Shown in pieces: positions 1-64,000 of a stretch of 64,000 nucleotides of DNA. The position numbers and the translations under genes are program-made. The stretch lies in the NCBI GenBank assembly GCA_900473045.1, contig UCKS01000028.1:62001-126000 (forward strand), read 5' to 3'. The notes beneath the pieces are model-generated. The model did no database searches and was not told the DNA's origin. It saw only the letters and a list, made by a program, of their open reading frames with translations. This stretch comes from Hyphomicrobiales bacterium. Its GTDB lineage: Bacteria > Pseudomonadota > Alphaproteobacteria > Rhizobiales > Rhizobiaceae. Each line of letters begins with the position of its first letter. Position 1 is the first letter of the stretch.

Positions 1-936
1 GACGAGCGAGCCGTCCGGCCTGCGCCAGCGCACCAGTGCTTCCGCGCCGATGCAGATGCCGGTTTTCAGCTCCACGATCGGTTGGTAGTGCACGATGAAT
101 TCGCGGTTGCGGACGGCGGTCTCAAGCTCGGCCAGCGGCGACAGGCGTTTCCTCGACAGCCAGATCACCACGGCGACGATGAAGGCGGCGATGAACACGC
201 CGACGGGCAGGAGCAGCATCTGCTCGGTTCTGAGACTTGCCGCGATCTTCGACTTCGGCTCGGTCGCGACCGCAAGCAGGCCATCGCCACGCGCCGTGGC
301 AAAGAGGTCGCTGTCCGTCATTCCCTTGCCGGGTGCCGCGACAAGCGAGCGAACCAAACCGATGTCCGGCGTGTTCAGCGTATTGATGATCGTACCCTGC
401 CCGGTCGCCAGGGCAATCGACATGCCGTCATCGATCAGGACATCGACAAGCCGTGACGGCGCCACGAGAACATTGTAATTGCCAGAATGCAGGGCCATCA
501 TCGGCTTGCCGCCGCTGACCAGAGGCTGCATCCGTATCGACACTTCAATGCCATCCGGCGTGACATAGTCGATGCCCGAGCGGGTGACTGCGCCGGCGGT
601 TACACCCCAGGAGGTGCATTTGAGCAGGCCGTCTTCAAAATAACCCATCTCTTCGATGGAGCGCGTGTTAACCGTCAGCGCGCGCATGTGCTCGATGTGG
701 GCTTCCGAGCAGGGTATATCGGAGGTTGCGGCGATCGTATCGAGCGCGCCTTTGGCGTCAGCGAACGTGTTCGTCGCCCGCAGGAGTGTCACGCGGGAGA
801 CCAGCGCCAGACGATCCTGCTTCCTCTCAACGGCAATGGCCCATGACATATAAGCCATGGCCGCGATCGGGATCGCCGCCCCAAGAAGACCCAGAATACC
901 AGCCACCGCAATAATGCGGGAACGCCGCCTATCCAA
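1..936 (-). CDS. CSS-motif / EAL-domain cyclic-di-GMP phosphodiesterase, 3' truncated by window edge
   Basis: The reading frame is open for 312 codons from a TTG at 936 to the window edge. A GGGG ribosome-binding stretch lies just upstream of that TTG. Residues 8-36 form a membrane segment. The following periplasmic part carries two cysteines (C76 in PCSE, C107 in KCTSWG) typical of the CSS sensor domain. A second membrane segment lies near residues 235-255. An EAL domain then begins, with FIVHYQPIVELKTG and the signature EALVRW near the truncation. EAL proteins hydrolyse c-di-GMP to pGpG, and in enteric CSS-EAL proteins a disulfide between the CSS cysteines tunes activity. The catalytic core lies outside the window, so enzymatic competence cannot be judged. 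The TTG start is an inference; a GTG lies nine codons downstream without a better ribosome site. Confidence 0.82.
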   Translation of the reverse strand, partial: MDRRRSRIIAVAGILGLLGAAIPIAAMAYMSWAIAVERKQDRLALVSRVTLLRATNTFADAKGALDTIAATSDIPCSEAHIEHMRALTVNTRSIEEMGYFEDGLLKCTSWGVTAGAVTRSGIDYVTPDGIEVSIRMQPLVSGGKPMMALHSGNYNVLVAPSRLVDVLIDDGMSIALATGQGTIINTLNTPDIGLVRSLVAAPGKGMTDSDLFATARGDGLLAVATEPKSKIAASLRTEQMLLLPVGVFIAAFIVAVVIWLSRKRLSPLAELETAVRNREFIVHYQPIVELKTGICIGAEALVRWRRPDGSLV

Positions 937-1063
937 TTTTCACAACCCCGCGATGAACTCAAGGACAGTCATGCCAAGGTTGCATTAAGAATTTCTGTCG
1001 GCTTTTTGCGGCATTCTAGCGAACCGACAGCAGCCGGAATACCGGATGCACTCCCGCCAATGA

Positions 1064-1699
1064 TCAAGTGCTGGCGCGCCGGTAAAATGCCAGCGACCCG
1101 GCGAGCGCCAGCAGTGCACCGCCACAAATCCGATCGAGCCACAGCGCACCGGATTTCTTCAGCACCCTGACGGCCTGCGAACCGAGCGCAGCGTAAGCGC
1201 CCATGACCAGGAAATCGATCGAGGCGAAGACCAGCGCCAGAAGTGCATATTGCGGGATTTGCGGCTCTGATGACACGATGAACTGCGGCAGGAAGGCCGA
1301 GAAGAACAGATACCCCTTGGGATTGGTCACGGCCACAAGAAAGCTTTTCAGAAAGATCGCCCGCGCCGAGCCCGAGCCGTTCTCCGCCGTTGCGTGCAGT
1401 GTTTCGCTGAGCGTGCCTTTCGAGCGCAACAGCATGATGCCGAGAAAGGCGAGATAACCGGCGCCGATCCACTTGACGACCGAGAACCAGAATTCGGATG
1501 CCGCAAGCAGCGCACCGAGACCGAGCGCCACGGCGCCGATCAGGACGAAATCGGACAGGACCGCACCGATCATGCCGATCAGCGCCCGGCGAACGCCGAA
1601 ACGCGAACCGTTGGTCAAAGCCAGAAGCACGGTCGGACCGGGCGTGGCGATACCGATGAACGAAACGAGCGCAAAAGCCAGCAAGGTGATTTCAGTCAT
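1064..1699 (-). CDS. LysE/RhtB-family amino-acid exporter
   Basis: This 211-residue protein is almost wholly hydrophobic with about six membrane segments. It opens with the LysE/RhtB hallmark MTEITLLAFALVSFIGIATPGPT; the GxxTPGP turn is diagnostic. The family exports amino acids, homoserine lactones or analogues by proton antiport in the inner membrane, but the substrate cannot be read from sequence. An ATG at 1729 is possible, but the ATG at 1699 has a strong AGGAGGGGG ribosome site five bases upstream and matches the family length. The gene lies 160 bp downstream of dnaG on the same strand, and the CSS-EAL gene follows after about 130 bp. Confidence 0.85.
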   Translation of the reverse strand: MTEITLLAFALVSFIGIATPGPTVLLALTNGSRFGVRRALIGMIGAVLSDFVLIGAVALGLGALLAASEFWFSVVKWIGAGYLAFLGIMLLRSKGTLSETLHATAENGSGSARAIFLKSFLVAVTNPKGYLFFSAFLPQFIVSSEPQIPQYALLALVFASIDFLVMGAYAALGSQAVRVLKKSGALWLDRICGGALLALAGSLAFYRRAST

Positions 1700-1859
1700 G
1701 GTTCCCCCTCCTGCGAATGGGCGGACCAAATGCCCAGCCCTATCGGCGACAACCGGACTTTTGCAATTGCAGGGCGCGATGGCAAGAGGCTCGCAAATTC
1801 CACCCGCGCCGGGCTTCGCATGGCCGTTCAGGTCGAAATCCCGTACCGGCTGATGCTGC

Positions 1860-3860
1860 CTACTTGCCCGCCGGCCCCTTCACGCGGCCCGACAACACCC
1901 CAAACCCGTCGATGATGGCCTCCTGGTTTTCAAGCCGCGTCACCTCCAGCTGGACCTCCTGCAGATTGCGCAGGATCTGGCTGACAGTGTCGTCGTCGCC
2001 CTCCTCGGTGGCATAGGCGAGTTCGCTTTCCAGCTCGCGGCGCTGCCACAGCAGAGCTTTTGTGCGCTGATGCAGGGCGAGCGCCTGCAGATAACCTTCG
2101 CGGGCATCTTCGGGGGCGGCTGCGGTCGTTGCCGTCCACAGGCGGGCAAAGCGGATCTGCTGGTCGAGCGATTTCAACAGCGTATCGAAACCTTCTGCCT
2201 CCAGCTGCTCGACAAGGATTTCGCGCGACAGGCGCGGGCCTTTGGCGGCTGCGGTGTTGAGCACCGACGACCAGAAGCGCTGCAGATCGCGATTGTCGTA
2301 TTCGATCGCGGAAATCTCGTCATATTCTTCAAACAGCAATTGCGGATGATTGACGATGGTCAAAGCCAGCACGCTTTCGCGCAACGGCGGCAGCGCCTGA
2401 TGGCCGCTGACCAACGAGGATCGGGCAAGCCTATCGGAAATGCCCGAGCGCTCCGGCATGCGTCCGCCCTGCTGTCCGCCACGGCCCTGCCCCGGCCCGC
2501 CATTGCGATTGGCACCCGGGCGCTGGTTGCGGTCGAAATTGCGCTGGCCGTTCTGCTGGCGCGAAGCGCCCTGGAAAAACTGGTTCAACCGGTCGCGCAC
2601 ATCCTGGCCATAGTGGCGTCGGACGTTTTCGTCGGCAATGACCGAAACCACCTGTTTCAGCGTTGCTTCCAGCTGAGCGCGGCTTTCCGGCGTGTCGAAG
2701 CCGCCGGCCTGGGCTTCCCGCAGCCAGACCATTTCCGACAGCGAACGGGCGGACGCCATGACCTTGTCGAACGGCGCCCGTCCCTCGTTGCGGACGAGAT
2801 CGTCGGGATCCTTGCCGTCCGGCAGCATGGCGAAGCGCACGGAGAACCCGGGCTTCAGATGCGGCAGCGCCAGATCGACGGCGCGGTTGGCGGCACGGAT
2901 GCCGGCGCCGTCACCATCGAAGCAAAGCACCGGCTGCGATGTCAGCTTCCACAACAGCGCCATCTGGTTTTCGGTGAGCGCGGTGCCAAGCGGTGCCACG
3001 GCATTCTCGATGCCGGCCTGATGCAGCGCGATGACATCCATATAGCCTTCGACGGCGATGATGGTCCCTGCGCCGTCAGCTCCACCCATCGCCTTGCGGG
3101 CGCGCGAAAAATTGTAGAGCACATTGCCCTTGTGAAAGAGCTCGGTCTCGTTGGAATTGAGGTACTTGGCCGGCGCATCCGGCGACATGGCGCGGCCGCC
3201 GAAGGCGATGACCTTTTCGCGCGACGACAGGATCGGGAACATGATGCGATCGCGGAAACGGTCGTAGGAGACAGGAATATCGGGACCGTGAACGACCAGA
3301 CCGCAGGCCTCGATCTGGTCCTTCGGCACGCCCTTTCCGGCGAGGAATTCCTTCAGCGCATTGCGGCTTTCCGGTGCGTAACCGAGGCGGAATGTTTCGA
3401 TGGTGCGGCCGGTCAGACCCCGGTCTCGCAGATAGGCGCGTGCCTTGGCGCCGTTTGCCGTCTGCAACTGATCCTGAAAAAACTGCGTCGCCACTTCCAT
3501 GACGTCCTGCAGGCCGATGCGCTGACGGTCGCGCTTTTCCGCCTCGACATCCGGCTGCGGCATGGCGACGCCGGCGAGATCGGCAATCTGCTGCACGGCC
3601 TCCGGAAAGGCCATGCCGTCGAGATCGGTGAGAAAACGGAAATGATCGCCTGACACGCCACAGCCGAAGCAGTGATAGCGGCCCTTGCGGTCCTCGCAGT
3701 GGAAGCTCGGCGACTTCTCGCCATGGAACGGGCAGCAGGCCCAATAGTCGCCCCGCGAGGCATTGGTCTTCTTGCGGTCCCAGGTGACGCGTTTGCCGAT
3801 CACGTCCGAAATGGGAACGCGGTCGCGGATCTCGTCAAGAAAGGCGTTGGAAAATCGCAT
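1860..3860 (-). CDS. dnaG: DNA primase DnaG
   Basis: This 666-residue primase makes the RNA primers for replication. The N-terminal CHC2 zinc finger is visible as C43-x2-H46-x17-C64-x2-C67, within CCPFHGEKSPSFHC and YHCFGCG. The TOPRIM-fold polymerase core follows, with IIAVEGYMDV (catalytic Glu) and LCFDGDGAG (DxD-type acidic pair). After a Gln/Gly/Arg-rich linker around residues 430-475, the C-terminal helicase-binding domain ends the protein. An earlier in-frame start at 3899 exists, but the ATG at 3860 has an AGAGGT ribosome site and gives the usual length. In related genomes rpoD commonly follows dnaG; here a LysE gene does, and rpoD is not in the window. Confidence 0.97.
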   Translation of the reverse strand: MRFSNAFLDEIRDRVPISDVIGKRVTWDRKKTNASRGDYWACCPFHGEKSPSFHCEDRKGRYHCFGCGVSGDHFRFLTDLDGMAFPEAVQQIADLAGVAMPQPDVEAEKRDRQRIGLQDVMEVATQFFQDQLQTANGAKARAYLRDRGLTGRTIETFRLGYAPESRNALKEFLAGKGVPKDQIEACGLVVHGPDIPVSYDRFRDRIMFPILSSREKVIAFGGRAMSPDAPAKYLNSNETELFHKGNVLYNFSRARKAMGGADGAGTIIAVEGYMDVIALHQAGIENAVAPLGTALTENQMALLWKLTSQPVLCFDGDGAGIRAANRAVDLALPHLKPGFSVRFAMLPDGKDPDDLVRNEGRAPFDKVMASARSLSEMVWLREAQAGGFDTPESRAQLEATLKQVVSVIADENVRRHYGQDVRDRLNQFFQGASRQQNGQRNFDRNQRPGANRNGGPGQGRGGQQGGRMPERSGISDRLARSSLVSGHQALPPLRESVLALTIVNHPQLLFEEYDEISAIEYDNRDLQRFWSSVLNTAAAKGPRLSREILVEQLEAEGFDTLLKSLDQQIRFARLWTATTAAAPEDAREGYLQALALHQRTKALLWQRRELESELAYATEEGDDDTVSQILRNLQEVQLEVTRLENQEAIIDGFGVLSGRVKGPAGK

Positions 3861-3943
3861 GAATACCTCTGGGCTGGCTTCCATATAGGCGGCAATCACA
3901 GCTCGCGCTACAGAGGGGATGCGTCATACCCGCAATTCACAGG

Positions 3944-3972
3944 TTGACGGAATTTCTTGCTGTATATACAAT
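3944..3972 (+). promoter_or_regulatory. Sigma-70 type promoter of brnTA with overlapping palindrome
   Basis: TTGACG at 3944-3949 and TACAAT at 3967-3972 are separated by exactly 17 bases, a near-consensus vegetative promoter. The perfect 10-bp palindrome TGTATATACA (3961-3970) overlaps the -10 element. That is the expected place for an autoregulatory operator bound by the ribbon-helix-helix antitoxin BrnA. Promoter function and BrnA binding are inferred. Confidence 0.6.
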
Positions 3973-3993
3973 CTGTATTGGTATAAGGGTCGA

Positions 3994-4305
3994 ATGATGG
4001 GGGCAGGCATTTCCATGTTGGACCCACAACCGTTGACGTTTTTTGAGTGGGATGACCAAAAACGGCTCGGCAATATGGCGAAGCACGGTATCGACTTCGA
4101 AGATGCCGTTCTTGCTCTGCAAGAATCCAGGATCGAGTTTCAATCCATCAGAAACGGAGAAGTCCGGACGTTAGCGATCTGCACAGAGACCAACCGCATC
4201 ATCACGATTGTCTACACGATGCGACGGGAAATTTGCAGGATCATTTCCGCCCGGCCGGCACATAAAAATGAGCAAAGAATCTATCGCCAGAGTTTCCCTC
4301 GATGA
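3994..4305 (+). CDS. brnT: BrnT-family ribonuclease toxin
   Basis: The product has about 103 residues. It contains the BrnT (DUF497) signature FFEWDDQKRLGNMAKHGIDFEDAV and ends in a RIISARPAHKNEQRIY segment, matching family RIISAR...E...Y residues that form the RelE-like active site. BrnT toxins cleave RNA to halt translation and are neutralised by BrnA. The downstream brnA reading frame starts 38 bp before the end of this gene, as usual for the pair. The start is uncertain: ATGs at 3994, 3997 and 4015 all have purine-rich upstream stretches (AAGGG or GGGGGCAGG). The promoter lies immediately upstream, giving a leader of only about 15 nt. Confidence 0.85.
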   Translation: MMGAGISMLDPQPLTFFEWDDQKRLGNMAKHGIDFEDAVLALQESRIEFQSIRNGEVRTLAICTETNRIITIVYTMRREICRIISARPAHKNEQRIYRQSFPR

Positions 4306-4603
4306 AATACGCGACAAGCGCGCACGCGGCGAAAAAAGCCTGACAGACTGGGCGCGCGTCGCGGCCCTGACCGACGAGGACATCATGGCCGCCATGCGGG
4401 ACGATCCCGACTGGGCGGAATTTATGGATGTCGACTGGTCGAACGCGACGATCGTTTATCCTACCCCGAAGAAAGCCGTTTCGATACGGCTTGATGAGGA
4501 TGTAATCGACTTCTTCAAGAAGAGCGGCAAGGGATATCAGACGCGGATGAACGCCGTGCTGCGTCATTTCATGACCGAGCAGAAGAACCGAAAGAACGGA
4601 TAG
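4268..4603 (+). CDS. brnA: BrnA-family antitoxin
   Basis: This 111-residue partner of BrnT begins MSKESIARVSLDEI, followed by a charged helix (KRARGEKSLTDW). It ends in the ribbon-helix-helix DNA-binding segment VSIRLDEDVIDFFKKSGKGYQTRMN with the conserved tail NAVLRHFM. BrnA wraps BrnT through its N-terminal part and represses the shared promoter through the C-terminal fold. An upstream in-frame start at 4208 would add 20 residues not typical of the family, so the ATG at 4268 is preferred. Its translation is probably coupled to brnT, since the two reading frames overlap by 38 bp. Confidence 0.86.
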   Translation: MSKESIARVSLDEIRDKRARGEKSLTDWARVAALTDEDIMAAMRDDPDWAEFMDVDWSNATIVYPTPKKAVSIRLDEDVIDFFKKSGKGYQTRMNAVLRHFMTEQKNRKNG

Positions 4604-4724
4604 CTCCGGGTCGCCTGCTTCCTATCCAGGGAACATGGCACCGGGGCAGAAATGCCCAGAATAGGCCGTTGATGCCGGATGAAGAACAGGCAATGAATTG
4701 TTCACCATCCTCCGGAACCGCAAA

Positions 4725-5612
4725 ATGCCGCTCGCCGCACACGATCTTGTACGCAACCCGGTGTTTTTTGCCGCCATGCAGGAAAACGCCCGGCAGATGA
4801 CGGCACTGTTTGCGGAAAATCCGCGGCTGAATTCGATCTTTGCCTCACAGCAGCGCTGGCTGATGGCGCAGCTCGGCCTGTCGCTGCACTACCGGCGTGA
4901 TCCGCATGATCCGGCGAAGGGTCTCTATATGGGGCGTTTCGTTGCAACGGCGGTGGGCTATGGCATTGCCAGCCGCAACACCGCCAGCGCCTTCGTTCAG
5001 GAAATGCTGGCCTATCGTTTTGCACGGCCTGCCGATAATCCGCCCGACCGGCGCCGGCGGCCGCTGGAACCGACCGATGTGGCGGTGCAGTCGGTCGTCA
5101 AATGGCTCTATGCGCATCTGACCATTCTCGACATGCTGGATGGCGGCAAAAGGGCTGTGGCGCTGGCGGAAAATCCGGCGCTGTTTGCAAGGCTGCAGCC
5201 GGCTATCGCACAGGGAATTCTGGAAAACCACGCGGTGCGCAATCCCGGCGAAACGTTCAACCTGTTTACCTGGGCCAATTCCGGCGGACTGGTGATGGAT
5301 TGTTTTATCGGTTTGATCGAAACGTTTGATCCCGGCGCATCGCGAACCATCGTCGGCGCTGTCTCGTCTGCCGATATCTGCCAGCGCTACCTGATCTCCA
5401 AGACCCACCTGAAGCGCCTGATGACCAGGGCTGCCGAGATGGGCAGCCTTGGTCACGAGACGATTGCCGGTGCAAACATGCTCTGGCTTTCGCAACGGTT
5501 CGTGCGCGAATACTGGGCATACCAGGCGGAAAAATTCGCCATCATCGACGCGGCGTTCCATGCGGTCGCCGCGCCGGTTGCCAGGGTCAACCAGCTGTCA
5601 GCAGTTCCTTGA
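4725..5612 (+). CDS. Hypothetical protein with possible helix-turn-helix segment
   Basis: I do not recognise this 295-residue protein. It is predominantly helical with no signal peptide or clear membrane segment. It contains a motif-rich centre (GETFNLFTWANSGGLVMD). Near the C-terminus, SSADICQRYLISKTHLKRLM resembles a helix-turn-helix of transcriptional regulators. The N-terminal half (FAAMQENARQMTALFAENPRLNSIFASQQRW) suggests a helical sensing or dimerisation domain. A DNA-binding regulator is therefore a guess only. A TTG at 4698 could add nine residues. Its 3' end overlaps the convergent yqeY-like gene by 26 bp. Confidence 0.6.
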   Translation: MPLAAHDLVRNPVFFAAMQENARQMTALFAENPRLNSIFASQQRWLMAQLGLSLHYRRDPHDPAKGLYMGRFVATAVGYGIASRNTASAFVQEMLAYRFARPADNPPDRRRRPLEPTDVAVQSVVKWLYAHLTILDMLDGGKRAVALAENPALFARLQPAIAQGILENHAVRNPGETFNLFTWANSGGLVMDCFIGLIETFDPGASRTIVGAVSSADICQRYLISKTHLKRLMTRAAEMGSLGHETIAGANMLWLSQRFVREYWAYQAEKFAIIDAAFHAVAAPVARVNQLSAVP

Positions 5613-6042
5613 GCACGGTCGACGCCTTGGCGAAGTCCATCTGGCCGGCATAACGCTCCTTCAGCACCGCCATGACCTTGCCCATGTCCTTCGGGCCGCT
5701 GGCGCCTGTTTCCGCGATTGCCGCAGCGACATTGGCGCGCACGTCGGCTTCGCTCAGCTGCTTGGGCATGAAATCCTGAATGACGACGATCTCGGCGCGC
5801 TCCTTGGCGGCGAGTTCCGGGCGGGCATTGTCTTCGTAGATCTTTGCCGATTCCTCGCGCTGCTTGACCATCTTGGCCATGATCTGCAGGATTTCGTCGT
5901 CGGTGGCGTCACCCTTGCCGGTGCCGCGATTGGCGATATCGCGGGTCTTGATCTCGGCCTGAACGAGGCGGACGGTGGACAGCCGCGGCGCATCCTTGGC
6001 TTTCATCGCATCCTTGAGGGCGGCAGCGAGTTGATCGCGCAT
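5587..6042 (-). CDS. GatB/YqeY domain protein
   Basis: This 151-residue cytoplasmic protein matches the YqeY family along its whole length. It shows LKDAMKAKDAPRLSTVRLVQAEIK at the N-terminus, the central IMAKMVKQREESAKIY, and the C-terminal GKVMAVLKERYAGQMDFAKAS, which is the tail fold shared with GatB of the tRNA amidotransferase. The free-standing family is thought to act in tRNA-dependent amidation or in tRNA binding, but its exact role is unsettled. The ATG at 6042 was chosen because the upstream extension to 6099 is not family-like. The gene is divergent from carA, a common arrangement in rhizobia. Confidence 0.9.
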   Translation of the reverse strand: MRDQLAAALKDAMKAKDAPRLSTVRLVQAEIKTRDIANRGTGKGDATDDEILQIMAKMVKQREESAKIYEDNARPELAAKERAEIVVIQDFMPKQLSEADVRANVAAAIAETGASGPKDMGKVMAVLKERYAGQMDFAKASTVLKELLTAG

Positions 6043-6326
6043 GATTGTCTTACTCCTGTTTGATGGCGTTTCATAAACCAGCCGGACAGACCGGAGCAAA
6101 CGAAATGCGTGAATCCGCGGTAAAAGCTCAAGGAAAAGACCGAACCCGCCGTCTTCAAGATTGACCTTGCCCGGCGCTGCAGTTATTGACCGTCACCTGC
6201 ACCAACATCGTGACCAGGCCTGACAGCGCGCGCCCATCGCCCGCATCTGCCCGCCTGCAAACCACAACGGCCGGCCGGCGTTCTCTTGGAACGTCCGCGG
6301 CGCGCCGCCTGAACGGGATGAAGACA

Positions 6327-7532
6327 ATGACCGCGACAGCCCCCTGGACCACCGCAAAACCAACCGCCCTGCTCGTTCTGGCCGACGGTACCGTCATCGA
6401 AGGCAAGGGCATCGGTGCCACCGGCAAGGTGCAGGCCGAAGTGGTCTTCAACACGGCCCTCACCGGCTACCAGGAGATCATGACCGACCCGTCCTATCTC
6501 GGCCAGATCGTTACCTTCACCTTCCCGCATATCGGCAATATCGGCGCCAATGACGAGGATATCGAAGACCTGACGCCGGCAGCACGCCACGGCGCGGTCG
6601 GCGTCATCTTCAAGGCCGACATTACCGACCCGTCCAGCTACCGCGCCGCAAAACATCTCGACGCCTGGCTGAAGGCCCGCGGCATCATCGGCATGTGCGG
6701 CATCGATACCCGGGCGCTGACCGCCTGGATCCGCGAGAACGGCGCGCCGAACGCGGTGATCGCCCATGATCCGAACGGCGTTTTCGACATCGATACCTTG
6801 AAGGCTGAAGCCAAGGCCTGGAGCGGGCTTGAAGGCCTCGACCTCGCCAAGGTCGCCTCCTCCGGCCAGACCTCGCGCTGGAGCGAAAAGCCCTGGGTGT
6901 GGAACGAAGGTTATGACGAACTGGCGGACGCCGACACGACACATCATGTCGTGGCGCTCGACTACGGCGTCAAGCGCAACATTTTGCGCCTGTTCACCGG
7001 CCTCGGCTGCAAGGTCACCGTCATGCCGGCAACGACTTCAGCCGAAGAGGTGCTGGCCCAGAAGCCCGACGGCATCTTCCTGTCGAACGGCCCGGGCGAC
7101 CCGGCAGCAACCGGCGAATATGCGGTTCCGGTGATCCAGGAGCTGATCAAGAGCGACATCCCGCTGTTCGGCATCTGCCTTGGCCACCAGATGCTGGGCC
7201 TGGCGCTGGGTGCTACGACCGAAAAGATGCACCAGGGTCATCACGGCGCCAACCATCCGGTCAAGGATCACACCACGGGCAAGGTCGAGATCGTCTCGAT
7301 GAATCACGGCTTCGCGGTGGATTCGAAGTCCTTGCCGGAAGGCGTTGAAGAGACTCATATTTCGCTGTTCGACGGCACCAATTGCGGCCTGCGCCTGACC
7401 GGTAAGCCAGTGTTCTCGGTCCAGCATCATCCGGAAGCCTCGCCCGGCCCGCAGGACAGCCACTATCTCTTCCGCCGCTTCATCAATCTGGTGCGCGAGA
7501 AGAAAGGCGAGCCGGCATTGGCCGAACGCTGA
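6327..7532 (+). CDS. carA: Carbamoyl-phosphate synthase small (glutaminase) subunit
   Basis: This 401-residue subunit hydrolyses glutamine and passes ammonia to CarB to make carbamoyl phosphate for arginine and pyrimidine synthesis. The N-terminal CPSase domain contains LVLADGTVIEG and NTALTGYQEIMTDPSY. The class I amidotransferase domain carries the nucleophile C284 in LFGICLGHQM and the H368/E370 pair in HHPEASPGP. The ATG at 6327 matches the length of rhizobial CarA; an ATG three codons upstream (6318) and a TTG at 6188 region are less likely. carA and carB are separated by 12 kb here rather than adjacent. A strong terminator follows immediately. Confidence 0.97.
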   Translation: MTATAPWTTAKPTALLVLADGTVIEGKGIGATGKVQAEVVFNTALTGYQEIMTDPSYLGQIVTFTFPHIGNIGANDEDIEDLTPAARHGAVGVIFKADITDPSSYRAAKHLDAWLKARGIIGMCGIDTRALTAWIRENGAPNAVIAHDPNGVFDIDTLKAEAKAWSGLEGLDLAKVASSGQTSRWSEKPWVWNEGYDELADADTTHHVVALDYGVKRNILRLFTGLGCKVTVMPATTSAEEVLAQKPDGIFLSNGPGDPAATGEYAVPVIQELIKSDIPLFGICLGHQMLGLALGATTEKMHQGHHGANHPVKDHTTGKVEIVSMNHGFAVDSKSLPEGVEETHISLFDGTNCGLRLTGKPVFSVQHHPEASPGPQDSHYLFRRFINLVREKKGEPALAER

Positions 7533-7554
7533 TATCTCACGTCATGGAATACTG

Positions 7555-7591
7555 AAAAGGCCCGGTCTCTCAAACGAGTACCGGGCCTTTT
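7555..7591. terminator. Bidirectional intrinsic terminator between carA and the VOC gene
   Basis: A perfect 12-bp stem (AAAAGGCCCGGT at 7555-7566, ACCGGGCCTTTT at 7580-7591) encloses a 13-nt loop. Its A-rich and T-rich flanks serve both strands, and it lies between the ends of the convergent carA and VOC genes. Confidence 0.88.
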
Positions 7592-7595
7592 GCAT

Positions 7596-7979
7596 TTAGC
7601 CGTTGAAGACCACGGAAAGCTTGTTGCCGGCCGGGTCGCGCATATAGGCCGAATACCAGTCCGGGCCATATTGCGGACGGGCGCCCGGAGCCCCTTCGTC
7701 GGTGCCGCCATTGGCCAGCGCCGCTTGGTAGAAGGCCTCGACCTCCGCATGCGACGTCACGACAAAGCCGACCATGGCGCCATTTCCGGGTGTGGCCGGT
7801 TCGTTGTTGAACGGTTCGCAGACCCAGAGCAGGAAACCTTCGCCGGTGCCGCCTAGCGTATAGCCGTGCCAGCCCGGATATCTGGCATGCGCGGCCCAGC
7901 CGATCGTCGCAAGCACCGCATCGTAGAAGCGCACCGATACGGCATGATCCAATGTTCCAACAGTCGCATAAGCGGTCAT
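7596..7979 (-). CDS. VOC-fold (glyoxalase/bleomycin-resistance-like) protein
   Basis: This 127-residue single-domain protein has the VOC pattern: an opening TVGTLDHAVSVRFYDAVLATIGW with a metal-type His, a middle LWVCEPFN strand, and the closing YMRDPAGNKLSVVFNG typical of the second beta-alpha-beta-beta-beta module. Family members are dioxygenases, isomerases or drug-binding proteins, so the substrate cannot be inferred. The ATG at 7979 has an AAAGGGGGAG ribosome site. It is convergent with carA. Confidence 0.85.
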   Translation of the reverse strand: MTAYATVGTLDHAVSVRFYDAVLATIGWAAHARYPGWHGYTLGGTGEGFLLWVCEPFNNEPATPGNGAMVGFVVTSHAEVEAFYQAALANGGTDEGAPGARPQYGPDWYSAYMRDPAGNKLSVVFNG

Positions 7980-8209
7980 TCCACTCCCCCTTTGATCATC
8001 ACCAGATTAAACGAGAGAACGGAACAAATAAAGAACAAAATATCAGTTTGGAATTGCCTCTCTGTCTGGTTGAAACCAGTAGCGCTGTGCATAGACGATC
8101 GATCCCGCTCCAGAAGGCATATTCGACCTCCGGATGGTTACCGTCACGGCGATAGGACCACCGTCCCGGCATTGCAGCACGCATCCCCGCACTTCCCTTT
8201 CGCCAAGCC

Positions 8210-9616
8210 CTACGCTGGCCGCGCCAAAAGCTTCCGCTCCCGTTTCAGGAAGATGAAGAAGCGCCAGGTGAGCGAGATGCTGGCGGCGGTAAGGCCAATC
8301 ACAAAGCCGTACCAGACGCCGACACCGCCGAAGCCGAAGTGGAAAGCCAGGACATAGGCGGCGACGAAGCCGATCGCCCAATAGGAGACCAGCGCCAGAA
8401 GCATCGGCACGGTGGTATCCTTCAGGCCGCGCAACATGCCGGCGGCCAGTGCCTGGACGCCATCGACCAGCTGGAAGGCACCGGCAATGACGATCAACGG
8501 GCCGGCATAGGCCAGCACCTGGGCCGCATCCGGCCGCTTGGTATCAAGATACATTGCTGCAAGCTCATGCGAAAACACTGCAAAAACGACGCTACCGATG
8601 AGCGCAAAGCCGCAACCGACGACAAAAACGGCGATCGCCGCCCGCTTGATGCCCTCGGCGTCGCGGCGGCCATGGGCAAGGCCGATGCGTACAGTCGCGA
8701 CCTGCGCCAGCCCGAGCGGCACCATGAAGGCGACAGAGGCAAACTGCAGCGCAATACCATGGGCGGCAAGCTCGACTGTGCCGATCATGCCCATTAAAAG
8801 CGAGGCAACGGTGAACAGGCTGACTTCGGCAAGGATGGTGACGGCGATCGGCAGGCCGAGCTTGACGACGTCCTTCAGCACCGGCCAGTCGGGCCGCCAG
8901 AAGCGCACGAAAATCTCGTAGGAACGGGTTTGCGGCTGCGCCTGGATATAGATGTAAAGCAGCACGAAGCTCAGCGTGTTGACGACGAGCGCCGAAATAC
9001 CGGCACCGACGATGCCGAGTGCCGGCGCGCCGAAATGGCCGTAGATGAAGATATAGCAAAGAACGGCATTGGTCAGCAGCACGATGATCGTCACGTAGAG
9101 GATGATGCCGGCGCGCTCCAGCGAGCTCAAGAAACCGCGCAGAACCATGAACAGCAGCGCCGGGAACATGCCCCAGAGCGCGATGTGCAGATAGCTTCCG
9201 GCAAGGGCTGCGACTTCCGGCTTCTGCCCCAGCATCAGCAGCACATGCTCGGCCTGCCACAGCACCGGCGCCATGATGACGCCATAGCCAAGCACCGCCC
9301 ACATGCCCATGCGCACGGCCCGGCGCACGGCGACGCGGTCGCCCCGGCCTTCGGCCTGCGCCACGATCGGCACGACGGCATTGGCAAAGCCCGAGCCGAA
9401 AATAAAGATGGTGAAGAACATCTGCGCGGCCAGAACCATTGCCGCAAGCTCGGTGGTGCCGAGACGGCCGACCATCAGCACGTCGGTGGCATGGATGGCG
9501 AACTGTGCCAGCTGGGCGCCAACGAAGGGCACGCCAAGCGCAATGGTGGCGCGATAATGCGCCGACCAGGAATTATCGGTGCGGACGCCCGTATCGACAG
9601 GGGTTGAAGTCAGCAT
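8210..9616 (-). CDS. MATE-family multidrug efflux transporter (NorM-like)
   Basis: This 468-residue integral membrane protein has about twelve membrane segments arranged as two MatE repeats. Typical motifs are GVPFVGAQLAQFAIHATDVLMVGRLGTTELAAM in the first repeat and KLGLPIAVTILAEVSLFTVASLLMG at the start of the second. The family exports cationic drugs and dyes by Na+ or H+ antiport. A TTG at 9739 could extend it by 41 residues without similarity to MATE proteins, so the ATG at 9616 was chosen. That ATG lacks a clear Shine-Dalgarno sequence. The TetA-like pump gene lies 171 bp upstream on the same strand. Confidence 0.93.
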   Translation of the reverse strand: MLTSTPVDTGVRTDNSWSAHYRATIALGVPFVGAQLAQFAIHATDVLMVGRLGTTELAAMVLAAQMFFTIFIFGSGFANAVVPIVAQAEGRGDRVAVRRAVRMGMWAVLGYGVIMAPVLWQAEHVLLMLGQKPEVAALAGSYLHIALWGMFPALLFMVLRGFLSSLERAGIILYVTIIVLLTNAVLCYIFIYGHFGAPALGIVGAGISALVVNTLSFVLLYIYIQAQPQTRSYEIFVRFWRPDWPVLKDVVKLGLPIAVTILAEVSLFTVASLLMGMIGTVELAAHGIALQFASVAFMVPLGLAQVATVRIGLAHGRRDAEGIKRAAIAVFVVGCGFALIGSVVFAVFSHELAAMYLDTKRPDAAQVLAYAGPLIVIAGAFQLVDGVQALAAGMLRGLKDTTVPMLLALVSYWAIGFVAAYVLAFHFGFGGVGVWYGFVIGLTAASISLTWRFFIFLKRERKLLARPA

Positions 9617-9787
9617 GATGAGGATAGGCCTTTGGCTTCGTCGCAACCGGTATGGGCCGCAAGACGGAAGATTGGGAAATAGAACACCCGTTTGAAAAGC
9701 ACCAGCCAGAACGGTGAAAGTGCTTATTTTTTCATCCAAACATCACAAAACTTGATCGTTTTTCGGGCGTCGGCAGCCAAAACCGGT

Positions 9788-11044
9788 TCAGGACGCCTGC
9801 ATGGCCGCAGATTCGGACTGGGTCTTCCCTGCCATCGGGCGAACCTTCAGAAGATAGACGGTCACCGCCAGAACGATAAAAACGGCGCCAAGCAGATAGG
9901 GCGCGCCGGCAAACCTGACGGTTGCTGTTGGCGCGGTGAAGATGCTGAAGATCTGCGCGAACATCAACGGTCCGAGGATCGTCGTGAAGCTGGAAATGCT
10001 CGACAGGGCGCCCTGCAATTCGCCCTGCGCCGACGGCGGCACCTTGGCCGAGGCGATGCTGCGCAAGGGCGGATCGGCAAGCGCCTCCAGGCAGGTGGCG
10101 ATGACGACCGCATAGACCATCCAGCCCTGGAAGGCCAAAGCATGGCCGATCAGGCCGAGCCCGGTGAAAATCAGCCCGACCGCGCCTGCCTTCCATTCGC
10201 CCAGAAGCGGAATGGCCTTGGGCAGGATGAAAAACATGACCAGCGCGCCGCAGATACCAAAGATGCCGAGCGACAGGCCGATCTGACCCTCGCTCCAATT
10301 GTAGCGATAGGAGGCCACAAACGACCAGACGGCGGGATAGACCGCATGCGCCTGCCAGAACAGGAAGAACACCAGAAGCACCCAGCCGATGCCGGGATAA
10401 TTGCGCATCTGCTTGATCGCGCCGAGCGGATTGGCGCGCTTCCATTCGAAGCGGCGGCGATTGTGGCGTTCCAGCGTTTCGGGCAGCAGGAACCAGGCGA
10501 GAGCAAAATTGACGAAGGACAGCGCGGCGGCGCCATAGAAGGGAATGCGCGGACCGAACTCGCCGAGCAGGCCGCCGAGAACGGGACCGAGCGCGAAACC
10601 CGTGCCGAAGGCGATGCCGATCAGTCCAAAATTCTTGGCCCGATTGGTATCATCGCTGACATCGGCGATATAGGCGGCGGCGGTGGAGAAGCTGGCGCCG
10701 CTGATACCGGCCAGCACCCGGCCGACAAACAGCATCCAGTAGGTCGTCGCGAGCGCGCAGATCAGATTGTCGAGTGCGAAGGTCAGCACCGAGGCCAGCA
10801 GGACCGGCCTGCGGCCGAAACGGTCGGACAGGTTGCCGATCAGCGGCGCGAAGATGAACTGCATGCCGGAATAGACCAGAAGCAGCCAGCCACCATCGAC
10901 GGCCGCCTCGCTGATCGTATCGCCCGTTAGTTCCTTCAGATAGGCAGGCAGCACCGGCACGATGATGGCGATGCCCATGACATCAAGGAACAGGATGAGG
11001 AAAACCAGAGACAGGCCACGCCGCGCTGACTTCGGATCGATCAT
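9788..11044 (-). CDS. TetA-like MFS drug:proton antiporter (12 TMS, tetracycline-type)
   Basis: This 418-residue MFS protein has the TetA (DHA1) features: MGIAIIVPVLPAYLKEL in TM1, the cytoplasmic motif A LIGNLSDRFGRRPVLL between TM2 and TM3, and the antiporter motif C GFALGPVLGGLLGEFGPRIPF in TM5. The resemblance to tetracycline-resistance pumps is close, but substrate specificity is unproven and no tetR gene lies beside it. The ATG at 11044 follows an AAGG ribosome site; longer in-frame starts up to 11224 seem unlikely. A palindrome about 100 bp upstream may be its operator. Confidence 0.9.
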   Translation of the reverse strand: MIDPKSARRGLSLVFLILFLDVMGIAIIVPVLPAYLKELTGDTISEAAVDGGWLLLVYSGMQFIFAPLIGNLSDRFGRRPVLLASVLTFALDNLICALATTYWMLFVGRVLAGISGASFSTAAAYIADVSDDTNRAKNFGLIGIAFGTGFALGPVLGGLLGEFGPRIPFYGAAALSFVNFALAWFLLPETLERHNRRRFEWKRANPLGAIKQMRNYPGIGWVLLVFFLFWQAHAVYPAVWSFVASYRYNWSEGQIGLSLGIFGICGALVMFFILPKAIPLLGEWKAGAVGLIFTGLGLIGHALAFQGWMVYAVVIATCLEALADPPLRSIASAKVPPSAQGELQGALSSISSFTTILGPLMFAQIFSIFTAPTATVRFAGAPYLLGAVFIVLAVTVYLLKVRPMAGKTQSESAAMQAS

Positions 11045-11143
11045 CGAACAAACCTTAATGGGCATCCGGCGGTGCGCGGATACAGAACGCGAACATGACA
11101 GGCAAATCGTCTGTATCGGAAAATTTTGACGGAAACAATACAT

Positions 11144-11159
11144 GAACATTTCAATGTTC
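11144..11159. promoter_or_regulatory. Inverted repeat upstream of the TetA-like gene (possible operator)
   Basis: GAACATT (11144-11150) and AATGTTC (11153-11159) form a perfect 7-bp inverted repeat with a two-base centre. A further half-site GAACATT lies at about 11169-11175. It sits 100 bp upstream of the efflux gene, and no regulator gene is adjacent. Operator function is inferred. Confidence 0.3.
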
Positions 11160-11316
11160 GTGATGATTGCTTCGGGAACATTGATGAGCGCGGCAGGCTC
11201 ATACCTTGGCCGGCTCCTCGGCAAATGGGCAAAAGACTTGGGCGATCAGCGCGATGCTCCTTATGCCGAAAGCGCGTCTGACCCTGGTGGCATGTGGAGC
11301 ATTTCAAACGATGCTT

Positions 11317-11640
11317 CTATTGCACATAGACGATCTTGCCGCCATTAAAGGCGGTCTGGATGCCGACGACATTGCGCAGTTGCACTCGCTTTTTCAGAAG
11401 GAAATTGTTGAGATAGGTGTTGGAGCGGATTTCGTCCTGCGCTTTGGCGATCGTCTGGGGCGAAGGATAGCGATAGGTCCGCGGCACCTGCTGCGTTTCG
11501 TCATCGTCGTCAACCTGGTCCTTGATGATGATGACGGTGATGCTGACCTGACCGGAACGCGCGTCCCTTGCGCTGGCGACACTGCCAAGCGACATGACCG
11601 CGATCAGGACGGCGAGTGAGAGCCTGATGAGTCTGCGCAT
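11317..11640 (-). CDS. Small secreted protein, tandem paralogue 3
   Basis: This 107-residue protein has a classical signal peptide (MRRLIRLSLAVLIAVMSLGSVASA). It is the last of three tandem related genes. The mature part contains VSITVIIIKD, then VPRTYRYPSPQTIAKAQDEIRSN, and ends NVVGIQTAFNGGKIVYVQ. The tail and the YRYPS block are nearly identical to the neighbouring paralogue (11784-12134). I do not recognise the family, and no catalytic motif or cysteine is evident. A periplasmic or extracellular location is inferred from the signal peptide. GAGGAG gives a good ribosome site before the ATG. Confidence 0.85.
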   Translation of the reverse strand: MRRLIRLSLAVLIAVMSLGSVASARDARSGQVSITVIIIKDQVDDDDETQQVPRTYRYPSPQTIAKAQDEIRSNTYLNNFLLKKRVQLRNVVGIQTAFNGGKIVYVQ

Positions 11641-11783
11641 GTTTCACTCCTCGAAGGCGGGCGCTTGCCGCGGACAGCAGCCGGTCACAGGCCGGCGCTA
11701 CAACAGGTAACGGCCGGATGCGCGCGTTAGTTTCGCCGCTGCGGAACTATGTTCGTGCAAAAAAAACGCAGGTGCCACGCGGA

Positions 11784-12134
11784 TCATCGCACATAGACGA
11801 TCTTGCCGCCGTTGAAGGCGGTCTGGACGCCGGTGACGTTGCGCGCCGGAATGCCACGGCGCTGCAGGGCGGCGCGAATGTTGGGGGTGTTGCGGATTTC
11901 TTCCTGGCCCCTGGCATAGGTCTGCGCCGACGGATAGCGGTAGGTTCGCGGTACCTGCTGGAAATCGTCCGGGCCGATATAATCGCGGATGATGATGACC
12001 GTAACCCGGGGGTTGGTATTGGCGGCCTGACGGGCCGTCTGTGCCCTCTGGGCATAGGCCGTACCCGTCGCCAAACCCGCAGCAAGCGGCGCCAGAAGGG
12101 CTGCGGTGAGAACAAGCGTGACGATCTTCTTCAC
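11784..12134 (-). CDS. Small secreted protein, tandem paralogue 2
   Basis: This 116-residue protein starts at GTG 12134 behind a strong AAGGAGAAAG ribosome site. A signal peptide runs to about AYAQ (residue 29). The mature region has VTVIIIRDYIGPDD, VPRTYRYPSAQTYARGQEEI and the tail NVTGVQTAFNGGKIVYVR, matching both neighbours. It is closest to paralogue 3. Function is unknown. The family resembles small rhizobial periplasmic proteins that often occur in clusters, but I cannot name a Pfam domain with confidence. The genes lie 50-150 bp apart on one strand, each with its own ribosome site. Confidence 0.85.
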   Translation of the reverse strand: MKKIVTLVLTAALLAPLAAGLATGTAYAQRAQTARQAANTNPRVTVIIIRDYIGPDDFQQVPRTYRYPSAQTYARGQEEIRNTPNIRAALQRRGIPARNVTGVQTAFNGGKIVYVR

Positions 12135-12190
12135 TGTCTTTCTCCTTCAGGAAACGCTGTTGCAACGTCTTGCGCCGCAACGTGCCGATA

Positions 12191-12526
12191 TCATCGTGCG
12201 TAGATGATCTTGCTGCCATCCAGTGCAGTTTGAATGGCAAGGACATTGTGCGGCCGGATGTTGCGGCGTTCAAGCGACGCCTTGATCACCGGATTGGCGG
12301 CAATTTCGGCCTGTGCCCGCGCCCGCGTTTCGGCCGACGGATCGCGGAAGATGGCCGGCGCGCGATCACCACCGCGATCACCCGATCTGACCATGACGAC
12401 GGCGATGCCGGGTTCCATGGGATGACCGAACAGAATCGTACCGAGCGTTTCGGTTGCCGATGCGGGCGCAACGGCCGATAGCGTGAGCGCCGCAGCCGCA
12501 AATGTCAGGGTGATGATGTTCCGCAT
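12191..12526 (-). CDS. Small secreted protein, tandem paralogue 1
   Basis: This 111-residue protein is the most divergent of the three. It has a signal peptide MRNIITLTFAAAALTLSAVAPASA, then IAVVMVRSGDRGGDRAPAIF, a helix with ETRARAQAEIAANPVIKASLERRNI, and the shared tail NVLAIQTALDGSKIIYAR. It is probably the first gene of the tandem set, reading leftward, with an AAGGAGA ribosome site before the ATG. Function is unknown; the shared hydrophobic strand, central helix and C-terminal hairpin-like strand pair suggest one small conserved fold. Confidence 0.83.
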   Translation of the reverse strand: MRNIITLTFAAAALTLSAVAPASATETLGTILFGHPMEPGIAVVMVRSGDRGGDRAPAIFRDPSAETRARAQAEIAANPVIKASLERRNIRPHNVLAIQTALDGSKIIYAR

Positions 12527-12701
12527 GTTGGTCTCCTTCGCTGACTGTCCGGCATGTCCGGTTTTCCTGCCAGCCTCCGTCTCATAGGGGAGATATAGGT
12601 TGTCCCGTCGCTTTTGCGATTGGCGGCACTACGCTGGGCGAAACTTTTTAAGCCGGTGATGGGAAAATGGCGCGTCCGAGAGGGGACGCGCCGGATGCCA
12701 T

Positions 12702-13637
12702 TCAGATGTCGCTGTTGAACGTATCGCAGGCAGACAGTTTGCCGCTGTCGAAGCCGCGCTTGAACCAGGTCGAGCGCTGCGCCGAGGTGCCATGGTTGAA
12801 ACTCTCGGGAACGACATAGCCCTGGGTGCGCTTCTGCAGCGTATCGTCACCGATCTGGGTGGCGGCGTTCAGCGCTTCTTCAAGGTCACCCTGCTCGAGA
12901 AGACCTTTCTGCTCGGTATACTTGCCCCAGATACCGGCGAAGCAATCCGCCTGCAGTTCTACCCGCACCGACATCTGGTTGGAATCGGCCTCGCTCATGC
13001 GCTGGCGCTGGGCGTTGACCTTCGGCAGGATGCCGAGCAGGTTCTGGACGTGATGGCCAACCTCGTGGGCAATGACATAAGCCTCGGCGAAATCGCCTGA
13101 TGCGCCGAATTTCTTAGCCAGTTCATCGAAGAAGGCCATGTCGAGATAGACCTTCTGGTCGCCGGGGCAATAGAACGGGCCGCTGGCCGACGACGCCGTG
13201 CCGCAGGCCGAATTGATGCCGTCGCGGAAAAGCACCAGCTTCGGCTCGACATAGGTCTCGCCGCTCGCCTGGAAGATGCCGTTCCAGGTGTCTTCGGTCT
13301 CGGCCAGCACGGTGGAGACGAAGGCTTTGGTTTCCTCCTCCTGCGCCGAGCCCTGAGGCGAGGCGGATTGCGTCTGCTCATAGCCGGACTGCCCGGTCGA
13401 TTGACCGCCATCAAGCACCTGCAAGAGGTCGATGCCGACCATCTTGAGACCGAAATAGATGACGACGAGGAAGATGATCGTGCCGATGCTCATGCCGCCG
13501 CCACGGCCACCACCGCCGGTCGGAAGGCGGAAACCGCCGCCTCGGCCGAACGGATTGCCGCCCATGCCGCCCCGCACCGGACCCGCTCCGCGCTCGTCCT
13601 CGACATTGCCCGATTGGCGCCGGCCTTTCCATTCCAT
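12702..13637 (-). CDS. Membrane-anchored neutral zinc metallopeptidase (YpfJ family)
   Basis: This 311-residue protein begins with a Gly/Arg-rich cytoplasmic stretch, then a single membrane anchor near residues 50-70 (MSIGTIIFLVVIYFGLKMVG). A periplasmic peptidase-like domain follows. It carries the HEXXH zinc site HEVGHHVQ plus surrounding family motifs (ACGTASSASGPFYCPGDQKVYLD and ELQADCFAGIW, where the Glu is the likely third ligand). Activity of the family is poorly characterised. The ATG at 13637 has GGAG upstream. The gene is 175 bp from the secreted paralogue cluster on the same strand and divergent from the alcohol dehydrogenase gene. Confidence 0.92.
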   Translation of the reverse strand: MEWKGRRQSGNVEDERGAGPVRGGMGGNPFGRGGGFRLPTGGGGRGGGMSIGTIIFLVVIYFGLKMVGIDLLQVLDGGQSTGQSGYEQTQSASPQGSAQEEETKAFVSTVLAETEDTWNGIFQASGETYVEPKLVLFRDGINSACGTASSASGPFYCPGDQKVYLDMAFFDELAKKFGASGDFAEAYVIAHEVGHHVQNLLGILPKVNAQRQRMSEADSNQMSVRVELQADCFAGIWGKYTEQKGLLEQGDLEEALNAATQIGDDTLQKRTQGYVVPESFNHGTSAQRSTWFKRGFDSGKLSACDTFNSDI

Positions 13638-13824
13638 GATCTGGTCTCCACGTCTTAGCCGCTGCGGCTATCAAGCTTTTTCAAAAGCATATAACGCGCC
13701 AGATGCGATTTTGTACAAGACCAAAACGACAAAGTTTTTCACCCGCTAAAATTCAAACCGGCCGTTGGCAGGCGGCGATACGGCGTGCCAGTATGGCCGT
13801 CATTGTTTTGGGAGGAACGCGCCT

Positions 13825-14880
13825 ATGAAAGCCATGCGTCTGGAATCGATCGGCAATCTCTTCGTGCGCGAGATCGAGACGCCCGTTCCCGGGCCGGACG
13901 ACCTGTTGGTACGGGTCGAGGCCTGCGGCATCTGCGGCACCGACCGCCACCTCCTGCACGGCGAGTTTCCCTCGACACCACCCGTCACCCTCGGCCATGA
14001 ATTCTGCGGCATCGTCGAAGCTATCGGCGCAGAGGTGAAGGGGTTTAAACCTGGCGCCCGCATCACCGGCGACCCGAACATTTCCTGCGGCCGCTGCCCG
14101 CAATGCCAGGCCGGCCGGGTCAATCTCTGCCGTAACCTCAAGGCCATCGGCATCAGCCGTGACGGCGGCTTTGCCGATTATGTCATCGTGCCGCAGAAGC
14201 AGGCCTTCGAAATCCCGCTCGACATGCCCGCAGCGCACGGGGCCTTTTGCGAACCGCTTGCCTGCTGCCTGCACGGCATCGACATCGCCGAAATCAAGGC
14301 GGGCGCGTCGGTGGTGGTGCTCGGTGGCGGCGTCATCGGCCTGTTGACAGTGCAACTGGCACGGCTGGCCGGTGCGACCACCGTCATTCTCTCGACCCGG
14401 CAGGAAGCCAAACGCAAACTCGCCGAGGAACTCGGCGCGACGGCAAGCATCGACCCTTCGAACGGCGATCTCATCGAAGCAATCACCGGGCCGGGCGGTC
14501 TTGTTCCCGGTGGCGTCGATGTGGTGATCGAATGCGCCGGTGTCGCCGAAACGGTCGAGCAATCGACACGGCTTGCCAAAGCCGGCGGCACCGTCGTCAT
14601 TCTCGGTGTGATGGCGCAGGGCGAAACGGTTCGGATCGAGCCGTTCGATATTCTCTTCCGGGAACTGAGGGTGCTTGGCTCGTTCATCAATCCCTTCACC
14701 CACCGCCGTGCTGCCGATCTGGTGGCCTCCGGCGTCATCAATGTGGAAAAGCTGATCTCACGCACCATCACTCTGGAGGAAGCACCGGAGGTGATCCGCA
14801 ATCCGCCGGCCGCAGGCGAGGTCAAGGTGCTGGTGATGGCAACGGCCGGTTCAGGTGTGATCGACGACAGGTCCGCCTGA
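13825..14880 (+). CDS. Zinc-dependent medium-chain alcohol dehydrogenase
   Basis: This 351-residue MDR enzyme has catalytic zinc ligands in CGICGTDRHLLHGE and GHEFCG. Structural-zinc cysteines lie in NISCGRCPQCQAGRVNLCRN. An NAD(P) Rossmann motif VVVLGGGVIGLL follows. The pattern is closest to sorbitol/threonine-type polyol dehydrogenases, but the substrate cannot be fixed. The ATG at 13825 follows GGGAGGAAC; an upstream in-frame extension to 13765 is unlike the family. No sugar transporter or regulator is adjacent, so a catabolic pathway cannot be inferred from context. Confidence 0.92.
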   Translation: MKAMRLESIGNLFVREIETPVPGPDDLLVRVEACGICGTDRHLLHGEFPSTPPVTLGHEFCGIVEAIGAEVKGFKPGARITGDPNISCGRCPQCQAGRVNLCRNLKAIGISRDGGFADYVIVPQKQAFEIPLDMPAAHGAFCEPLACCLHGIDIAEIKAGASVVVLGGGVIGLLTVQLARLAGATTVILSTRQEAKRKLAEELGATASIDPSNGDLIEAITGPGGLVPGGVDVVIECAGVAETVEQSTRLAKAGGTVVILGVMAQGETVRIEPFDILFRELRVLGSFINPFTHRRAADLVASGVINVEKLISRTITLEEAPEVIRNPPAAGEVKVLVMATAGSGVIDDRSA

Positions 14881-14980
14881 CTGCGGCAGTTCGACCGGAA
14901 GGGCCGGATTTCGAGAAACCGGATCTTGAACCGTGCTACAATTGCCAATGGGCAATCGATGTCCGGAAGGAATCTATCCG

Positions 14981-15439
14981 ATGATCTTGAAAGAGATGAC
15001 CAGCGAGGACTGCGTCGACGTCCTCTCGCGGGGCCATATTGCCCATCTTGCCTGCGCCAAGGACAATCGCCCTTATGTCGTGCCGATCCAGTACGCGTTC
15101 GAATCCCCCAGCCTCTACGGCTTTTCGATGCAGGGGCAGAAAATAGACTGGCTGCGCGCCAACCCGCTGGTCTGCATTCAGGTCGGCGAAATCAAGGACA
15201 ACGAGGCATGGCGCAGTGTCGTCGTCGAAGGACGCTACGAGGAATTTCCGGACGATGAACGTTGGCACAACGAGCGGCTGCATGCGTGGTCGCTGTTGGA
15301 AAAACGCGGCAACTGGTGGGAGCCCGGCTCATTAAAGCCCGGACCGTCTGCGGCCGGCGGTAAAAACACCACACCGGTATTCTTTGCCGTCCATATCGAC
15401 AGCGTCACCGGACGGCAGTCCGTCCCCGGCGAGAATTGA
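14981..15439 (+). CDS. Pyridoxamine 5'-phosphate oxidase-like flavin-binding protein
   Basis: This 152-residue split-barrel protein shows MTSEDCVDVLSRGHIAHLAC followed by RPYVVPIQYAFESPSLYGFS, the usual FMN-binding half of the PNPOx-like superfamily. WRSVVVEGRYEEF completes the barrel. Such proteins reduce or bind flavins, F420 or haem; this one lacks full PdxH length. The ATG at 14981 follows GGAAGGAA. It lies 100 bp after the alcohol dehydrogenase gene on the same strand and is convergent with the histidine kinase gene. Confidence 0.87.
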   Translation: MILKEMTSEDCVDVLSRGHIAHLACAKDNRPYVVPIQYAFESPSLYGFSMQGQKIDWLRANPLVCIQVGEIKDNEAWRSVVVEGRYEEFPDDERWHNERLHAWSLLEKRGNWWEPGSLKPGPSAAGGKNTTPVFFAVHIDSVTGRQSVPGEN

Positions 15440-15460
15440 CACCGCCGGAAGACACCAGCT

Positions 15461-16534
15461 CTAAGCTGCTTCGGGCAGGCGCGAGGTGAAGGTGGCGCGG
15501 GTGATCGACACCGACGTGCCTTCGGCGCCGGTTGTCGTCTCAATCTGCGCCGCCAGCTGCTTGACCAGTGCCTGGACGATCGCCGTCCCCAGTCCGCCGC
15601 CCGGTTTGGGCACCGAGAGAACATCTTTTCCGACGCCGTTGTCCGCGACGACCAGTTTCCAGTCGGCGCCGTTGACCTCGTAGGATACCAAGATCGACGC
15701 TTCGGCTTTGAGCGCGGGAAAGGCGTATTTGATGGCGTTAATGACCAGCTCGGTGACGATCAGCCCGAGGCTGACGGCCTGGTCGGAGCCGATCTGGCCA
15801 TTCTGCGCCAGCACCTTGATGTCTATCGGCTGGCTTTCGCCGGTCATCGACGACGACAGGCTGCCGCAGAGCTTTTCGAGATAGGAACCAACCTCGATCC
15901 TATCGATGCCGCCGGTCACATGCAGGTGGCGCTGCACCTCGGCAACCGACATCACCCTTTGATGCGCATCCTGCAAGTCACGGCGGGTTTCCTCCGACGT
16001 CACTGCGCGTGCCTTCAGCAGAAGAATGCTGGCGATGATCTGCAGGCTGTTGGCGACACGGTGCCGCATTTCCTCCAGCAACACGCCTTTCTGGCGCAGC
16101 AGGTCCTGAGTACGCTCATGCAGGATTTCCTTTTCGCGCTCGATGGCGCGGCGGGCACTGATATCGGTGAAGGCCAGCAGGATCGTCGTGCCGGAGCCTT
16201 CGCCGTAAACCACCTGGCGTGCGTTGAGCAGCATGGTCCTACGGCCAAGACCGGGGAAATCATGCTCGACCTCGAAGCCATCCATGGCTGTTTGCGCCGG
16301 AATGATCGTTTCCAAGAGCAGACGCAGCGCCGGTATATCCCACTGGCCATCGCCGAGCGTGTAGAGCAGCCGCCCATGGGTATCCTCGGCCGTCACCTTG
16401 AATGTCTCAAAGAAGGAACGGCTGGCGGCGAGCACATGGAAGCGTTTATCCAGCACCAGAAGCGGGTCATGGATGGTATTGACGATCGCCTGGGCAAGCG
16501 TTTCCGCGTCTTCGAGATTTTGAAAATTGATCAT
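15461..16534 (-). CDS. PAS-containing HisKA_2-type sensor histidine kinase
   Basis: This cytoplasmic kinase has 357 residues. A PAS domain occupies residues 5-130 (AIVNTIHDPLLVLDKRFHVLAASRSFF, followed by a PAC-like LLAFTDISARRAIEREKE). The HisKA_2 dimerisation box EEMRHRVANSLQIIASILLL supplies the phospho-acceptor H158. The HATPase domain has an N box (VTELVINAIKYAF) and G boxes (VADNGVGKD, GGGLGTAIVQALV). This class is abundant in alphaproteobacteria and often feeds the PhyR general stress pathway or light/redox sensing. No response regulator is adjacent. A TTG start at 16576 is possible; neither start has a good ribosome site. Confidence 0.88.
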   Translation of the reverse strand: MINFQNLEDAETLAQAIVNTIHDPLLVLDKRFHVLAASRSFFETFKVTAEDTHGRLLYTLGDGQWDIPALRLLLETIIPAQTAMDGFEVEHDFPGLGRRTMLLNARQVVYGEGSGTTILLAFTDISARRAIEREKEILHERTQDLLRQKGVLLEEMRHRVANSLQIIASILLLKARAVTSEETRRDLQDAHQRVMSVAEVQRHLHVTGGIDRIEVGSYLEKLCGSLSSSMTGESQPIDIKVLAQNGQIGSDQAVSLGLIVTELVINAIKYAFPALKAEASILVSYEVNGADWKLVVADNGVGKDVLSVPKPGGGLGTAIVQALVKQLAAQIETTTGAEGTSVSITRATFTSRLPEAA

Positions 16535-16703
16535 CTGGTCGCGCCGTTCTGGACTGGCCGGCCGCACTTCAGGCAAGGCAGCGTCGCGTCCAAGCTTGTC
16601 CTATACGCAATTTAAGCGGGAGTCGCCTTTCATCTTGAACCGCCGCACGATCCCCGCTTCAAAATTGCGCGAGATAATCTTGCGGCGGTGGAGCGCGTCT
16701 GGA

Positions 16704-17408
16704 TCAGGCCGCGAAACGCTCAATCACCTCGGCCAGCGGCAGATGGCCGGTGCAGGCACCGGAACCTGCCGGTGTTTCGCCATCCTCGATCGCCAGGGCA
16801 TATTGCACCACAGGCTCGGCTTCGATCCGGCGGCGTAGCGCTTGAAGTTTCGGATAGGCCTTGGCATCGATGGCCTGGTGAAACTCGGCCCAGCGCGCCA
16901 CGCCGATCAGCGTCGTGTCCGCCAAGCTCAGGCGGTCACCGGCCAGAAACGGCGTATCGCCGATCATCGCTTCGAGCTTTTCATGCCGTTCCACCACGGA
17001 CTTACGGCCGAAATCGCGGAGAAACGCCAGTGTCTCCGGCGTCTCTCCCTCAGACTCAAGAGCAACCCAAAGCGGCCCGAAGGCACTGGTGAAACCGGTA
17101 TTGACGAAAGCCATCAGCTGCAGCATCCGGTCTGCCTCCGGCATAAGGGGATCAAAGCTGATGCGGCGCTGCGTATCGCGGGCTAAAAGCCAGCCGGCAA
17201 TCGCCATGGTTTCCGTCAGCACTGTGCCCTTGTCGGTGATCAGGACCGGCGTTTCCTGGCGGCCGTTCAACCGGGCATAGGCATCGGTCTTCATCTCGCT
17301 GAGCATATCGACGCGGCAGAGGCGGTAGGGCTGGCCAACTTTTTCGAACGCAGCGACAAGCCCCATCGAGCTTCCAAGCGGGAAGCCGTGAATGAGAATA
17401 GGTTCCAT
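16704..17408 (-). CDS. Glutathione S-transferase family protein
   Basis: This 234-residue protein has an N-terminal thioredoxin-like domain (MEPILIHGFPLGSSMGLVAAFEKVGQPYRL, with RQETPVLITDKGTVLTETMAIAGWLL containing the glutathione-binding Pro and the T-E-T/S segment). The C-terminal part is all-helical, with FLAGDRLSLADTTLIGVARW, the GST helix-capping motif. It probably conjugates or reduces electrophiles with glutathione. The ATG at 17408 has AAGAAGAGAT upstream. It is divergent from an HxlR regulator gene 108 bp away, which probably controls it. Confidence 0.9.
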   Translation of the reverse strand: MEPILIHGFPLGSSMGLVAAFEKVGQPYRLCRVDMLSEMKTDAYARLNGRQETPVLITDKGTVLTETMAIAGWLLARDTQRRISFDPLMPEADRMLQLMAFVNTGFTSAFGPLWVALESEGETPETLAFLRDFGRKSVVERHEKLEAMIGDTPFLAGDRLSLADTTLIGVARWAEFHQAIDAKAYPKLQALRRRIEAEPVVQYALAIEDGETPAGSGACTGHLPLAEVIERFAA

Positions 17409-17438
17409 TTTTTGTATCTCTTCTTGATGTTGATGATG

Positions 17439-17490
17439 CGCTGCGCAGCGATGGTTGACCCTAACCATTGGCGCCCCCATGTAAATTACG
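17439..17490. promoter_or_regulatory. Operator region between GST and HxlR genes
   Basis: The 108-bp divergent intergenic region contains the perfect 12-bp palindrome CGCTGCGCAGCG (17439-17450). The short dyad GTAAATTAC (about 17481-17489) resembles TTAC/GTAA-type HxlR recognition sites. Which one the regulator uses is not determinable here. Confidence 0.35.
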
Positions 17491-17516
17491 CACTCTTTTG
17501 TAACCAGGACCGCCCG

Positions 17517-17882
17517 ATGAAAGACGTCGTCTCCCAATGCCCGATCGAAGAGACCATGCGCGTGCTGAGCGGCCGCTGGCCGACATTGCTGCTCTATTAT
17601 CTCAAGGACGGCACCAAGCGTTTCAGTGATCTGCAGCGCGACAACCCGACGCTGTCGCACCGCATGCTGGCGCTGGAACTGCGCAAGCTGGAAAAAGCCG
17701 GCATCGTCAGGCGCACCGCCTTTTCCGGATATCCGCTACGTGTCGATTACGACCTGACGGCTTCAGGCCATGCGCTCGTGCCGCTGATCGATGCACTCGG
17801 CGATTGGTGGGAAGAGAATGCCGGCGCGCTGGTCGCGCCGGCGGAGGCAAAGATACGCAGGCCTCTGATCAAGGCCGCCTGA
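17517..17882 (+). CDS. HxlR-family winged-helix regulator
   Basis: This 121-residue regulator has the HxlR signature: CPIEETMRVLSGRWPTLLLYYLKDGTKRFSDL, then LSHRMLALELRKLEKAGIVRR and the wing YDLTASGHALVPLIDALGDWW. The single Cys near the N-terminus (SQCPIEE) is the usual redox or electrophile sensor residue in this family. The ATG at 17517 follows AGGA. Divergence from the GST gene suggests it represses that gene until an electrophile is sensed. Confidence 0.92.
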   Translation: MKDVVSQCPIEETMRVLSGRWPTLLLYYLKDGTKRFSDLQRDNPTLSHRMLALELRKLEKAGIVRRTAFSGYPLRVDYDLTASGHALVPLIDALGDWWEENAGALVAPAEAKIRRPLIKAA

Positions 17883-17999
17883 CGGTGATGATCCGGCGGC
17901 ACAGGTCTTCGGACTTGGCCGGCTTGGCTCAGAGCAACCGGGCGCACGGAAAACGGCAATCCGCTGTCAGTGAGTGGGATTTGGGTGTAAACTGCGCGA

Positions 18000-19409
18000 A
18001 TGAGCCAAACCCAGCCCCTGTTCGCGGCGCTGCGCCAATCGGCAAGGCCGGATATCGTCAACGCCATCGAGCGGCTCGTTCATGACGCGCCGGACCGCAA
18101 ACTCGGCCGGGTCAACGCACTGGCATTCGCCGCCAGCGAAGGGATAGACGAAGAACAAGCGATCAACGGGTTCCTGCATGCGTCACGGCTCGGCCTGTTC
18201 GAGATGTCATGGAATGTGCTTTGCCCCGGATGCGGTGGCGTGCTCGACGCCAATACCTCGCTGAAGACGGTGCAGAGTGAGCAGTATATTTGTGCGCTCT
18301 GCGCTGCCGGTTACGAGCCGACGTTGGATGAAATGGTCGAAGTGACCTTCACGGTCAATCCGCGCGTGCGCCACATCGAAGCCCATAATCCCCACGAACT
18401 GCCGCCGCTGGAATATTTCCGCCAGATCTATTGGGGCTCGGGCATCGACATGCCGGAGGACGATTACGAGACGAGGGTTGACGAGTTCATTCTCGAAGCG
18501 CTCGAACTGCCACCGGGCGAAAAGGCCGTCATCTCGCTGCAGTTGCCGGAGGGGTTCGTGATGGTCTTCGAACCCGTGACCCATGCGGCGCAATTCCTCG
18601 ACGTGAAGGGCGAGCCGACGAAGGAGCGAACGAGCCTTTCGCTGGTTTTCGACCGCGGCTTCCAGCACCGCGAGACGCTAGAGCTACGCCCCGGGCCTGT
18701 GCGGATCATGGTGGAAAACCACACCGGGGTGCGCACGTTGCCGTCTGTCTGCCTGGCAAACGACGCGCTCCACGATCTGCTCGGGCGCCGCCGTCCCTTC
18801 CTGACCGCCAAGCGCCTGCTGACCAATCAGACGTTCCGCGACATCTACCGGACCGACACGATCGATGTCGACCAGCGGCTGAAGATCACCAGCCTCACCT
18901 TTCTCTTCACCGATCTGCGCGGCTCGACCGAACTTTACGAGCGCGTCGGCGACCTCGCCGCATTCGATCTGGTGAAGACCCATTTCAGCATTCTGAACGA
19001 GATCGTCAGCGCCGAGGCTGGTGCGGTGGTGAAAACGATCGGTGATGCCGTCATGGCTACCTTCCCGACCCCGGACCGGGCCGTGGCGGCGGCAATGCGG
19101 ATGCGCGATGCGATGCGCAAACTGAATGAAGAGCACGGCAACGAGGATCTGCTTCTGAAAATCGGCATCCACGAGGGACCCTGCATCGCGGTGAGTCTGA
19201 ACGAGCGGCAGGACTATTTCGGCCAGACCGTGAACATCGCCTCGCGGGTGCAACATCTCGCCACGTCCCGCGAAATCTTCGCCACCGGCTCCGTCCTTCA
19301 AGATTCCCGTGCTTTGCACCTGCTGACACAGCGTGGTGTGACACCGACATCGCACAACGTCGCCCTGCGGGGCATTACCGACCAGATCGACATTTTTACG
19401 ATTCCGTGA
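18000..19409 (+). CDS. Class III adenylate/guanylate cyclase with N-terminal zinc ribbon and DUF5939-like region
   Basis: This 469-residue protein has a helical N-terminus, then a Cys4 zinc ribbon (C75-x2-C78 and C98-x2-C101). A beta-rich DUF5939-like region spans about 110-290. The C-terminal cyclase domain carries both metal aspartates, D305 in FLFTDLRGST and D349 in TIGDAVMATF. It also carries the transition-state Asn/Arg in YFGQTVNIASRVQ. It therefore looks catalytically competent for cAMP (or cGMP) synthesis and lacks membrane segments. The ATG at 18000 was chosen. The gene precedes carB on the same strand but is separated by 230 bp and a possible terminator. Confidence 0.88.
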   Translation: MSQTQPLFAALRQSARPDIVNAIERLVHDAPDRKLGRVNALAFAASEGIDEEQAINGFLHASRLGLFEMSWNVLCPGCGGVLDANTSLKTVQSEQYICALCAAGYEPTLDEMVEVTFTVNPRVRHIEAHNPHELPPLEYFRQIYWGSGIDMPEDDYETRVDEFILEALELPPGEKAVISLQLPEGFVMVFEPVTHAAQFLDVKGEPTKERTSLSLVFDRGFQHRETLELRPGPVRIMVENHTGVRTLPSVCLANDALHDLLGRRRPFLTAKRLLTNQTFRDIYRTDTIDVDQRLKITSLTFLFTDLRGSTELYERVGDLAAFDLVKTHFSILNEIVSAEAGAVVKTIGDAVMATFPTPDRAVAAAMRMRDAMRKLNEEHGNEDLLLKIGIHEGPCIAVSLNERQDYFGQTVNIASRVQHLATSREIFATGSVLQDSRALHLLTQRGVTPTSHNVALRGITDQIDIFTIP

Positions 19410-19579
19410 GCCGTTCAGCTGCCGACTTGCGAACTCCCGGCGAAACGGGCGTTGCGGCCGCCGGTATGGACGTAAAACCGCGAACTTTCCTGTCGATTCC
19501 ATAATTTTCGGGGTTTCGCTTGGCGCCACATTTCCCTATAAGCCGCTTCTAGCCTGAAAAGACCAAGCCTGCGCCCCCC

Positions 19580-19612
19580 GACCGGTGATCTCCCACCCTG
19601 GCCGGTTTTTTG
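19580..19612 (+). terminator. Possible terminator or attenuator just upstream of carB
   Basis: ACCGG (19581-19585) can pair with CCGGT (19602-19606) over a 16-nt loop, and a six-T run follows. The stem is short. Its place 28 bases before the carB start could end the cyclase transcript or attenuate carB. Confidence 0.35.
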
Positions 19613-19639
19613 CGCAGCCGGAAAAAGCGGATAGAGACC

Positions 19640-23125
<3,486 letters not shown>

Positions 23126-23131
23126 GGCGAG

Positions 23132-23389
23132 ATGCACAAGCCCATCCACTTTTCCGCACATGCTTTGACAGTGATGCGGGAGCGTGGGCTTGATGCAGGA
23201 TGGGTGGCAACTGTCGCTCTCGCTCCCCTTTGGACCGCGCCGGATCCGCGAGATCCGGCGGTGGAAAGACGCTTCGGCGTGGTCCCGGAACGCGACGGGA
23301 AAATTATGCGCGTCGCTTGCGTTGAAGACGCATTAGAAATCCGTATAATATCGGCATTTCTCGACCGTGGAGCCAGCAAGCCAGCATGA
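23132..23389 (+). CDS. DUF4258-like small protein (putative toxin component)
   Basis: This 85-residue protein opens HFSAHALTVMRERGL and has a C-terminal strand pair LEIRIISAFLDRG, the pattern of DUF4258 proteins, whose fold is related to RelE/BrnT-type ribonuclease toxins. The ATG lies seven bases after the carB stop and uses GAGGCGAG as ribosome site, so it is probably co-transcribed and coupled to carB. Its end overlaps the next start in an ATGA. Such DUF4258-DUF2283 pairs recur in proteobacteria and are suspected toxin-antitoxin modules; toxicity is not shown. Confidence 0.8.
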   Translation: MHKPIHFSAHALTVMRERGLDAGWVATVALAPLWTAPDPRDPAVERRFGVVPERDGKIMRVACVEDALEIRIISAFLDRGASKPA

Positions 23390-23580
23390 AACCCGTGATC
23401 GAATATGATGCGGCGGCAAACGCGGCCTATATCCGTTTCTCCAGCGAAACCATTCTGGACAGCGAAGAGATTTCTATCGGCATCGTTCTGGATTACGACG
23501 CACACGGCCATATTGTCGGCATGGAAGTGCTTGATGCCCGCCAGCACCTCTCCCCAAAAACGTTGAACGAAGCGGCCTGA
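23386..23580 (+). CDS. DUF2283 protein (putative antitoxin partner)
   Basis: This 64-residue protein matches the DUF2283 pattern: IEYDAAANAAYIRFSSE, then ISIGIVLDYDAHGHIVGMEVLDAR. Its ATG overlaps the stop of the DUF4258 gene (ATGA), implying coupled translation. DUF2283 proteins are usual partners of DUF4258 proteins. An antitoxin role is inferred only from pairing. A strong terminator follows directly, so carB-DUF4258-DUF2283 forms one transcription unit. Confidence 0.85.
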   Translation: MKPVIEYDAAANAAYIRFSSETILDSEEISIGIVLDYDAHGHIVGMEVLDARQHLSPKTLNEAA

Positions 23581-23596
23581 CGCAGTCTTCAGGCTG

Positions 23597-23624
23597 AACG
23601 GCGCCCAATAGGGGCGCCGTTTTC
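23597..23624. terminator. Intrinsic terminator after carB/DUF2283 unit
   Basis: AACGGCGCCC (23597-23606) and GGGCGCCGTT (23612-23621) form a perfect 10-bp stem with a 5-nt loop followed by a T run. It also serves the convergent MFS gene. Confidence 0.9.
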
Positions 23625-23635
23625 ATGACCAAAAA

Positions 23636-25108
23636 TCAAACCATCTGCTGGCCGCGCGCCAGCCCGGCCGTCCGCATCGCGAAGAAAACCGATATCGCGG
23701 CGATGACGCAGCCGCTGCCGAAGACCAGAAGCATGGCGTGGCGCATCGTTTCAGCGGACGCCGTCGCCCCAAACCCCATGACATTGGCCACAAGGCCGAA
23801 GACTGCAGCGCCGATCGCGTAGCCTGCCGATTGCAGCGTTGGCAGCATGGCGGAGGTCCGGTCGCGCTCAGTGTCGGTGGAGACATCCATCATCAGTTGG
23901 CTGAGCGTCCCCCAGGACACGCCGAACCCGGCGCCGATCATCGCCTGCCCCGGCAGGATGAACCAGATCATGTCACCGCCGATGGCAATGACCACAAAGG
24001 TAAGCCCGATCAGCAGCAGCACCGGACCGGTCAGCATGATCCGGTTGCGCAATGCCAGTGACCGGATGCTGGCAACGCCGATCGCCGACAGGCTCCAGGA
24101 AATCGCCATGACGGCACTGAGCGCACCGGCTGCGGTCGGCCCAAGATGCCAGAGATGCTGCAGACTATAGACGAGGAAGACCGAGCCGGCCGCCTGCGAC
24201 AGCGGCATCAGCAGGATCACCCACAATCCCGTCCCGAGCGCCTTGCGCGCGGTAAAGGCAGCCCTTGGCAGGAGCGGATTGGGCGAGCGCCGGTCGAGAT
24301 AAACGACGGTGACCAGAACCACGGCCGCACCGATCAGCAGAGCGGCCATCGGCAGGGTGCCACCGGCAATACCGGACAGCGAAATCATCAGGATGCCTGC
24401 TCCGGCCGCAATCAGGCGCGCAAAAGGAATGCTTGACCCCTGCCCCGAGCCGGACACGCCGCGCGGAACGATGGCGAGAACGAGGATGATGAAGATGGCG
24501 GCAGCCGGAATGCTGACGAAGAAGGCGGCGCGCCAGGAGAAATGTTCGGTCAATCCGCCGGCAACCAGTGGTCCGGAAAATGCTGCCATCGCCCAGACGA
24601 TCGCTTCCGCGCCGAACACTTTCGGGACGAGACGCGAGGGGAAAAGTTCGGGGATCAGCGCATAGCAGAGGGCTGCGACGACGCCCTCGCCGGCTCCCTG
24701 CAGCAGCCGTCCGGCCAGAACCTCGGACATATCGGTGGCGGTGGTCGCAAGGATTGTGCCGGCGATGAAGACGACGGCCGCGGCAAGCAGCGTGTTCCTG
24801 GCGCCGAAGCGCTGCTTGAGATTGGCAGAGACAAGGCCGCCGATGATTGCGAACACCAGATAAAGGGTGAAAGCCCAGGACAGCAGGGACGCCCCACCGA
24901 GTTCTTCCACGGCTGTCGGCAGAGCCGTCGAGATGAAGAACTCGTTGAAGGCGAACAGGGCAACGCCGAGGCAGAGCGTTATCGTCGATACGAGATAACG
25001 CGGCCGCATCAGTTCGCCCCATCCTCCGGCCAGTTCCGCGCCCCCTGCCAATCCTGGGGATGCACCGTTCATCGGCTCTTCCGTGTAGGGGATATTGTCA
25101 GTCGTCAT
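23636..25108 (-). CDS. MFS efflux transporter, probably 14-TMS drug-resistance type
   Basis: This 490-residue transporter has an N-terminal cytoplasmic tail and about 14 membrane segments. Its motif A-like loop is LVSANLKQRFGARNTLL, and a motif C-like segment follows TEHFSWRAAFFVSIPAAAIFIIL, as in DHA2 efflux pumps. It probably extrudes a toxic compound by proton antiport; the substrate is unknown. The ATG at 25108 has GGAGACGGAAGC upstream. A SoxR-box-like promoter lies 36-58 bp upstream, suggesting induction by redox-cycling compounds. Confidence 0.9.
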   Translation of the reverse strand: MTTDNIPYTEEPMNGASPGLAGGAELAGGWGELMRPRYLVSTITLCLGVALFAFNEFFISTALPTAVEELGGASLLSWAFTLYLVFAIIGGLVSANLKQRFGARNTLLAAAVVFIAGTILATTATDMSEVLAGRLLQGAGEGVVAALCYALIPELFPSRLVPKVFGAEAIVWAMAAFSGPLVAGGLTEHFSWRAAFFVSIPAAAIFIILVLAIVPRGVSGSGQGSSIPFARLIAAGAGILMISLSGIAGGTLPMAALLIGAAVVLVTVVYLDRRSPNPLLPRAAFTARKALGTGLWVILLMPLSQAAGSVFLVYSLQHLWHLGPTAAGALSAVMAISWSLSAIGVASIRSLALRNRIMLTGPVLLLIGLTFVVIAIGGDMIWFILPGQAMIGAGFGVSWGTLSQLMMDVSTDTERDRTSAMLPTLQSAGYAIGAAVFGLVANVMGFGATASAETMRHAMLLVFGSGCVIAAISVFFAMRTAGLARGQQMV

Positions 25109-25135
25109 GCTTCCGTCTCCAGTCAGAAAGCGTGA

Positions 25136-25166
25136 CTGTTACAACCTCAAGCGCTGTTGAGGTAAA
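25136..25166 (-). promoter_or_regulatory. SoxR-box-like promoter of the MFS gene
   Basis: On the minus strand CCTCAA-N6-TTGAGG sits in the palindrome at 25144-25163. It overlaps a -35 TTTACC (25166-25161), and 19 bases separate that from TAACAG (25141-25136). Known SoxR promoters have just this layout, with an over-long 19-bp spacer containing a CCTCAA...TTGAGG dyad. No soxR gene is in the window. The -10 match is weak. Confidence 0.65.
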
Positions 25167-25201
25167 GCTCTATTTTTTCATCGCGCACTATTTTTTCGGC
25201 G

Positions 25202-25819
25202 TCAGGCGGCTTGGGTCACCTGGCCTTGCCGGACATTGAAAAGGTCCCGGCCGATGGCGCGGACTGTCTCCAGATGCAAGGCCACGTCGGCCGCTTCCGA
25301 TCCGAGCAGAAGTTCGGAGGTCACCACGCGGGCACCACAATAATCGAAGATACCGTGGTCGATCTGCGTTTTCATCGCATCTCGATAACCGTGCCGCTCG
25401 TATGTCGATGCACCGGCGCCTCCAAGGCCGACAAGATGGACATTGAGGTGGCGCAGCTTCTTGACGGACTTGATATCCGGACCTTCGTCATAAGCCCAGC
25501 CATTGGAAAAGACCCGATCGACCCATCCCTTCAGCAGAGCCGGCATTGACCACCAATGGACGGGAAAGACCAGCACCAGCGCGTCGGAACGATCGATTCG
25601 TGCCTGCTCGGCGGCGATATCCGCCGGGATCGGCACATCCCTGCGATGCACGTCAAGGTCGGTCACCGTAAACTGCGGCGCAAAACCTTCGGCCGAAAGA
25701 TCGGCAATTTCAAAGGAATGACCGTCATCCGATAGGGCTATTCCTTCGGCCAGATGCCGGGCGACGCTGTGGGTAAGGGAACCCTGATCGGGATGGGCGA
25801 CAACGATGAGTGCGTGCAT
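25202..25819 (-). CDS. NAD(P)H dehydrogenase (quinone)-like flavodoxin-fold oxidoreductase
   Basis: This 205-residue protein begins MHALIVVAHPDQGSLTHSVA, the phosphate-binding loop of the DT-diaphorase/MdaB family. It has LVLVFPVHWWSMPALLKGWVDRVF, the flavin-binding core, and a GASTYERHGY segment. It probably performs two-electron reduction of quinones or other electrophiles. The ATG at 25819 follows AGGAG. It is divergent from the TetR gene 80 bp away across a long palindrome, and that regulator is its likely repressor. The downstream MFS gene has its own promoter. Confidence 0.92.
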   Translation of the reverse strand: MHALIVVAHPDQGSLTHSVARHLAEGIALSDDGHSFEIADLSAEGFAPQFTVTDLDVHRRDVPIPADIAAEQARIDRSDALVLVFPVHWWSMPALLKGWVDRVFSNGWAYDEGPDIKSVKKLRHLNVHLVGLGGAGASTYERHGYRDAMKTQIDHGIFDYCGARVVTSELLLGSEAADVALHLETVRAIGRDLFNVRQGQVTQAA

Positions 25820-25860
25820 GTCGAAAACTCCTGCTTTGTGGTTGCGGGTCAAAGCCGCAC

Positions 25861-25897
25861 GTTATATACTTTTAGTAAGTTACCTTTGGTATATAAC
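25861..25897. promoter_or_regulatory. 37-bp nested palindrome, likely TetR operator
   Basis: Outer arms GTTATATAC (25861-25869) and GTATATAAC (25889-25897) are perfect inverted repeats. An inner dyad GTAA-G-TTAC (25875-25883) shares the same centre, base 25879. The element lies in the 79-bp gap between the divergent reductase and TetR genes and ends two bases before the TetR ATG, ideal for repression of both. Confidence 0.75.
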
Positions 25898-25898
25898 G

Positions 25899-26510
25899 AT
25901 GTCAAGCATGGAAAACACAGGTCACATCTCATCGACACGCCGTCGCCTGTCGCGCGACGAACGGCTGCGCCAGCTGCTGGATGTTGCATGGCGGGTCGTC
26001 CGCAATGAGGGCACGGAGGCGCTGACGCTGGGCTATCTGGCCGAACAGGCGGGCGTGACGAAGCCGGTCGTCTACGATCATTTCGTTACGCGGCCGGGAC
26101 TGCTGGCGGTGCTCTACCGCGAATACGACATGCGCCAGACGGCACTGATGGACAAGGCGCTCGAGGACAGCGCGCCAACCCTTGCCGGCAGAGCTAGGGT
26201 GATTGCATCCTCCTATATCGAATGCGTGCTTCTGCAGGGGCGAGAAATCCCCGGTGTCAGCGCGGCCCTGGCCGGCTCACCGGAACTGGAAAAGATCAAG
26301 CGCGACTACGAGACGGCGTTCACGCAGAAATGTCGCTTGGCGCTTTCTCCCTTCGCGGGCAGCGGCACGATCGCGTCAGCGGGTCTCTGGGGGATGCTCG
26401 GAGCCGCTGAAGCCCTCTCCTATGCCGCTGTGACCGGCGACATCACCGCCGGCCAGGCCGAGGAAGAGCTTTACCAGACCATCGTGTCGATGGTTGGCCG
26501 CAGCGGCTAG
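25899..26510 (+). CDS. TetR-family transcriptional repressor
   Basis: This 203-residue protein has the N-terminal TetR DNA-binding domain: RRLSRDERLRQLLDVAWRVVRNEGTEALTLGYLAEQAGVTKPVVYDHFVTRPGLL. It is followed by a helical ligand domain ending in ITAGQAEEELYQTIVSMV. Starts at 25899 and 25908 are both in frame; neither has a clear ribosome site, so it may be translated from a leaderless or very short-leader message. It is divergent from the quinone-reductase gene and probably controls that gene and itself through the palindrome between them. Confidence 0.92.
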   Translation: MSSMENTGHISSTRRRLSRDERLRQLLDVAWRVVRNEGTEALTLGYLAEQAGVTKPVVYDHFVTRPGLLAVLYREYDMRQTALMDKALEDSAPTLAGRARVIASSYIECVLLQGREIPGVSAALAGSPELEKIKRDYETAFTQKCRLALSPFAGSGTIASAGLWGMLGAAEALSYAAVTGDITAGQAEEELYQTIVSMVGRSG

Positions 26511-26520
26511 TTAGCGATGT

Positions 26521-27501
26521 TCAATACCCGCCGATGATCGGCAGCACTTCGCCGGTGATGTAGCTGGAGCATTGCGGCGATGCGAGGAAGACGTAGGCAG
26601 GGGCGATTTCTTCCGGCTGGGCCGGGCGCTTCATCGGCGTATCGGCACCGAAGGTGGCAACGTCTTCGGCCTCCTTGTCGGAGGGATTGAGCGGCGTCCA
26701 GACGGGCCCCGGAGCCACGGCATTGACGCGGATGCCTTTTTCGATGAGCTGGCCGGACAGTGCCTTGGTAAAGGCGTGAATGCCGCCCTTGGTCATCGAG
26801 TAGTCGACCAGCTGCTTGCTGCCCTGAATGCCCGTGACCGATCCGGTATTGACGATCGCGCTGCCCGCTTTCATGTGCGGCACGGCGGCCTGCGCCATGA
26901 AGAAATAGCCATAGAGATTGGTCTTCAGCGTCTCGTCGAAATGCTCCTCTGTCAGGTCAAGCAGATCAGCGGTGTGAACCTGGAAAGCCGCGTTGTTGAC
27001 GAGAATATCGAGCTTTCCAAACACTTCGACGACGGCAGCCACCGCTTTCTGGCAAAATGCCTTGTCTTTCACGTCCCCGGGAAAGGTCATGGCTTTGCGC
27101 CCCTCCGCCTCGATCGCCTTGACCGTATCGTCGGCATCCCTGCCCTCGGCCAGGTGCAGGATCGCGACGTCGGCCCCTTCGCGGGCAAACAGCACCGCCA
27201 CCGCGCGGCCGATGCCGCTGTCGCCACCGGTGATCAATGCCACCTTGCCGTCGAGTTTGCCTGAGCCCTTGTAATAGGGCGCTTCATAAAGTGGTGCGGG
27301 GTCGAGCCTATGTTCGGCACCGGGCTTGGGCTGATGCTGTTTTGGAAATGGCGGCACCGGATAGATCCGCGCACCAGCCTGCATGGCTTTTGGTTGGGAA
27401 GGCTTTTCCGTCTTGTCCTTGGCATCCGCCTCGGCGACCTCAGCCTGGATATCGCGCTGTTTTTCCGCCGTGCGGGCGGCTGCGTTGAGCCGTTCGGCCA
27501 T
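26521..27501 (-). CDS. SDR-family oxidoreductase (YghA / general-stress-protein-39-like)
   Basis: This 326-residue short-chain dehydrogenase has a charged N-terminal extension of about 80 residues and the family lead LDPAPLYEAPYYKGSGKLDGKVALITGGDSGIGRAVAVLF (NAD(P)-binding TGxxxGIG). Other motifs are NNAA, the catalytic YSMTK and the PGPV loop. This subfamily is typically stress-induced. It is the third gene of an operon with two small unknown proteins, read from an EcfG-type promoter at 28225-28249. The ATG at 27501 has GGAGAG upstream. Confidence 0.92.
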   Translation of the reverse strand: MAERLNAAARTAEKQRDIQAEVAEADAKDKTEKPSQPKAMQAGARIYPVPPFPKQHQPKPGAEHRLDPAPLYEAPYYKGSGKLDGKVALITGGDSGIGRAVAVLFAREGADVAILHLAEGRDADDTVKAIEAEGRKAMTFPGDVKDKAFCQKAVAAVVEVFGKLDILVNNAAFQVHTADLLDLTEEHFDETLKTNLYGYFFMAQAAVPHMKAGSAIVNTGSVTGIQGSKQLVDYSMTKGGIHAFTKALSGQLIEKGIRVNAVAPGPVWTPLNPSDKEAEDVATFGADTPMKRPAQPEEIAPAYVFLASPQCSSYITGEVLPIIGGY

Positions 27502-27534
27502 GATCTCTCTCCTCGGTTATTCTGGTCGGTTATT

Positions 27535-27888
27535 CTATGAAATCTGCGTTGGCTTGATCGTGCCCACAGAAACAATGCCATCAACGACACCGCGCGGGCC
27601 GGTTGACGCAACGCCCATCTGGTCCAGCATTTCGACAACGGCATAGAGCCGCTCGTTGCGGAAGGCGCTGGCGTCGCGGGTTGAATTGCCTTCCGCAGGC
27701 GCCGCATCGATTTCCGTGAAGTCGAGTTCAGCCTCTGCGGCTGTGATACGGGCATCGGCCGCCGAAAAAGCCCGGACGATGATCTCGCCCTGATTTTCGG
27801 CACTGTCCCAGTTGGGGTCACCCGCTCTGGCAACGGGAACAAGACGGTAGAGCTTCAGTTTGTCCTGGGGACGACGGTTTTCCTGCAT
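27535..27888 (-). CDS. Hypothetical protein in EcfG-type stress operon
   Basis: I do not recognise this 117-residue acidic, soluble protein. It begins MQENRRPQDKLKLYRLVPVA and contains GEIIVRAFSAADARITAAEAELDF, which resembles small proteins with a DUF-type beta-alpha fold common next to rhizobial stress genes. It has no signal peptide, cysteine or membrane segment. It starts two bases after the end of the preceding gene and is 33 bp from the SDR gene, so the three are co-transcribed. Confidence 0.75.
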   Translation of the reverse strand: MQENRRPQDKLKLYRLVPVARAGDPNWDSAENQGEIIVRAFSAADARITAAEAELDFTEIDAAPAEGNSTRDASAFRNERLYAVVEMLDQMGVASTGPRGVVDGIVSVGTIKPTQIS

Positions 27889-27890
27889 GA

Positions 27891-28199
27891 TCAAGTCTCG
27901 CTTTCCGGCGCGGCAACGGTGCGCGCCTGTTCCTGATGTTCAATGGCCTTCACCCGCAAAAGCGCCGCAGTGACAATCGATTCAACCTCATCATCAGCGA
28001 TCTGCTGCGTCGCAAAACTGCCATTGGGCTCCACTCCGGGGTCTTCCTCATGATCGGAAACCGTTTCAGCATCGCGCCGCAAACGCTCCAGAAACGCCCT
28101 GCCCTGGACGCCGCCGGCAAGAAACGCAGTCAGCGCGAGCAAAAGCTTCCGATGGGCATTGAGCCGCCCTTCAAGCTGTTCGGGTGACAGGTTTGGCAT
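27891..28199 (-). CDS. Hypothetical small protein, first gene of EcfG-type stress operon
   Basis: This 102-residue unknown protein begins MPNLSPEQLEGRLNAHRKLLLALTAFLAG, a helical N-terminus with a short hydrophobic run too weak to call a membrane anchor. A strongly acidic middle (SDHEEDPGVEP) and a helical C-terminus follow. GAGGAC provides the ribosome site before the ATG at 28199. The EcfG-type promoter predicts a leader of only about 20 nt. A general stress role is inferred from promoter and operon only. Confidence 0.75.
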   Translation of the reverse strand: MPNLSPEQLEGRLNAHRKLLLALTAFLAGGVQGRAFLERLRRDAETVSDHEEDPGVEPNGSFATQQIADDEVESIVTAALLRVKAIEHQEQARTVAAPESET

Positions 28200-28224
28200 C
28201 GTTTTGTCCTCGTCTCGGGGAACC

Positions 28225-28249
28225 AACGGGCGCTGCCATGAATTGTTCC
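28225..28249 (-). promoter_or_regulatory. EcfG (general stress sigma) type promoter
   Basis: On the minus strand GGAAC (28249-28245) and GTT (28227-28225, preceded by C) are separated by 17 bases, the consensus of alphaproteobacterial EcfG promoters. It lies 26 bp upstream of the first operon gene, which includes a stress-type SDR. Confidence 0.78.
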
Positions 28250-28449
28250 CTTCAATCCGTTTCGGGAGTGGGATGGAGGCCCGATGCCGCGTGGCCGCTT
28301 CCGATTAATCTGGCTTTTGCACTCCGCTATCTGCTATAAGCGACGTTCAAATGTTTCCGACGGTTCCGGGGTTAACGCTCCGGTGACCGTTTTCTTTTGT
28401 GCTGACGCCTGCCTGAGCGGGCGCTGCATGGACTATGAAGGACAGTGAA

Positions 28450-28926
28450 ATGGTCGAAAAAGTACCGATGACTCAAAGCGGATTCGCCAAGTTGCAGGAA
28501 GAGCTGCGTTGGCGTCAGCAGGAAGAGCGCCCGCGGATCATCGAAGCGATTTCCGAAGCGCGCGCCCATGGCGACCTCTCGGAAAACGCCGAATATCATG
28601 CGGCCAAGGAAGCCCAGAGCCACAATGAAGGCCGCATCGGTGAAGTCGAAGATTACGTCGCACGCGCCGAAGTCATCGACCTGTCGAAGATGTCCGGCTC
28701 CAAGATCAAGTTCGGCGCCACCGTCAAGCTGATCGACGAGGACACCGAAGAAAACAAGACCTATCAGATCGTCGGCGACCAGGAAGCCGACGTGAAGCAG
28801 GGCCGCATCTCGATCTCTTCGCCGATCGCCCGCGCGCTGATCGGCAAGGAAGTCGGCGATTCGATCGAGGTCGTTGCACCCGGCGGCTCGAAGGCCTACG
28901 AGATCCTCGCGATCAACTGGGGCTGA
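28450..28926 (+). CDS. greA: Transcription elongation factor GreA
   Basis: This 158-residue factor rescues backtracked RNA polymerase by stimulating transcript cleavage. The N-terminal coiled coil contains [48 protein letters not shown], with the acidic tip DLSENAEY. The C-terminal FKBP-like domain has [14 protein letters not shown] and [18 protein letters not shown]. The ATG at 28450 has AGGA upstream; an ATG at 28435 adds five residues. In rhizobia greA precedes lpsB, as here. Confidence 0.97.
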
Positions 28927-28943
28927 TCCCCGGCAACCCATTG

Positions 28944-28985
28944 AAAAGCCCGGACGGCGCCCAAAGCTGCCTCCGGGCTTTTTTT
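28944..28985 (+). terminator. Intrinsic terminator after greA
   Basis: AAAAGCCCGGA (28944-28954) and TCCGGGCTTTT (28972-28982) form an 11-bp stem with a 17-nt loop and a T run. It lies between greA and lpsB, whose start is 30 bases further on. Confidence 0.88.
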
Positions 28986-29011
28986 GTTAGATAAGGGACA
29001 AGGGCTGGCAA

Positions 29012-30082
29012 GTGGTAGATATCAGCGACGTCGAGATCATTGCGCCGAACTTCAAACAACGCCTTTCCGGCGTCACCTCGACCATCATTCAGCTGATCCC
29101 GGTGCAGCGGACGCTGGGCCAGAAGGTCGCAGCCCTTGGCCCTGGCCTGCCGGAAAGTCTGCCGCATATCGGTTATCGATCGCTCCCAAGCCTCTGGTGC
29201 CGCCCGAAAAACCGGGCATTGCGCGTCTGGCACGCCCGCCGCAACATCGAGATGCTGCCGGCTATTTTCATGCGCGATATCTTGAGGATGAAGCTGAAGA
29301 TCGTCTTCACCTCCGCCTCGCAGCGCAAGCATTCCGGCTGGACCAAATTCCTCGTCAGCCGGATGGATGCGGTGATCGCCACCAGCAATCGCACCGCCGC
29401 CTATCTCGAGGTTCCGAGCACGACGATCATGCACGGCATCGACACGCAGCGCTTCTTTCCAGCGCCGGACAAGGCTGCAGCAAAGGCAGTGCTCAACCTT
29501 CCTGCAGACAAGAAAATTGCCGGCTGTTTCGGCCGCGTGCGCCATCAAAAGGGCACCGATCTCTTCGTCGACAGCATGATCAGCCTCTTGCCGCAGCGGC
29601 CGGACTGGATTGCCATCATCGCCGGCCGAGCCACGCCGTCGCATCAGCCGTTCGAGACGGAACTGAAGGAAAAGGTCAAAGCCGCAGGTCTCAGCGAGCG
29701 CATCCTGTTCGTCGGCGAACACACCAATATTCCCGACTGGTACCGGGCGCTCGACCTGTTCATCGCGCCGCAGCGCTGGGAAGGGTTCGGCCTGACGCCA
29801 CTGGAGGCGATGGCAACGCAGGTGCCGGTCATAGCGACCGATGTCGGGGCATTTTCCGAACTGCTCGTCACGGGCGAGGATGAAACCGGCATCCTGATCC
29901 CCGCTGGCGACCTGGCCGCAATGGCTGACGCTGCGGCATCGCTGATGGACGATCCGGAACGGACGAAGCACGCCGGCGAGCGCGGCCTCTCCCGCGCCAT
30001 CGCCAGCTTCAGCATCGAGGGCGAAGCGTCGCGTATCGGTGCGATCTATGAAAAACTTCTGTCTGGCGGCGTTTTCGCCTGA
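29012..30082 (+). CDS. lpsB: GT4-family glycosyltransferase, LPS-core mannosyltransferase (LpsB/LpcC-like)
   Basis: This 356-residue GT-B enzyme starts at GTG 29012 after AAGGGC. It shows NFKQRLSGVTSTIIQLIPVQ at the N-terminus and MHGIDTQRFFPAPDK at the hinge. IAGCFGRVRHQKGTDLFVDSM marks the nucleotide-sugar domain, and the retaining GT4 E-x7-E motif lies in WEGFGLTPLEAMATQVPVIATD. The greA-adjacent position matches S. meliloti lpsB and R. leguminosarum lpcC, which transfer a core mannose in lipopolysaccharide synthesis at the inner membrane. The orthology is inferred from context and motifs. Confidence 0.85.
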   Translation: MVDISDVEIIAPNFKQRLSGVTSTIIQLIPVQRTLGQKVAALGPGLPESLPHIGYRSLPSLWCRPKNRALRVWHARRNIEMLPAIFMRDILRMKLKIVFTSASQRKHSGWTKFLVSRMDAVIATSNRTAAYLEVPSTTIMHGIDTQRFFPAPDKAAAKAVLNLPADKKIAGCFGRVRHQKGTDLFVDSMISLLPQRPDWIAIIAGRATPSHQPFETELKEKVKAAGLSERILFVGEHTNIPDWYRALDLFIAPQRWEGFGLTPLEAMATQVPVIATDVGAFSELLVTGEDETGILIPAGDLAAMADAAASLMDDPERTKHAGERGLSRAIASFSIEGEASRIGAIYEKLLSGGVFA

Positions 30083-30181
30083 TCGTCTCAGAAGCGCGGG
30101 CCATCGGCCCCTCATGGCTCGGCTTCATGGGCACATCCTCCCCGTCCACGGAGAAAACGCGCCTTCCGGCCTGGAGAAGAT

Positions 30182-30652
30182 TCAGATCTCGATAAGGCTG
30201 ACATCCTTGACCTGGCGGATGGTCAGCATGGTGCGTACCGTGTCCACATTTTCCGTGGCCGTCAGCTCCTCGATGACGAAATCCTGAAAGCCAGCCAGGT
30301 TTTCGGCAACGCATTGCAACAGAAAATCGGATTCACCCGACACCATCCACGCCTCGCGCACCAGCGGCCACTTGGCCGTTTGCTTGGCGAAGGCTTTCAG
30401 GTTGGCATCGGACTGGTGCTTCAGCCCGACCATGCAAAAAGCGACCAGATCGTAACCGAGCGCCGGGGCATTCAGAAGGGCGCGATAGCCCCGGATGATG
30501 CCGGCTTCTTCCAGCTTGCGCACACGCCGCAGGCACGGTGGCGCCGAGATGCCGACGCGTTCGGCGAGTTCGACATTCGTCATGCGTCCGTCATTCTGGA
30601 GTTCGCGCAGAATTTTCATATCGATAGCATCAAGTTCGACGCGTATCACCAT
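30182..30652 (-). CDS. lrp: Lrp/AsnC-family transcriptional regulator
   Basis: This 156-residue regulator has the AsnC-type helix-turn-helix (ELDAIDMKILRELQNDGRMTNVELAERVGISAPPCLRRVRKLEEAGIIRGY). A RAM ligand domain follows (DFLLQCVAENLAGFQDFVIEELTATENVDTVRTMLTIRQVKDVSLIEI). It is a plausible orthologue of the Lrp gene that borders the lps cluster in Sinorhizobium. The ATG at 30652 has GGAAG upstream. It is convergent with lpsB; the lpsEDC genes found between them in Sinorhizobium are absent. Confidence 0.9.
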   Translation of the reverse strand: MVIRVELDAIDMKILRELQNDGRMTNVELAERVGISAPPCLRRVRKLEEAGIIRGYRALLNAPALGYDLVAFCMVGLKHQSDANLKAFAKQTAKWPLVREAWMVSGESDFLLQCVAENLAGFQDFVIEELTATENVDTVRTMLTIRQVKDVSLIEI

Positions 30653-30874
30653 GGTAGAGCTTCCCGTTGTTCTTTTCGGTCTATTTGATCAGAGCCATTA
30701 TTGCGAATACGCACGATACGCCAAAAACCAGACTGCCGAGCAGGCCGGATGAAAGGCTCGTCGGTAACACGTATTGAGATGGAAAAACGAGAGCGAGTTT
30801 GTGTGTCATGCACAAAAACCTCGCAAAACCGGGGCAATGGAGCAACACATCTGTGTGTATCGGCAGCCTTGCCC

Positions 30875-30903
30875 TTGAAACAGGGCGGTTGGAATCCCTA
30901 GAC
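30875..30903 (+). promoter_or_regulatory. Candidate trxB promoter (RpoH- or RpoD-like)
   Basis: CCCTTGAAA with TTGAAA at 30875-30880 is followed after 17 bases by CTAGAC (30898-30903). The CNCTTGAA form of the -35 resembles rhizobial RpoH promoters. The -10 region lies in a dyad TCCCTA-GAC-TAGGGA. The 324-bp gap 30653-30976 shows no gene otherwise. Confidence 0.45.
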
Positions 30904-30976
30904 TAGGGAGGATTTTCTCAACCTAGGATGAAGCTGAACGGCGTTCTACCGTCGCAGCGATCGAAGGACGCGGACC

Positions 30977-31951
30977 ATGACTGCCCGACACACCAAAGTT
31001 CTGATCATCGGCTCAGGCCCGGCCGGCTATACCGCTGCCATCTATTCGGCGCGTGCGCTGCTTAACCCGGTTTTGATCGCCGGCATGGAACAGGGCGGCC
31101 AGCTGATGATCACCACCGATGTCGAAAACTATCCGGGCTATGCCGATCCGGTCCAGGGACCGTGGATGATGGAGCAGATGCTCAAGCAGGCGAGCCATGT
31201 CGGCGCCGAGATCGTCAACGACCTCGTCACCGATGTCGATATGTCGGTGCGTCCGTTCCGGTTGAAGACAGACAGCGGCACCGACTGGACGGCCGACGTC
31301 TTGATCATCGCCACCGGCGCCAAGGCCAAGTGGCTGGGCATCGAAAGCGAGCCGGCCTTCCAGGGGTTCGGGGTTTCGGCCTGCGCCACCTGCGACGGCT
31401 TCTTCTATCGCAACAAGGACGTGATCGTCGTCGGCGGCGGCAATTCTGCCGTCGAGGAAGCGCTGTACCTGTCCAACCTTGCCAAGACCGTCACGGTCGT
31501 TCACCGCCGCGATCATTTCCGCGCCGAAAAGATCCTGCAGGAGCGTCTGTTTGCCAAGGCGAACGTCAAGATCATCTGGGATCACGAAGTGACCGAGTAT
31601 ACCGGCGCTGCGGCCAAACCGCCGATGCCGGCCTCGGTCAGCGGCGTCAAGCTGCGCAACACCAGGACGGGTGCGCTGAGCGACATGCCGATCGACGGCG
31701 TGTTCGTCGCCATCGGCCATGCGCCGGCGGTCGAACTGTTCAAGGACAAGCTGCGCCTGAAGCCGAACGGCTATCTCTGGACAGCCCCGGATTCGACGGC
31801 CACGGATGTCGCGGGCGTTTATGCCGCAGGCGACGTGACCGACGATATATACCGTCAGGCGATCACCGCTGCCGGAATGGGCTGTATGGCGGCACTCGAA
31901 GCGGAAAAATATCTGGCGGGCCATATGCCTGTCGCAATTGCGGCCGAATAG
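30977..31951 (+). CDS. trxB: Thioredoxin-disulfide reductase
   Basis: This 324-residue flavoprotein passes NADPH electrons to thioredoxin. FAD binding is shown by LIIGSGPAGYTAAIYSARA. The redox disulfide C136-A-T-C139 lies in SACATCDGF. NADPH is bound by VVGGGNSAVEEALYL, and the closing FAD motif is AGVYAAGDVTDDIYRQAITAAG. The start is the ATG at 30977. It is followed by lsrB, the same order as in Sinorhizobium. A GC-rich hairpin ends the gene. Confidence 0.97.
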   Translation: MTARHTKVLIIGSGPAGYTAAIYSARALLNPVLIAGMEQGGQLMITTDVENYPGYADPVQGPWMMEQMLKQASHVGAEIVNDLVTDVDMSVRPFRLKTDSGTDWTADVLIIATGAKAKWLGIESEPAFQGFGVSACATCDGFFYRNKDVIVVGGGNSAVEEALYLSNLAKTVTVVHRRDHFRAEKILQERLFAKANVKIIWDHEVTEYTGAAAKPPMPASVSGVKLRNTRTGALSDMPIDGVFVAIGHAPAVELFKDKLRLKPNGYLWTAPDSTATDVAGVYAAGDVTDDIYRQAITAAGMGCMAALEAEKYLAGHMPVAIAAE

Positions 31952-31965
31952 AAGCCGCGAAGAAT

Positions 31966-31987
31966 GGGAGCGGCCAAAGCCGCTCCC
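31966..31987 (+). terminator. GC-rich hairpin after trxB
   Basis: GGGAGCGGC (31966-31974) and GCCGCTCCC (31979-31987) form a perfect 9-bp stem with a 4-nt loop, but no T run follows. It may stabilise or partly end the trxB message. Confidence 0.5.
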
Positions 31988-32012
31988 GAGTGGGAACAGG
32001 CAATCAGCCTTA

Positions 32013-32042
32013 TGGCGGAAAACATCGGGTCGTTTTCCGCCA
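32013..32042. repeat. Perfect hairpin in lsrB leader
   Basis: TGGCGGAAAAC (32013-32023) and GTTTTCCGCCA (32032-32042) form an 11-bp stem with an 8-nt loop, 22 bases before the lsrB start. It could be an mRNA structure or a protein-binding dyad for LsrB autoregulation. Confidence 0.7.
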
Positions 32043-32064
32043 CGGGCATCTATTGGGGGACATC

Positions 32065-32961
32065 ATGCCGCTAGACTGGGACAAACTGCGTATTTTCCAT
32101 GCGGCGGCGGAAGCGGGATCGTTCACCCATGCAGCCGACAAGCTGCATCTCTCCCAATCGGCCATCAGCCGCCAGGTCTCGTCGCTCGAGCAGGACGTCG
32201 GCATCAAGCTGTTCCATCGCCATGCCCGCGGCCTGATACTCACCGAACAGGGCGAAATCCTCTATCGGACCGCCCATGAAGTGCTGATGAAGCTGGAAAG
32301 CGTCAAGGTCCAGCTGACCGAGAACACCGACAAGCCATCCGGCAAGCTGCGCATCACGACCACTGTTGGCCTCGGCCAGGGCTGGCTGACCGACAAGGTG
32401 CAGGAATTCCTGTCGCTCTATCCCGACATGCAGGTCCAGCTGATCCTCGACAACGAGGAACTGGATGTGAACATGCGCCATGCCGATTGCGCCATCCGTC
32501 TGCGCCAGCCGCAGCAGTCCGACCTTATCCAGCGCAAGCTGTTCACCGTGCACATGCACGTCTATGCCGCCCCCTCCTATATCAACAAGTTTGGCGAGCC
32601 GCAGTCCGTCGAGGATCTCGATAACCACCGCATCATCACCTTTGGCGAGCCGGCACCGAACTATCTGCTCGACGTCAACTGGCTGGAGATCGCCGGCCGG
32701 GATTCCGACAACCCCCGCCCCTCGCATCTGCAGATCAACAGCCAGACCTCGATCAAGCGCGCCTGCCTGCTCGGCATCGGCATCGCCATGATGCCGGACT
32801 ACATTGTCGGCCGCGACCCGGGCTTGATTCAACTTCCGATCGGTGCCGAGATTCCGTCCTTCGATACCTATTTCTGCTATCCGGATGAGATGAAGAACGC
32901 TGCCAAGCTGAAAGTCTTCCGTGATTTCATCGTAGCGAAGGCCCGTAACTGGGCCTTTTGA
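32065..32961 (+). CDS. lsrB: LysR-type regulator LsrB/VtlR
   Basis: This 298-residue regulator begins MPLDWDKLRIFHAAAEAGSFTHAADKLHLSQSAISRQVSSLE, followed by a LysR substrate domain (LRITTTVGLGQGWLTDKVQEF, HADCAIRLRQPQQSDLIQRK). The sequence is that recalled for rhizobial LsrB and Brucella/Agrobacterium VtlR, and the location directly after trxB agrees. These activate AbcR small RNA genes and affect envelope and redox functions. Two AbcR-like RNA genes lie directly downstream. The ATG at 32065 follows TTGGGGGAC. Confidence 0.93.
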   Translation: MPLDWDKLRIFHAAAEAGSFTHAADKLHLSQSAISRQVSSLEQDVGIKLFHRHARGLILTEQGEILYRTAHEVLMKLESVKVQLTENTDKPSGKLRITTTVGLGQGWLTDKVQEFLSLYPDMQVQLILDNEELDVNMRHADCAIRLRQPQQSDLIQRKLFTVHMHVYAAPSYINKFGEPQSVEDLDNHRIITFGEPAPNYLLDVNWLEIAGRDSDNPRPSHLQINSQTSIKRACLLGIGIAMMPDYIVGRDPGLIQLPIGAEIPSFDTYFCYPDEMKNAAKLKVFRDFIVAKARNWAF

Positions 32962-33167
32962 TGCAGCCTTCGCACCTGCACAAAAAACAATCCCCACAGT
33001 CCTGCTAGACAAACTGTTGTTTTAACTTATTTTTCCCCATACCCACGAGATTACAACGGTTGTAAGGAATTGAAATCGCCTGAAAATTACGCAGGGCTGC
33101 GTCCGACACATGGCTGTCATGCGTATTAAATCATTGCGAATAGCCCAAAAAACCATCATACCGACTG

Positions 33168-33290
33168 CAGCTGATGCATTTTGGTGGCTTTTTTCCTCCC
33201 AGTGCCACCGCAGCAGCTGTTCCCCTCTGGAGGTTTAATTACCTTCATAACTATAAAGGGCCCAAGTTTTTCTTGTGGCCCTCTTTTTTT
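33168..33290 (+). ncRNA. abcR1: AbcR-type trans-acting small RNA, copy 1
   Basis: About 122 nt begin at CAGCTGATGCA and end in a Rho-independent terminator (AGGGCC/GGCCCT stem, T run 33284-33290). A 5' hairpin GGTGGC/GCCACC (33183-33188 with 33204-33209) displays TCCTCCCA in its loop, an anti-Shine-Dalgarno motif. A second exposed segment holds GTTCCCCTCTGG. AbcR RNAs of Rhizobiales repress ABC-transporter and other mRNAs through such motifs, usually with Hfq. A -10-like CATACC lies at 33157-33162 and a conserved CATTG at 33132. Position after lsrB matches S. meliloti abcR1/abcR2. The 5' end is estimated. Confidence 0.88.
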
Positions 33291-33376
33291 GCCCAGATTT
33301 CGGAAGCATCCCTCTGGTTGCAATATTTTTTACCTCGCGGCATTGAAATGCGCACAGGGCTTTCCCACATACGATC

Positions 33377-33496
33377 CAGCTGATGCACATTGGTGGTCTT
33401 TTTCCTCCCAGTACCACCGCAGCAGCTGTTCCCCTCTGGAGGTTTTATAACCTTCACATCTAAAAGGGCCCTGTCCTCCAGTGGCCCTCTTTTTTT
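33377..33496 (+). ncRNA. abcR2: AbcR-type trans-acting small RNA, copy 2
   Basis: About 120 nt, a tandem paralogue 209 bp downstream of copy 1. The 5' hairpin is GGTGGT/ACCACC where copy 1 has GGTGGC/GCCACC, a compensatory base-pair change that supports the structure. The loop TCCTCCCA and the segment GTTCCCCTCTGGAGG are unchanged. Its terminator stem AGGGCC/GGCCCT (33465-33470, 33483-33488) precedes a T run ending 33496. A -10-like CATACG lies at 33368-33373 and CATTG at 33341. It is transcribed separately from copy 1, which has its own terminator. Confidence 0.88.
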
Positions 33497-33559
33497 GCCC
33501 GGATTTCCCCCTCCCCATAATGTGCACGGCCCAGCATTTCACGAAAGTGTGATTTGAAT

Positions 33560-33575
33560 ATCGGAGATTTCCGAT
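33560..33575. promoter_or_regulatory. Candidate ArsR operator
   Basis: ATCGGA (33560-33565) and TCCGAT (33570-33575) form an inverted repeat with a four-base centre, 44 bases before the ArsR-type start. It probably autoregulates the ArsR-OYE unit. Confidence 0.45.
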
Positions 33576-33618
33576 CTACCCATCGGCATATCGTAATTTA
33601 GCAATAAAGAATCGACTG

Positions 33619-33912
33619 ATGGACAAAGACGAAATCCTCAAAGCCCTGGCCCATCCCAAGCGCGTCGAGATGCTCGGCTGGATGAAGCAGCCGGACGTGC
33701 ATTTTTCCAGCCAGCATCATCCGCTGGAGATGGGTATCTGCGCCAGCCAGTTCGAGCGCTGCGGCCTGTCGCAATCGACCGTGTCTGGCCATCTGTCGAT
33801 CCTGCAACGCGCCGATCTGGTCACCACCAAGCGCGTCGGACAGTGGATTTTCTACAAGCGGAACGAAGACACGATCGAGGCGTTCCTGAAAGACATCGGC
33901 AACACGCTCTGA
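33619..33912 (+). CDS. ArsR/SmtB-family winged-helix regulator
   Basis: This 97-residue regulator has the pattern EILKALAHPKRVEMLGWM, then LSQSTVSGHLSILQRADLVTTKRVGQWIFYKRNEDTIEAF, a typical ArsR winged helix. A single Cys pair region (GICASQFERCGLSQS) could sense metals or electrophiles, though the classical ELCVCDL metal box is not present. It starts at the ATG 33619 and is followed 70 bp later by an Old Yellow Enzyme gene, which it probably controls. Confidence 0.88.
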   Translation: MDKDEILKALAHPKRVEMLGWMKQPDVHFSSQHHPLEMGICASQFERCGLSQSTVSGHLSILQRADLVTTKRVGQWIFYKRNEDTIEAFLKDIGNTL

Positions 33913-33982
33913 CCGTCAGTCGTGCCGAGCGATTTATCCTCCCAAGATAAACATCCCCCGCAGCAAACGAAAAGGACTTCCC

Positions 33983-35107
33983 ATGACTTCTCTCTTCGAT
34001 CCGATCAAGATCGGCGACATCGAGCTGGCCAACCGCATCGTGATGGCGCCCCTGACCCGCAACCGCTCGCCGGGCGCCGTACCGAACACGCTCAACGTCA
34101 CCTATTACGAACAGCGCGCCTCAGCCGGCCTTTTGATCACAGAGGCAACCGCCATCACCCATCAGGGCCAGGGCTATGCCGACGTTCCCGGCCTCTACAC
34201 CAAGGAAGCGCTGGATGGCTGGAAACAGGTGACCGCAGCCGTGCACAAGGCCGGCGGCAAGATCGTCGTGCAGATGTGGCATGTCGGCCGTATCTCGCAC
34301 ACGACGCTGCAGCCGAACGGCGGCAAGCCGGTGTCAGCCTCCGCCATTCAGGCGAAGTCAAAGACCTACCTGATCAACGAAGACGGCACCGGCACGTTTG
34401 CCGAAACCTCCGAGCCGCGTGCGCTCGAACTCTCCGAAATCCCGGGCATCATCGAAGACTATCGCAAGGCCGCCCGTGCTGCGATCGATGCCGGCTTCGA
34501 CGGTGTCGAGATCCACGCCGCCAACGGTTACCTGATCGACCAGTTTCTGCGCTCGGGCTCGAATGTCCGCACCGACGAATATGGTGGCCCGATCGAAAAT
34601 CGCGCCCGCTTCCTGTTTGAGGTCGTCGATGCCATCACCAAGGAAATCGGCGAAGGCCGCACCGGCATCCGCATTTCCCCTGTGACGCCTGCCAACGACA
34701 GTTCCGATCCGGATGCGCAAACCCTGTTCACCTACGTCGTCAAGGGCCTTGCCAAGTACAAGCTGTCCTATATCCACATCATCGAGGGTGCGACCGGCGG
34801 CCCGCGCGACTTCCAGCAGGGCGACAAGCCGTTCGACTATGCGGCACTGCGCTCCGCCTATGAAAAGGCCGGCGGCAAGGCCGCCTGGATGACCAACAAC
34901 GGCTACGACCGCGATCTCGCCATCCAGGCCGTCAAGGACGGCAAGACCGACCTCGTCGCTTTCGGCAAGCCCTTCATCGCCAACCCGGATCTGGTCGAGC
35001 GCCTGAAGGACAATGCGCCGCTCAATACGCCGGACCAGGCCACCTTCTACGGCGGTGGTGCCAAGGGTTATACGGACTATCCGGTGCTCGAGCAGCAGGT
35101 CGCCTAA
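33983..35107 (+). CDS. Old Yellow Enzyme family alkene/nitroester reductase (NemA-like)
   Basis: This 374-residue FMN barrel begins MTSLFDPIKIGDIELANRIVMAPLTRNRS. It contains QMWHVGRISHTTLQPNG, VEIHAANGYLIDQFLRSGSNVRTDEYGG (the substrate His/Asn pair and phosphate-side Gly) and closes LVAFGKPFIANPDLVERL. Members reduce alpha,beta-unsaturated carbonyls, N-ethylmaleimide and nitrate esters with NAD(P)H. The ATG at 33983 follows AAGGAC. The upstream ArsR regulator suggests electrophile induction. A palindromic repeat begins just after the stop. Confidence 0.94.
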   Translation: MTSLFDPIKIGDIELANRIVMAPLTRNRSPGAVPNTLNVTYYEQRASAGLLITEATAITHQGQGYADVPGLYTKEALDGWKQVTAAVHKAGGKIVVQMWHVGRISHTTLQPNGGKPVSASAIQAKSKTYLINEDGTGTFAETSEPRALELSEIPGIIEDYRKAARAAIDAGFDGVEIHAANGYLIDQFLRSGSNVRTDEYGGPIENRARFLFEVVDAITKEIGEGRTGIRISPVTPANDSSDPDAQTLFTYVVKGLAKYKLSYIHIIEGATGGPRDFQQGDKPFDYAALRSAYEKAGGKAAWMTNNGYDRDLAIQAVKDGKTDLVAFGKPFIANPDLVERLKDNAPLNTPDQATFYGGGAKGYTDYPVLEQQVA

Positions 35108-35109
35108 CA

Positions 35110-35251
35110 TCCACCCTCCCCTTGAGGGGGGAGTCGGCACGAAGTGCCGGGGGTGGGGGTGATTTTCAGCATGCTGCAATCCATTATGGCGCTCGCGGCG
35201 ATAACCCCCACCCGCCGCTCTGCGGCGACCTCCCCCCTCAAGGGGGAGGTA
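35110..35251. repeat. Large palindromic intergenic repeat (rhizobial REP-like)
   Basis: Left half 35111-35161 and right half 35202-35250 are imperfect inverted copies. Each has a CCCTCCCC/GGGGGGAG type stem, a small GC hairpin (TCGGCAC/GTGCCG left, GCCGC/GCGGC right) and a CCCCCACCC tract. The centre is 40 bp. Similar elements are scattered in rhizobial genomes. The right end lies 16 bp before the kinase start and supplies a GGGGGAGGT stretch. Confidence 0.8.
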
Positions 35252-35266
35252 AACGAAAGACGCACG

Positions 35267-36088
35267 ATGTTTGACCATTTTATCGAGGCATGGGCACTTG
35301 TGCCCGACGGCGCGCCGGTCGTCACCAACTCCAGCCAGATCCTTCCCGTCCGCTGGCGGAGCCTGCCGGCAATGCTGAAGGTTGCGACCGTAGACGAGGA
35401 AAAACGCGGCGCCTTGCTGATGCGATGGTGGGACGGCAAGGGTGCGGCCAAGGTCTACGCCTATGCGGACAACGCCGTTCTGCTTGAGCGGGCGCAAGGC
35501 AAGCGCTCGCTGCTGTCCATGGCAATGAACGGCGAAGATGACGCGGCAAGCCGGATCATCTGCAAGACTGTCCAAATCCTGCACAGGCCGCCTGCAAAAC
35601 CCTATCCCGAGCTTGCCCCCCTCGATAGTTGGTTTCGCGCGCTGGAACCTGCATCTTTGACCCATGGCGGTTTGTTCAGCACCTCGCACACAGTTGCCAA
35701 AGCACTGCTTGCCGATCCCCTCCAAACCGGCGTGCTGCACGGCGATATCCACCACAGCAATATTCTCGATTTCGAAGACCGGGGCTTTCTTGCCATCGAC
35801 CCGAAAGGCCTGCTCGGCGAGCGCGGCTATGACTATGCCAACCTGTTCTGCAATCCCGACCTGACGGCGACGAGGGACCCCGGAAGACTGCGCCGCCAGC
35901 TTGCCATCGTCGCGCTGGAATCAGGCCTTGAGCCGGAACGGATGCTGCGCTGGATCATCGCCTATGCGGGACTTTCCGCCGCTTGGTTCCTTGAGGATGG
36001 CGGCGAACCGGCACCGGCGCTTCATGTCGCCGAAATCGCTGCGGCGGAACTCGCCAGCGGCATTGGGCCGGTTTCCGGCAAGGCATGA
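35267..36088 (+). CDS. APH(6)/hydroxyurea-type phosphotransferase, streptomycin-kinase-like
   Basis: This 273-residue kinase-like protein contains the aminoglycoside phosphotransferase catalytic loop VLHGDIHHSNILDF (catalytic Asp and metal Asn) and the DFG-equivalent LAIDPKGLLGERGYDYANLF. The N-terminal lobe has the nucleotide strand LMRWWDGKGAAKVYAYAD. These match the APH(6)/Fructosamine-kinase-like family that phosphorylates streptomycin, but many chromosomal members have other substrates. The ATG at 35267 was chosen; an in-frame extension to 35144 would translate the repeat. Its 5' edge abuts the palindromic repeat. Confidence 0.85.
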   Translation: MFDHFIEAWALVPDGAPVVTNSSQILPVRWRSLPAMLKVATVDEEKRGALLMRWWDGKGAAKVYAYADNAVLLERAQGKRSLLSMAMNGEDDAASRIICKTVQILHRPPAKPYPELAPLDSWFRALEPASLTHGGLFSTSHTVAKALLADPLQTGVLHGDIHHSNILDFEDRGFLAIDPKGLLGERGYDYANLFCNPDLTATRDPGRLRRQLAIVALESGLEPERMLRWIIAYAGLSAAWFLEDGGEPAPALHVAEIAAAELASGIGPVSGKA

Positions 36089-36150
36089 TTTACCGGCTGT
36101 ACAACACCGTTGTCGCGGCTTAGAGCTTCGCCAAACTGCTGGAGACCCTG

Positions 36151-36654
36151 ATGCACCTGCGCGACGCCGAAGAAACCGACCTGCCCGCCATCCGCGATAT
36201 CTACAATGATGCCGTGCTCAACACGACGGCGATCTGGAACGATACGCAGGTCGACCTCGAAAACCGCGCCGCATGGTTCACCGAGCGCAAGCGTCTCGGT
36301 TATCCGGTGCTGGTGGCGGTGACGGATGATGGAACCATTGCCGGTTACGCCTCCTTCGGCGACTGGCGTGCCTTCGACGGCTATCGCCATACGGTCGAGC
36401 ATTCCGTCTATATCGAAAAGAATCAGCGTGGCGGTGGCATCGGCAAGCTCTTGATGCTTGCCCTGATCGAACGGGCAGCCGCCTGCGGCAAGCATGTGAT
36501 GGTTGCCGGCATCGAAGCCAACAATGTTGCCTCCATCCGATTGCACGAAAAACTCGGCTTCGAGATCACCGGCCAGATGAAGGAAGTCGGCACCAAGTTC
36601 GGCCGCTGGCTGGACCTGACCTTCATGCAGCTGACCCTGCCGGAAAAACCCTAA
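36151..36654 (+). CDS. GNAT N-acetyltransferase (phosphinothricin/methionine-sulfoximine type)
   Basis: This 167-residue acetyltransferase has LPAIRDIYNDAVLNTTAIWND at the N-terminus. It has the YASFGDWRAFDGYRHTVEHSVYIEKNQRGGGIGKLLM block, where QRGGGIG binds acetyl-CoA, and VAGIEANNVASIRLHEKLGFEITGQMKEVG. These are hallmarks of the Pat/YncA (MddA) group, which acetylates phosphinothricin or methionine sulfoximine/sulfone. Substrate is inferred. The ATG at 36151 has GGAGACC upstream. Confidence 0.92.
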   Translation: MHLRDAEETDLPAIRDIYNDAVLNTTAIWNDTQVDLENRAAWFTERKRLGYPVLVAVTDDGTIAGYASFGDWRAFDGYRHTVEHSVYIEKNQRGGGIGKLLMLALIERAAACGKHVMVAGIEANNVASIRLHEKLGFEITGQMKEVGTKFGRWLDLTFMQLTLPEKP

Positions 36655-36724
36655 GCATCTCCCGGTTTCACCTGATCGGTGCTATCAAGGGCCGACGAGA
36701 TATCTGGCGGATGGTCCCTCGCGG

Positions 36725-37666
36725 ATGAAACATAAAAAGCGGCGGCACGAACAGGCTTGGTGGGCAACGCAGATTGCGGCCATCTTGCTCGCCGGGACGT
36801 TCTCACACGGCCGGACAGCCTTTGCGCAGCCGGAATGGCGCGCGCCGCCCTGCGTTTATTCCAGCGCCACCGCGGACACGACGCTCTGCGTCCGCTCCCG
36901 CAGCTATAGCCGCGACATCTGCACGGCGCTGGGGCACTTCGCCGAAACCAATGCTCTGCCGCCGGATTTCTTTGCACGGCTGATCTGGAAGGAAAGCCTG
37001 TTCCGGCCGGATGCGGTGAGCCCCAAGGGCGCCGAAGGCATTGCGCAGTTCATTCCCTCGACGGCTAAACTGCGGGGCCTCAACAACAGCTTCGACGCCC
37101 TGGAGGCACTCGGAAAATCGGCCGAATATCTCGATGTGCTGCGCGACCGCTTCGGCAATCTCGGATTTGCCGCCGCCGCCTATAATGCCGGTGAAGGCGG
37201 GTTGAGCAACTTTCTGGAAACCGGCAACCTGCCGTCTGAAACCCGCGCCTATGTGCTCGCCGTCACCGCCCATCCGATCGAGGAGTGGAAGGACAATCCG
37301 CCTCAGACGCTCGACCTGCGGCTCGACAAGGATAAATCCTTCTACGATGCCTGCACCGCCCTTGCCGACAAGCGACGGCTGAAGGACGTGGAGTTTGCGG
37401 AGGAAGGCAGCTGGGCGCCCTGGGGGGCGCAGCTGTCGGCGCATTTCCAGAAGTCGGTAGCGCAGCGGCTGTTTCTGGCAACGGTCAGCCGCATGCCCTC
37501 GCCGCTCAATGCGGAAAAACCGCTGATCCAGCGCGAGCGCAACCGGGCTTTTGGCAACCGGCTGCGCTACACCGCCCGCATCGGCCGTGAGACGCGGGCC
37601 GAGGCCGACGCGGTCTGTACGCAAATCCGCAAGACCGGCGACGCCTGCATCGTCTTCAAGAACTGA
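36725..37666 (+). CDS. Secreted lytic murein transglycosylase with SPOR-like C-terminus
   Basis: This 313-residue protein has a signal peptide ending near TAFAQ (residue 35), then an SLT domain. The catalytic Glu lies in LIWKESLFRPDAVSPKGAEGIAQFIPSTA, and AAAYNAGEGGLSNFL is the usual second SLT motif. The C-terminal segment (RIGRETRAEADAVCTQIRKTGDACIVFKN) resembles a short SPOR-like peptidoglycan-binding unit with a Cys pair. It probably cleaves glycan strands in the periplasm. The ATG at 36725 was chosen. Confidence 0.9.
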   Translation: MKHKKRRHEQAWWATQIAAILLAGTFSHGRTAFAQPEWRAPPCVYSSATADTTLCVRSRSYSRDICTALGHFAETNALPPDFFARLIWKESLFRPDAVSPKGAEGIAQFIPSTAKLRGLNNSFDALEALGKSAEYLDVLRDRFGNLGFAAAAYNAGEGGLSNFLETGNLPSETRAYVLAVTAHPIEEWKDNPPQTLDLRLDKDKSFYDACTALADKRRLKDVEFAEEGSWAPWGAQLSAHFQKSVAQRLFLATVSRMPSPLNAEKPLIQRERNRAFGNRLRYTARIGRETRAEADAVCTQIRKTGDACIVFKN

Positions 37667-37726
37667 GCACCATTTGGAAGCCCCGGCCGTAGGCCGGCAT
37701 GACCGGCGTGGATACGGCCGAAACCT

Positions 37727-38755
37727 TCACGCCGTCACTTCACCGGCATCCCCTTGCCGAGGGGCCGGCAAAGCCCGTTGTGCCGGTTCCGGTGGCAGGC
37801 AGCCCAAGTCGGCCAGCGATGCGCGGACGGCTTCGTCGATCGGCGTCCACGGTTCGGCACCGATGGCCGCGACCAGCCGGTCATTGGGCATGCGCAGCGG
37901 CTCCTGCCAGATGTAGCGCATCTCCCGCAACTCTTTCAGCAATGGCACGAACGGCGCTGCAAGCGGCATCATCCACCAGGGGAAGGACTTGACCTTCATG
38001 TTCGGATTGCCGCTGGCGCGCCGGATCGCTGCCACCAGCCGCGTACCGTCGTCATCCCAGAAACCCTGCATGTGATAGACGGCGAACGGTGCCAACGCTT
38101 CGCGGCGCTCGATAAGGCGCGCCATGGTCTCGGCCACATCCGGCAGATAGGCCCATTGGTGGCCGGTACCCTTGCGGCCCGGATAGGTAACGCTGATGAC
38201 CGGCTTGCCGGGTGTGACAATGCCTTGCGAAAACCAGCTATTGGCGGCCCCCGGACCGAAGAAATCCCCTGCCCTGACGATGATGACGCGAACGCCTTCC
38301 CGTGACGCCGTTTCCAGACGGCGCTCCATCCCGGCGCGGATCTTGCCCTTGGCCGTGACTGGATTCTGCGGCGATTTTTCATGCAGCAGCGGAAAGGCAT
38401 CGGGCCCGAAATTGTAGATCGTGCCGGGCAGCAGCACCGTGGCGCCGGTTGCCTTGGCCGCCGCGATCGTGTTGTCGATCATCGGCAGGACCAGCGTGCC
38501 CCAGTTGCGGTATCCCGGCGGGTTGACGGCATGGACGATCAGGCTTGCTCCACGCGCTGCTGCAAGCACATCTCCCGCCCGCATCGCATCGCCCCGCACC
38601 CATTCGAAATCCGGATTTTTTGCACTCGTCTTGGCGGGATCCCGATTGAGCGCACGGATCGCCCAGCCACGGGCTTTCAAGTTACGGGCAACGGCGCCGC
38701 CAATACCGCCGGTGGCGCCGAGAATAAGAGCGATCTGTTTTGCGTGGTCAGTCAT
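37727..38755 (-). CDS. NAD(P)-binding NmrA/epimerase-like protein
   Basis: This 342-residue atypical SDR begins MTDHAKQIALILGATGGIGGAVARNLKARGWAIRALNRDP, a dinucleotide-binding GxxGxxG site. It has LPGTIYNFGPDAFPL and HQWAYLPDVAETMARLIE, as in NmrA/NAD-dependent epimerase relatives. The Y-x3-K pair is not clear, so it may be a reductase or a redox sensor. The ATG at 38755 has AGGAGAT upstream. It is divergent from a LysR gene 90 bp away, which probably controls it. Confidence 0.88.
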   Translation of the reverse strand: MTDHAKQIALILGATGGIGGAVARNLKARGWAIRALNRDPAKTSAKNPDFEWVRGDAMRAGDVLAAARGASLIVHAVNPPGYRNWGTLVLPMIDNTIAAAKATGATVLLPGTIYNFGPDAFPLLHEKSPQNPVTAKGKIRAGMERRLETASREGVRVIIVRAGDFFGPGAANSWFSQGIVTPGKPVISVTYPGRKGTGHQWAYLPDVAETMARLIERREALAPFAVYHMQGFWDDDGTRLVAAIRRASGNPNMKVKSFPWWMMPLAAPFVPLLKELREMRYIWQEPLRMPNDRLVAAIGAEPWTPIDEAVRASLADLGCLPPEPAQRALPAPRQGDAGEVTA

Positions 38756-38797
38756 GTCTGATCTCCTGGTTCGATGGAAACCATCCTGAACTCTTTA

Positions 38798-38813
38798 CAA
38801 TTAAACGGAATTG
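38798..38813. promoter_or_regulatory. Candidate LysR box between divergent genes
   Basis: CAATT-aaacgg-AATTG (38798-38813) is a 16-bp dyad centred in the 90-bp gap between the NAD(P)-binding protein and LysR genes, consistent with a T-N11-A type site. Confidence 0.4.
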
Positions 38814-38845
38814 CCGAAAATAATTTACCTGATATACAAAAATAG

Positions 38846-39739
38846 ATGAACAGGACTGAACCCAGCTGGGATTTCTACCGCACCTTCCTGACCGTGCTGC
38901 AGGAAGGATCGCTGTCGGCCGCCGCGCGCGAACTCGGGCTGACGCAGCCGACCATCGGCCGGCATATCGACGCGCTGGAAGCCAGTATCGGCTTTCAGTT
39001 GTTCATTCGCTCGCCGCAGGGGCTGATCCCGACGGAGGCAGCGGTCGACCTGAGACCGCATGCCGAACAGTTGGCCGCGAATGCCGCTGCCCTGCTCCGG
39101 GCCGCGACCGGACAGGGCGGCGGCGTGCGCGGTACCGTGCGGATCAGCGCCAGTGAAGTGATCGGTATCGAGGTGCTGCCACCGATGCTGACAGCGCTCA
39201 GTGAACGGCATCCGGACCTCGTCATCGAGCTATCGCTGTCGGATGCCGTCGAGGACCTGTTGCGCCAGGAAGCCGATATCGCCGTGCGCATGGTCGAGCC
39301 GCAACAGGACGCGCTGATTACCCGCCGGATCGGCGGCATCCCGCTGGGACTGCATGCGCACCGGCGCTATCTCGACAAACATGGTGCTCCGGACAAGCTG
39401 GAAGACCTGCTTGATCATCGGACCATCGGCTTTGACCGCGAAAGCGCATTTGTCCGGGCCATCCGCAAGCGCGTACCGCTGATTGAGCTGATGCGCCCTT
39501 CCCTCCGGGCAGATAGCAATCTGGCGCAGCTGGCAGCCATCCGCGCCGGCTTCGGCATCGGCGTCTGCCAGGTGGAGCTGGCCAGACGCGATCCGGAGAT
39601 CGTCAGGCTGTTCGAAAAAGAGTTCGCGCTGCCGCTCGAAACCTTCGTCGTCATGCACGAAAACCTCAAAACCACGCCGCGTTGCCGCGCCACCTTCGAT
39701 GCGCTGGTGGAGGGATTGTTGGCCTACATCGGCAGGTGA
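38846..39739 (+). CDS. LysR-family transcriptional regulator
   Basis: This 297-residue regulator has the LysR helix-turn-helix (WDFYRTFLTVLQEGSLSAAARELGLTQPTIGRHIDALEASIGFQLF). A substrate-binding domain follows (VRISASEVIGIEVLPPMLTALSERHPDLVIELSLSDAVEDLLRQEADIAVRMV). It is divergent from the NAD(P)-binding protein gene. The ATG at 38846 was chosen. Its 3' end overlaps the convergent MFS gene by 16 bp. Confidence 0.93.
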   Translation: MNRTEPSWDFYRTFLTVLQEGSLSAAARELGLTQPTIGRHIDALEASIGFQLFIRSPQGLIPTEAAVDLRPHAEQLAANAAALLRAATGQGGGVRGTVRISASEVIGIEVLPPMLTALSERHPDLVIELSLSDAVEDLLRQEADIAVRMVEPQQDALITRRIGGIPLGLHAHRRYLDKHGAPDKLEDLLDHRTIGFDRESAFVRAIRKRVPLIELMRPSLRADSNLAQLAAIRAGFGIGVCQVELARRDPEIVRLFEKEFALPLETFVVMHENLKTTPRCRATFDALVEGLLAYIGR

Positions 39740-40923
39740 TCGGACGGCACGCCGCCGGCTGGGGCCTGCACCAGCCCCTGCGATCCCCGCCGTGGCGCCA
39801 GAGCCTTGACCGAAAACAACGCATAGATGATCAGCGGCAGGCAGACGAGATAGGACGTGCGGATGCCGGCATGTTCGGCGATGAAGCCGAGCAGCGGTGG
39901 CGCCAGGAAGAAGACGATGAACGTTACCTGGCCGAGGGCTGCGACATTCACCTGTGCTGCCCTGTCGGTGCGCTGGGCGGCGGCCGAGACTGCCAGCGGA
40001 TAGACCGCACTGCAGCCGCCGCCCATCAGGGCGAAACCGAACAGCGCGATATAGGCATGTGGAGCCAGCCAGACGGCGGTAAGACCGATGGCCGACAGGA
40101 CAAGCAGCACCGAGGCGACGTTGCGGGCACCGAACCGGTCGACGACCGGGTCGATGAACAGCCGGGCCATCGCCATGAAGAAGGTAAACAGCGTCAGGCC
40201 AAGACCGCCGATGAACGGCTCGACGGCAAAGACGTCGCGCATATAGATCGCCGACCAATCGATCCCCGCACCTTCGACGAGGAAGGCGGCAATGCCGATG
40301 ATGCAGAGTGGCAGGAGACCAAGGGTCGGCACGGCAAACAGCGGCGCCTTGGCCTCATGCGAAACGGCGCGGGCCGGTGCATTGCGGATACCCGAGATGG
40401 CAAAGATGCCGACGACCAGCACCACAACGAACGTTACCACCAGATGAAGCTGCATGGAGATTTCGCCCTGCCGAACGCCAGACGCAATCAGTGCGGTGAC
40501 GAAGAAACCGAGGCTCCAGAAACCATGGGCGCGGTTCATGATGCCACGCCCGAGCCGCGCCTCCAGCCGGTCGATTTCGACATTGAGATTGATTTCGAGC
40601 GCGCCGGCAAGCAGGCCGGCGACAAAGAGTACGCAGAACACCAGTGGCGCGGCACCAACCCAGGGAACGATCGCAAACGAGGCGGCCGTGCCGAGAATGG
40701 TGATGAAGGCCGTCGTCCGTGCGCCCAGATGGGCGATCAGCGGCGAGGAGAATGTCAGCGAGATCAGCGCCCCGACCGCCATGCCGATGAGGGTCAGTCC
40801 GAGTTCGGATTTGTTGACGCCAAGCGCCACCTGCAGATCCGGCATGCGGGCCAGCAACGCGCCGAGCGACACGGCAAACAGGAAGAAACAGGTATAGATC
40901 CTGTGATGCGGCGCAATGGTCAT
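39724..40923 (-). CDS. MFS transporter
   Basis: This 399-residue protein has about 12 membrane segments. It has an early LLARMPDLQVALGVNKSELGLTLIG segment and NRAHGFWSLGFFVTALIASGV, a pattern like YbjJ/fucose-permease-type MFS carriers. Conserved AGLLAGALEINLNVEIDRLE lies in TM4-5. The substrate is unknown. The ATG at 40923 has GAGGAG upstream. It is convergent with the LysR gene and overlaps it by 16 bp. Confidence 0.9.
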   Translation of the reverse strand: MTIAPHHRIYTCFFLFAVSLGALLARMPDLQVALGVNKSELGLTLIGMAVGALISLTFSSPLIAHLGARTTAFITILGTAASFAIVPWVGAAPLVFCVLFVAGLLAGALEINLNVEIDRLEARLGRGIMNRAHGFWSLGFFVTALIASGVRQGEISMQLHLVVTFVVVLVVGIFAISGIRNAPARAVSHEAKAPLFAVPTLGLLPLCIIGIAAFLVEGAGIDWSAIYMRDVFAVEPFIGGLGLTLFTFFMAMARLFIDPVVDRFGARNVASVLLVLSAIGLTAVWLAPHAYIALFGFALMGGGCSAVYPLAVSAAAQRTDRAAQVNVAALGQVTFIVFFLAPPLLGFIAEHAGIRTSYLVCLPLIIYALFSVKALAPRRGSQGLVQAPAGGVPSDHLPM

Positions 40924-41123
40924 GATGGGGCTCCTCGATAGGCCGTTGTGTACCGGGATTTGGGGGACAGCGGAAGCCGTCCGGTCTGTTCGAACTCCCG
41001 ATTTTCCGGCCGGTGGCTAGATATTGCCACTTGAGGTGATGACGGTGGGAAATGGACACTCGGCCTCTCGCGAAGATCCGCAGCCTCTCCGCGGCCTGGT
41101 GGTTTAAAACCAGGAGGCCCCAT

Positions 41124-41248
41124 CTCCCCTCATTACCGGGCCTGTCCCGGTAATCCAGCCACGCGATATCCGTCGCGTGAAAGAGGTCTTTCAGCACCGC
41201 AGACGCGGTGCTTCTGGATTACCGCCACAAGGGCGGTAATGAGGGGAG
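41124..41248 (+). repeat. 125-bp structured repeat, copy A, upstream of GIY-YIG gene
   Basis: The element starts CTCCCCTCATTACCG and ends CGGTAATGAGGGGAG, a perfect 15-bp terminal inverted repeat. Inside are smaller hairpins: CCGGGC/CCCGG, CGCGAT/GTCGCG and GCACCGC-agac-GCGGTGC. A second copy of the same length and orientation lies at 41647-41771, with compensatory changes in the internal stems. Together they flank the GIY-YIG gene. Upstream sequence to 40924 shows no gene. Confidence 0.88.
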
Positions 41249-41294
41249 TTTGGGGGCATCTTGAAAAATTGCTATAGCCAGTCATGATGCACGC

Positions 41295-41585
41295 ATGAAG
41301 GGTTACGTCTATATTCTCGCATCCAAGCGCAACGGAACGATTTATACCGGCGTCACCCGGGACCTGCCCGGCCGGCTTTTCGAACATCAGAACAACCTGA
41401 CGCCCGGATTTACATCCCGGTATGGCGTGAAAACACTGGTTTGGTTTGAGGAACATGATCTTTTGATTGACGCGATCCAGCGCGAAAAAAGCATCAAGAA
41501 ATATCCCCGGAGATGGAAGCTCAACCTGATTGAAGCCATGAACCCGGAGTGGGCGGATATTTCGCACTATCTGCACGGGTTGTAG
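41295..41585 (+). CDS. Small GIY-YIG endonuclease (YhbQ/UPF0213-like), repeat-flanked
   Basis: This 96-residue protein is a single GIY-YIG domain. YVYILASKRNGTIYTGVTRDLPGRLFEHQN holds the YVY and YTGVT pair (the GIY-YIG motif) and the catalytic Arg. HDLLIDAIQREKSIKKYPRRWKLNLIE holds the catalytic Glu. Free-standing proteins of this type are widespread in alphaproteobacteria and often sit beside palindromic repeats; their biological role is unresolved. The gene lies between two directly oriented 125-bp structured repeats (41124-41248 and 41647-41771). The ATG at 41295 was chosen. Confidence 0.9.
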   Translation: MKGYVYILASKRNGTIYTGVTRDLPGRLFEHQNNLTPGFTSRYGVKTLVWFEEHDLLIDAIQREKSIKKYPRRWKLNLIEAMNPEWADISHYLHGL

Positions 41586-41646
41586 CTTGGCAAAGGGATG
41601 TGCAACTTCCCGGCGACACCTGATATCAGGGGTGGCGCGTCCTATC

Positions 41647-41771
41647 CTCCCCTCATTACCGGGCTTGCCCCGGTAATCCAGCGACGCGACGACCGTCGCG
41701 TGAAAAGAATCTTGCGCGCCGCAGACGCGGCGCAACTGGATTACCGCCACAAGGGCGGTAATGAGGGAGAG
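41647..41771 (+). repeat. 125-bp structured repeat, copy B, downstream of GIY-YIG gene
   Basis: The same length and orientation as copy A. The left end CTCCCCTCATTACCG is identical to copy A; the right end has one base inserted or changed in its GAGGG tract. The internal stem is GCGCCGC-agac-GCGGCGC against GCACCGC-agac-GCGGTGC in copy A, a compensatory change. It ends 100 bp from the aatA stop on the other strand. Confidence 0.88.
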
Positions 41772-41871
41772 TTGGGGCGCGAGACGGGCCAAGCCAAGAA
41801 TGCACGCAGCCTCAACGGAAAATCCCGCCGTCTCCGGCGGGATCGTCATTGGAGTGAATGAACGGCGTCCT

Positions 41872-43356
<1,485 letters not shown>

Positions 43357-43534
43357 TCAAGAACGTTTCTCCACCGAGATTTATTCATGAAAAACAAACG
43401 CTTTGACCGATTTCCGCAACGCCTTGATTTGGTCACAACAAATGCCATGGCCTGCCGCAATTCCGTCCTTGTACAGCCGATTTCGAAGCCTTTTCTGAAG
43501 GCATACGAATCCATGTGCGCCGAGGGGGCCTGCA

Positions 43535-45886
43535 ATGCTTCTGAACACCGAGAATACGGCCAAGCCGCCGCGCCGCATCACCGGCCGGCAAATCGAGTAT
43601 CTGATCCTGACGGCGCTGGTCGCCCTGACACTCTCTTTGCTGTTCGTCATGGGTTTTTTCTCGCATGCGATGGCCGAGACCAATGACAGCAAGCCGCAGC
43701 GGTTTGCCGGCTATGTGCGCCCCAACGACATGGGTGCCGGTGCCCTGCTCTTCCCGTCCAAGGAGCCCGGCTCGTTCGTCGAGGCACCGAGACTTGCGAC
43801 CGATGTTGTGATCGACGTCAACGGCCCGATCATCCGCACCCGCGTCACCCAGCGTTTCCAAAACCCCAGCAAGGGCTGGGTCGAGGGCACCTATGTCTTT
43901 CCGTTGCCGGAAAACTCCGCCGTCGACACGCTGAAAATGCAGATCGGCGACCGCTTCATCGAGGGTGAGATCAAGGCCCGCGAAGAGGCCCGCAGGGTCT
44001 ACGAGGAAGCCAAGGCGGAAGGCAAGAAGACCGCCCTTCTCGAGCAGCAGCGCCCCAACATCTTCACCAACCAGGTGGCCAATATCGGCCCCGGCGAAAC
44101 CATCGTCGTGCAGATCGAGTACCAGAGCAGTGTCCACCAGTCGGGTGGCGAATTCTCGCTGCGGTTCCCGATGGTGGTGGCCCCGCGCTACAATCCCGAT
44201 CCGATCGTCCAGACGGTCGATCTCGACGTCAAAACCGGCTATGCCGTCAATGATCCGGTTCCGGACCGTGATAAGATCGCAGCCCCCGTGCTTGATCCCA
44301 CTGAAAATGCGAAGATCAATCCGGTAACGCTGACCGTCAATCTCAATGCCGGCTTCCCGCTCGGCACTGTCACCGCGCCGTTCCATCAGACCGACATGCA
44401 GACGGTCGACGACATGGCCCGCAGGATTTCGCTGAAGGGTGGCAGCGTACCGGCCGACAAGGATTTTGAGCTGAGCTGGAATGCCATCGCCGGCAAGACG
44501 CCGAATGCAGGCCTGTTTCGCGAAACGCAGAACGGCAAGACCTATCTGCTCGGCTTCGTCACGCCCCCTGCCGCATCTGCGGCTACGGAAACACCAGCAA
44601 AACGTGAAGTCGTCTTCGTCATCGACAATTCCGGCTCGATGGCTGGGCCATCGATCGAGCAGGCACGCGACAGCCTGGCGTTGGCGATCTCGAAGCTGAA
44701 GGCCGAAGACAAATTCAACGTCGTTCGCTTCGACGACACGATGGACGTGCATTTCCCCTCGCTCGTCCCGGCAACACCGGACAACCGTGAAAATGCCATC
44801 GCCTTCGTTCGCGGCCTGACTGCCGATGGCGGCACCGAAATGCTGCCGGCGCTGGAAGCCGCACTTCGCACCCAGGGTCCGGTCGAACCCGGCGCCCTGC
44901 GGCAGGTGGTGTTTCTTACCGATGGCGCGATCGGTAACGAGGCGCAATTGTTTGAGGAGATTTCCAAGAACCGTGGCGAAGCCCGCGTCTTCACCATCGG
45001 TATCGGCTCGGCGCCGAACACCCACTTCATGACCAAGGCCGCCGAAATCGGCCGTGGCACGTTCACGCTGATCGGATCGGAAGATCAGGTTGCAGCGCGC
45101 ATGGGTGAACTGTTCACCAAGCTCGAAAATCCTGTGATGACCGACATTGCCGTCAGCTTCGATGGTGCCAATGCGCAGGATATCACCCCCAACCCGATGC
45201 CCGACCTCTATCGCGGCGAACCGGTGGTACTGACTGCAGCGCTTGATGGCGCCTCGGCAGCAGGCAAGCTGCAGATCATCGGCAAGACCGGCAACCAGCC
45301 CTGGCGCATCGAAATGGACGTGGCCAAGGCGTCTGAAGGCAAAGGCATCGCCAAGCTCTGGGCCCGGCGCAAGATCGACGATCTGGAAGCCAATGCCTAT
45401 GCGGTGAACGATGCCGCCGCCCTCGACAAGCAGATCGAGACGGTGGCGCTGGCCAATCATCTCGTCTCCCGCGTCACCAGCCTGGTGGCTGTCGATGTCA
45501 CGCCGTCCCGTCCGGCCGGTGAGCCTGTCGTCAGCACCGACATGCCGCTCAATCTGCCCGAGGGCTGGGATTTCGAGAAGATGTTTGGCGAAAACCCGCA
45601 GCAGGCTATCCCGGAAGGCCAGCGCAAGGCATCACTGGAACGGAGCGAGCAGCAGGCATCGCTGATCGCCGACCGGATGGCGGCCGCCCCGACGGCGCGC
45701 GCTGCCAGCGTCATCGCCGACGCCGGCAAACAGGTGGACCTGCCGCAGACGGCAACGCTTGCCGACCGCAATATCCTGATCGGCCTCCTGCTGCTTGCGT
45801 TCGCTCTGATGGCGGCGACGACCTTCAGCCTGTGGCGCTGGCAGCTGCGCGGCCTGGTTCTGGAGGCGCGCGACCGTGTCCGATAA
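43535..45886 (+). CDS. Marine-proteobacterial-type sortase substrate: VIT + VWA protein with LPQTA signal
   Basis: This 783-residue surface protein has an N-terminal membrane/signal segment (residues 22-45). A VIT domain spans about 60-185 (IRTRVTQRFQNPSKGWVEGTYVFPLPENSAVD). A VWA domain with a complete MIDAS begins at VFVIDNSGSMAGPS near residue 365 and includes FLTDGAIGNE. The C-terminus has LPQTA at 736-740, then a hydrophobic helix and an Arg-rich tail, a classical sorting signal. It is the expected target of the sortase encoded directly downstream, whose GTG start overlaps its stop by 11 bp. GAGGGGG precedes the ATG. Confidence 0.93.
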   Translation: MLLNTENTAKPPRRITGRQIEYLILTALVALTLSLLFVMGFFSHAMAETNDSKPQRFAGYVRPNDMGAGALLFPSKEPGSFVEAPRLATDVVIDVNGPIIRTRVTQRFQNPSKGWVEGTYVFPLPENSAVDTLKMQIGDRFIEGEIKAREEARRVYEEAKAEGKKTALLEQQRPNIFTNQVANIGPGETIVVQIEYQSSVHQSGGEFSLRFPMVVAPRYNPDPIVQTVDLDVKTGYAVNDPVPDRDKIAAPVLDPTENAKINPVTLTVNLNAGFPLGTVTAPFHQTDMQTVDDMARRISLKGGSVPADKDFELSWNAIAGKTPNAGLFRETQNGKTYLLGFVTPPAASAATETPAKREVVFVIDNSGSMAGPSIEQARDSLALAISKLKAEDKFNVVRFDDTMDVHFPSLVPATPDNRENAIAFVRGLTADGGTEMLPALEAALRTQGPVEPGALRQVVFLTDGAIGNEAQLFEEISKNRGEARVFTIGIGSAPNTHFMTKAAEIGRGTFTLIGSEDQVAARMGELFTKLENPVMTDIAVSFDGANAQDITPNPMPDLYRGEPVVLTAALDGASAAGKLQIIGKTGNQPWRIEMDVAKASEGKGIAKLWARRKIDDLEANAYAVNDAAALDKQIETVALANHLVSRVTSLVAVDVTPSRPAGEPVVSTDMPLNLPEGWDFEKMFGENPQQAIPEGQRKASLERSEQQASLIADRMAAAPTARAASVIADAGKQVDLPQTATLADRNILIGLLLLAFALMAATTFSLWRWQLRGLVLEARDRVR

Positions 45887-46616
45887 GCCCGGCAACGATG
45901 CGATCCTGGAGCACGACAAGCCCGGATCGGACAAACAGGAGCCAATCAAGGAAGGGCGCGCCGGCTTTCTGGCGCGCCTCAATGCACTGGAGACGGTGGT
46001 CTTGGCCGGTATCCTTCTGATCGCACTGGCAGGCGTAATGCTGGTCGGCAAGGGCTTTTACATGAAGGCCAAGGCGGAGTTTTCCCAGGTTCTGCTGAAG
46101 CGCAGTTTCGAAGCCCAGCTCCAGGGTGAAACCAATGCCAAGCCCTGGCCCTGGGCGGATTTCTCCACCGAGGCGGAAATCACCGCACTGCGGATTGGCA
46201 AAACGGCAGTCGTGCTTGCGGGCGCCAGCGGCGAGGCTCTGGCCTTCGGTCCGGCACGCCTGTCGAACACGCCGGTACCGGGTGAACTTGGCACGTCGGT
46301 GATTGCTGCCCACCGCGACACGCATTTCCGCTGGCTAAAAGACGTCAAGCAGGGCGATCTCCTGGTCATCACCCGCAAGGACGGAACCAATCTGACCTTC
46401 CGCGCCGGCACGAGCCGCATCGCCCGTTGGGACGAGAGCGGCATCAATGCCAATGCGCCGGGCCGCAATCTGGTGCTGGCCACCTGCTGGCCATTCGATG
46501 CCATCGAGCAAGGTCCCCTGCGCTATATCGTCAATGCCGAACTTGTTGAGGATGCAGGCCCATCGACGCTCGCCGCGCAAGGTGAACCGGGTAAACTTCC
46601 GGTCAAATCCTTTTGA
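45876..46616 (+). CDS. Class GN sortase
   Basis: This 246-residue transpeptidase has one membrane anchor near residues 30-60 and a sortase beta-barrel. Its catalytic triad is H146 in VIAAHRDTHF, C204 in LATCWPF and R216 in GPLRYIV. This class occurs in proteobacteria, usually with one VIT-VWA substrate bearing LPxT(A/G), exactly as here. It should cleave the LPQTA motif of the upstream protein, though what it is attached to in a Gram-negative cell is unknown. The GTG start has GGAGG upstream, overlapping the substrate gene. Confidence 0.93.
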   Translation: MSDKPGNDAILEHDKPGSDKQEPIKEGRAGFLARLNALETVVLAGILLIALAGVMLVGKGFYMKAKAEFSQVLLKRSFEAQLQGETNAKPWPWADFSTEAEITALRIGKTAVVLAGASGEALAFGPARLSNTPVPGELGTSVIAAHRDTHFRWLKDVKQGDLLVITRKDGTNLTFRAGTSRIARWDESGINANAPGRNLVLATCWPFDAIEQGPLRYIVNAELVEDAGPSTLAAQGEPGKLPVKSF

Positions 46617-46691
46617 TCACAAAACCGCGCCCTCGGCCTTGATCGCTTCTTCCCAGAACCCAGTTTCAACGGGTGTCCCTGAGAGAATGAG

Positions 46692-47843
46692 ATGACCATG
46701 ACGCTTGCAAACCTGTTGAAACCCGCCGGACTTGTATCGGTTCTTATGGCAGCCCCTGCCCTGGCGGATGATCCAAAGCAGTTCACCACAGAAAAGACCG
46801 CCGTACAGGTCGACACCATCGCTTCCGGTCTAGACAATCCGTGGTCCGTCGAGGTTCTCCCGGATGGCGCCTCTATCGTCACCGAGCTTGGCGGCACGCT
46901 TCGCATCATCCGCGGCGGCAAGGCATCCGCGCCGATCAGTGGTGTGCCGAAAGTGGCGCGGCAGGGACAGGGCGGGCTTCTCGATGTCGCCCTCGATCCG
47001 GCCTTTGCTGATAACCGCACGCTGTTCCTCTCCATGTCCACCGCAGATGACGGTGGCTATGGAACGGCCATCGTCCGCGCGGTTCTTTCCGAGGACGGGA
47101 AAAGCCTGACGCAGGTGCAGGAACTGTTCCGGATGAACAAGTTCACCGGCAAGGGCCAGCATTTCGGATCGCGGATCGTGGTTGCCGCCGATGGCAGCCT
47201 GTTCTTCGGCATCGGCGATCGCGGCGAACGGGACCGGGCTCAGGACATGCGCGACCACGCGGGCGCCATTTTGCACATCAAGGCGGACGGCAGTATCCCG
47301 GCCGTTAACCCCTACATGGATGGCAAGGCCGGCCTTGCAGAGCTCTGGTCGAAAGGCCACCGCAACCCGCAGGGCATCACCATCGATCCGGACAATGGCC
47401 AGCTCTTGACCGTCGAACACGGCGCGCGCGGCGGCGACGAAATCAACATACCGAAGCCGGGCAAAAACTATGGCTGGCCCGTCATCACCTTCGGCAAGGA
47501 TTACTCCGGCGTCAAAATCGGCGTCGGACAGGCCGCCGACGGCTACGAGCAGCCCCTGCACTATTGGGATCCATCCATTGCCCCCGGCGCCATCGACGTC
47601 TATCGCGGCGCGATGTTTCCACAATGGACCGGAAACCTTTTGGTCACGGCACTGAAATCCGAGCTGCTGGCGCGGCTGCAGCGCGATGACAGCGGCGCTG
47701 TTGTTGCCGAAGAGCGGTTGTTCGAGGGTGAGTTCGGGCGTATCCGCGACGTCAAGGTTGCGCCCGACGGAGCGATCCTGATGCTCACCGATGGAGACGA
47801 CGGTGCGCTGCTGCGGGTTTCCGCACCCGGCAATCGGACCTGA
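46692..47843 (+). CDS. PQQ-dependent aldose sugar dehydrogenase (soluble, periplasmic)
   Basis: This 383-residue protein has a signal peptide ending near ALADD and a six-bladed propeller. Motifs are VASGLDNPWSVEVLPDG-like (IASGLDNPWSVEVLPDG), GQGGLLDVALDPAFADNRTLFLSMS and HFGSRIVVAADGSLFFGIGDRG. ELWSKGHRNPQGITIDPDNGQLLTVEHGARGGDEIN is the PQQ/calcium-binding region of the sGDH/Asd family. It oxidises aldoses in the periplasm. It lies 75 bp after the sortase gene on the same strand, so co-transcription is possible but not evident. The ATG at 46692 was chosen. Confidence 0.93.
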   Translation: MTMTLANLLKPAGLVSVLMAAPALADDPKQFTTEKTAVQVDTIASGLDNPWSVEVLPDGASIVTELGGTLRIIRGGKASAPISGVPKVARQGQGGLLDVALDPAFADNRTLFLSMSTADDGGYGTAIVRAVLSEDGKSLTQVQELFRMNKFTGKGQHFGSRIVVAADGSLFFGIGDRGERDRAQDMRDHAGAILHIKADGSIPAVNPYMDGKAGLAELWSKGHRNPQGITIDPDNGQLLTVEHGARGGDEINIPKPGKNYGWPVITFGKDYSGVKIGVGQAADGYEQPLHYWDPSIAPGAIDVYRGAMFPQWTGNLLVTALKSELLARLQRDDSGAVVAEERLFEGEFGRIRDVKVAPDGAILMLTDGDDGALLRVSAPGNRT

Positions 47844-47985
47844 TGACGGATCATTTTCGCGGCGAGCCGATGCTTGCCGAAAACTGATGCAGATGTTAGC
47901 TCAGGTGCACATAGGATCCACCGCACTGCCGCCCTGAAATCGTTCCGATGCGTGGCCCTCGTGCCAAGACATCAGGACCAGCATC

Positions 47986-48882
47986 GTGACGCGCATTCAG
48001 GCCAATCTCTTCCTGCTTCTATCCGGCGCCATCTGGGGGGCCGGTTTCGTCGCGCAATCGACGGCGATGGATTCGATTGGTCCGATGTGGTTCATCGGCC
48101 TTCGATTTGCCATTGCAACTGCGGTCGCTGCCCCCCTGGCTTTGTGGGAGCACAGCAAGGCCAAGCAACCGATGCCGAAATCCAGCATCCGTAATTTCCT
48201 CTGGATCGGGCTGGCACTGTTTGCCGGCGCGATGACCCAGCAGCTTGGTCTCCTGACGACCAGCGTCACCAATTCCGGTTTTCTGACCGGCCTCTACGTC
48301 GTGTTCGTGCCGGTCCTGACCGTGATCATCCTGCGCCGCAAGCCGCACTGGGTCATCTGGCCTGCCGCTGGATTGGCCCTGCTCGGCATTTTCCTTCTCA
48401 GCGGCGGCACGCTGTCTGGCCTCAACAACGGCGATTTCCTCACAATCATCTGCGCCGTCTTCTGGGCACTTCAGGTCATGCTGGTCGGTATTTTCGTCGG
48501 CAATACCGGCAGGCCGATGCTGCTTTGCGTGGTACAGTTTGCCGTCTGTGCCGTTCTCGGCTGCCTGGCGGGGGCGATGTTCGAACCGCTCGACATGACC
48601 GCCATCACCAACGCCCTGCCCGAGATCCTCTATGCCGGCTTCTTTTCCAGCGGTATCGGCTTCATCTGCCAGGTGGTCGGCCAGCGCTACACCACAGCAC
48701 CGCAGGCAGCAATCTTCCTGTCGAGCGAAGCATTGTTTGCAGCCCTGCTCGGCGTTGTGCTGCTCGGAGAAACCATCACCATCATCGGCTATATCGGCTG
48801 CGCGACGATCTTTGCCGCCATGCTGATTGCCGAAATCGTGCCCGAATTGACAAAACCCAAGCACATCGCCGCTGGTGCCTGA
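47986..48882 (+). CDS. EamA-family (DMT) transporter
   Basis: This 298-residue protein has ten membrane segments in two EamA repeats (ANLFLLLSGAIWGAGFVAQSTAMDSIGPMWFIGLRF and LPEILYAGFFSSGIGFICQVVGQRYTTAPQAAIFLSSEALFAALLGVVLLGE). The RhaT/YdcZ-type DMT carriers export metabolites, and the substrate is unknown. The GTG at 47986 has AGGA upstream. It follows the PQQ dehydrogenase gene by about 140 bp. Confidence 0.92.
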   Translation: MTRIQANLFLLLSGAIWGAGFVAQSTAMDSIGPMWFIGLRFAIATAVAAPLALWEHSKAKQPMPKSSIRNFLWIGLALFAGAMTQQLGLLTTSVTNSGFLTGLYVVFVPVLTVIILRRKPHWVIWPAAGLALLGIFLLSGGTLSGLNNGDFLTIICAVFWALQVMLVGIFVGNTGRPMLLCVVQFAVCAVLGCLAGAMFEPLDMTAITNALPEILYAGFFSSGIGFICQVVGQRYTTAPQAAIFLSSEALFAALLGVVLLGETITIIGYIGCATIFAAMLIAEIVPELTKPKHIAAGA

Positions 48883-49162
48883 TCCCTCGCGCGTAGGAAC
48901 TGCGGAGCTTTCCCGACATGGGCCGTATTGCAAAGGATGCAGGCACGTACCAAATTTTATCAAACGGCTAATATTTGAAATCCGCAATGGCAGCGGCGCG
49001 CGTTACCTTGGCCCTCTGCGCCCCTCTCCGTCGCAAACGGCTGAAAAAATACGCATCCGCAGACAAATGGCAATATTTTCAATTGCTTGCAGTATATCAG
49101 CAGCAGAACCGCATTTTTTTGCAGTTGATCGTTTTTTAAACACACCAAAACGGAACACTTGT

Positions 49163-49191
49163 TTGAAAAAACTTTTGCTTGCCAATTTAAA
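49163..49191 (+). promoter_or_regulatory. Candidate cold-shock gene promoter in AT-rich gap
   Basis: TTGAAA (49163-49168) and TTTAAA (49186-49191) are 17 bases apart in a very AT-rich stretch. A 5' hairpin AACACAG/CTGTGTT (49195-49201 and 49210-49216) starts near the predicted transcript end, leaving a leader of about 230 nt before the cold-shock gene. The 549-bp gap 48883-49431 has no other gene. Confidence 0.5.
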
Positions 49192-49431
49192 ATAAACACA
49201 GCAAGCTTACTGTGTTCGGGCAATTTGCGAACACGGGAAGACCTTTATATTCACGCGCGCCGGACACGCACAATGTTCCGGGCGGGCGGACAAAGACGGA
49301 AATTCCGTCGATGGCTGGCTGCAATTACAGGACCCTTTCCTCACAGTCGAGAACTGCCTGCCGCACGCCCTTTGGGCAAAACATTGTAATGCTGCCCGCA
49401 GCATCCGGGCAGAGGAAAAAGGACCTGACGC

Positions 49432-49647
49432 ATGGCCGAGACTGGCATTGTTAAATTCTTCAACACCGACAAGGGCTTTGGTTTCATCAAGCCGGACAAT
49501 GGTGGCGCTGACATCTTTGTACATATCTCAGCAGTCCAGGCTTCGGGCCTGAACGGGCTATCGGAGAATCAGAAGGTCAGCTTCGACACCGAACCGGACC
49601 GCCGTGGCAAAGGCCCAAAGGCAGTCAACCTGCAGGTTTCGAGCTAA
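49432..49647 (+). CDS. cspA: Cold-shock protein (CspA family)
   Basis: This 71-residue protein is a complete cold-shock domain: [36 protein letters not shown] has the RNP1 (KGFGFI) and RNP2 (DIFVHIS) motifs. [23 protein letters not shown] completes it. It binds single-stranded RNA/DNA and likely acts as an RNA chaperone. The long AT-rich leader upstream suggests post-transcriptional regulation. The ATG at 49432 has AAAGGACC upstream, and a strong terminator follows. Gene naming is generic. Confidence 0.96.
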
Positions 49648-49678
49648 AAACCGCTTTTTCTGCAGTCTATTCACGATG

Positions 49679-49707
49679 AAGCCCGGCCTCGTTGCCGGGT
49701 TTTTTTA
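49679..49707 (+). terminator. Intrinsic terminator after cspA
   Basis: CCCGGC (49682-49687) pairs with GCCGGG (49694-49699), extended by A-T pairs, and is followed by a run of about eight T. Confidence 0.88.
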
Positions 49708-49790
49708 TTCAGCCTGCGTTCAGTTTCGCCATATTAATCTGGCTTCATCATCAAGGACTGAATTGTCCGGCCGAAAACAGGATCGAATCA

Positions 49791-50234
49791 ATGAACAAGG
49801 TTATCAAAGCTGCCGTTCTTGCCCTCGCCACCGCAGCGACGGTCATCCCGACAGTATCGTCCGCGCAGGCTGAAGACTGGGGCCGCCGTGGCTATCGTCA
49901 TGGGGGCTATGACAGGGACTATCGCCGCCACAACAATGGCGACGCCGTCGCGCTCGGCGCACTCGGTCTTGCCACGGGCGTCATCATCGGCGGCGCGATT
50001 GCCAGCCAGCCGCGTTACCAGGAGCGCGTCTACATCGATCCGGAACCCGAATATTACGAGCCTCGCCCGGTCTATCGCCGCCCTCGTCCCGTCGTTGTTC
50101 AAAACTACGGTGGACTGGAGCCCTGGACACCCGGCTGGTACCGGTATTGCTCGCAGCGTTACCGCTCGTTCGATTCCCAGTCGGGCACGTTCCGCGGCTA
50201 TGACGGCCGCGACTATTTCTGCCAGGCCAGCTAA
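49791..50234 (+). CDS. BA14K-family secreted protein
   Basis: This 147-residue protein has a signal peptide (MNKVIKAAVLALATAATVIPTVSSAQA). An Arg/Tyr/Gly-rich region (GYRHGGYDRDYRRHN) and a hydrophobic glycine-rich stretch (ALGALGLATGVIIGGAIA) follow. The BA14K C-terminus is WTPGWYRYCSQRYRSFDSQSGTFRGYDGRDYFC with conserved Cys. BA14K proteins are alphaproteobacterial envelope proteins (Brucella 14-kDa antigen type) with lectin-like properties. The ATG at 49791 was chosen. A strong terminator follows. Confidence 0.9.
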   Translation: MNKVIKAAVLALATAATVIPTVSSAQAEDWGRRGYRHGGYDRDYRRHNNGDAVALGALGLATGVIIGGAIASQPRYQERVYIDPEPEYYEPRPVYRRPRPVVVQNYGGLEPWTPGWYRYCSQRYRSFDSQSGTFRGYDGRDYFCQAS

Positions 50235-50255
50235 GCCGCACTCATACGTTATTGC

Positions 50256-50289
50256 AAAAGGCACGTGCTGTTCGGCACGTGCCTTTTTT
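50256..50289. terminator. Bidirectional intrinsic terminator after BA14K gene
   Basis: AAAAGGCACGTGC (50256-50268) and GCACGTGCCTTTT (50275-50287) form a perfect 13-bp stem with a 6-nt loop and T runs for both directions. Confidence 0.92.
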
Positions 50290-50326
50290 ATTGTGCCGGC
50301 GTGCGGCACAGGGGCGACGTTGGCCG

Positions 50327-50968
50327 TTAGAGACCGCGCAGATAAGGGTTGGTACGGCGCTCCTCACCGATCTGACCGCCCGGACCGTGACCGCAGATGA
50401 AGCCGACAGTGTCGCCAAGCGGCAGGATCTTGTCCCGGATCGAATCGAGCAGTTGCTGGTGATTGCCGCCCGGCAGATCGGTGCGGCCGATGGAGCCACG
50501 AAACAGCACATCGCCGACATGGGCAAAACCCTGTTCGCGGTTGTAATAGACGACATGACCGGGCGCATGGCCGGGGCAATGCAGGACCTCGAAGACATGC
50601 CCGCCGAAGGAGACGGTATCACCATCCTCCAGCCACCGGTCGGGCAGCACATTTTCGACCTTCATCGCCAGCCCGAATTTCTCAGCCTGGGTCTCGAGCT
50701 TTTCGAGCAGCGGCAGGTCGTCCTTGTGCGGACCGATAATATCGAGGTTCAGGGCTTCTTTCAGTTCCTTGGCGCCGCCGGCATGATCGATATGACCGTG
50801 TGTCAGCCAGATCGCCTTCACCGTAATGCCGTTTTCCTTGATGGTCTGCAGGATGAGATCGACATCGCCGCCCGGATCGACGACGACGCCTTCCTTGGTT
50901 TCGGTATCGAACAAAACCGTGCAATTCTGCTGGAAATGGGTAACCGGGATAATGCCTGCCTGTAACAT
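50327..50968 (-). CDS. MBL-fold metallo-hydrolase (glyoxalase II-like)
   Basis: This 213-residue hydrolase begins MLQAGIIPVTHFQQNCTVLFDTETKEGVVVDPGGDVD. The zinc-binding HxHxDH is AIWLTHGHIDHAGG, and other metal ligands lie in CPGHAPGHVVYY, VGDVLFRGSIGR and FICGHGPG. It resembles YcbL/GloB-type hydrolases of thioesters. The ATG at 50968 has GAGG upstream; an in-frame extension to 51055 lacks family features. It is convergent with the BA14K gene across a shared terminator. Confidence 0.93.
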   Translation of the reverse strand: MLQAGIIPVTHFQQNCTVLFDTETKEGVVVDPGGDVDLILQTIKENGITVKAIWLTHGHIDHAGGAKELKEALNLDIIGPHKDDLPLLEKLETQAEKFGLAMKVENVLPDRWLEDGDTVSFGGHVFEVLHCPGHAPGHVVYYNREQGFAHVGDVLFRGSIGRTDLPGGNHQQLLDSIRDKILPLGDTVGFICGHGPGGQIGEERRTNPYLRGL

Positions 50969-51103
50969 GCCGCTATGCCTCGCTGTGTGGATCGCTGAGC
51001 AGCATATAAGGCGGACGCGCCGCAATGAAAACGGCAAACACAGCAATTGAAACACAGGGCGACGGCGAAGTGCTCTGATCGCCGAAGACTTGGGGCAATG
51101 TCC

Positions 51104-51268
51104 CTAGCGCATGTCCGCGAGTTCAACGGCTGCTGGCAGCGGCGCCTGGAAATTGATCGTCGTCATCAACAGCGCGAAAACCGCAAGTTTGGCGGCAATA
51201 ACGGTGATGACGACCGGGCGCAGCTGGTGTGCGGCGGGTTGCTCGGAAATGTTTGGTTGCATGTTCAT
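51104..51268 (-). CDS. 54-residue single-pass membrane protein behind EcfG-type promoter
   Basis: A short reading frame with ATG at 51268 and GAGAGGG just upstream encodes 54 residues: a polar N-terminus (MNMQPNISEQPAAHQLRP), one membrane helix (VVITVIAAKLAVFALLM) and a short tail ending ELADMR. A GGAAC-N17-GTT promoter sits 22-46 bp upstream, giving a leader of about 15 nt. I do not recognise the family. Ribosome site, promoter spacing and hydrophobic helix together make a real gene likely despite its size. It lies between the MBL gene and the glycine-zipper gene. Confidence 0.68.
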   Translation of the reverse strand: MNMQPNISEQPAAHQLRPVVITVIAAKLAVFALLMTTINFQAPLPAAVELADMR

Positions 51269-51289
51269 GCCCTCTCTTGTTGGCGTCTA

Positions 51290-51314
51290 AACACTGGACT
51301 GGTCCAAAAGTTCC
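51290..51314 (-). promoter_or_regulatory. EcfG (general stress sigma) type promoter of the 54-residue gene
   Basis: On the minus strand GGAAC (51314-51310) and GTT (51292-51290) are 17 bases apart, matching the EcfG consensus. It is upstream of the small membrane ORF. The rest of the 428-bp gap 51269-51696 shows no other feature I can support. Confidence 0.68.
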
Positions 51315-51696
51315 GGTAAAGCGTTGCGATTTCAGTATTTTGAAATTTGAAGTTAGGCGCAGTTCCAATGGGAACATCCGAACGGATAAAGACGCAAACA
51401 ACAGAGCCGTCCGCACTTCACTGAGAACGATTGTTAGGCAGACCGGCTAGCGGCAATTCTGTCGTCAATGGCAGGGCGAAAGACGCATCGCCTTTTGCTA
51501 TTGCACTCCCATGACAACCGCATGAACAGGACGGGTTTTCTCTCCACCTGAAGGCGATTTTCAGCCAGACGCTCCTTTCGCAGTTGCGAAATTGACTCGT
51601 GCGGATTTTCGCCTCAACCTGCATACGCCGGATCGACGGCGTGCCAGGTGAGTCCGGGGGGCCGGACGCCGATGGCGGACACGGGAGCAGCGAGCA

Positions 51697-51966
51697 ATGG
51701 AAGCATTACTGCCTATCATTACGCAATTGATTGCCGGCGCAGCGGGTGGAAACGCGGCGGGCGCAGTTCTCAAGCAACAGGCGCTCAGCGTCGTTGTACG
51801 GACGATCGTCGGTGCGATCGGCGGCCTCGGTGGCGGATTTCTCGTACAGATGCTGGGCGGCGAAGCCGCAGCCGCCGGGCTGATCACCCAGGCCATCGGC
51901 GGGCTTGTCGGCGGGGGCGTCCTGACCGGGCTTGCCGGCCTGGTCATGGGCAAAAGCCAAGCCTGA
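51697..51966 (+). CDS. Small glycine-zipper membrane protein
   Basis: This 89-residue protein is hydrophobic and glycine-rich: MEALLPIITQLIAGAAGGNAAGAVLKQQ, GAIGGLGGGF, and GLITQAIGGLVGGGVLTGLAGLVMG. The GxxxG spacing suggests two or three membrane helices that pack by glycine zippers. I cannot assign a function. The ATG at 51697 follows GGGAGCAG. A strong terminator follows, shared with ilvE on the other strand. Confidence 0.78.
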   Translation: MEALLPIITQLIAGAAGGNAAGAVLKQQALSVVVRTIVGAIGGLGGGFLVQMLGGEAAAAGLITQAIGGLVGGGVLTGLAGLVMGKSQA

Positions 51967-52018
51967 AACGCGGATCGCGATCCATGTCCGGTCGCATCAA
52001 CGCATCAAATCTCAACAA

Positions 52019-52044
52019 AAAAGGCGGCTCATCGGCCGCCTTTT
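52019..52044. terminator. Bidirectional intrinsic terminator between glycine-zipper gene and ilvE
   Basis: AAAAGGCGGC (52019-52028) and GCCGCCTTTT (52035-52044) form a perfect 10-bp stem with a 6-nt loop. A run on the left and T run on the right serve both strands. Confidence 0.9.
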
Positions 52045-52068
52045 CTTTATGCGCTTCGAACACGCCGA

Positions 52069-52959
52069 TTATTCTGCAGCGGCAGCGACCGGATAGACTT
52101 CCTTGACGTAGTCGTTCATCAGCGTTTCGGAAATCGTCGCCGGCTTGAACGTGTAGGGGCCGATCTCAGAGACCGGCGTGACCTCGGCCGCAGAACCGGT
52201 GAGGAAGCATTCCGAAAAATCGGCCAGCTCTTCCGGCATGATCACCCGTTCAATCACCTGGTAACCGCGGCGCTTGGCAAGCTCGATGACCGTCTGGCGG
52301 GTAATACCGTTGAGGAAGCAGTCCGGCACTGGCGTATGGACGACGCCGTCCCTGACGAAGAAGATGTTGGCACCGGTCGCTTCCGCCACCTGGCCGCGAT
52401 AATCCAGCATCATCGCATCGGCATAGCCCTTGGCTTCGGCCGCATGCTTGGAAATCGTGCAGATCATGTAGAGACCGGCGGCCTTGGAGGCGCAAGGGGC
52501 GGTCTTCGGATCCGGACGGCGGTATTCAGCGATGTCGAGACGGATGCCCTTCAGCTTTTCGGCCGGATTGAAATAGCTGCCCCACTGCCATATGGCGATG
52601 GCGACATTGATGCGGTTGCTCTGGGCCGAAACGCCCATCATTTCCGACCCGCGCCAGGCGATCGGGCGGACATAGGCTTCAGAAAAACCCTGGCGCTTCA
52701 AAAGTTCGACCGTCGCCGCATCAAGCTCTTCAACCGAATAAGGGATCGTGAAGCCGAGAATTTCAGCCGACTTGTGCAGGCGCCTGTTGTGTTCGGTAAG
52801 CTTGAAGATCCGGCCACCATAGGCGCGCTCGCCTTCAAAGACGGCGCTGGCATAATGAAGCCCGTGTGTCAGCACATGGATCCTGGCATCCTTCCAATCG
52901 ACGAATTCGCCGTTGAACCAGATCTGCCCGTCCAACTGATCAAAAGGAACTGTTGCCAT
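52069..52959 (-). CDS. ilvE: Branched-chain amino acid aminotransferase
   Basis: This 296-residue class IV PLP enzyme performs the last step of leucine, isoleucine and valine synthesis. It begins QIWFNGEFVDWKDARIHVLTHGLHYASAVFEGERAYGG. It carries ASKAAGLYMICTISKHAAEAKGYADAMMLDYRGQVAEATGANIFFVRDGVVHTPVPDCFLNGITRQTVIELAKRRG, the class IV core with the substrate and cofactor loop. The ATG at 52959 was chosen. It is divergent from the MarR/PetP gene, and the 270-bp gap holds a perfect 13-bp-arm palindrome near the MarR start. Confidence 0.96.
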   Translation of the reverse strand: MATVPFDQLDGQIWFNGEFVDWKDARIHVLTHGLHYASAVFEGERAYGGRIFKLTEHNRRLHKSAEILGFTIPYSVEELDAATVELLKRQGFSEAYVRPIAWRGSEMMGVSAQSNRINVAIAIWQWGSYFNPAEKLKGIRLDIAEYRRPDPKTAPCASKAAGLYMICTISKHAAEAKGYADAMMLDYRGQVAEATGANIFFVRDGVVHTPVPDCFLNGITRQTVIELAKRRGYQVIERVIMPEELADFSECFLTGSAAEVTPVSEIGPYTFKPATISETLMNDYVKEVYPVAAAAE

Positions 52960-53152
52960 CGTCTCATCCCTTGGCGTCCACGCGCCATTCTTTGTGTTGA
53001 TTGTCTTCCCTGATTCAATTTATCGGCAAACGCGAGCCAGGGAAATCCGTTATGATGAATTTGGATTGGCGATCGGCGCGGCGCGGCCTATCTTCAGAGA
53101 GGAAGCAAGCGCCGGGAGTTCGCCCTTCTGCGATCAAGGCTTACCAATGACG

Positions 53153-53185
53153 AAAAAATATGTCAATATAGCTGACATATTTTTT
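53153..53185. promoter_or_regulatory. 33-bp perfect palindrome upstream of MarR gene, likely operator
   Basis: AAAAAATATGTCA (53153-53165) and TGACATATTTTTT (53173-53185) are perfect 13-bp inverted arms around a seven-base centre. It ends 44 bases before the MarR start, so autoregulation is likely. The T-rich right arm could also form a transcript hairpin. Confidence 0.7.
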
Positions 53186-53229
53186 CAAATGTTTCGTGAA
53201 GTGCACTGGAATTGAAAGGAAACGACTGC

Positions 53230-53715
53230 GTGGCAGGACAGCCGAACCAGAAAACCGATGGGCAAACCTCCCTGGCCGGGTCAGACGCTGCAGAAGCGGT
53301 CGATTTTGAGATTATCGAGCTGCTCTTCTTTGCCTATCGGGATTTCACCTCCGACCCCGATGTGATTCTGGAAAAGCGCGGTTTCGGGCGCGCGCATCAC
53401 CGGGTCCTACACTTTGTCGATCGCGAACCGGGCATGACCGTCGCCGATCTGCTTGAGACGTTGCGGATCACCAAGCAGAGCCTGGCGCGTGTTTTGAAAC
53501 AGCTCATCGATTCAGGGTATATTCATCAAGTTGCCGGGCCGGAGGATCGCAGGCAGCGCAAGCTCTATACAACGAAGGAAGGCAAGACGCTCGCAAGAGC
53601 CTTGGCCGAGCCACAATCGCGGCGCATCGCCGAGGCGATGGAAAAAACCGGTCCCGGCGCACGTGAACTGGTCAAACGCTTCCTGGCCGGCATGAAAAAT
53701 GCCGGCGACAATTGA
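53230..53715 (+). CDS. petP: MarR-family regulator, PetP-like
   Basis: This 161-residue winged-helix regulator starts at GTG 53230, eight bases after AAAGGA. It shows DFEIIELLFFAYRDFTSDPDVILEKRGFGRAHHRVLHFVDREPGMTVADLLETLRITKQSLARVLKQLIDSGYIHQ, then a beta-wing PEDRRQRKLYTTKEG. It is followed by a PetR-like response regulator, the same pair named petP-petR in Rhodobacter capsulatus, and a histidine kinase. An upstream TTG at 53212 is less likely. Symbol is by analogy. Confidence 0.82.
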   Translation: MAGQPNQKTDGQTSLAGSDAAEAVDFEIIELLFFAYRDFTSDPDVILEKRGFGRAHHRVLHFVDREPGMTVADLLETLRITKQSLARVLKQLIDSGYIHQVAGPEDRRQRKLYTTKEGKTLARALAEPQSRRIAEAMEKTGPGARELVKRFLAGMKNAGDN

Positions 53716-53764
53716 CACCCGGCAGACACAGCCGGCCTATCCGAGAAGACGGGGCCTACGATAG

Positions 53765-54466
53765 ATGACAAAGACGATCAGGATCGACGACGATGCCGCC
53801 CATCTGCTGGTCGTGGATGACGACCGCCGGATCCGTGATCTTCTCAACCGGTATCTGATGGAAAAGGGATTTCGCGTCACCACGGCTGCCGATGCAGATC
53901 AGGCGCGCCGCAAGCTCGAAGGCATCGATTATGATCTTCTGATCGTCGACGTGATGATGCCCGGCGAGACCGGCATTTCGCTCACCCAGAGCCTGCGCAA
54001 GATCAAGACCGTGCCGGTGATCATGCTGACGGCACTCGCCGAATCCAATGCCCGCATCGAGGGTCTGGAGGCTGGCGCCGACGATTACCTGCCAAAACCC
54101 TTCGACCCGCGCGAACTGGTATTGCGCATCAACAATATCCTGCGGCGCAATGCACCGGCCAAGGCGCCCAAGGTGGAACAGGTCATCTTCGGCCCCTTCA
54201 CCTTCTCGGTGGTGCGCAAGGAGTTGCGGCGCGGCGCCGATCATATCCGGCTGACCGACCGCGAGCAGGAGATCATGATGCTGTTTTCCCAGCGCGCCGG
54301 CGAAACCATTCCGCGCCATGAACTGGTGAGCGACGAGGCGGAAGTCGGCGAGCGCACCATCGACGTGCAGATCAACCGCCTGCGCCGCAAGATCGAGGAT
54401 GACCCGTCCAATCCCGTCTGGCTGCAGACAGTTCGCGGCATCGGCTACCGGCTGAGCGTGGACTAA
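53765..54466 (+). CDS. petR: OmpR-family response regulator, PetR-like
   Basis: This 233-residue regulator has a receiver domain (LLVVDDDRRIRDLLNRYLMEKGF, phospho-acceptor Asp in LLIVDVMMPGETG, Lys in YLPKPFDPREL). A winged-helix effector follows (LTDREQEIMMLFSQRAGETIPRHELVSDE, RTIDVQINRLRRKIEDDPSNPVWLQTVRGIGYRLSVD). It lies 49 bp after the MarR gene and 25 bp before the kinase gene, so the three are co-transcribed. Symbol by analogy with R. capsulatus. Confidence 0.88.
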   Translation: MTKTIRIDDDAAHLLVVDDDRRIRDLLNRYLMEKGFRVTTAADADQARRKLEGIDYDLLIVDVMMPGETGISLTQSLRKIKTVPVIMLTALAESNARIEGLEAGADDYLPKPFDPRELVLRINNILRRNAPAKAPKVEQVIFGPFTFSVVRKELRRGADHIRLTDREQEIMMLFSQRAGETIPRHELVSDEAEVGERTIDVQINRLRRKIEDDPSNPVWLQTVRGIGYRLSVD

Positions 54467-54491
54467 CCGATGATCACGCGGCTGGGTATCC

Positions 54492-55871
54492 ATGGCAAGC
54501 TTTGACATCCTGCGGCGCACCCGCACGCCAACCGGCGACACGACGTGGAAGCGCACCGCCCGCTGGCTGCGGCGGCGGTTGCCGATGGGGCTGTATGCCC
54601 GGTCGTTGCTGATCGTCATCATTCCAATGGTGCTGCTGCAATCGGTCGTCGCCTTTGTCTTCATGGAGCGGCATTGGCAGCTGGTGACCCAAAGGCTGTC
54701 GGCTGCCGTTACCGGCGATATCGCCGCCGTTATCGACCTGATCGATAAAATGCCCGCCAGCGATTATCCCGACGTCGTCCAGATCGCCCGTGACCGGCTC
54801 AACCTGCGCATCTCGATCGAACCCGACGGCGAACTGCCGGCGCCACGGCCAAAACCCTTTTTCGAAATCCTCGACCAGATTCTCAGCGAGGAGATTTCCG
54901 AGCAGATCCGCAAACCGTTCTGGATCGACACGGTCGGCAATTCCGATCTCGTCGAAGTCCGCATCAAGCTCGACGACCAGCGCATCCTGCGTGTCTATGC
55001 GCGCCGCAGCCAGGCCTACGCTTCCAACACCCATATCTTCATCGTCTGGATGGTCGGTGCCTCGCTGGTGCTCCTGACCATCGCCATCCTGTTCCTGCGC
55101 GGACAGATCCGGCCGATCCTGGCGCTGGCCAAGGCGGCCGAGAGTTTTGGCAAGGGCCAGAAGATCGACGACTTCTCCCCACGCGGCGCCGAGGAAATCC
55201 GTCGCGCCGGTCTTGCCTTCATCCAGATGCGCGAACGTATCGAGCGCCAGATCGAGCAACGCACGGCCATGCTGACCGGCGTCAGCCATGATCTCAGAAC
55301 CATCCTCACCCGTTTCAAGCTGCAGCTGGCCCTGGCCGGCGACAGCGCCGATCTCGACAACCTCAACCAGGACGTCGAGGACATGCAGAGCATGCTGGAA
55401 GGCTATCTCGCCTTCGCCCGCGGCGAGGCGGAGGAGGATGTCGGTCAACTGAAGCTCAGCGACCTGATGAACCGGCTGACGCTCGAGGGCGAACTGCATG
55501 AAAAGACGGTCACGACTTCGGTCGAGGGTGACGATAACATCCGCGTCCGTCCGAACGCCTTCACCCGGCTGGTCGCCAATCTGGCATCAAACGCCTATCG
55601 CTACGCCAACACCGTGCATATCGACGCCAAGCACAGCAACAAATGGCTGACGATCACCATCGATGACGATGGCCCCGGCATCCCCGAACGCTCCCGCGAA
55701 GACGTCTTCAAGCCGTTCTTCCGGCTCGACGAGGCCCGCAATCTCGACAGTTCGGGAACAGGGCTTGGCCTTGCGATCGCGCTGGACATCGCCAGAAGCC
55801 ACGGTGGCAATGTGACGTTGGCAGATAGTCCAATGGGTGGATTGCGGGCGATGGTCCGGGTGCCGGCCTGA
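54492..55871 (+). CDS. Membrane sensor histidine kinase of the PetR system
   Basis: This 459-residue kinase has two membrane segments (MGLYARSLLIVIIPMVLLQSVVAFVF near residue 40 and HIFIVWMVGASLVLLTIAILFL near 180) flanking a periplasmic sensor. A HAMP linker follows (ALAKAAESFGKGQKIDDFSPRG). HisKA carries the phospho-acceptor in TGVSHDLRTILTRF, and the HATPase carries VANLASNAYRYA and SSGTGLGLAIALDIARSHGG. It presumably phosphorylates the PetR-like regulator encoded 25 bp upstream. The signal is unknown. The ATG at 54492 was chosen. Confidence 0.92.
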   Translation: MASFDILRRTRTPTGDTTWKRTARWLRRRLPMGLYARSLLIVIIPMVLLQSVVAFVFMERHWQLVTQRLSAAVTGDIAAVIDLIDKMPASDYPDVVQIARDRLNLRISIEPDGELPAPRPKPFFEILDQILSEEISEQIRKPFWIDTVGNSDLVEVRIKLDDQRILRVYARRSQAYASNTHIFIVWMVGASLVLLTIAILFLRGQIRPILALAKAAESFGKGQKIDDFSPRGAEEIRRAGLAFIQMRERIERQIEQRTAMLTGVSHDLRTILTRFKLQLALAGDSADLDNLNQDVEDMQSMLEGYLAFARGEAEEDVGQLKLSDLMNRLTLEGELHEKTVTTSVEGDDNIRVRPNAFTRLVANLASNAYRYANTVHIDAKHSNKWLTITIDDDGPGIPERSREDVFKPFFRLDEARNLDSSGTGLGLAIALDIARSHGGNVTLADSPMGGLRAMVRVPA

Positions 55872-55896
55872 TCACCGCGAATTGGTGCCGATCAGT

Positions 55897-56181
55897 TCAA
55901 CCCGAAACGTATTTATGAATAATGGAATTGATCAGGGTTTGGTACGGAATACCTTCCTGCAGCGCGCGAGACTTCAACTGGGCAAGATCAGCCTTGGAGA
56001 CCCGCAGGGAAATCTTCTCCCGATCCTCGCTGAATGTTACCCGGGCGGTTGCTTCCAATTCAGCGCGGCGAGCAGGCGTCAGCTGGCTCTTGAGAGGCGA
56101 ACTGCTATTTTCAAGTGCCTCGATCAGCGACGCTTCTTCGTCGTCGAGATAAACACCGATTTCAGGCTTGTTCGACATCAT
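55897..56181 (-). CDS. CopG/BrnA-type antitoxin of second TA pair
   Basis: This 94-residue protein has an acidic N-terminus (EIGVYLDDEEASLIEALENSSSPLKSQLTPARRAELEATARV). A ribbon-helix-helix-like C-terminus follows (EKISLRVSKADLAQLKSRALQEGIPYQTLINSIIHKYVSG), as in CopG-type antitoxins of BrnT-like toxins. It overlaps the toxin gene by 20 bp and has GGGAG before its paired ATGs at 56181/56178. It probably neutralises the adjacent toxin and represses their promoter. Confidence 0.85.
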   Translation of the reverse strand: MMSNKPEIGVYLDDEEASLIEALENSSSPLKSQLTPARRAELEATARVTFSEDREKISLRVSKADLAQLKSRALQEGIPYQTLINSIIHKYVSG

Positions 56182-56464
56182 CTTCTCCCGGCAAATAAAC
56201 CTGTCTAAGCCGTCGGCTTGGAAATGCGGTTTTCAGGAACAGGTTACCATCCGCATCCCGCACATAGGGAACCGCATACACATACCCTAAGAACAACACG
56301 ACGAGCATCCGTTGCTTCGGACACTTTTCGGCATTCGGATGCTCTATGTCATCCAGCAAACCACCGGCATCGATCGCGGCAACAATATCTTCAAAACAGA
56401 CATGCCGATCCGAATGCTCCTTCAGGGCTCGGTTTTTATCGATGCTCCAAAGAAATCTCGCCAT
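56162..56464 (-). CDS. BrnT-like toxin of second TA pair
   Basis: This 100-residue protein has FLWSIDKNRALKEHSDRHVCFEDIVAAIDAGGLLDDIEHPNAEKCPKQRMLVVLFLGYVYAVPYVRDADGNLFLKTAFPSRRLRQVYL. This matches a group of BrnT-like ribonuclease-fold toxins (FLWDxxKNxxLKxxRxIxFEE...LKTxxPSRxxxxxYL). It precedes the antitoxin gene and overlaps it. Its ATG (56464) lies only six bases after a TACAAT -10 element, so the message may be leaderless. Toxic activity is inferred from family and pairing. Confidence 0.85.
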   Translation of the reverse strand: MARFLWSIDKNRALKEHSDRHVCFEDIVAAIDAGGLLDDIEHPNAEKCPKQRMLVVLFLGYVYAVPYVRDADGNLFLKTAFPSRRLRQVYLPGEDDVEQA

Positions 56465-56470
56465 AGCACT

Positions 56471-56498
56471 ATTGTATGGACAGAGTATGGCTTGTCAA
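56471..56498 (-). promoter_or_regulatory. Strong promoter of second TA pair with CCATAC direct repeats
   Basis: On the minus strand TTGACA (56498-56493) and TACAAT (56476-56471) are 16 bases apart. Two CCATAC repeats 11 bases apart lie in the spacer, a likely binding array for the ribbon-helix-helix antitoxin. The -10 ends six bases before the toxin ATG. Confidence 0.65.
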
Positions 56499-56532
56499 AT
56501 CCGTGGTCGATCAAGTTGCGGCGGGCAGATTC

Positions 56533-57087
56533 TCAACGCGAATAGGTGCCGATCATCCCGCGCCGTTCGTTGAACCGGTGCCAGGCGTCGATGCGTTTTG
56601 GGTGCTTTGCCCGCATCACGTCGAGCGGGGCGAGAAGCCGCCCTTCCCGTTGCCAGTGCGCATCGAATATCTCGATGATGCGGCGGTTCGGCCAGGGTTT
56701 GTTGACGATCGACAGGAGCGCTTCGAAAGCTTCGTCCTCGTGGCCAGAACCGAAACGGTGGGCGAGGATGCCGTAGGCAAACGCAGTCGAGCGGCTGACG
56801 CCCGCGTGGCAATGCACGATGCGGCTATCCTGCTTTTCGATTGCAGGCAGAACGACATCGAAGAACGCGGTGACGGCGTCTGGAAAATGGCTGGTGGCCA
56901 GCGCATTTTCCTGATCGCGCAGCCGCACGACATGGTGCTCTGCATTGGAGATGCGCGGAACGTGCTCTTCGGCCAGCTCCGGGTCGAGTAATGAAACGAC
57001 ATGTGAGGCCGACCAGTCTCCAGCGACCATGGCCGCATCGCGCAGGCAGGTGACGCGGATGAAGTCTCGAACGGCGCTCTGGTCCAT
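56533..57087 (-). CDS. Dual-specificity/tyrosine protein phosphatase-like protein
   Basis: This 184-residue protein has the phosphatase P-loop HCHAGVSRSTAFAYGIL, with catalytic Cys and Arg. An upstream VVSLLDPELAEEHVPRI segment and a helical C-terminus (LLSIVNKPWPNRRIIEIFDAHW) complete it. It matches bacterial dual-specificity phosphatases; its substrate is unknown. The start is the ATG at 57087. csaA lies 12 bp upstream on the same strand, so they are co-transcribed. Confidence 0.9.
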   Translation of the reverse strand: MDQSAVRDFIRVTCLRDAAMVAGDWSASHVVSLLDPELAEEHVPRISNAEHHVVRLRDQENALATSHFPDAVTAFFDVVLPAIEKQDSRIVHCHAGVSRSTAFAYGILAHRFGSGHEDEAFEALLSIVNKPWPNRRIIEIFDAHWQREGRLLAPLDVMRAKHPKRIDAWHRFNERRGMIGTYSR

Positions 57088-57098
57088 CGTTATATTCC

Positions 57099-57440
57099 CT
57101 ATAGGAGACGCTTGCCGTTCGGCACCGGCTTGTCGGTGGCAGCAAGCACGATCGCGCCCGCTTCGTCCTCAAAGCCCAATGTCAGGACTTCCGAGCGGAA
57201 CGGGCCGATCTGGCGCGGCGGAAAATTGACGACGCCGAGCACCTGGCGGCCGATCAGGCTTTCCGGCGTGTAGTGGGCTGTGATCTGGGCCGACGACTTC
57301 TTGAAGCCGATCTCCGGGCCGAAATCGATGACGATCTTGATCGCCGGCTTGCGCGCTTCCGGAAAGGGCGATGCCTCGACGATCGTGCCGGTGCGAATAT
57401 CGACGCGCTCGAAATCGGCGTAGGTGATGGTCTCTGTCAT
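57099..57440 (-). CDS. csaA: tRNA-binding protein CsaA
   Basis: This 113-residue OB-fold protein shows FERVDIRTGTIVEASPFPEARKPAIKIVIDFGPEIGFKKSSAQITAHYTPESLIGRQVLGVVNFPPRQIGPFRSEVLTLGF, the tRNA-binding domain shared with the Met-tRNA synthetase and Arc1p C-terminal domains. CsaA is a dimeric tRNA-binding protein with chaperone-like activity. The ATG at 57440 was chosen over an extension to 57530. It lies between proC and the phosphatase gene on the same strand. Confidence 0.93.
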   Translation of the reverse strand: MTETITYADFERVDIRTGTIVEASPFPEARKPAIKIVIDFGPEIGFKKSSAQITAHYTPESLIGRQVLGVVNFPPRQIGPFRSEVLTLGFEDEAGAIVLAATDKPVPNGKRLL

Positions 57441-57456
57441 GGAAAAAAGTCCTGAA

Positions 57457-58281
57457 TTAACCGGCCAGTTCTTCCGCCCGCTTGCGGGCTGCGGCAATCG
57501 CCTTGTCGAACAGAGGCTGCATGCCGTCATCGGCCATGAGAATATTGAGCGCCGCCGCCGTGGTACCGCCCGGAGACGTCACGTTCTGGCGAAGCTTCGA
57601 AGCGTCGTCGGGGGACTGGTGCAAAAGTTCACCAGCCCCCGCGACGGTTTCCCGTGCAAGCCGCATGGCAAGGTCCGCCTGAAGACCGGCCTTGCGGCCA
57701 GCCTCCGCCATGCACTCGACGAGATAGAAGACATAAGCCGGGCCGCTGCCAGACACGGCGGTGACCGCATCGATATCGGCTTCGGTTTCGACCCATTCGA
57801 CCGGGCCGGATACTTTCAGCAAATTGTGGACGAGATCGCGCTGCGCGCTGGATACTGCACCATTGGCAAAGGCGCCGGTTACGCCCCGGCCGATCATGGC
57901 CGGCGTATTCGGCATAGCACGTACCATGGCAGCATCGCCGAGATGGGATTGCATAAAGGACAACGTCGTACCGGCAGCAACGGAAACCACAACTGTTTCA
58001 GGGCCAACGAGGCTCTTCAACGGCGGAAGCACGGTGCCCATCATCTGCGGCTTGACCGCGAGGAACAGAACGCCAGCCTTGAGATCTGCTGGCGCCATTG
58101 TGACATGACGCGCACCGTTGTCGGCAATCAGCTTGGCCATGGCAGGCGGCGGACCGGGATCGATCACCAGCAGATCGGCACCGGAGATGCCGCTCTTCAG
58201 CCAACCGGCAAGCATTGCGCCGCCCATATTGCCTGCACCGATGAGAACGATTGGACCCGAGGCATGCACAGCCATCGTCAT
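57457..58281 (-). CDS. proC: Pyrroline-5-carboxylate reductase
   Basis: This 274-residue enzyme makes proline from pyrroline-5-carboxylate. It has the NAD(P) site IVLIGAGNMGGAMLAGWLKSG. The proC signature is AVSGSGPAYVFYLVECMAEAGRKAGLQADLAMRLARETVAGAGELL. QNVTSPGGTTAAAL ends the catalytic region. The ATG at 58281 (with GCGAGGC upstream) overlaps the ybjN stop in an ATGA; an ATG at 58275 is also in frame. The long extension to 58380 is not family-like. Confidence 0.95.
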   Translation of the reverse strand: MTMAVHASGPIVLIGAGNMGGAMLAGWLKSGISGADLLVIDPGPPPAMAKLIADNGARHVTMAPADLKAGVLFLAVKPQMMGTVLPPLKSLVGPETVVVSVAAGTTLSFMQSHLGDAAMVRAMPNTPAMIGRGVTGAFANGAVSSAQRDLVHNLLKVSGPVEWVETEADIDAVTAVSGSGPAYVFYLVECMAEAGRKAGLQADLAMRLARETVAGAGELLHQSPDDASKLRQNVTSPGGTTAAALNILMADDGMQPLFDKAIAAARKRAEELAG

Positions 58282-58778
58282 GCCTCGCCGACGGTTTCGA
58301 ACATCACGGCTTCGACGGCGCTCTGCGCATCGACACCCGACCAGACCACGAACTGGAAGGCCTGGAAATAGGATTCGCACGCCTCAAGCGCGCTGGACAG
58401 CAGAACCTCGACCTGCTGGTTGGTCGGCTCGGCACCGCCGGCCAGCAGCAGCGACTGGCGGAAGATCACCACGTCTTCCTGACGCCAGAGGTCGAAATGC
58501 CCCATCAGCACCTGGCCGTTGATATGGGAGAGCAGCCGGATCACTTCGTTGACGCGGCTTTCGGGAACCTTGATGTCAAAGGCGCAGGCAAGATGCAGCG
58601 CCTCGAATTCTTCCATCCAGGAGAAGGAGACGTGGTAATCGGTCCACTTGCCTTCCACCGTCATGGCGATTTCGTCCTCGCCAGAGCGCTCGAAGGACCA
58701 ATCATTATTGGCAGCGACGAACTCGATCATATCGACCGGGTTCGATTGGCGCTCAAGTTCCAGTTCCATCAGGCTCAT
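58278..58778 (-). CDS. YbjN-domain protein
   Basis: This 166-residue protein is the typical alphaproteobacterial YbjN: NPVDMIEFVAANNDWSFERSGEDEIAMTVEGKWTDYHVSFSWMEEFEALHLACAFDIKVPESRVNEVIRLLSHINGQVLMGHFDLWRQEDVVIFRQSLLLAGG. The E. coli relative affects motility and stress, but its molecular role is uncertain. It overlaps proC in an ATGA, so translation is probably coupled. The ATG at 58778 was chosen; one at 58769 is also possible. Confidence 0.92.
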   Translation of the reverse strand: MSLMELELERQSNPVDMIEFVAANNDWSFERSGEDEIAMTVEGKWTDYHVSFSWMEEFEALHLACAFDIKVPESRVNEVIRLLSHINGQVLMGHFDLWRQEDVVIFRQSLLLAGGAEPTNQQVEVLLSSALEACESYFQAFQFVVWSGVDAQSAVEAVMFETVGEA

Positions 58779-59211
58779 GCATCACCCCAAAAGTCCTGGT
58801 GCAGACATGCGACATCGTGTTCACACACGAGGACTGCAAACTCAAACACCAGAAACAAACATTTATGATTACCGGAAACACGACCATCCTGGCTGACATA
58901 CCCTGCCCGGAGCTTGCGTGATCCGTTTCGAATCATCATTTAAAATCAGTGTATAATGCCGGAGTCCGCATGAAAGCCCCCCGGGTGAAAAATAGCGCCG
59001 GTGGTTGTGGATAGGCTCTCTTAAATTGATTCAGCACCCGTTCTTAAACGACTCTGCCATAAGCGTTTTTCGGCAGTGTCCACAGGGTGAAAGATTTATG
59101 AAAAACGCCGTGCGGGCAGCCCTGTAAAAGAGCCCCTTTGTACCGTCCCGGGACACCTGCCCCGCACTCTGGTCAAACGCGGCGGCACAGCGAGCGCCAC
59201 CGCGTTGATTC
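58779..59211. other. 433-bp intergenic gap with an orphan -10-like sequence
   Basis: No gene is supported here. TATAAT occurs at 58952-58957 without a clear -35 element. TGTGGATAG near 59016 and TGTCCACAG near 59077 resemble imperfect DnaA boxes. The region may hold an unrecognised small RNA but I cannot support a call. Confidence 0.3.
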
Positions 59212-59475
59212 TTATGACTTGCCGCCGTCCGAAAGGCGCGCTTCCAGCGCTGCGATACGGGCGAGAAGCGCGTCGTTTTCCTCGCGCGCTTTCAGCGCCA
59301 TTTCGCGGACGGCCTCGAATTCTTCGCGCTTGACGATATCCATGGAATTCAGCAGCCGTTCGCCCTGGGCGCGAAAAACCGTTTCCATTTCCTTGCGCAC
59401 GCCCTGGGCCGCACCCGCCGCGTCGGTCATCAACTTGGCAAAATCATCCAGAATACGGTTTGCACCTGTGCTCAT
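59212..59475 (-). CDS. ubiK: Accessory ubiquinone-biosynthesis factor UbiK
   Basis: This 87-residue protein matches UbiK (YqiC): NRILDDFAKLMTDAAGAAQGVRKEMETVFRAQGERLLNSMDIVKREEFEAVREMALKAREENDALLARIAALEARL, with an amphipathic N-terminus and a C-terminal coiled coil. UbiK binds UbiJ and assists the soluble ubiquinone-synthesis complex. The ATG at 59475 was chosen over an extension to 59682. It is divergent from lgt. Confidence 0.9.
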   Translation of the reverse strand: MSTGANRILDDFAKLMTDAAGAAQGVRKEMETVFRAQGERLLNSMDIVKREEFEAVREMALKAREENDALLARIAALEARLSDGGKS

Positions 59476-59651
59476 CGTCTCGGTCTCCCGTCTTGAACGT
59501 CCATTGCCCACTCTGAGGGCTTGAAGAGGAGGTAGGAGCACATGCGGGCTGATGCAAGGAAAAATACCGGTGATGTCAGCCTTTCGTGAACGCAGCTTGC
59601 CTTGACCCTGCCCTGCCGCAGGGCCATGTTCCGGCAAAACAACCGGCGGAA

Positions 59652-60509
59652 ATGAAGCAGACCTTGGAAACAATAGCGACACTCTTTTCGATCATGCCCT
59701 TTCCGGAAATCGATCCGGTGCTGATTTCACTTGGTCCCTTGCAGATCCATTGGTACGGCCTGGCTTACGTGGCGGGCATCCTGATCGGCTGGCAATATGC
59801 CCGCAGGCTGGCGCGCAACACGGCACTTTGGCGTGACGGCTCCCCCGCCATCACCGAAACGCAGCTCGATGACTTCCTGCTCTGGGTCGCGGCCGGTATC
59901 GTCGGCGGCGGACGCATCGGTTACATCCTGTTCTACGACCTGCAGAGCGTCATTGCCAACCCGCTCCGCGCTCTGGAAATCTGGAACGGCGGCATGTCCT
60001 TCCATGGCGGACTGATCGGCACGATGATTGCCATGATCCTGTTTGCCAAGCGCAACAAGATTGCCGTCTGGAGCCTGTTCGACATCGTCGCTGCCGTCGT
60101 GCCGATCGGGCTTTTCTTCGGCCGCATCGCCAACTTCATCAATGCCGAACTGTGGGGCCGGTTGTCCTCCGCTCCTTGGGCCGTCGTCTTTCCGACCGGC
60201 GGCCCCTTTGCCCGTCACCCGAGCCAGTTATATGAGGCAGCGCTTGAGGGCCTTGTGTTACTGACCGTTCTTGCCGTGATGATCTATTACCGCCATGGAC
60301 TGAAAACGCCTGGCCTCGTCTGCGGCATCTTCGTCACCGGCTATGGCTTGGCGCGCATCTTCGTGGAATTCTTCCGCGAGCCGGACGCGCAGCTCGGTTA
60401 TCTCCTCGGTGGCTGGTTGACCATGGGCATGCTGTTGTCTGTCCCGATGGTGTTGATCGGCCTCTGGGCCATCCTGCGAGCCCGGCGCGCCACTGCCGTG
60501 ACCGCGTGA
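59652..60509 (+). CDS. lgt: Prolipoprotein diacylglyceryl transferase
   Basis: This 285-residue inner-membrane enzyme transfers diacylglyceryl to the lipobox Cys of prolipoproteins. It has [28 protein letters not shown] at the start, [11 protein letters not shown] and the Lgt signature [21 protein letters not shown]. It closes with [23 protein letters not shown] (including the conserved Arg/Glu region) and seven membrane segments. The ATG at 59652 was chosen; 59694 is possible. It is followed 10 bp later by the MidA-like gene. Confidence 0.96.
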
Positions 60510-60519
60510 AGGGGCCGAC

Positions 60520-61614
60520 ATGACCACGCCGCTTGCGGACAAGATCAAGGCCATCATTCTGGCCAACGGCCCGATCAGCGTGACCGACTATTTTTCGCTT
60601 TGCCTGGCAGACCCGGAACACGGTTACTACAGGACCCGCGAACCTTTCGGCCAATCCGGTGACTTCATAACCGCGCCGGAGATCAGCCAGCTGTTCGGCG
60701 AGATGCTCGGCATTTTTCTGGTTCAGGCCTGGCAGCGGCATGGCGAGCCGTCTCCGGTCAATATCGCCGAGATCGGCCCCGGCCGCGGTACGATGATGGC
60801 GGATATCCTACGCGTCGTCGCCAAGCTATCGCCTGCCCTCTATGAGGCGGCCCGCGTCCATCTGGTCGAGACCAGCGAGCGGCTGCAGAAGGTGCAGCAG
60901 CAGACGCTGGTTGCCCACAAGTTCAAGATTTCGTGGCATGACAGCTTCGACACACTGCCGGACGGTTTTCTGCTTCTGGCAGCCAATGAACTGTTCGACG
61001 CCATCCCCATCCGCCAGTTCGTCAAGACGGCGCAAGGGTTCAGGGAGCGGCTTGTCGGCCTTGATGCAGGCGGAGAACTGGCATTTGCGGCTGGTGTCGC
61101 CGGCATCGATCCGGACCTGCTTCCAGCATCTGCCCCGGCAGCTCCGCTCGGAACAGTGTTCGAAGTCGCCCCTGCCCGCGATGCGGTGATGGCAGCGCTC
61201 AGCGAACGCATCCGCACCCATGGCGGAACGGCTGTCATCATCGACTACGGCCATATGGCAACCGGCCTTGGCGACACCCTGCAGGCTGTGCGCGACCACC
61301 AGTTCGATCCGCCGCTTGCCCATCCGGGCCTGGCCGATATCACCAGTCATGTCGATTTCGAGCAGTTGGCCCGGCGTGCCGTAGCGGAAAATCTGCAGAT
61401 CAATGGGCTGACCTATCAGGGCGACTTTCTGATCGCGCTTGGCCTTGCCGAACGCGCCGCAGCCCTTGGCCGCGACAAGAGTGCCGAAACCCAGGAAAAC
61501 ATCCGCTCCGACGCCGAACGGCTGGCCGGCGCCGGTGAAGGAAAAATGGGCGAATTGTTCAAGGTTCTGGTCGTCAGCAGCCCGAATGTCGCGCTTGTCC
61601 CCTTCCAGAAATAG
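60520..61614 (+). CDS. Class I SAM-dependent methyltransferase, MidA/NDUFAF7-like
   Basis: This 364-residue protein has the DUF185 lead (KAIILANGPISVTDYFSLCLADPEHGYYRTREPFGQSGDFITAPEISQLFGEMLG). The SAM-binding motif is IAEIGPGRGTMMADILR, with motif post I ANELFDAIPIRQFV. The eukaryotic relative NDUFAF7 methylates a respiratory complex I subunit; the bacterial target is unconfirmed. The ATG at 60520 has AAGGGGC upstream. It follows lgt by 10 bp and likely shares its transcript; pgeF follows. Confidence 0.92.
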   Translation: MTTPLADKIKAIILANGPISVTDYFSLCLADPEHGYYRTREPFGQSGDFITAPEISQLFGEMLGIFLVQAWQRHGEPSPVNIAEIGPGRGTMMADILRVVAKLSPALYEAARVHLVETSERLQKVQQQTLVAHKFKISWHDSFDTLPDGFLLLAANELFDAIPIRQFVKTAQGFRERLVGLDAGGELAFAAGVAGIDPDLLPASAPAAPLGTVFEVAPARDAVMAALSERIRTHGGTAVIIDYGHMATGLGDTLQAVRDHQFDPPLAHPGLADITSHVDFEQLARRAVAENLQINGLTYQGDFLIALGLAERAAALGRDKSAETQENIRSDAERLAGAGEGKMGELFKVLVVSSPNVALVPFQK

Positions 61615-61772
61615 CGGCACCCAGGACGCGCCGGCGACGCCCGCTGTCGTTTCGGTGGATTGACAGAGACCCACCCTTGAGGCCAACATCCGGCCAAATC
61701 ACCTGGGCTGACGCAGCCGCCACGCCCGGAAAACCCACCGCATTGCAGCATATCGAAAAGGCAAAACAACCG

Positions 61773-62567
61773 ATGAAGGATGATGCCTTGCTCTCCCCTG
61801 TGCAAAGCCCCCTTCTCGCCTCGAGAGCGGGAAGCGCGATCAGACATGGCTACTTCACCCGTCAAGGCGGCATCTCGGATGGCATCTATCGCGGCCTCAA
61901 TGTCGGGCTTGGATCGAGGGACGAACGCGTCCGTGTTGAGGAGAACCGCGCCCGTGTCAGCGGGTGGTTTGGCGCTGCGCCGCAAAAGCTGGCAACGGTC
62001 AACCAGGTTCATTCACCCGACGCCCTGATTGTCGATGCAAGCTATGACGGTTCACGGCCGCAAGCCGATGCGCTGGTAACCGCGACGCCCGGCCTTGTCA
62101 TCGGTGTGCTGTCGGCCGATTGCGGCCCTGTCCTGTTTGCCGACGCGGAAGCAGGCGTGATCGGTGCGGCGCATGCCGGCTGGAAGGGGGCGCTGACCGG
62201 TGTGCTGGAAAGCACGATCGAGGCGATGATCTCGCTCGGCGCCCGCCGGGCACATATCGCCGCCTGTCTTGGCCCCTCGATCAGCCGCCGGAATTACGAA
62301 GTCGGCAGCGAATTCGTCGAGCGGTTTCTGGAGAAGGATTCCAGCTACGCGGCCTTCTTCACGCCCTCGCCACGCGAAGGCCACGCCATGTTCGACCTGC
62401 CGGCACTGACCATCAGGCGCCTGACCGAAGCAGGCGTCACGGCAGAAAATCTCGACATTTGCACCTATGCGGACGAGGAGCGCTTTTTCTCCTATCGCCG
62501 GACGACCCATCGCAGCGAGCCGGATTACGGCCGGCAGATTTCTGCAATATCCATACGGGAGGCATGA
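61773..62567 (+). CDS. pgeF: Polyphenol oxidase/PgeF-type purine nucleoside phosphorylase (YfiH family)
   Basis: This 264-residue protein matches YfiH/PgeF: HGYFTRQGGISDGIYRGLNVGLGSRDERVRVEENRARV, VNQVHSPDALIVDA, and LSADCGPVLFADAEAGVIGAAHAGWKG with Cys-His metal ligands. GPSISRRNYEVGSEFVERFL and YRRTTHRSEPDYGRQISAI end it. The family was named polyphenol oxidase/laccase, but several members act on purine nucleosides or edit cell-wall precursors (PgeF). The ATG at 61773 was chosen; a TTG at 61677 could extend it. The M24 gene starts one base after its stop. Confidence 0.92.
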   Translation: MKDDALLSPVQSPLLASRAGSAIRHGYFTRQGGISDGIYRGLNVGLGSRDERVRVEENRARVSGWFGAAPQKLATVNQVHSPDALIVDASYDGSRPQADALVTATPGLVIGVLSADCGPVLFADAEAGVIGAAHAGWKGALTGVLESTIEAMISLGARRAHIAACLGPSISRRNYEVGSEFVERFLEKDSSYAAFFTPSPREGHAMFDLPALTIRRLTEAGVTAENLDICTYADEERFFSYRRTTHRSEPDYGRQISAISIREA

Positions 62568-62568
62568 C

Positions 62569-63720
62569 ATGGCACTGCATTTTACGCAGGACGAATTTTC
62601 GGCACGGCTGGAACGGCTGACGGCCAAGATGAAGGAAGAAAAGCTGGCCGCCATGCTGCTGTTTGCGCAGGAGAGCATGTACTGGCTGACGGGCTACGAT
62701 ACGTTCGGCTATTGCTTCTTCCAGACGCTGGTGGTCAAGGCCGATGGCTCGATGGTGCTTCTCACCCGCTCGGCCGATCTGCGCCAGGCCAAGCACACAT
62801 CCAATATCGAGCGCGTCGAAGTCTGGGTCGACCGGGTGAACGCCGATCCGACGATGGACCTGAAGAATCTTTTGAGCGATCTCGACCTGCTCGGCACGCG
62901 CATCGGCATCGAATATGACACCCACGGCATGACCGGCCGCATCGCCCGGCTGCTCGACCAGCAATTGACCAGTTTCGGCGAACTCATCGATGCGTCGCTG
63001 CTGGTCAGCCGTCTGCGCCTGGTCAAGAGCGCTGCGGAGATCGTCTATGTCGAAAAGGCAGCAAGCCTTGCCGACGACGCGCTGGACGCCGCCATTCCGC
63101 TGATCCACGCCGGCGGCAGCGAAGCCGCCATTCTGGCCGCGATGCAGGGCGCCGTGTTTGCCGGTGGTGGCGACTATCCGGCCAACGAGTTCATCATCGG
63201 CTCCGGCGCCGATGCATTGCTTTGCCGCTACAAGGCCGGCCGCCGGACGCTGGATGCGCAGGACCAGCTCACCTTGGAATGGGCCGGTGTCAGCGCCCAT
63301 TATCACGCGGCGATGATGCGCACCGTCGTTGTCGGCGAGCCGACCAACCGCCACCGCGAACTCTACAGCGCCTGCCGCGACACCATCCAGGCGATCGAAA
63401 TGGTGCTTCGCCCCGGCAACACGTTCGGCACCGTCTTCGACGTTCACTCCAAGATCATGGACGAGCGTGGTCTGACCCGGCACCGGCTGAACGCCTGCGG
63501 CTATTCGCTCGGCGCTCGCTTCTCGCCGTCCTGGATGGAGCACCAGATGTTCCATATTGGCAATCCGCAGGAGATCACCCCCGATATGTCGCTGTTCGTC
63601 CATATGATCATCATGGATTCAGACAGCGGCACGGCAATGACGCTGGGTCAAACGTACCTCACCACGGACGGGGCGCCGAAGGCATTGTCGCGCTATGGGC
63701 TGGACTTCATCTCTGCTTAG
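62569..63720 (+). CDS. M24-family peptidase homologue (creatinase/DoeA-like, metal ligands substituted)
   Basis: This 383-residue protein has an N-terminal creatinase-type domain and a pita-bread domain with LVSRLRLVKSAAEIVYVEKAASLADDALDAAIPLIHAGGSEAAILAAMQGAVFAGGGDYPANEF. Where canonical aminopeptidases have two metal Asp, this one shows LTLEWAGVSAHYHAAMMRTVVVG. Where they have the GHGIG...HE motif it shows GYSLGARFSPSWMEHQMFHIG. It therefore resembles creatinase or ectoine hydrolase DoeA more than a Xaa-Pro peptidase. GGGAGG precedes the ATG. It is co-transcribed with pgeF. Confidence 0.88.
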   Translation: MALHFTQDEFSARLERLTAKMKEEKLAAMLLFAQESMYWLTGYDTFGYCFFQTLVVKADGSMVLLTRSADLRQAKHTSNIERVEVWVDRVNADPTMDLKNLLSDLDLLGTRIGIEYDTHGMTGRIARLLDQQLTSFGELIDASLLVSRLRLVKSAAEIVYVEKAASLADDALDAAIPLIHAGGSEAAILAAMQGAVFAGGGDYPANEFIIGSGADALLCRYKAGRRTLDAQDQLTLEWAGVSAHYHAAMMRTVVVGEPTNRHRELYSACRDTIQAIEMVLRPGNTFGTVFDVHSKIMDERGLTRHRLNACGYSLGARFSPSWMEHQMFHIGNPQEITPDMSLFVHMIIMDSDSGTAMTLGQTYLTTDGAPKALSRYGLDFISA

Positions 63721-63806
63721 GAAAATTGCTCTATCGTCCTTGTGAACGGCGGAAGAAGGTGGGGCCTTCAAGGCATTCCGTCATCGAGGAACCGGACGGT
63801 AGGACA

Positions 63807-64000
63807 ATGCACAAGCTGATCATGCTTTTTGCGAGCCTTGGAATGATTGCAGCCCTGACCGGCTGTAACAGCATGGATGATCTGACCCCGCAGGTCGATG
63901 TCGGCGCGGGCACGTTCAAGTCTCCGCCGGTCAACCAGTCCGATCTCGACTCCATGCAGACGGTTGACGTCGCGCCGCAGGCATCGGCGCCGGTACAAAG
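63807..64000 (+). CDS. Putative lipoprotein, 3' truncated by window edge
   Basis: The frame is open from ATG 63807 to the edge of the window (64 complete codons). AGGAC gives the ribosome site. A short lipoprotein signal peptide MHKLIMLFASLGMIAALTGC ends in the lipobox LTGC, with Cys at residue 20. The mature N-terminus is low-complexity (NSMDDLTPQVDVGAGTFKSPPVN). Its family cannot be assigned from the visible part. Confidence 0.82.
   Translation, partial: MHKLIMLFASLGMIAALTGCNSMDDLTPQVDVGAGTFKSPPVNQSDLDSMQTVDVAPQASAPVQ

Follow-up and report, generated by a model that had tools for sequence, protein, structure and literature searches.

A small GIY-YIG nuclease gene bracketed by CGTC-type REP pairs in a Rhizobiaceae genome, and its association with these repeats across bacteria

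Introduction

The window analysed here is a stretch of 64,000 nucleotides from a Rhizobiaceae genome (Hyphomicrobiales bacterium, GenBank assembly GCA_900473045.1, contig UCKS01000028.1, positions 62,001 to 126,000). It contains a short nuclease gene placed between two copies of one structured repeat. The question raised by this locus is whether gene and repeats belong together and, if they do, what the nuclease may do to the repeats. Rhizobia reportedly carry RIME elements, said to have been described by Osteras in 1995 as intergenic palindromic mosaics of about 100 bp, and these are possibly of the same kind as the 125-bp element of the window.

A family of palindromes relevant to this question is that of the CGTC REPs. 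According to their published survey (Di Nocera et al. 2013, PMC3733652), these are present in all alphaproteobacterial orders and include dRS3 of Neisseria and RPE-4 and RPE-6 of Rickettsia conorii. Each has an unpaired CGTC (CCTC/TGTC) tag, a loop of 4-5 nt on an 8-9-bp stem whose first bases are AT, and a CCA-like tail. Most are found in pairs with the tags outside (HH), and the CGTC-3 spacers of A. tumefaciens contain two stem-loops. In the words of the survey, these REPs "apparently lack a dedicated transposase", and it reports no transposase genes flanked by them.

Results

Anatomy of the 125-bp elements

Two same-orientation 125-bp repeats around a 96-residue GIY-YIG gene were the core of the original prediction, and direct reading of the sequence places copies A and B and the gene at exactly these coordinates (Table 1). 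The two copies align in two gap-free blocks, one of 59 nt with 90% identity and one of 62 nt with 87%. Terminal inverted repeats had also been described, with one end of copy B degenerate. They are perfect in copy A (CTCCCCTCATTACCG / CGGTAATGAGGGGAG), and it is the right end of copy B that is degenerate (GAGGGAGAG). Each 125-mer is composed of two 29-nt inverted REPs with tags outward, flanking a spacer with two more hairpins. No gene remnant was noticed within the 125-mers of the window.

Table 1. Features of the locus, in window coordinates
Feature	Position	Strand
MFS transporter gene at one end of the insertion site; direct neighbour of the aminotransferase gene in relatives that lack the unit	39724..40923	-
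Copy A: CGTC-type REP pair, CCTC tags outward, spacer with two hairpins	41124..41248	+
REP A1, CCTC tag outward: CCTC-ATTACCGGG-CCTGT-CCCGGTAAT-CC	41128..41156	+
Copy A spacer hairpin 1: CACGCGAT/ATCC/GTCGCGTG	41160..41179	+
Copy A spacer hairpin 2: GCACCGC/AGAC/GCGGTGC, plus closing A-T	41193..41212	+
REP A2, CCTC tag outward	41216..41244	-
Single-domain GIY-YIG nuclease gene, 96 aa; Y6, Y17, G19, R27, E64 and N83 present	41295..41585	+
Copy B: second REP pair, tags outward, spacer with two hairpins	41647..41771	+
REP B1, CCTC tag outward	41651..41679	+
REP B2, CCTC tag outward	41738..41766	-
Class I/II aminotransferase gene, other flank	41872..43242	-

These REPs have the tag, stem, loop and tail of the CGTC format (CCTC-ATTACCGGG-(5 nt)-CCCGGTAAT-CC(A)), and the pairs are likewise arranged with tags outside (HH) around a spacer with two stem-loops. 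The window elements are CGTC REPs. The difference from the published account is the GIY-YIG gene bracketed by them here. The REP type of the window is CCTC-ATTACCG, and two other REP subclasses of the source genome are CGTC-ATTCCTGTG and CGTC-ATCCTCGGG.

The elements were folded as single-stranded DNA, in stretches of 137 nt each that include 6 nt of flank per side, giving z values of -10.9 (A) and -7.0 (B) against 200 shuffles each. The GCACCGC/GCGGTGC stem of copy A becomes GCGCCGC/GCGGCGC in copy B, a change that had already been pointed out, and the fold is conserved over 12 elements. This alignment holds the two of the window, nine of 32 distinct pairs and one other element, picked for similar spacer length. 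Of 34 base pairs, 26 have changed on both sides, while pairing is kept in 96.8% of cells; the covariation score is 0.713, versus 0.227 when shuffled and at most 0.097 when slid. Since these paired changes far exceed both controls, the four hairpins are conserved as structures.

A stable fold with compensatory changes would also be expected if the short gene were surrounded by transcribed structures that end or stabilise RNAs, and the survey reports that REPs are plausibly transcribed in many cases (PMC3733652). The region 40900-42000 has no Rfam match at E<=1, by which identity with an Rfam RNA family was rejected. Such a regulatory RNA would also leave unexplained the covariation of REP and nuclease types and the empty sites described below. 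As a full account of the locus we find it scarcely credible; an RNA role may exist in addition to a mobile element. Elsewhere in the window, a direct repeat at 33169-33287 and 33378-33493 corresponds to ar15, a small RNA of alphaproteobacteria, in two tandem copies (Rfam RF02345, 104.8 and 98.3 bits).

The GIY-YIG protein

The open reading frame matches PF01541 (E 2.9e-14). It has the features of the GIY-YIG superfamily, namely the GIY...YIG tyrosines, the central Arg, the C-terminal Glu and the Asn, and two alignments, with 54 and 44 sequences, show no variation at Y17, G19, R27, E64 or N83. Eight members of the family were also run against Pfam and gave GIY-YIG, with T5orf172 too in three. 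No HUH family was matched by the window protein or by these eight, and identity as an HUH/RAYT enzyme was rejected. Pfam gave no accessory DNA-binding domain in the window protein. Across this large family, the annotation reads "GIY-YIG nuclease family protein", "excinuclease ABC subunit C" or hypothetical.

The predicted structure has a mean pLDDT of 95.8. Its closest fold is that of the UPF0213 protein BH0048 (1zg2, E 5e-5), followed by Slx1 (6seh) at E 0.015, which is above 0.01; sequence identity in the matches to these two groups is 22-29%. Slx1 cuts branched DNA (PMC6902002). It combines GIY-YIG with a C-terminal RING finger, which the 96-residue protein does not have. Judging from the modelled fold, Slx1 and UPF0213 would be its nearest structural relatives; unlike them, the window gene is linked to repeats.

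The catalytic domain is shared with the GIY-YIG homing endonucleases of the I-TevI type. The window protein differs from these by its single domain, its free-standing intergenic gene with no intron or intein seen, and the palindromic repeats at either side. As for selection, the median dN/dS is 0.077 over 197 pairs with dS 0.05-2 from 26 rhizobial sequences, and the gene is therefore under purifying selection.

REPs and the gene in the source genome and genus

The element has 36 matches in the source genome at E<=10, the reverse strands of both copies included. For the REP pattern, 63 matches stand against 5 GIY-YIG genes of the small kind. All five of these genes have REPs on both sides, and two of them are broken, C71 by an in-frame stop and C48 by a frame break.

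The genus, taken as Pararhizobium, was represented by 26 genomes, source included. The gene is present in 15 of them, at 25 places that correspond to roughly ten syntenic sites. A REP is found within 700 bp of all 25 genes, and on both sides of 20. Stops or frame breaks are present in at least six of these copies, including the two of the source genome. A further decayed copy, of subclass C and with two REPs, was missed by the protein search and found via Pfam (L343, G022:C40:8070-8168).

The bracketing is not random. Among 367 mechanically called ORFs (100 aa or longer) from 464 kb of the source genome, 20 have a REP on either side at up to 350 bp, and one has REPs on both sides. UvrC genes of the genus have a REP in the stretch read in one of 25 cases (L330); UvrC was called from frame length, with 14 loci spanning the whole gene and 11 spanning 1.5 kb each side of the domain, where the far gene end is partly outside. 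Other GIY-YIG genes have a REP in none of six cases (L299, a partial 156-aa frame, and L338-L342). The decayed copy L343 was left out of the controls because it is of the small kind and has two REPs.

The original prediction asked for adjacency above expectation, and 25/25 genus genes with a REP, versus 20/367 ORFs with one on either side and 1/367 on both, agree with this. It also named two patterns that would speak against it, repeats scattered with no link to GIY-YIG genes and GIY-YIG genes in synteny with no repeats. The repeats are indeed scattered, yet every genus gene has a REP beside it, and not one of the 25 small GIY-YIG genes stands without at least one REP alongside.

REPs and the gene across bacteria

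A larger sample of 80 named loci, mostly rhizobial and with at least eight genus loci already among the 25, has a REP within 350 bp at 64 and on both sides at 41, against 1.9% of random 350-bp windows taken from these loci. From genomes of the phylum, 30 further loci have a REP at 17, versus 4.6% of random windows.

The association was also measured with a repeat-agnostic test, a local alignment of the 250 bp upstream with the reverse complement of the 250 bp downstream, at a cut-off score of 16. One named locus with too little flank was left out, together with the source genome's own copy (L166; 29 of the 30 kept). Scores of at least 16 were obtained for 46/79 named, 18/29 further phylum and 7/20 non-alphaproteobacterial loci. 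The controls for inverted repeats only gave 3/468 positions and, in another set, 0/50.

Under one definition, REP or inverted repeat, 149 loci in four sets can be put together, in counts that are not independent because loci share ancestry and sets overlap. This definition holds for 126/149 loci versus 14/500 control positions, 457 of the latter drawn from named loci. By set, these are 70/80 named, 25/29 further phylum, 15/20 non-alphaproteobacterial and 16/20 further alphaproteobacterial loci. REPs on both sides are present at 58/149 loci and at 0/500 control positions. The remaining 23 loci have mechanically neither (19/129 before the last 20 were added). Many of the REP-negative loci read by eye show near-miss palindromes that escape the REP finder, for instance by a longer loop or an ACCC tail; this reading left out L201, L202, L206, L207 and L215, outside the alphaproteobacteria, and four of the last 20 loci.

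Plasmid collections contributed ten loci, with CGTC/CCTC REPs on both sides in four (Neisseria gonorrhoeae, of the CGTCATTCCCGCG type, Azospirillum lipoferum, Aeromonas caviae and Rhizobium sp. CIAT894), on one side in two (S. meliloti and R. tumorigenes) and none by the finder in four. The finder-negative loci, from Novosphingobium, Sphingobium, Planktothrix and Spirosoma, have CGTC/TGTC-tagged palindromes beside the gene by eye only. For the R. tumorigenes locus, eight records contain the whole stretch and many the left part only. In the Planktothrix agardhii plasmid (L239), the GIY-YIG gene, with TGTC-tagged repeats nearby, has a type IIL restriction-modification enzyme on one side and DISARM drmA on the other.

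In terms of co-occurrence, the gene is present in 54 of 79 phylum genomes with at least 10 REP-pattern matches versus 48 of 319 others (398 genomes, odds ratio 12), with phylogeny uncorrected and one REP format covered. At a threshold of 20 matches, the numbers are 39/48 versus 63/350 (odds ratio 20). There are mismatches in both directions: 25/79 REP-rich genomes, some of them incomplete, have no gene match, and 48/319 REP-poor genomes have the gene.

The unit is also seen between sufB and sufC in several alphaproteobacteria (L033, L076, L082, L084, L237, L142 and L163), placed by annotation in Azospirillum and by the SufB end motif in the others. The REP type of the sufB-sufC units in Azospirillum differs from that in Pararhizobium. 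This place may be an ancient insertion or a hot spot for insertion inside the Fe-S operon.

A recurrent place such as sufB-sufC, the strong purifying selection and a fold nearest to UPF0213 and Slx1 would be in line with a housekeeping role, in which a Slx1-like cruciform or hairpin nuclease is kept to control REPs and is favoured for local cutting or regulation, with no movement of REPs. Such a gene would not need a private REP variant at each side. Its distribution is also patchy (15/26 in the genus), with up to six copies per genome, decayed copies and insertion polymorphism, all of which count against this role, and we regard it as improbable.

Orientation, spacing and matching of the REPs

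REPs on both sides were found at 54 of 129 loci. Single REPs facing outward account for 27 of these loci. In 18 the gene lies between two REP pairs, the arrangement of the window, so that the REPs next to it are the inner ones, and 9 are asymmetric. Left and right REPs match each other, sharing the first 8 stem bases in 24 of the 27 outward pairs. The tag-to-tag length was measured at eight loci. Three sites with unrelated flanks but nucleases of one subclass give 373, 374 and 374 bp, four other loci give 381-398 bp, and the value in another subclass is 434 bp.

The type of REP covaries with the type of nuclease. Within the genus, four nuclease subclasses correspond to four REP types, two subclasses resting on a single site each. 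Over 64 loci, REP distance and protein distance are correlated (r 0.58, 0/2000 permutations), in a comparison that is confounded with taxonomy.

The most telling case is the REP variant of the window. In the 6.8-Mb source genome, all four of its copies are at the window locus, and it has not spread beyond. It is found at the gene in 7/7 copies in G012 and 2/2 in G020. In G018, where the gene is decayed, two of six are at the gene locus. Two genomes without the gene have it once each, and it is absent from 20 genomes.

With orientation and matching at hand, a simple coincidence can be weighed, in which REPs and a small mobile gene both favour intergenic space and the bracketing is meaningless. 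REPs are numerous in these genomes and are reported as extragenic in the survey (PMC3733652). Controls are low (1/367 ORFs and 0/500 positions with REPs on both sides, 1/25 UvrC with a REP on any side), and orientation, spacing and sequence matching are non-random. Intergenic hitchhiking was rejected on the ORF, control-position and UvrC comparisons, and the chance that it explains the locus seems to us very small.

The insertion site beside the aminotransferase gene

The unit lies just past a terminator-like hairpin of the aminotransferase gene, which we take to be aatA. The site between this gene and the MFS gene is polymorphic among the 26 genomes. The gene or a remnant with REPs is present in four, source included. 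Neither gene nor repeat is found in 21, six of which were judged by the REP pattern alone, which also misses decayed pairs; the neighbours are 184-217 bp apart in 15 of the 21. The remaining genome, G016, has a lone decayed REP pair and no gene. Relatives that lack the unit and keep one repeat had been anticipated, and G016 shows this state at the window's own site.

An aminotransferase-gene tree covering 25 of the 26 genomes shows the occupied genomes scattered, with G019, the nearest to the source, empty; the unit has therefore been gained or lost more than once. Gain versus loss is not fully polarised at this site or at the second one described below.

REP pairs also vary in number. In G012 (L046), flanking pairs are multiplied in tandem, each copy with a pair and about 105-115 bp of flank. 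Tandem copies of this make-up beside the gene also differ in number between S. meliloti Ak57 (L242) and Sinorhizobium sp. M103 (L246). The hflX-mazG interval of Sinorhizobium, considered as an empty site from BLAST lengths, was rejected as such: the gene is present in both strains and it is the number of upstream REP pairs that differs.

A second site with a deletion derivative and scars

The second site, beside a gene read as HAD-type, was recovered from 25 of the 26 genomes, at 26 places. The source genome has one full-length unit here, with a frame-broken gene, and L269 is a decayed unit. In G016 (L258), an internal deletion has spared a REP, both ends of the gene and a further REP in the second copy. 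This derivative is tandemly duplicated with the end of the neighbouring gene, which explains the double copy; transposition was rejected as its origin.

Scars are seen in two genomes. In L255 (G010), the left tag (CTCCGTCA) now abuts the right flank, the unit having been lost along with about 30 bp, and in L260 (G018) a perfect 40-bp palindrome is made of two outer REP halves. L263 and L271 are gene-less REP pairs; the likeness of their spacers to the leader of the gene is weak and is not relied on. Six places are clean empty sites and twelve have other sequence. Among side observations, the REP of L261 (G005) is interrupted in its loop by an apparent insertion sequence, and in four genomes (L254, L256, L257 and L262) the gap is taken up by an unlike intergenic element, possibly of another repeat family, in which AAAATCAACATCTTAGC-like motifs are inverted.

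No target-site duplication was definable at either site, and no integration in the act was found among the loci examined. The breaks at REPs fit a nuclease that cuts REPs, as support and not as proof, given that palindromes also break and slip unaided.

Discussion

We consider it probable that CGTC REPs have a dedicated enzyme in this Slx1-like GIY-YIG nuclease of a single domain, which would recognise its own REP as a hairpin or cruciform, cut it, and so cause the unit that encodes it to be excised and copied, and gene-less pairs likewise in trans. The unit would then be a small mobile element, a nuclease gene bracketed by the CGTC-type REPs on which it acts. REPs that become single-stranded during replication or repair could extrude as hairpins or cruciforms. 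The nuclease might cut where it meets both the branched structure and the tag and stem that mark its own REP variant, and breaks at two outward REPs could release or delete the intervening segment or start its copying to a new place. Acting in trans, the enzyme could use gene-less REP pairs as non-autonomous derivatives, as happens with the REPINs of RAYT. From these patterns we infer REP cleavage, the need for the nuclease in REP spread and the transposition chemistry.

The main rival is homing, and it differs in whether REPs are the target or the ends of the element. Here, a free-standing GIY-YIG endonuclease would land in REPs via cutting and break repair, and the REPs would spread otherwise. 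GIY-YIG is a classic homing-endonuclease domain. At 27 of the 54 both-side loci, the gene stands in place of the spacer between two outward REPs, and in the source genome REPs outnumber genes, with 63 pattern matches versus 5. Homing needs an uninterrupted, gene-less cognate site; at the aminotransferase site, both gene and repeat are missing between intact neighbours in 15 of 26 relatives, although REPs elsewhere could be cognate. Gene and repeat therefore come and go together at this site, with the exception of G016. The protein has no accessory DNA-binding domain, and matched left and right REPs with near-fixed lengths within a subclass suit the ends of an element better than halves of a chance target. 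Homing appears unlikely to us.

If the nuclease is the dedicated REP enzyme, the system resembles RAYT/REPIN/REPtron: a small nuclease gene is flanked by REPs of its own type, and scattered pairs are presumed non-autonomous. RAYT is an HUH tyrosine transposase with a GTAG tag, whereas the window has GIY-YIG and a CGTC/CCTC tag. Because it fails on both enzyme superfamily and tag, the window unit is not a member of the RAYT-REP system. The RAYT-like, repeat-associated nuclease of the original prediction is thus supported as regards the association with REPs, and mobilisation by the nuclease would be its presumed role. The prediction had further proposed a non-autonomous module. The roles are more likely reversed, the unit with the gene being the autonomous form and gene-less REP pairs the non-autonomous one. 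Compared to MITEs, which are short, non-autonomous, derived from an autonomous element and have terminal inverted repeats, L258 is one clear internal deletion derivative between REPs.

A wider proposal can be made only tentatively, and we hold it to be rather doubtful as a whole. The units would be a new class of transposable element, with a compact form of about 375-400 bp, two inverted palindromes and a Slx1-like nuclease, possibly the smallest autonomous one. It would generate most CGTC repeats of Pseudomonadota, dRS3 of Neisseria included, and, with TGTC-tagged repeats, act in Cyanobacteria and Bacteroidota.

In terms of novelty, the repeats are known, and the protein family is known by name. 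No paper linking GIY-YIG genes with REPs was found among those listed from the open-licence literature, preprints excluded. GIY-YIG is, as far as we know, the second nuclease superfamily tied to REPs, and a categorically new transposition chemistry is possible.

The origin and spread of CGTC REPs had been left open for want of an enzyme in the survey (PMC3733652). Now that there is a candidate of 96 residues, with a fold predicted to be structure-specific, their origin and spread become directly testable. This candidate would suggest that parasites made of a nuclease plus a palindrome evolved at least twice, once with HUH and once with GIY-YIG enzymes, and it would give a function to a large GIY-YIG family.
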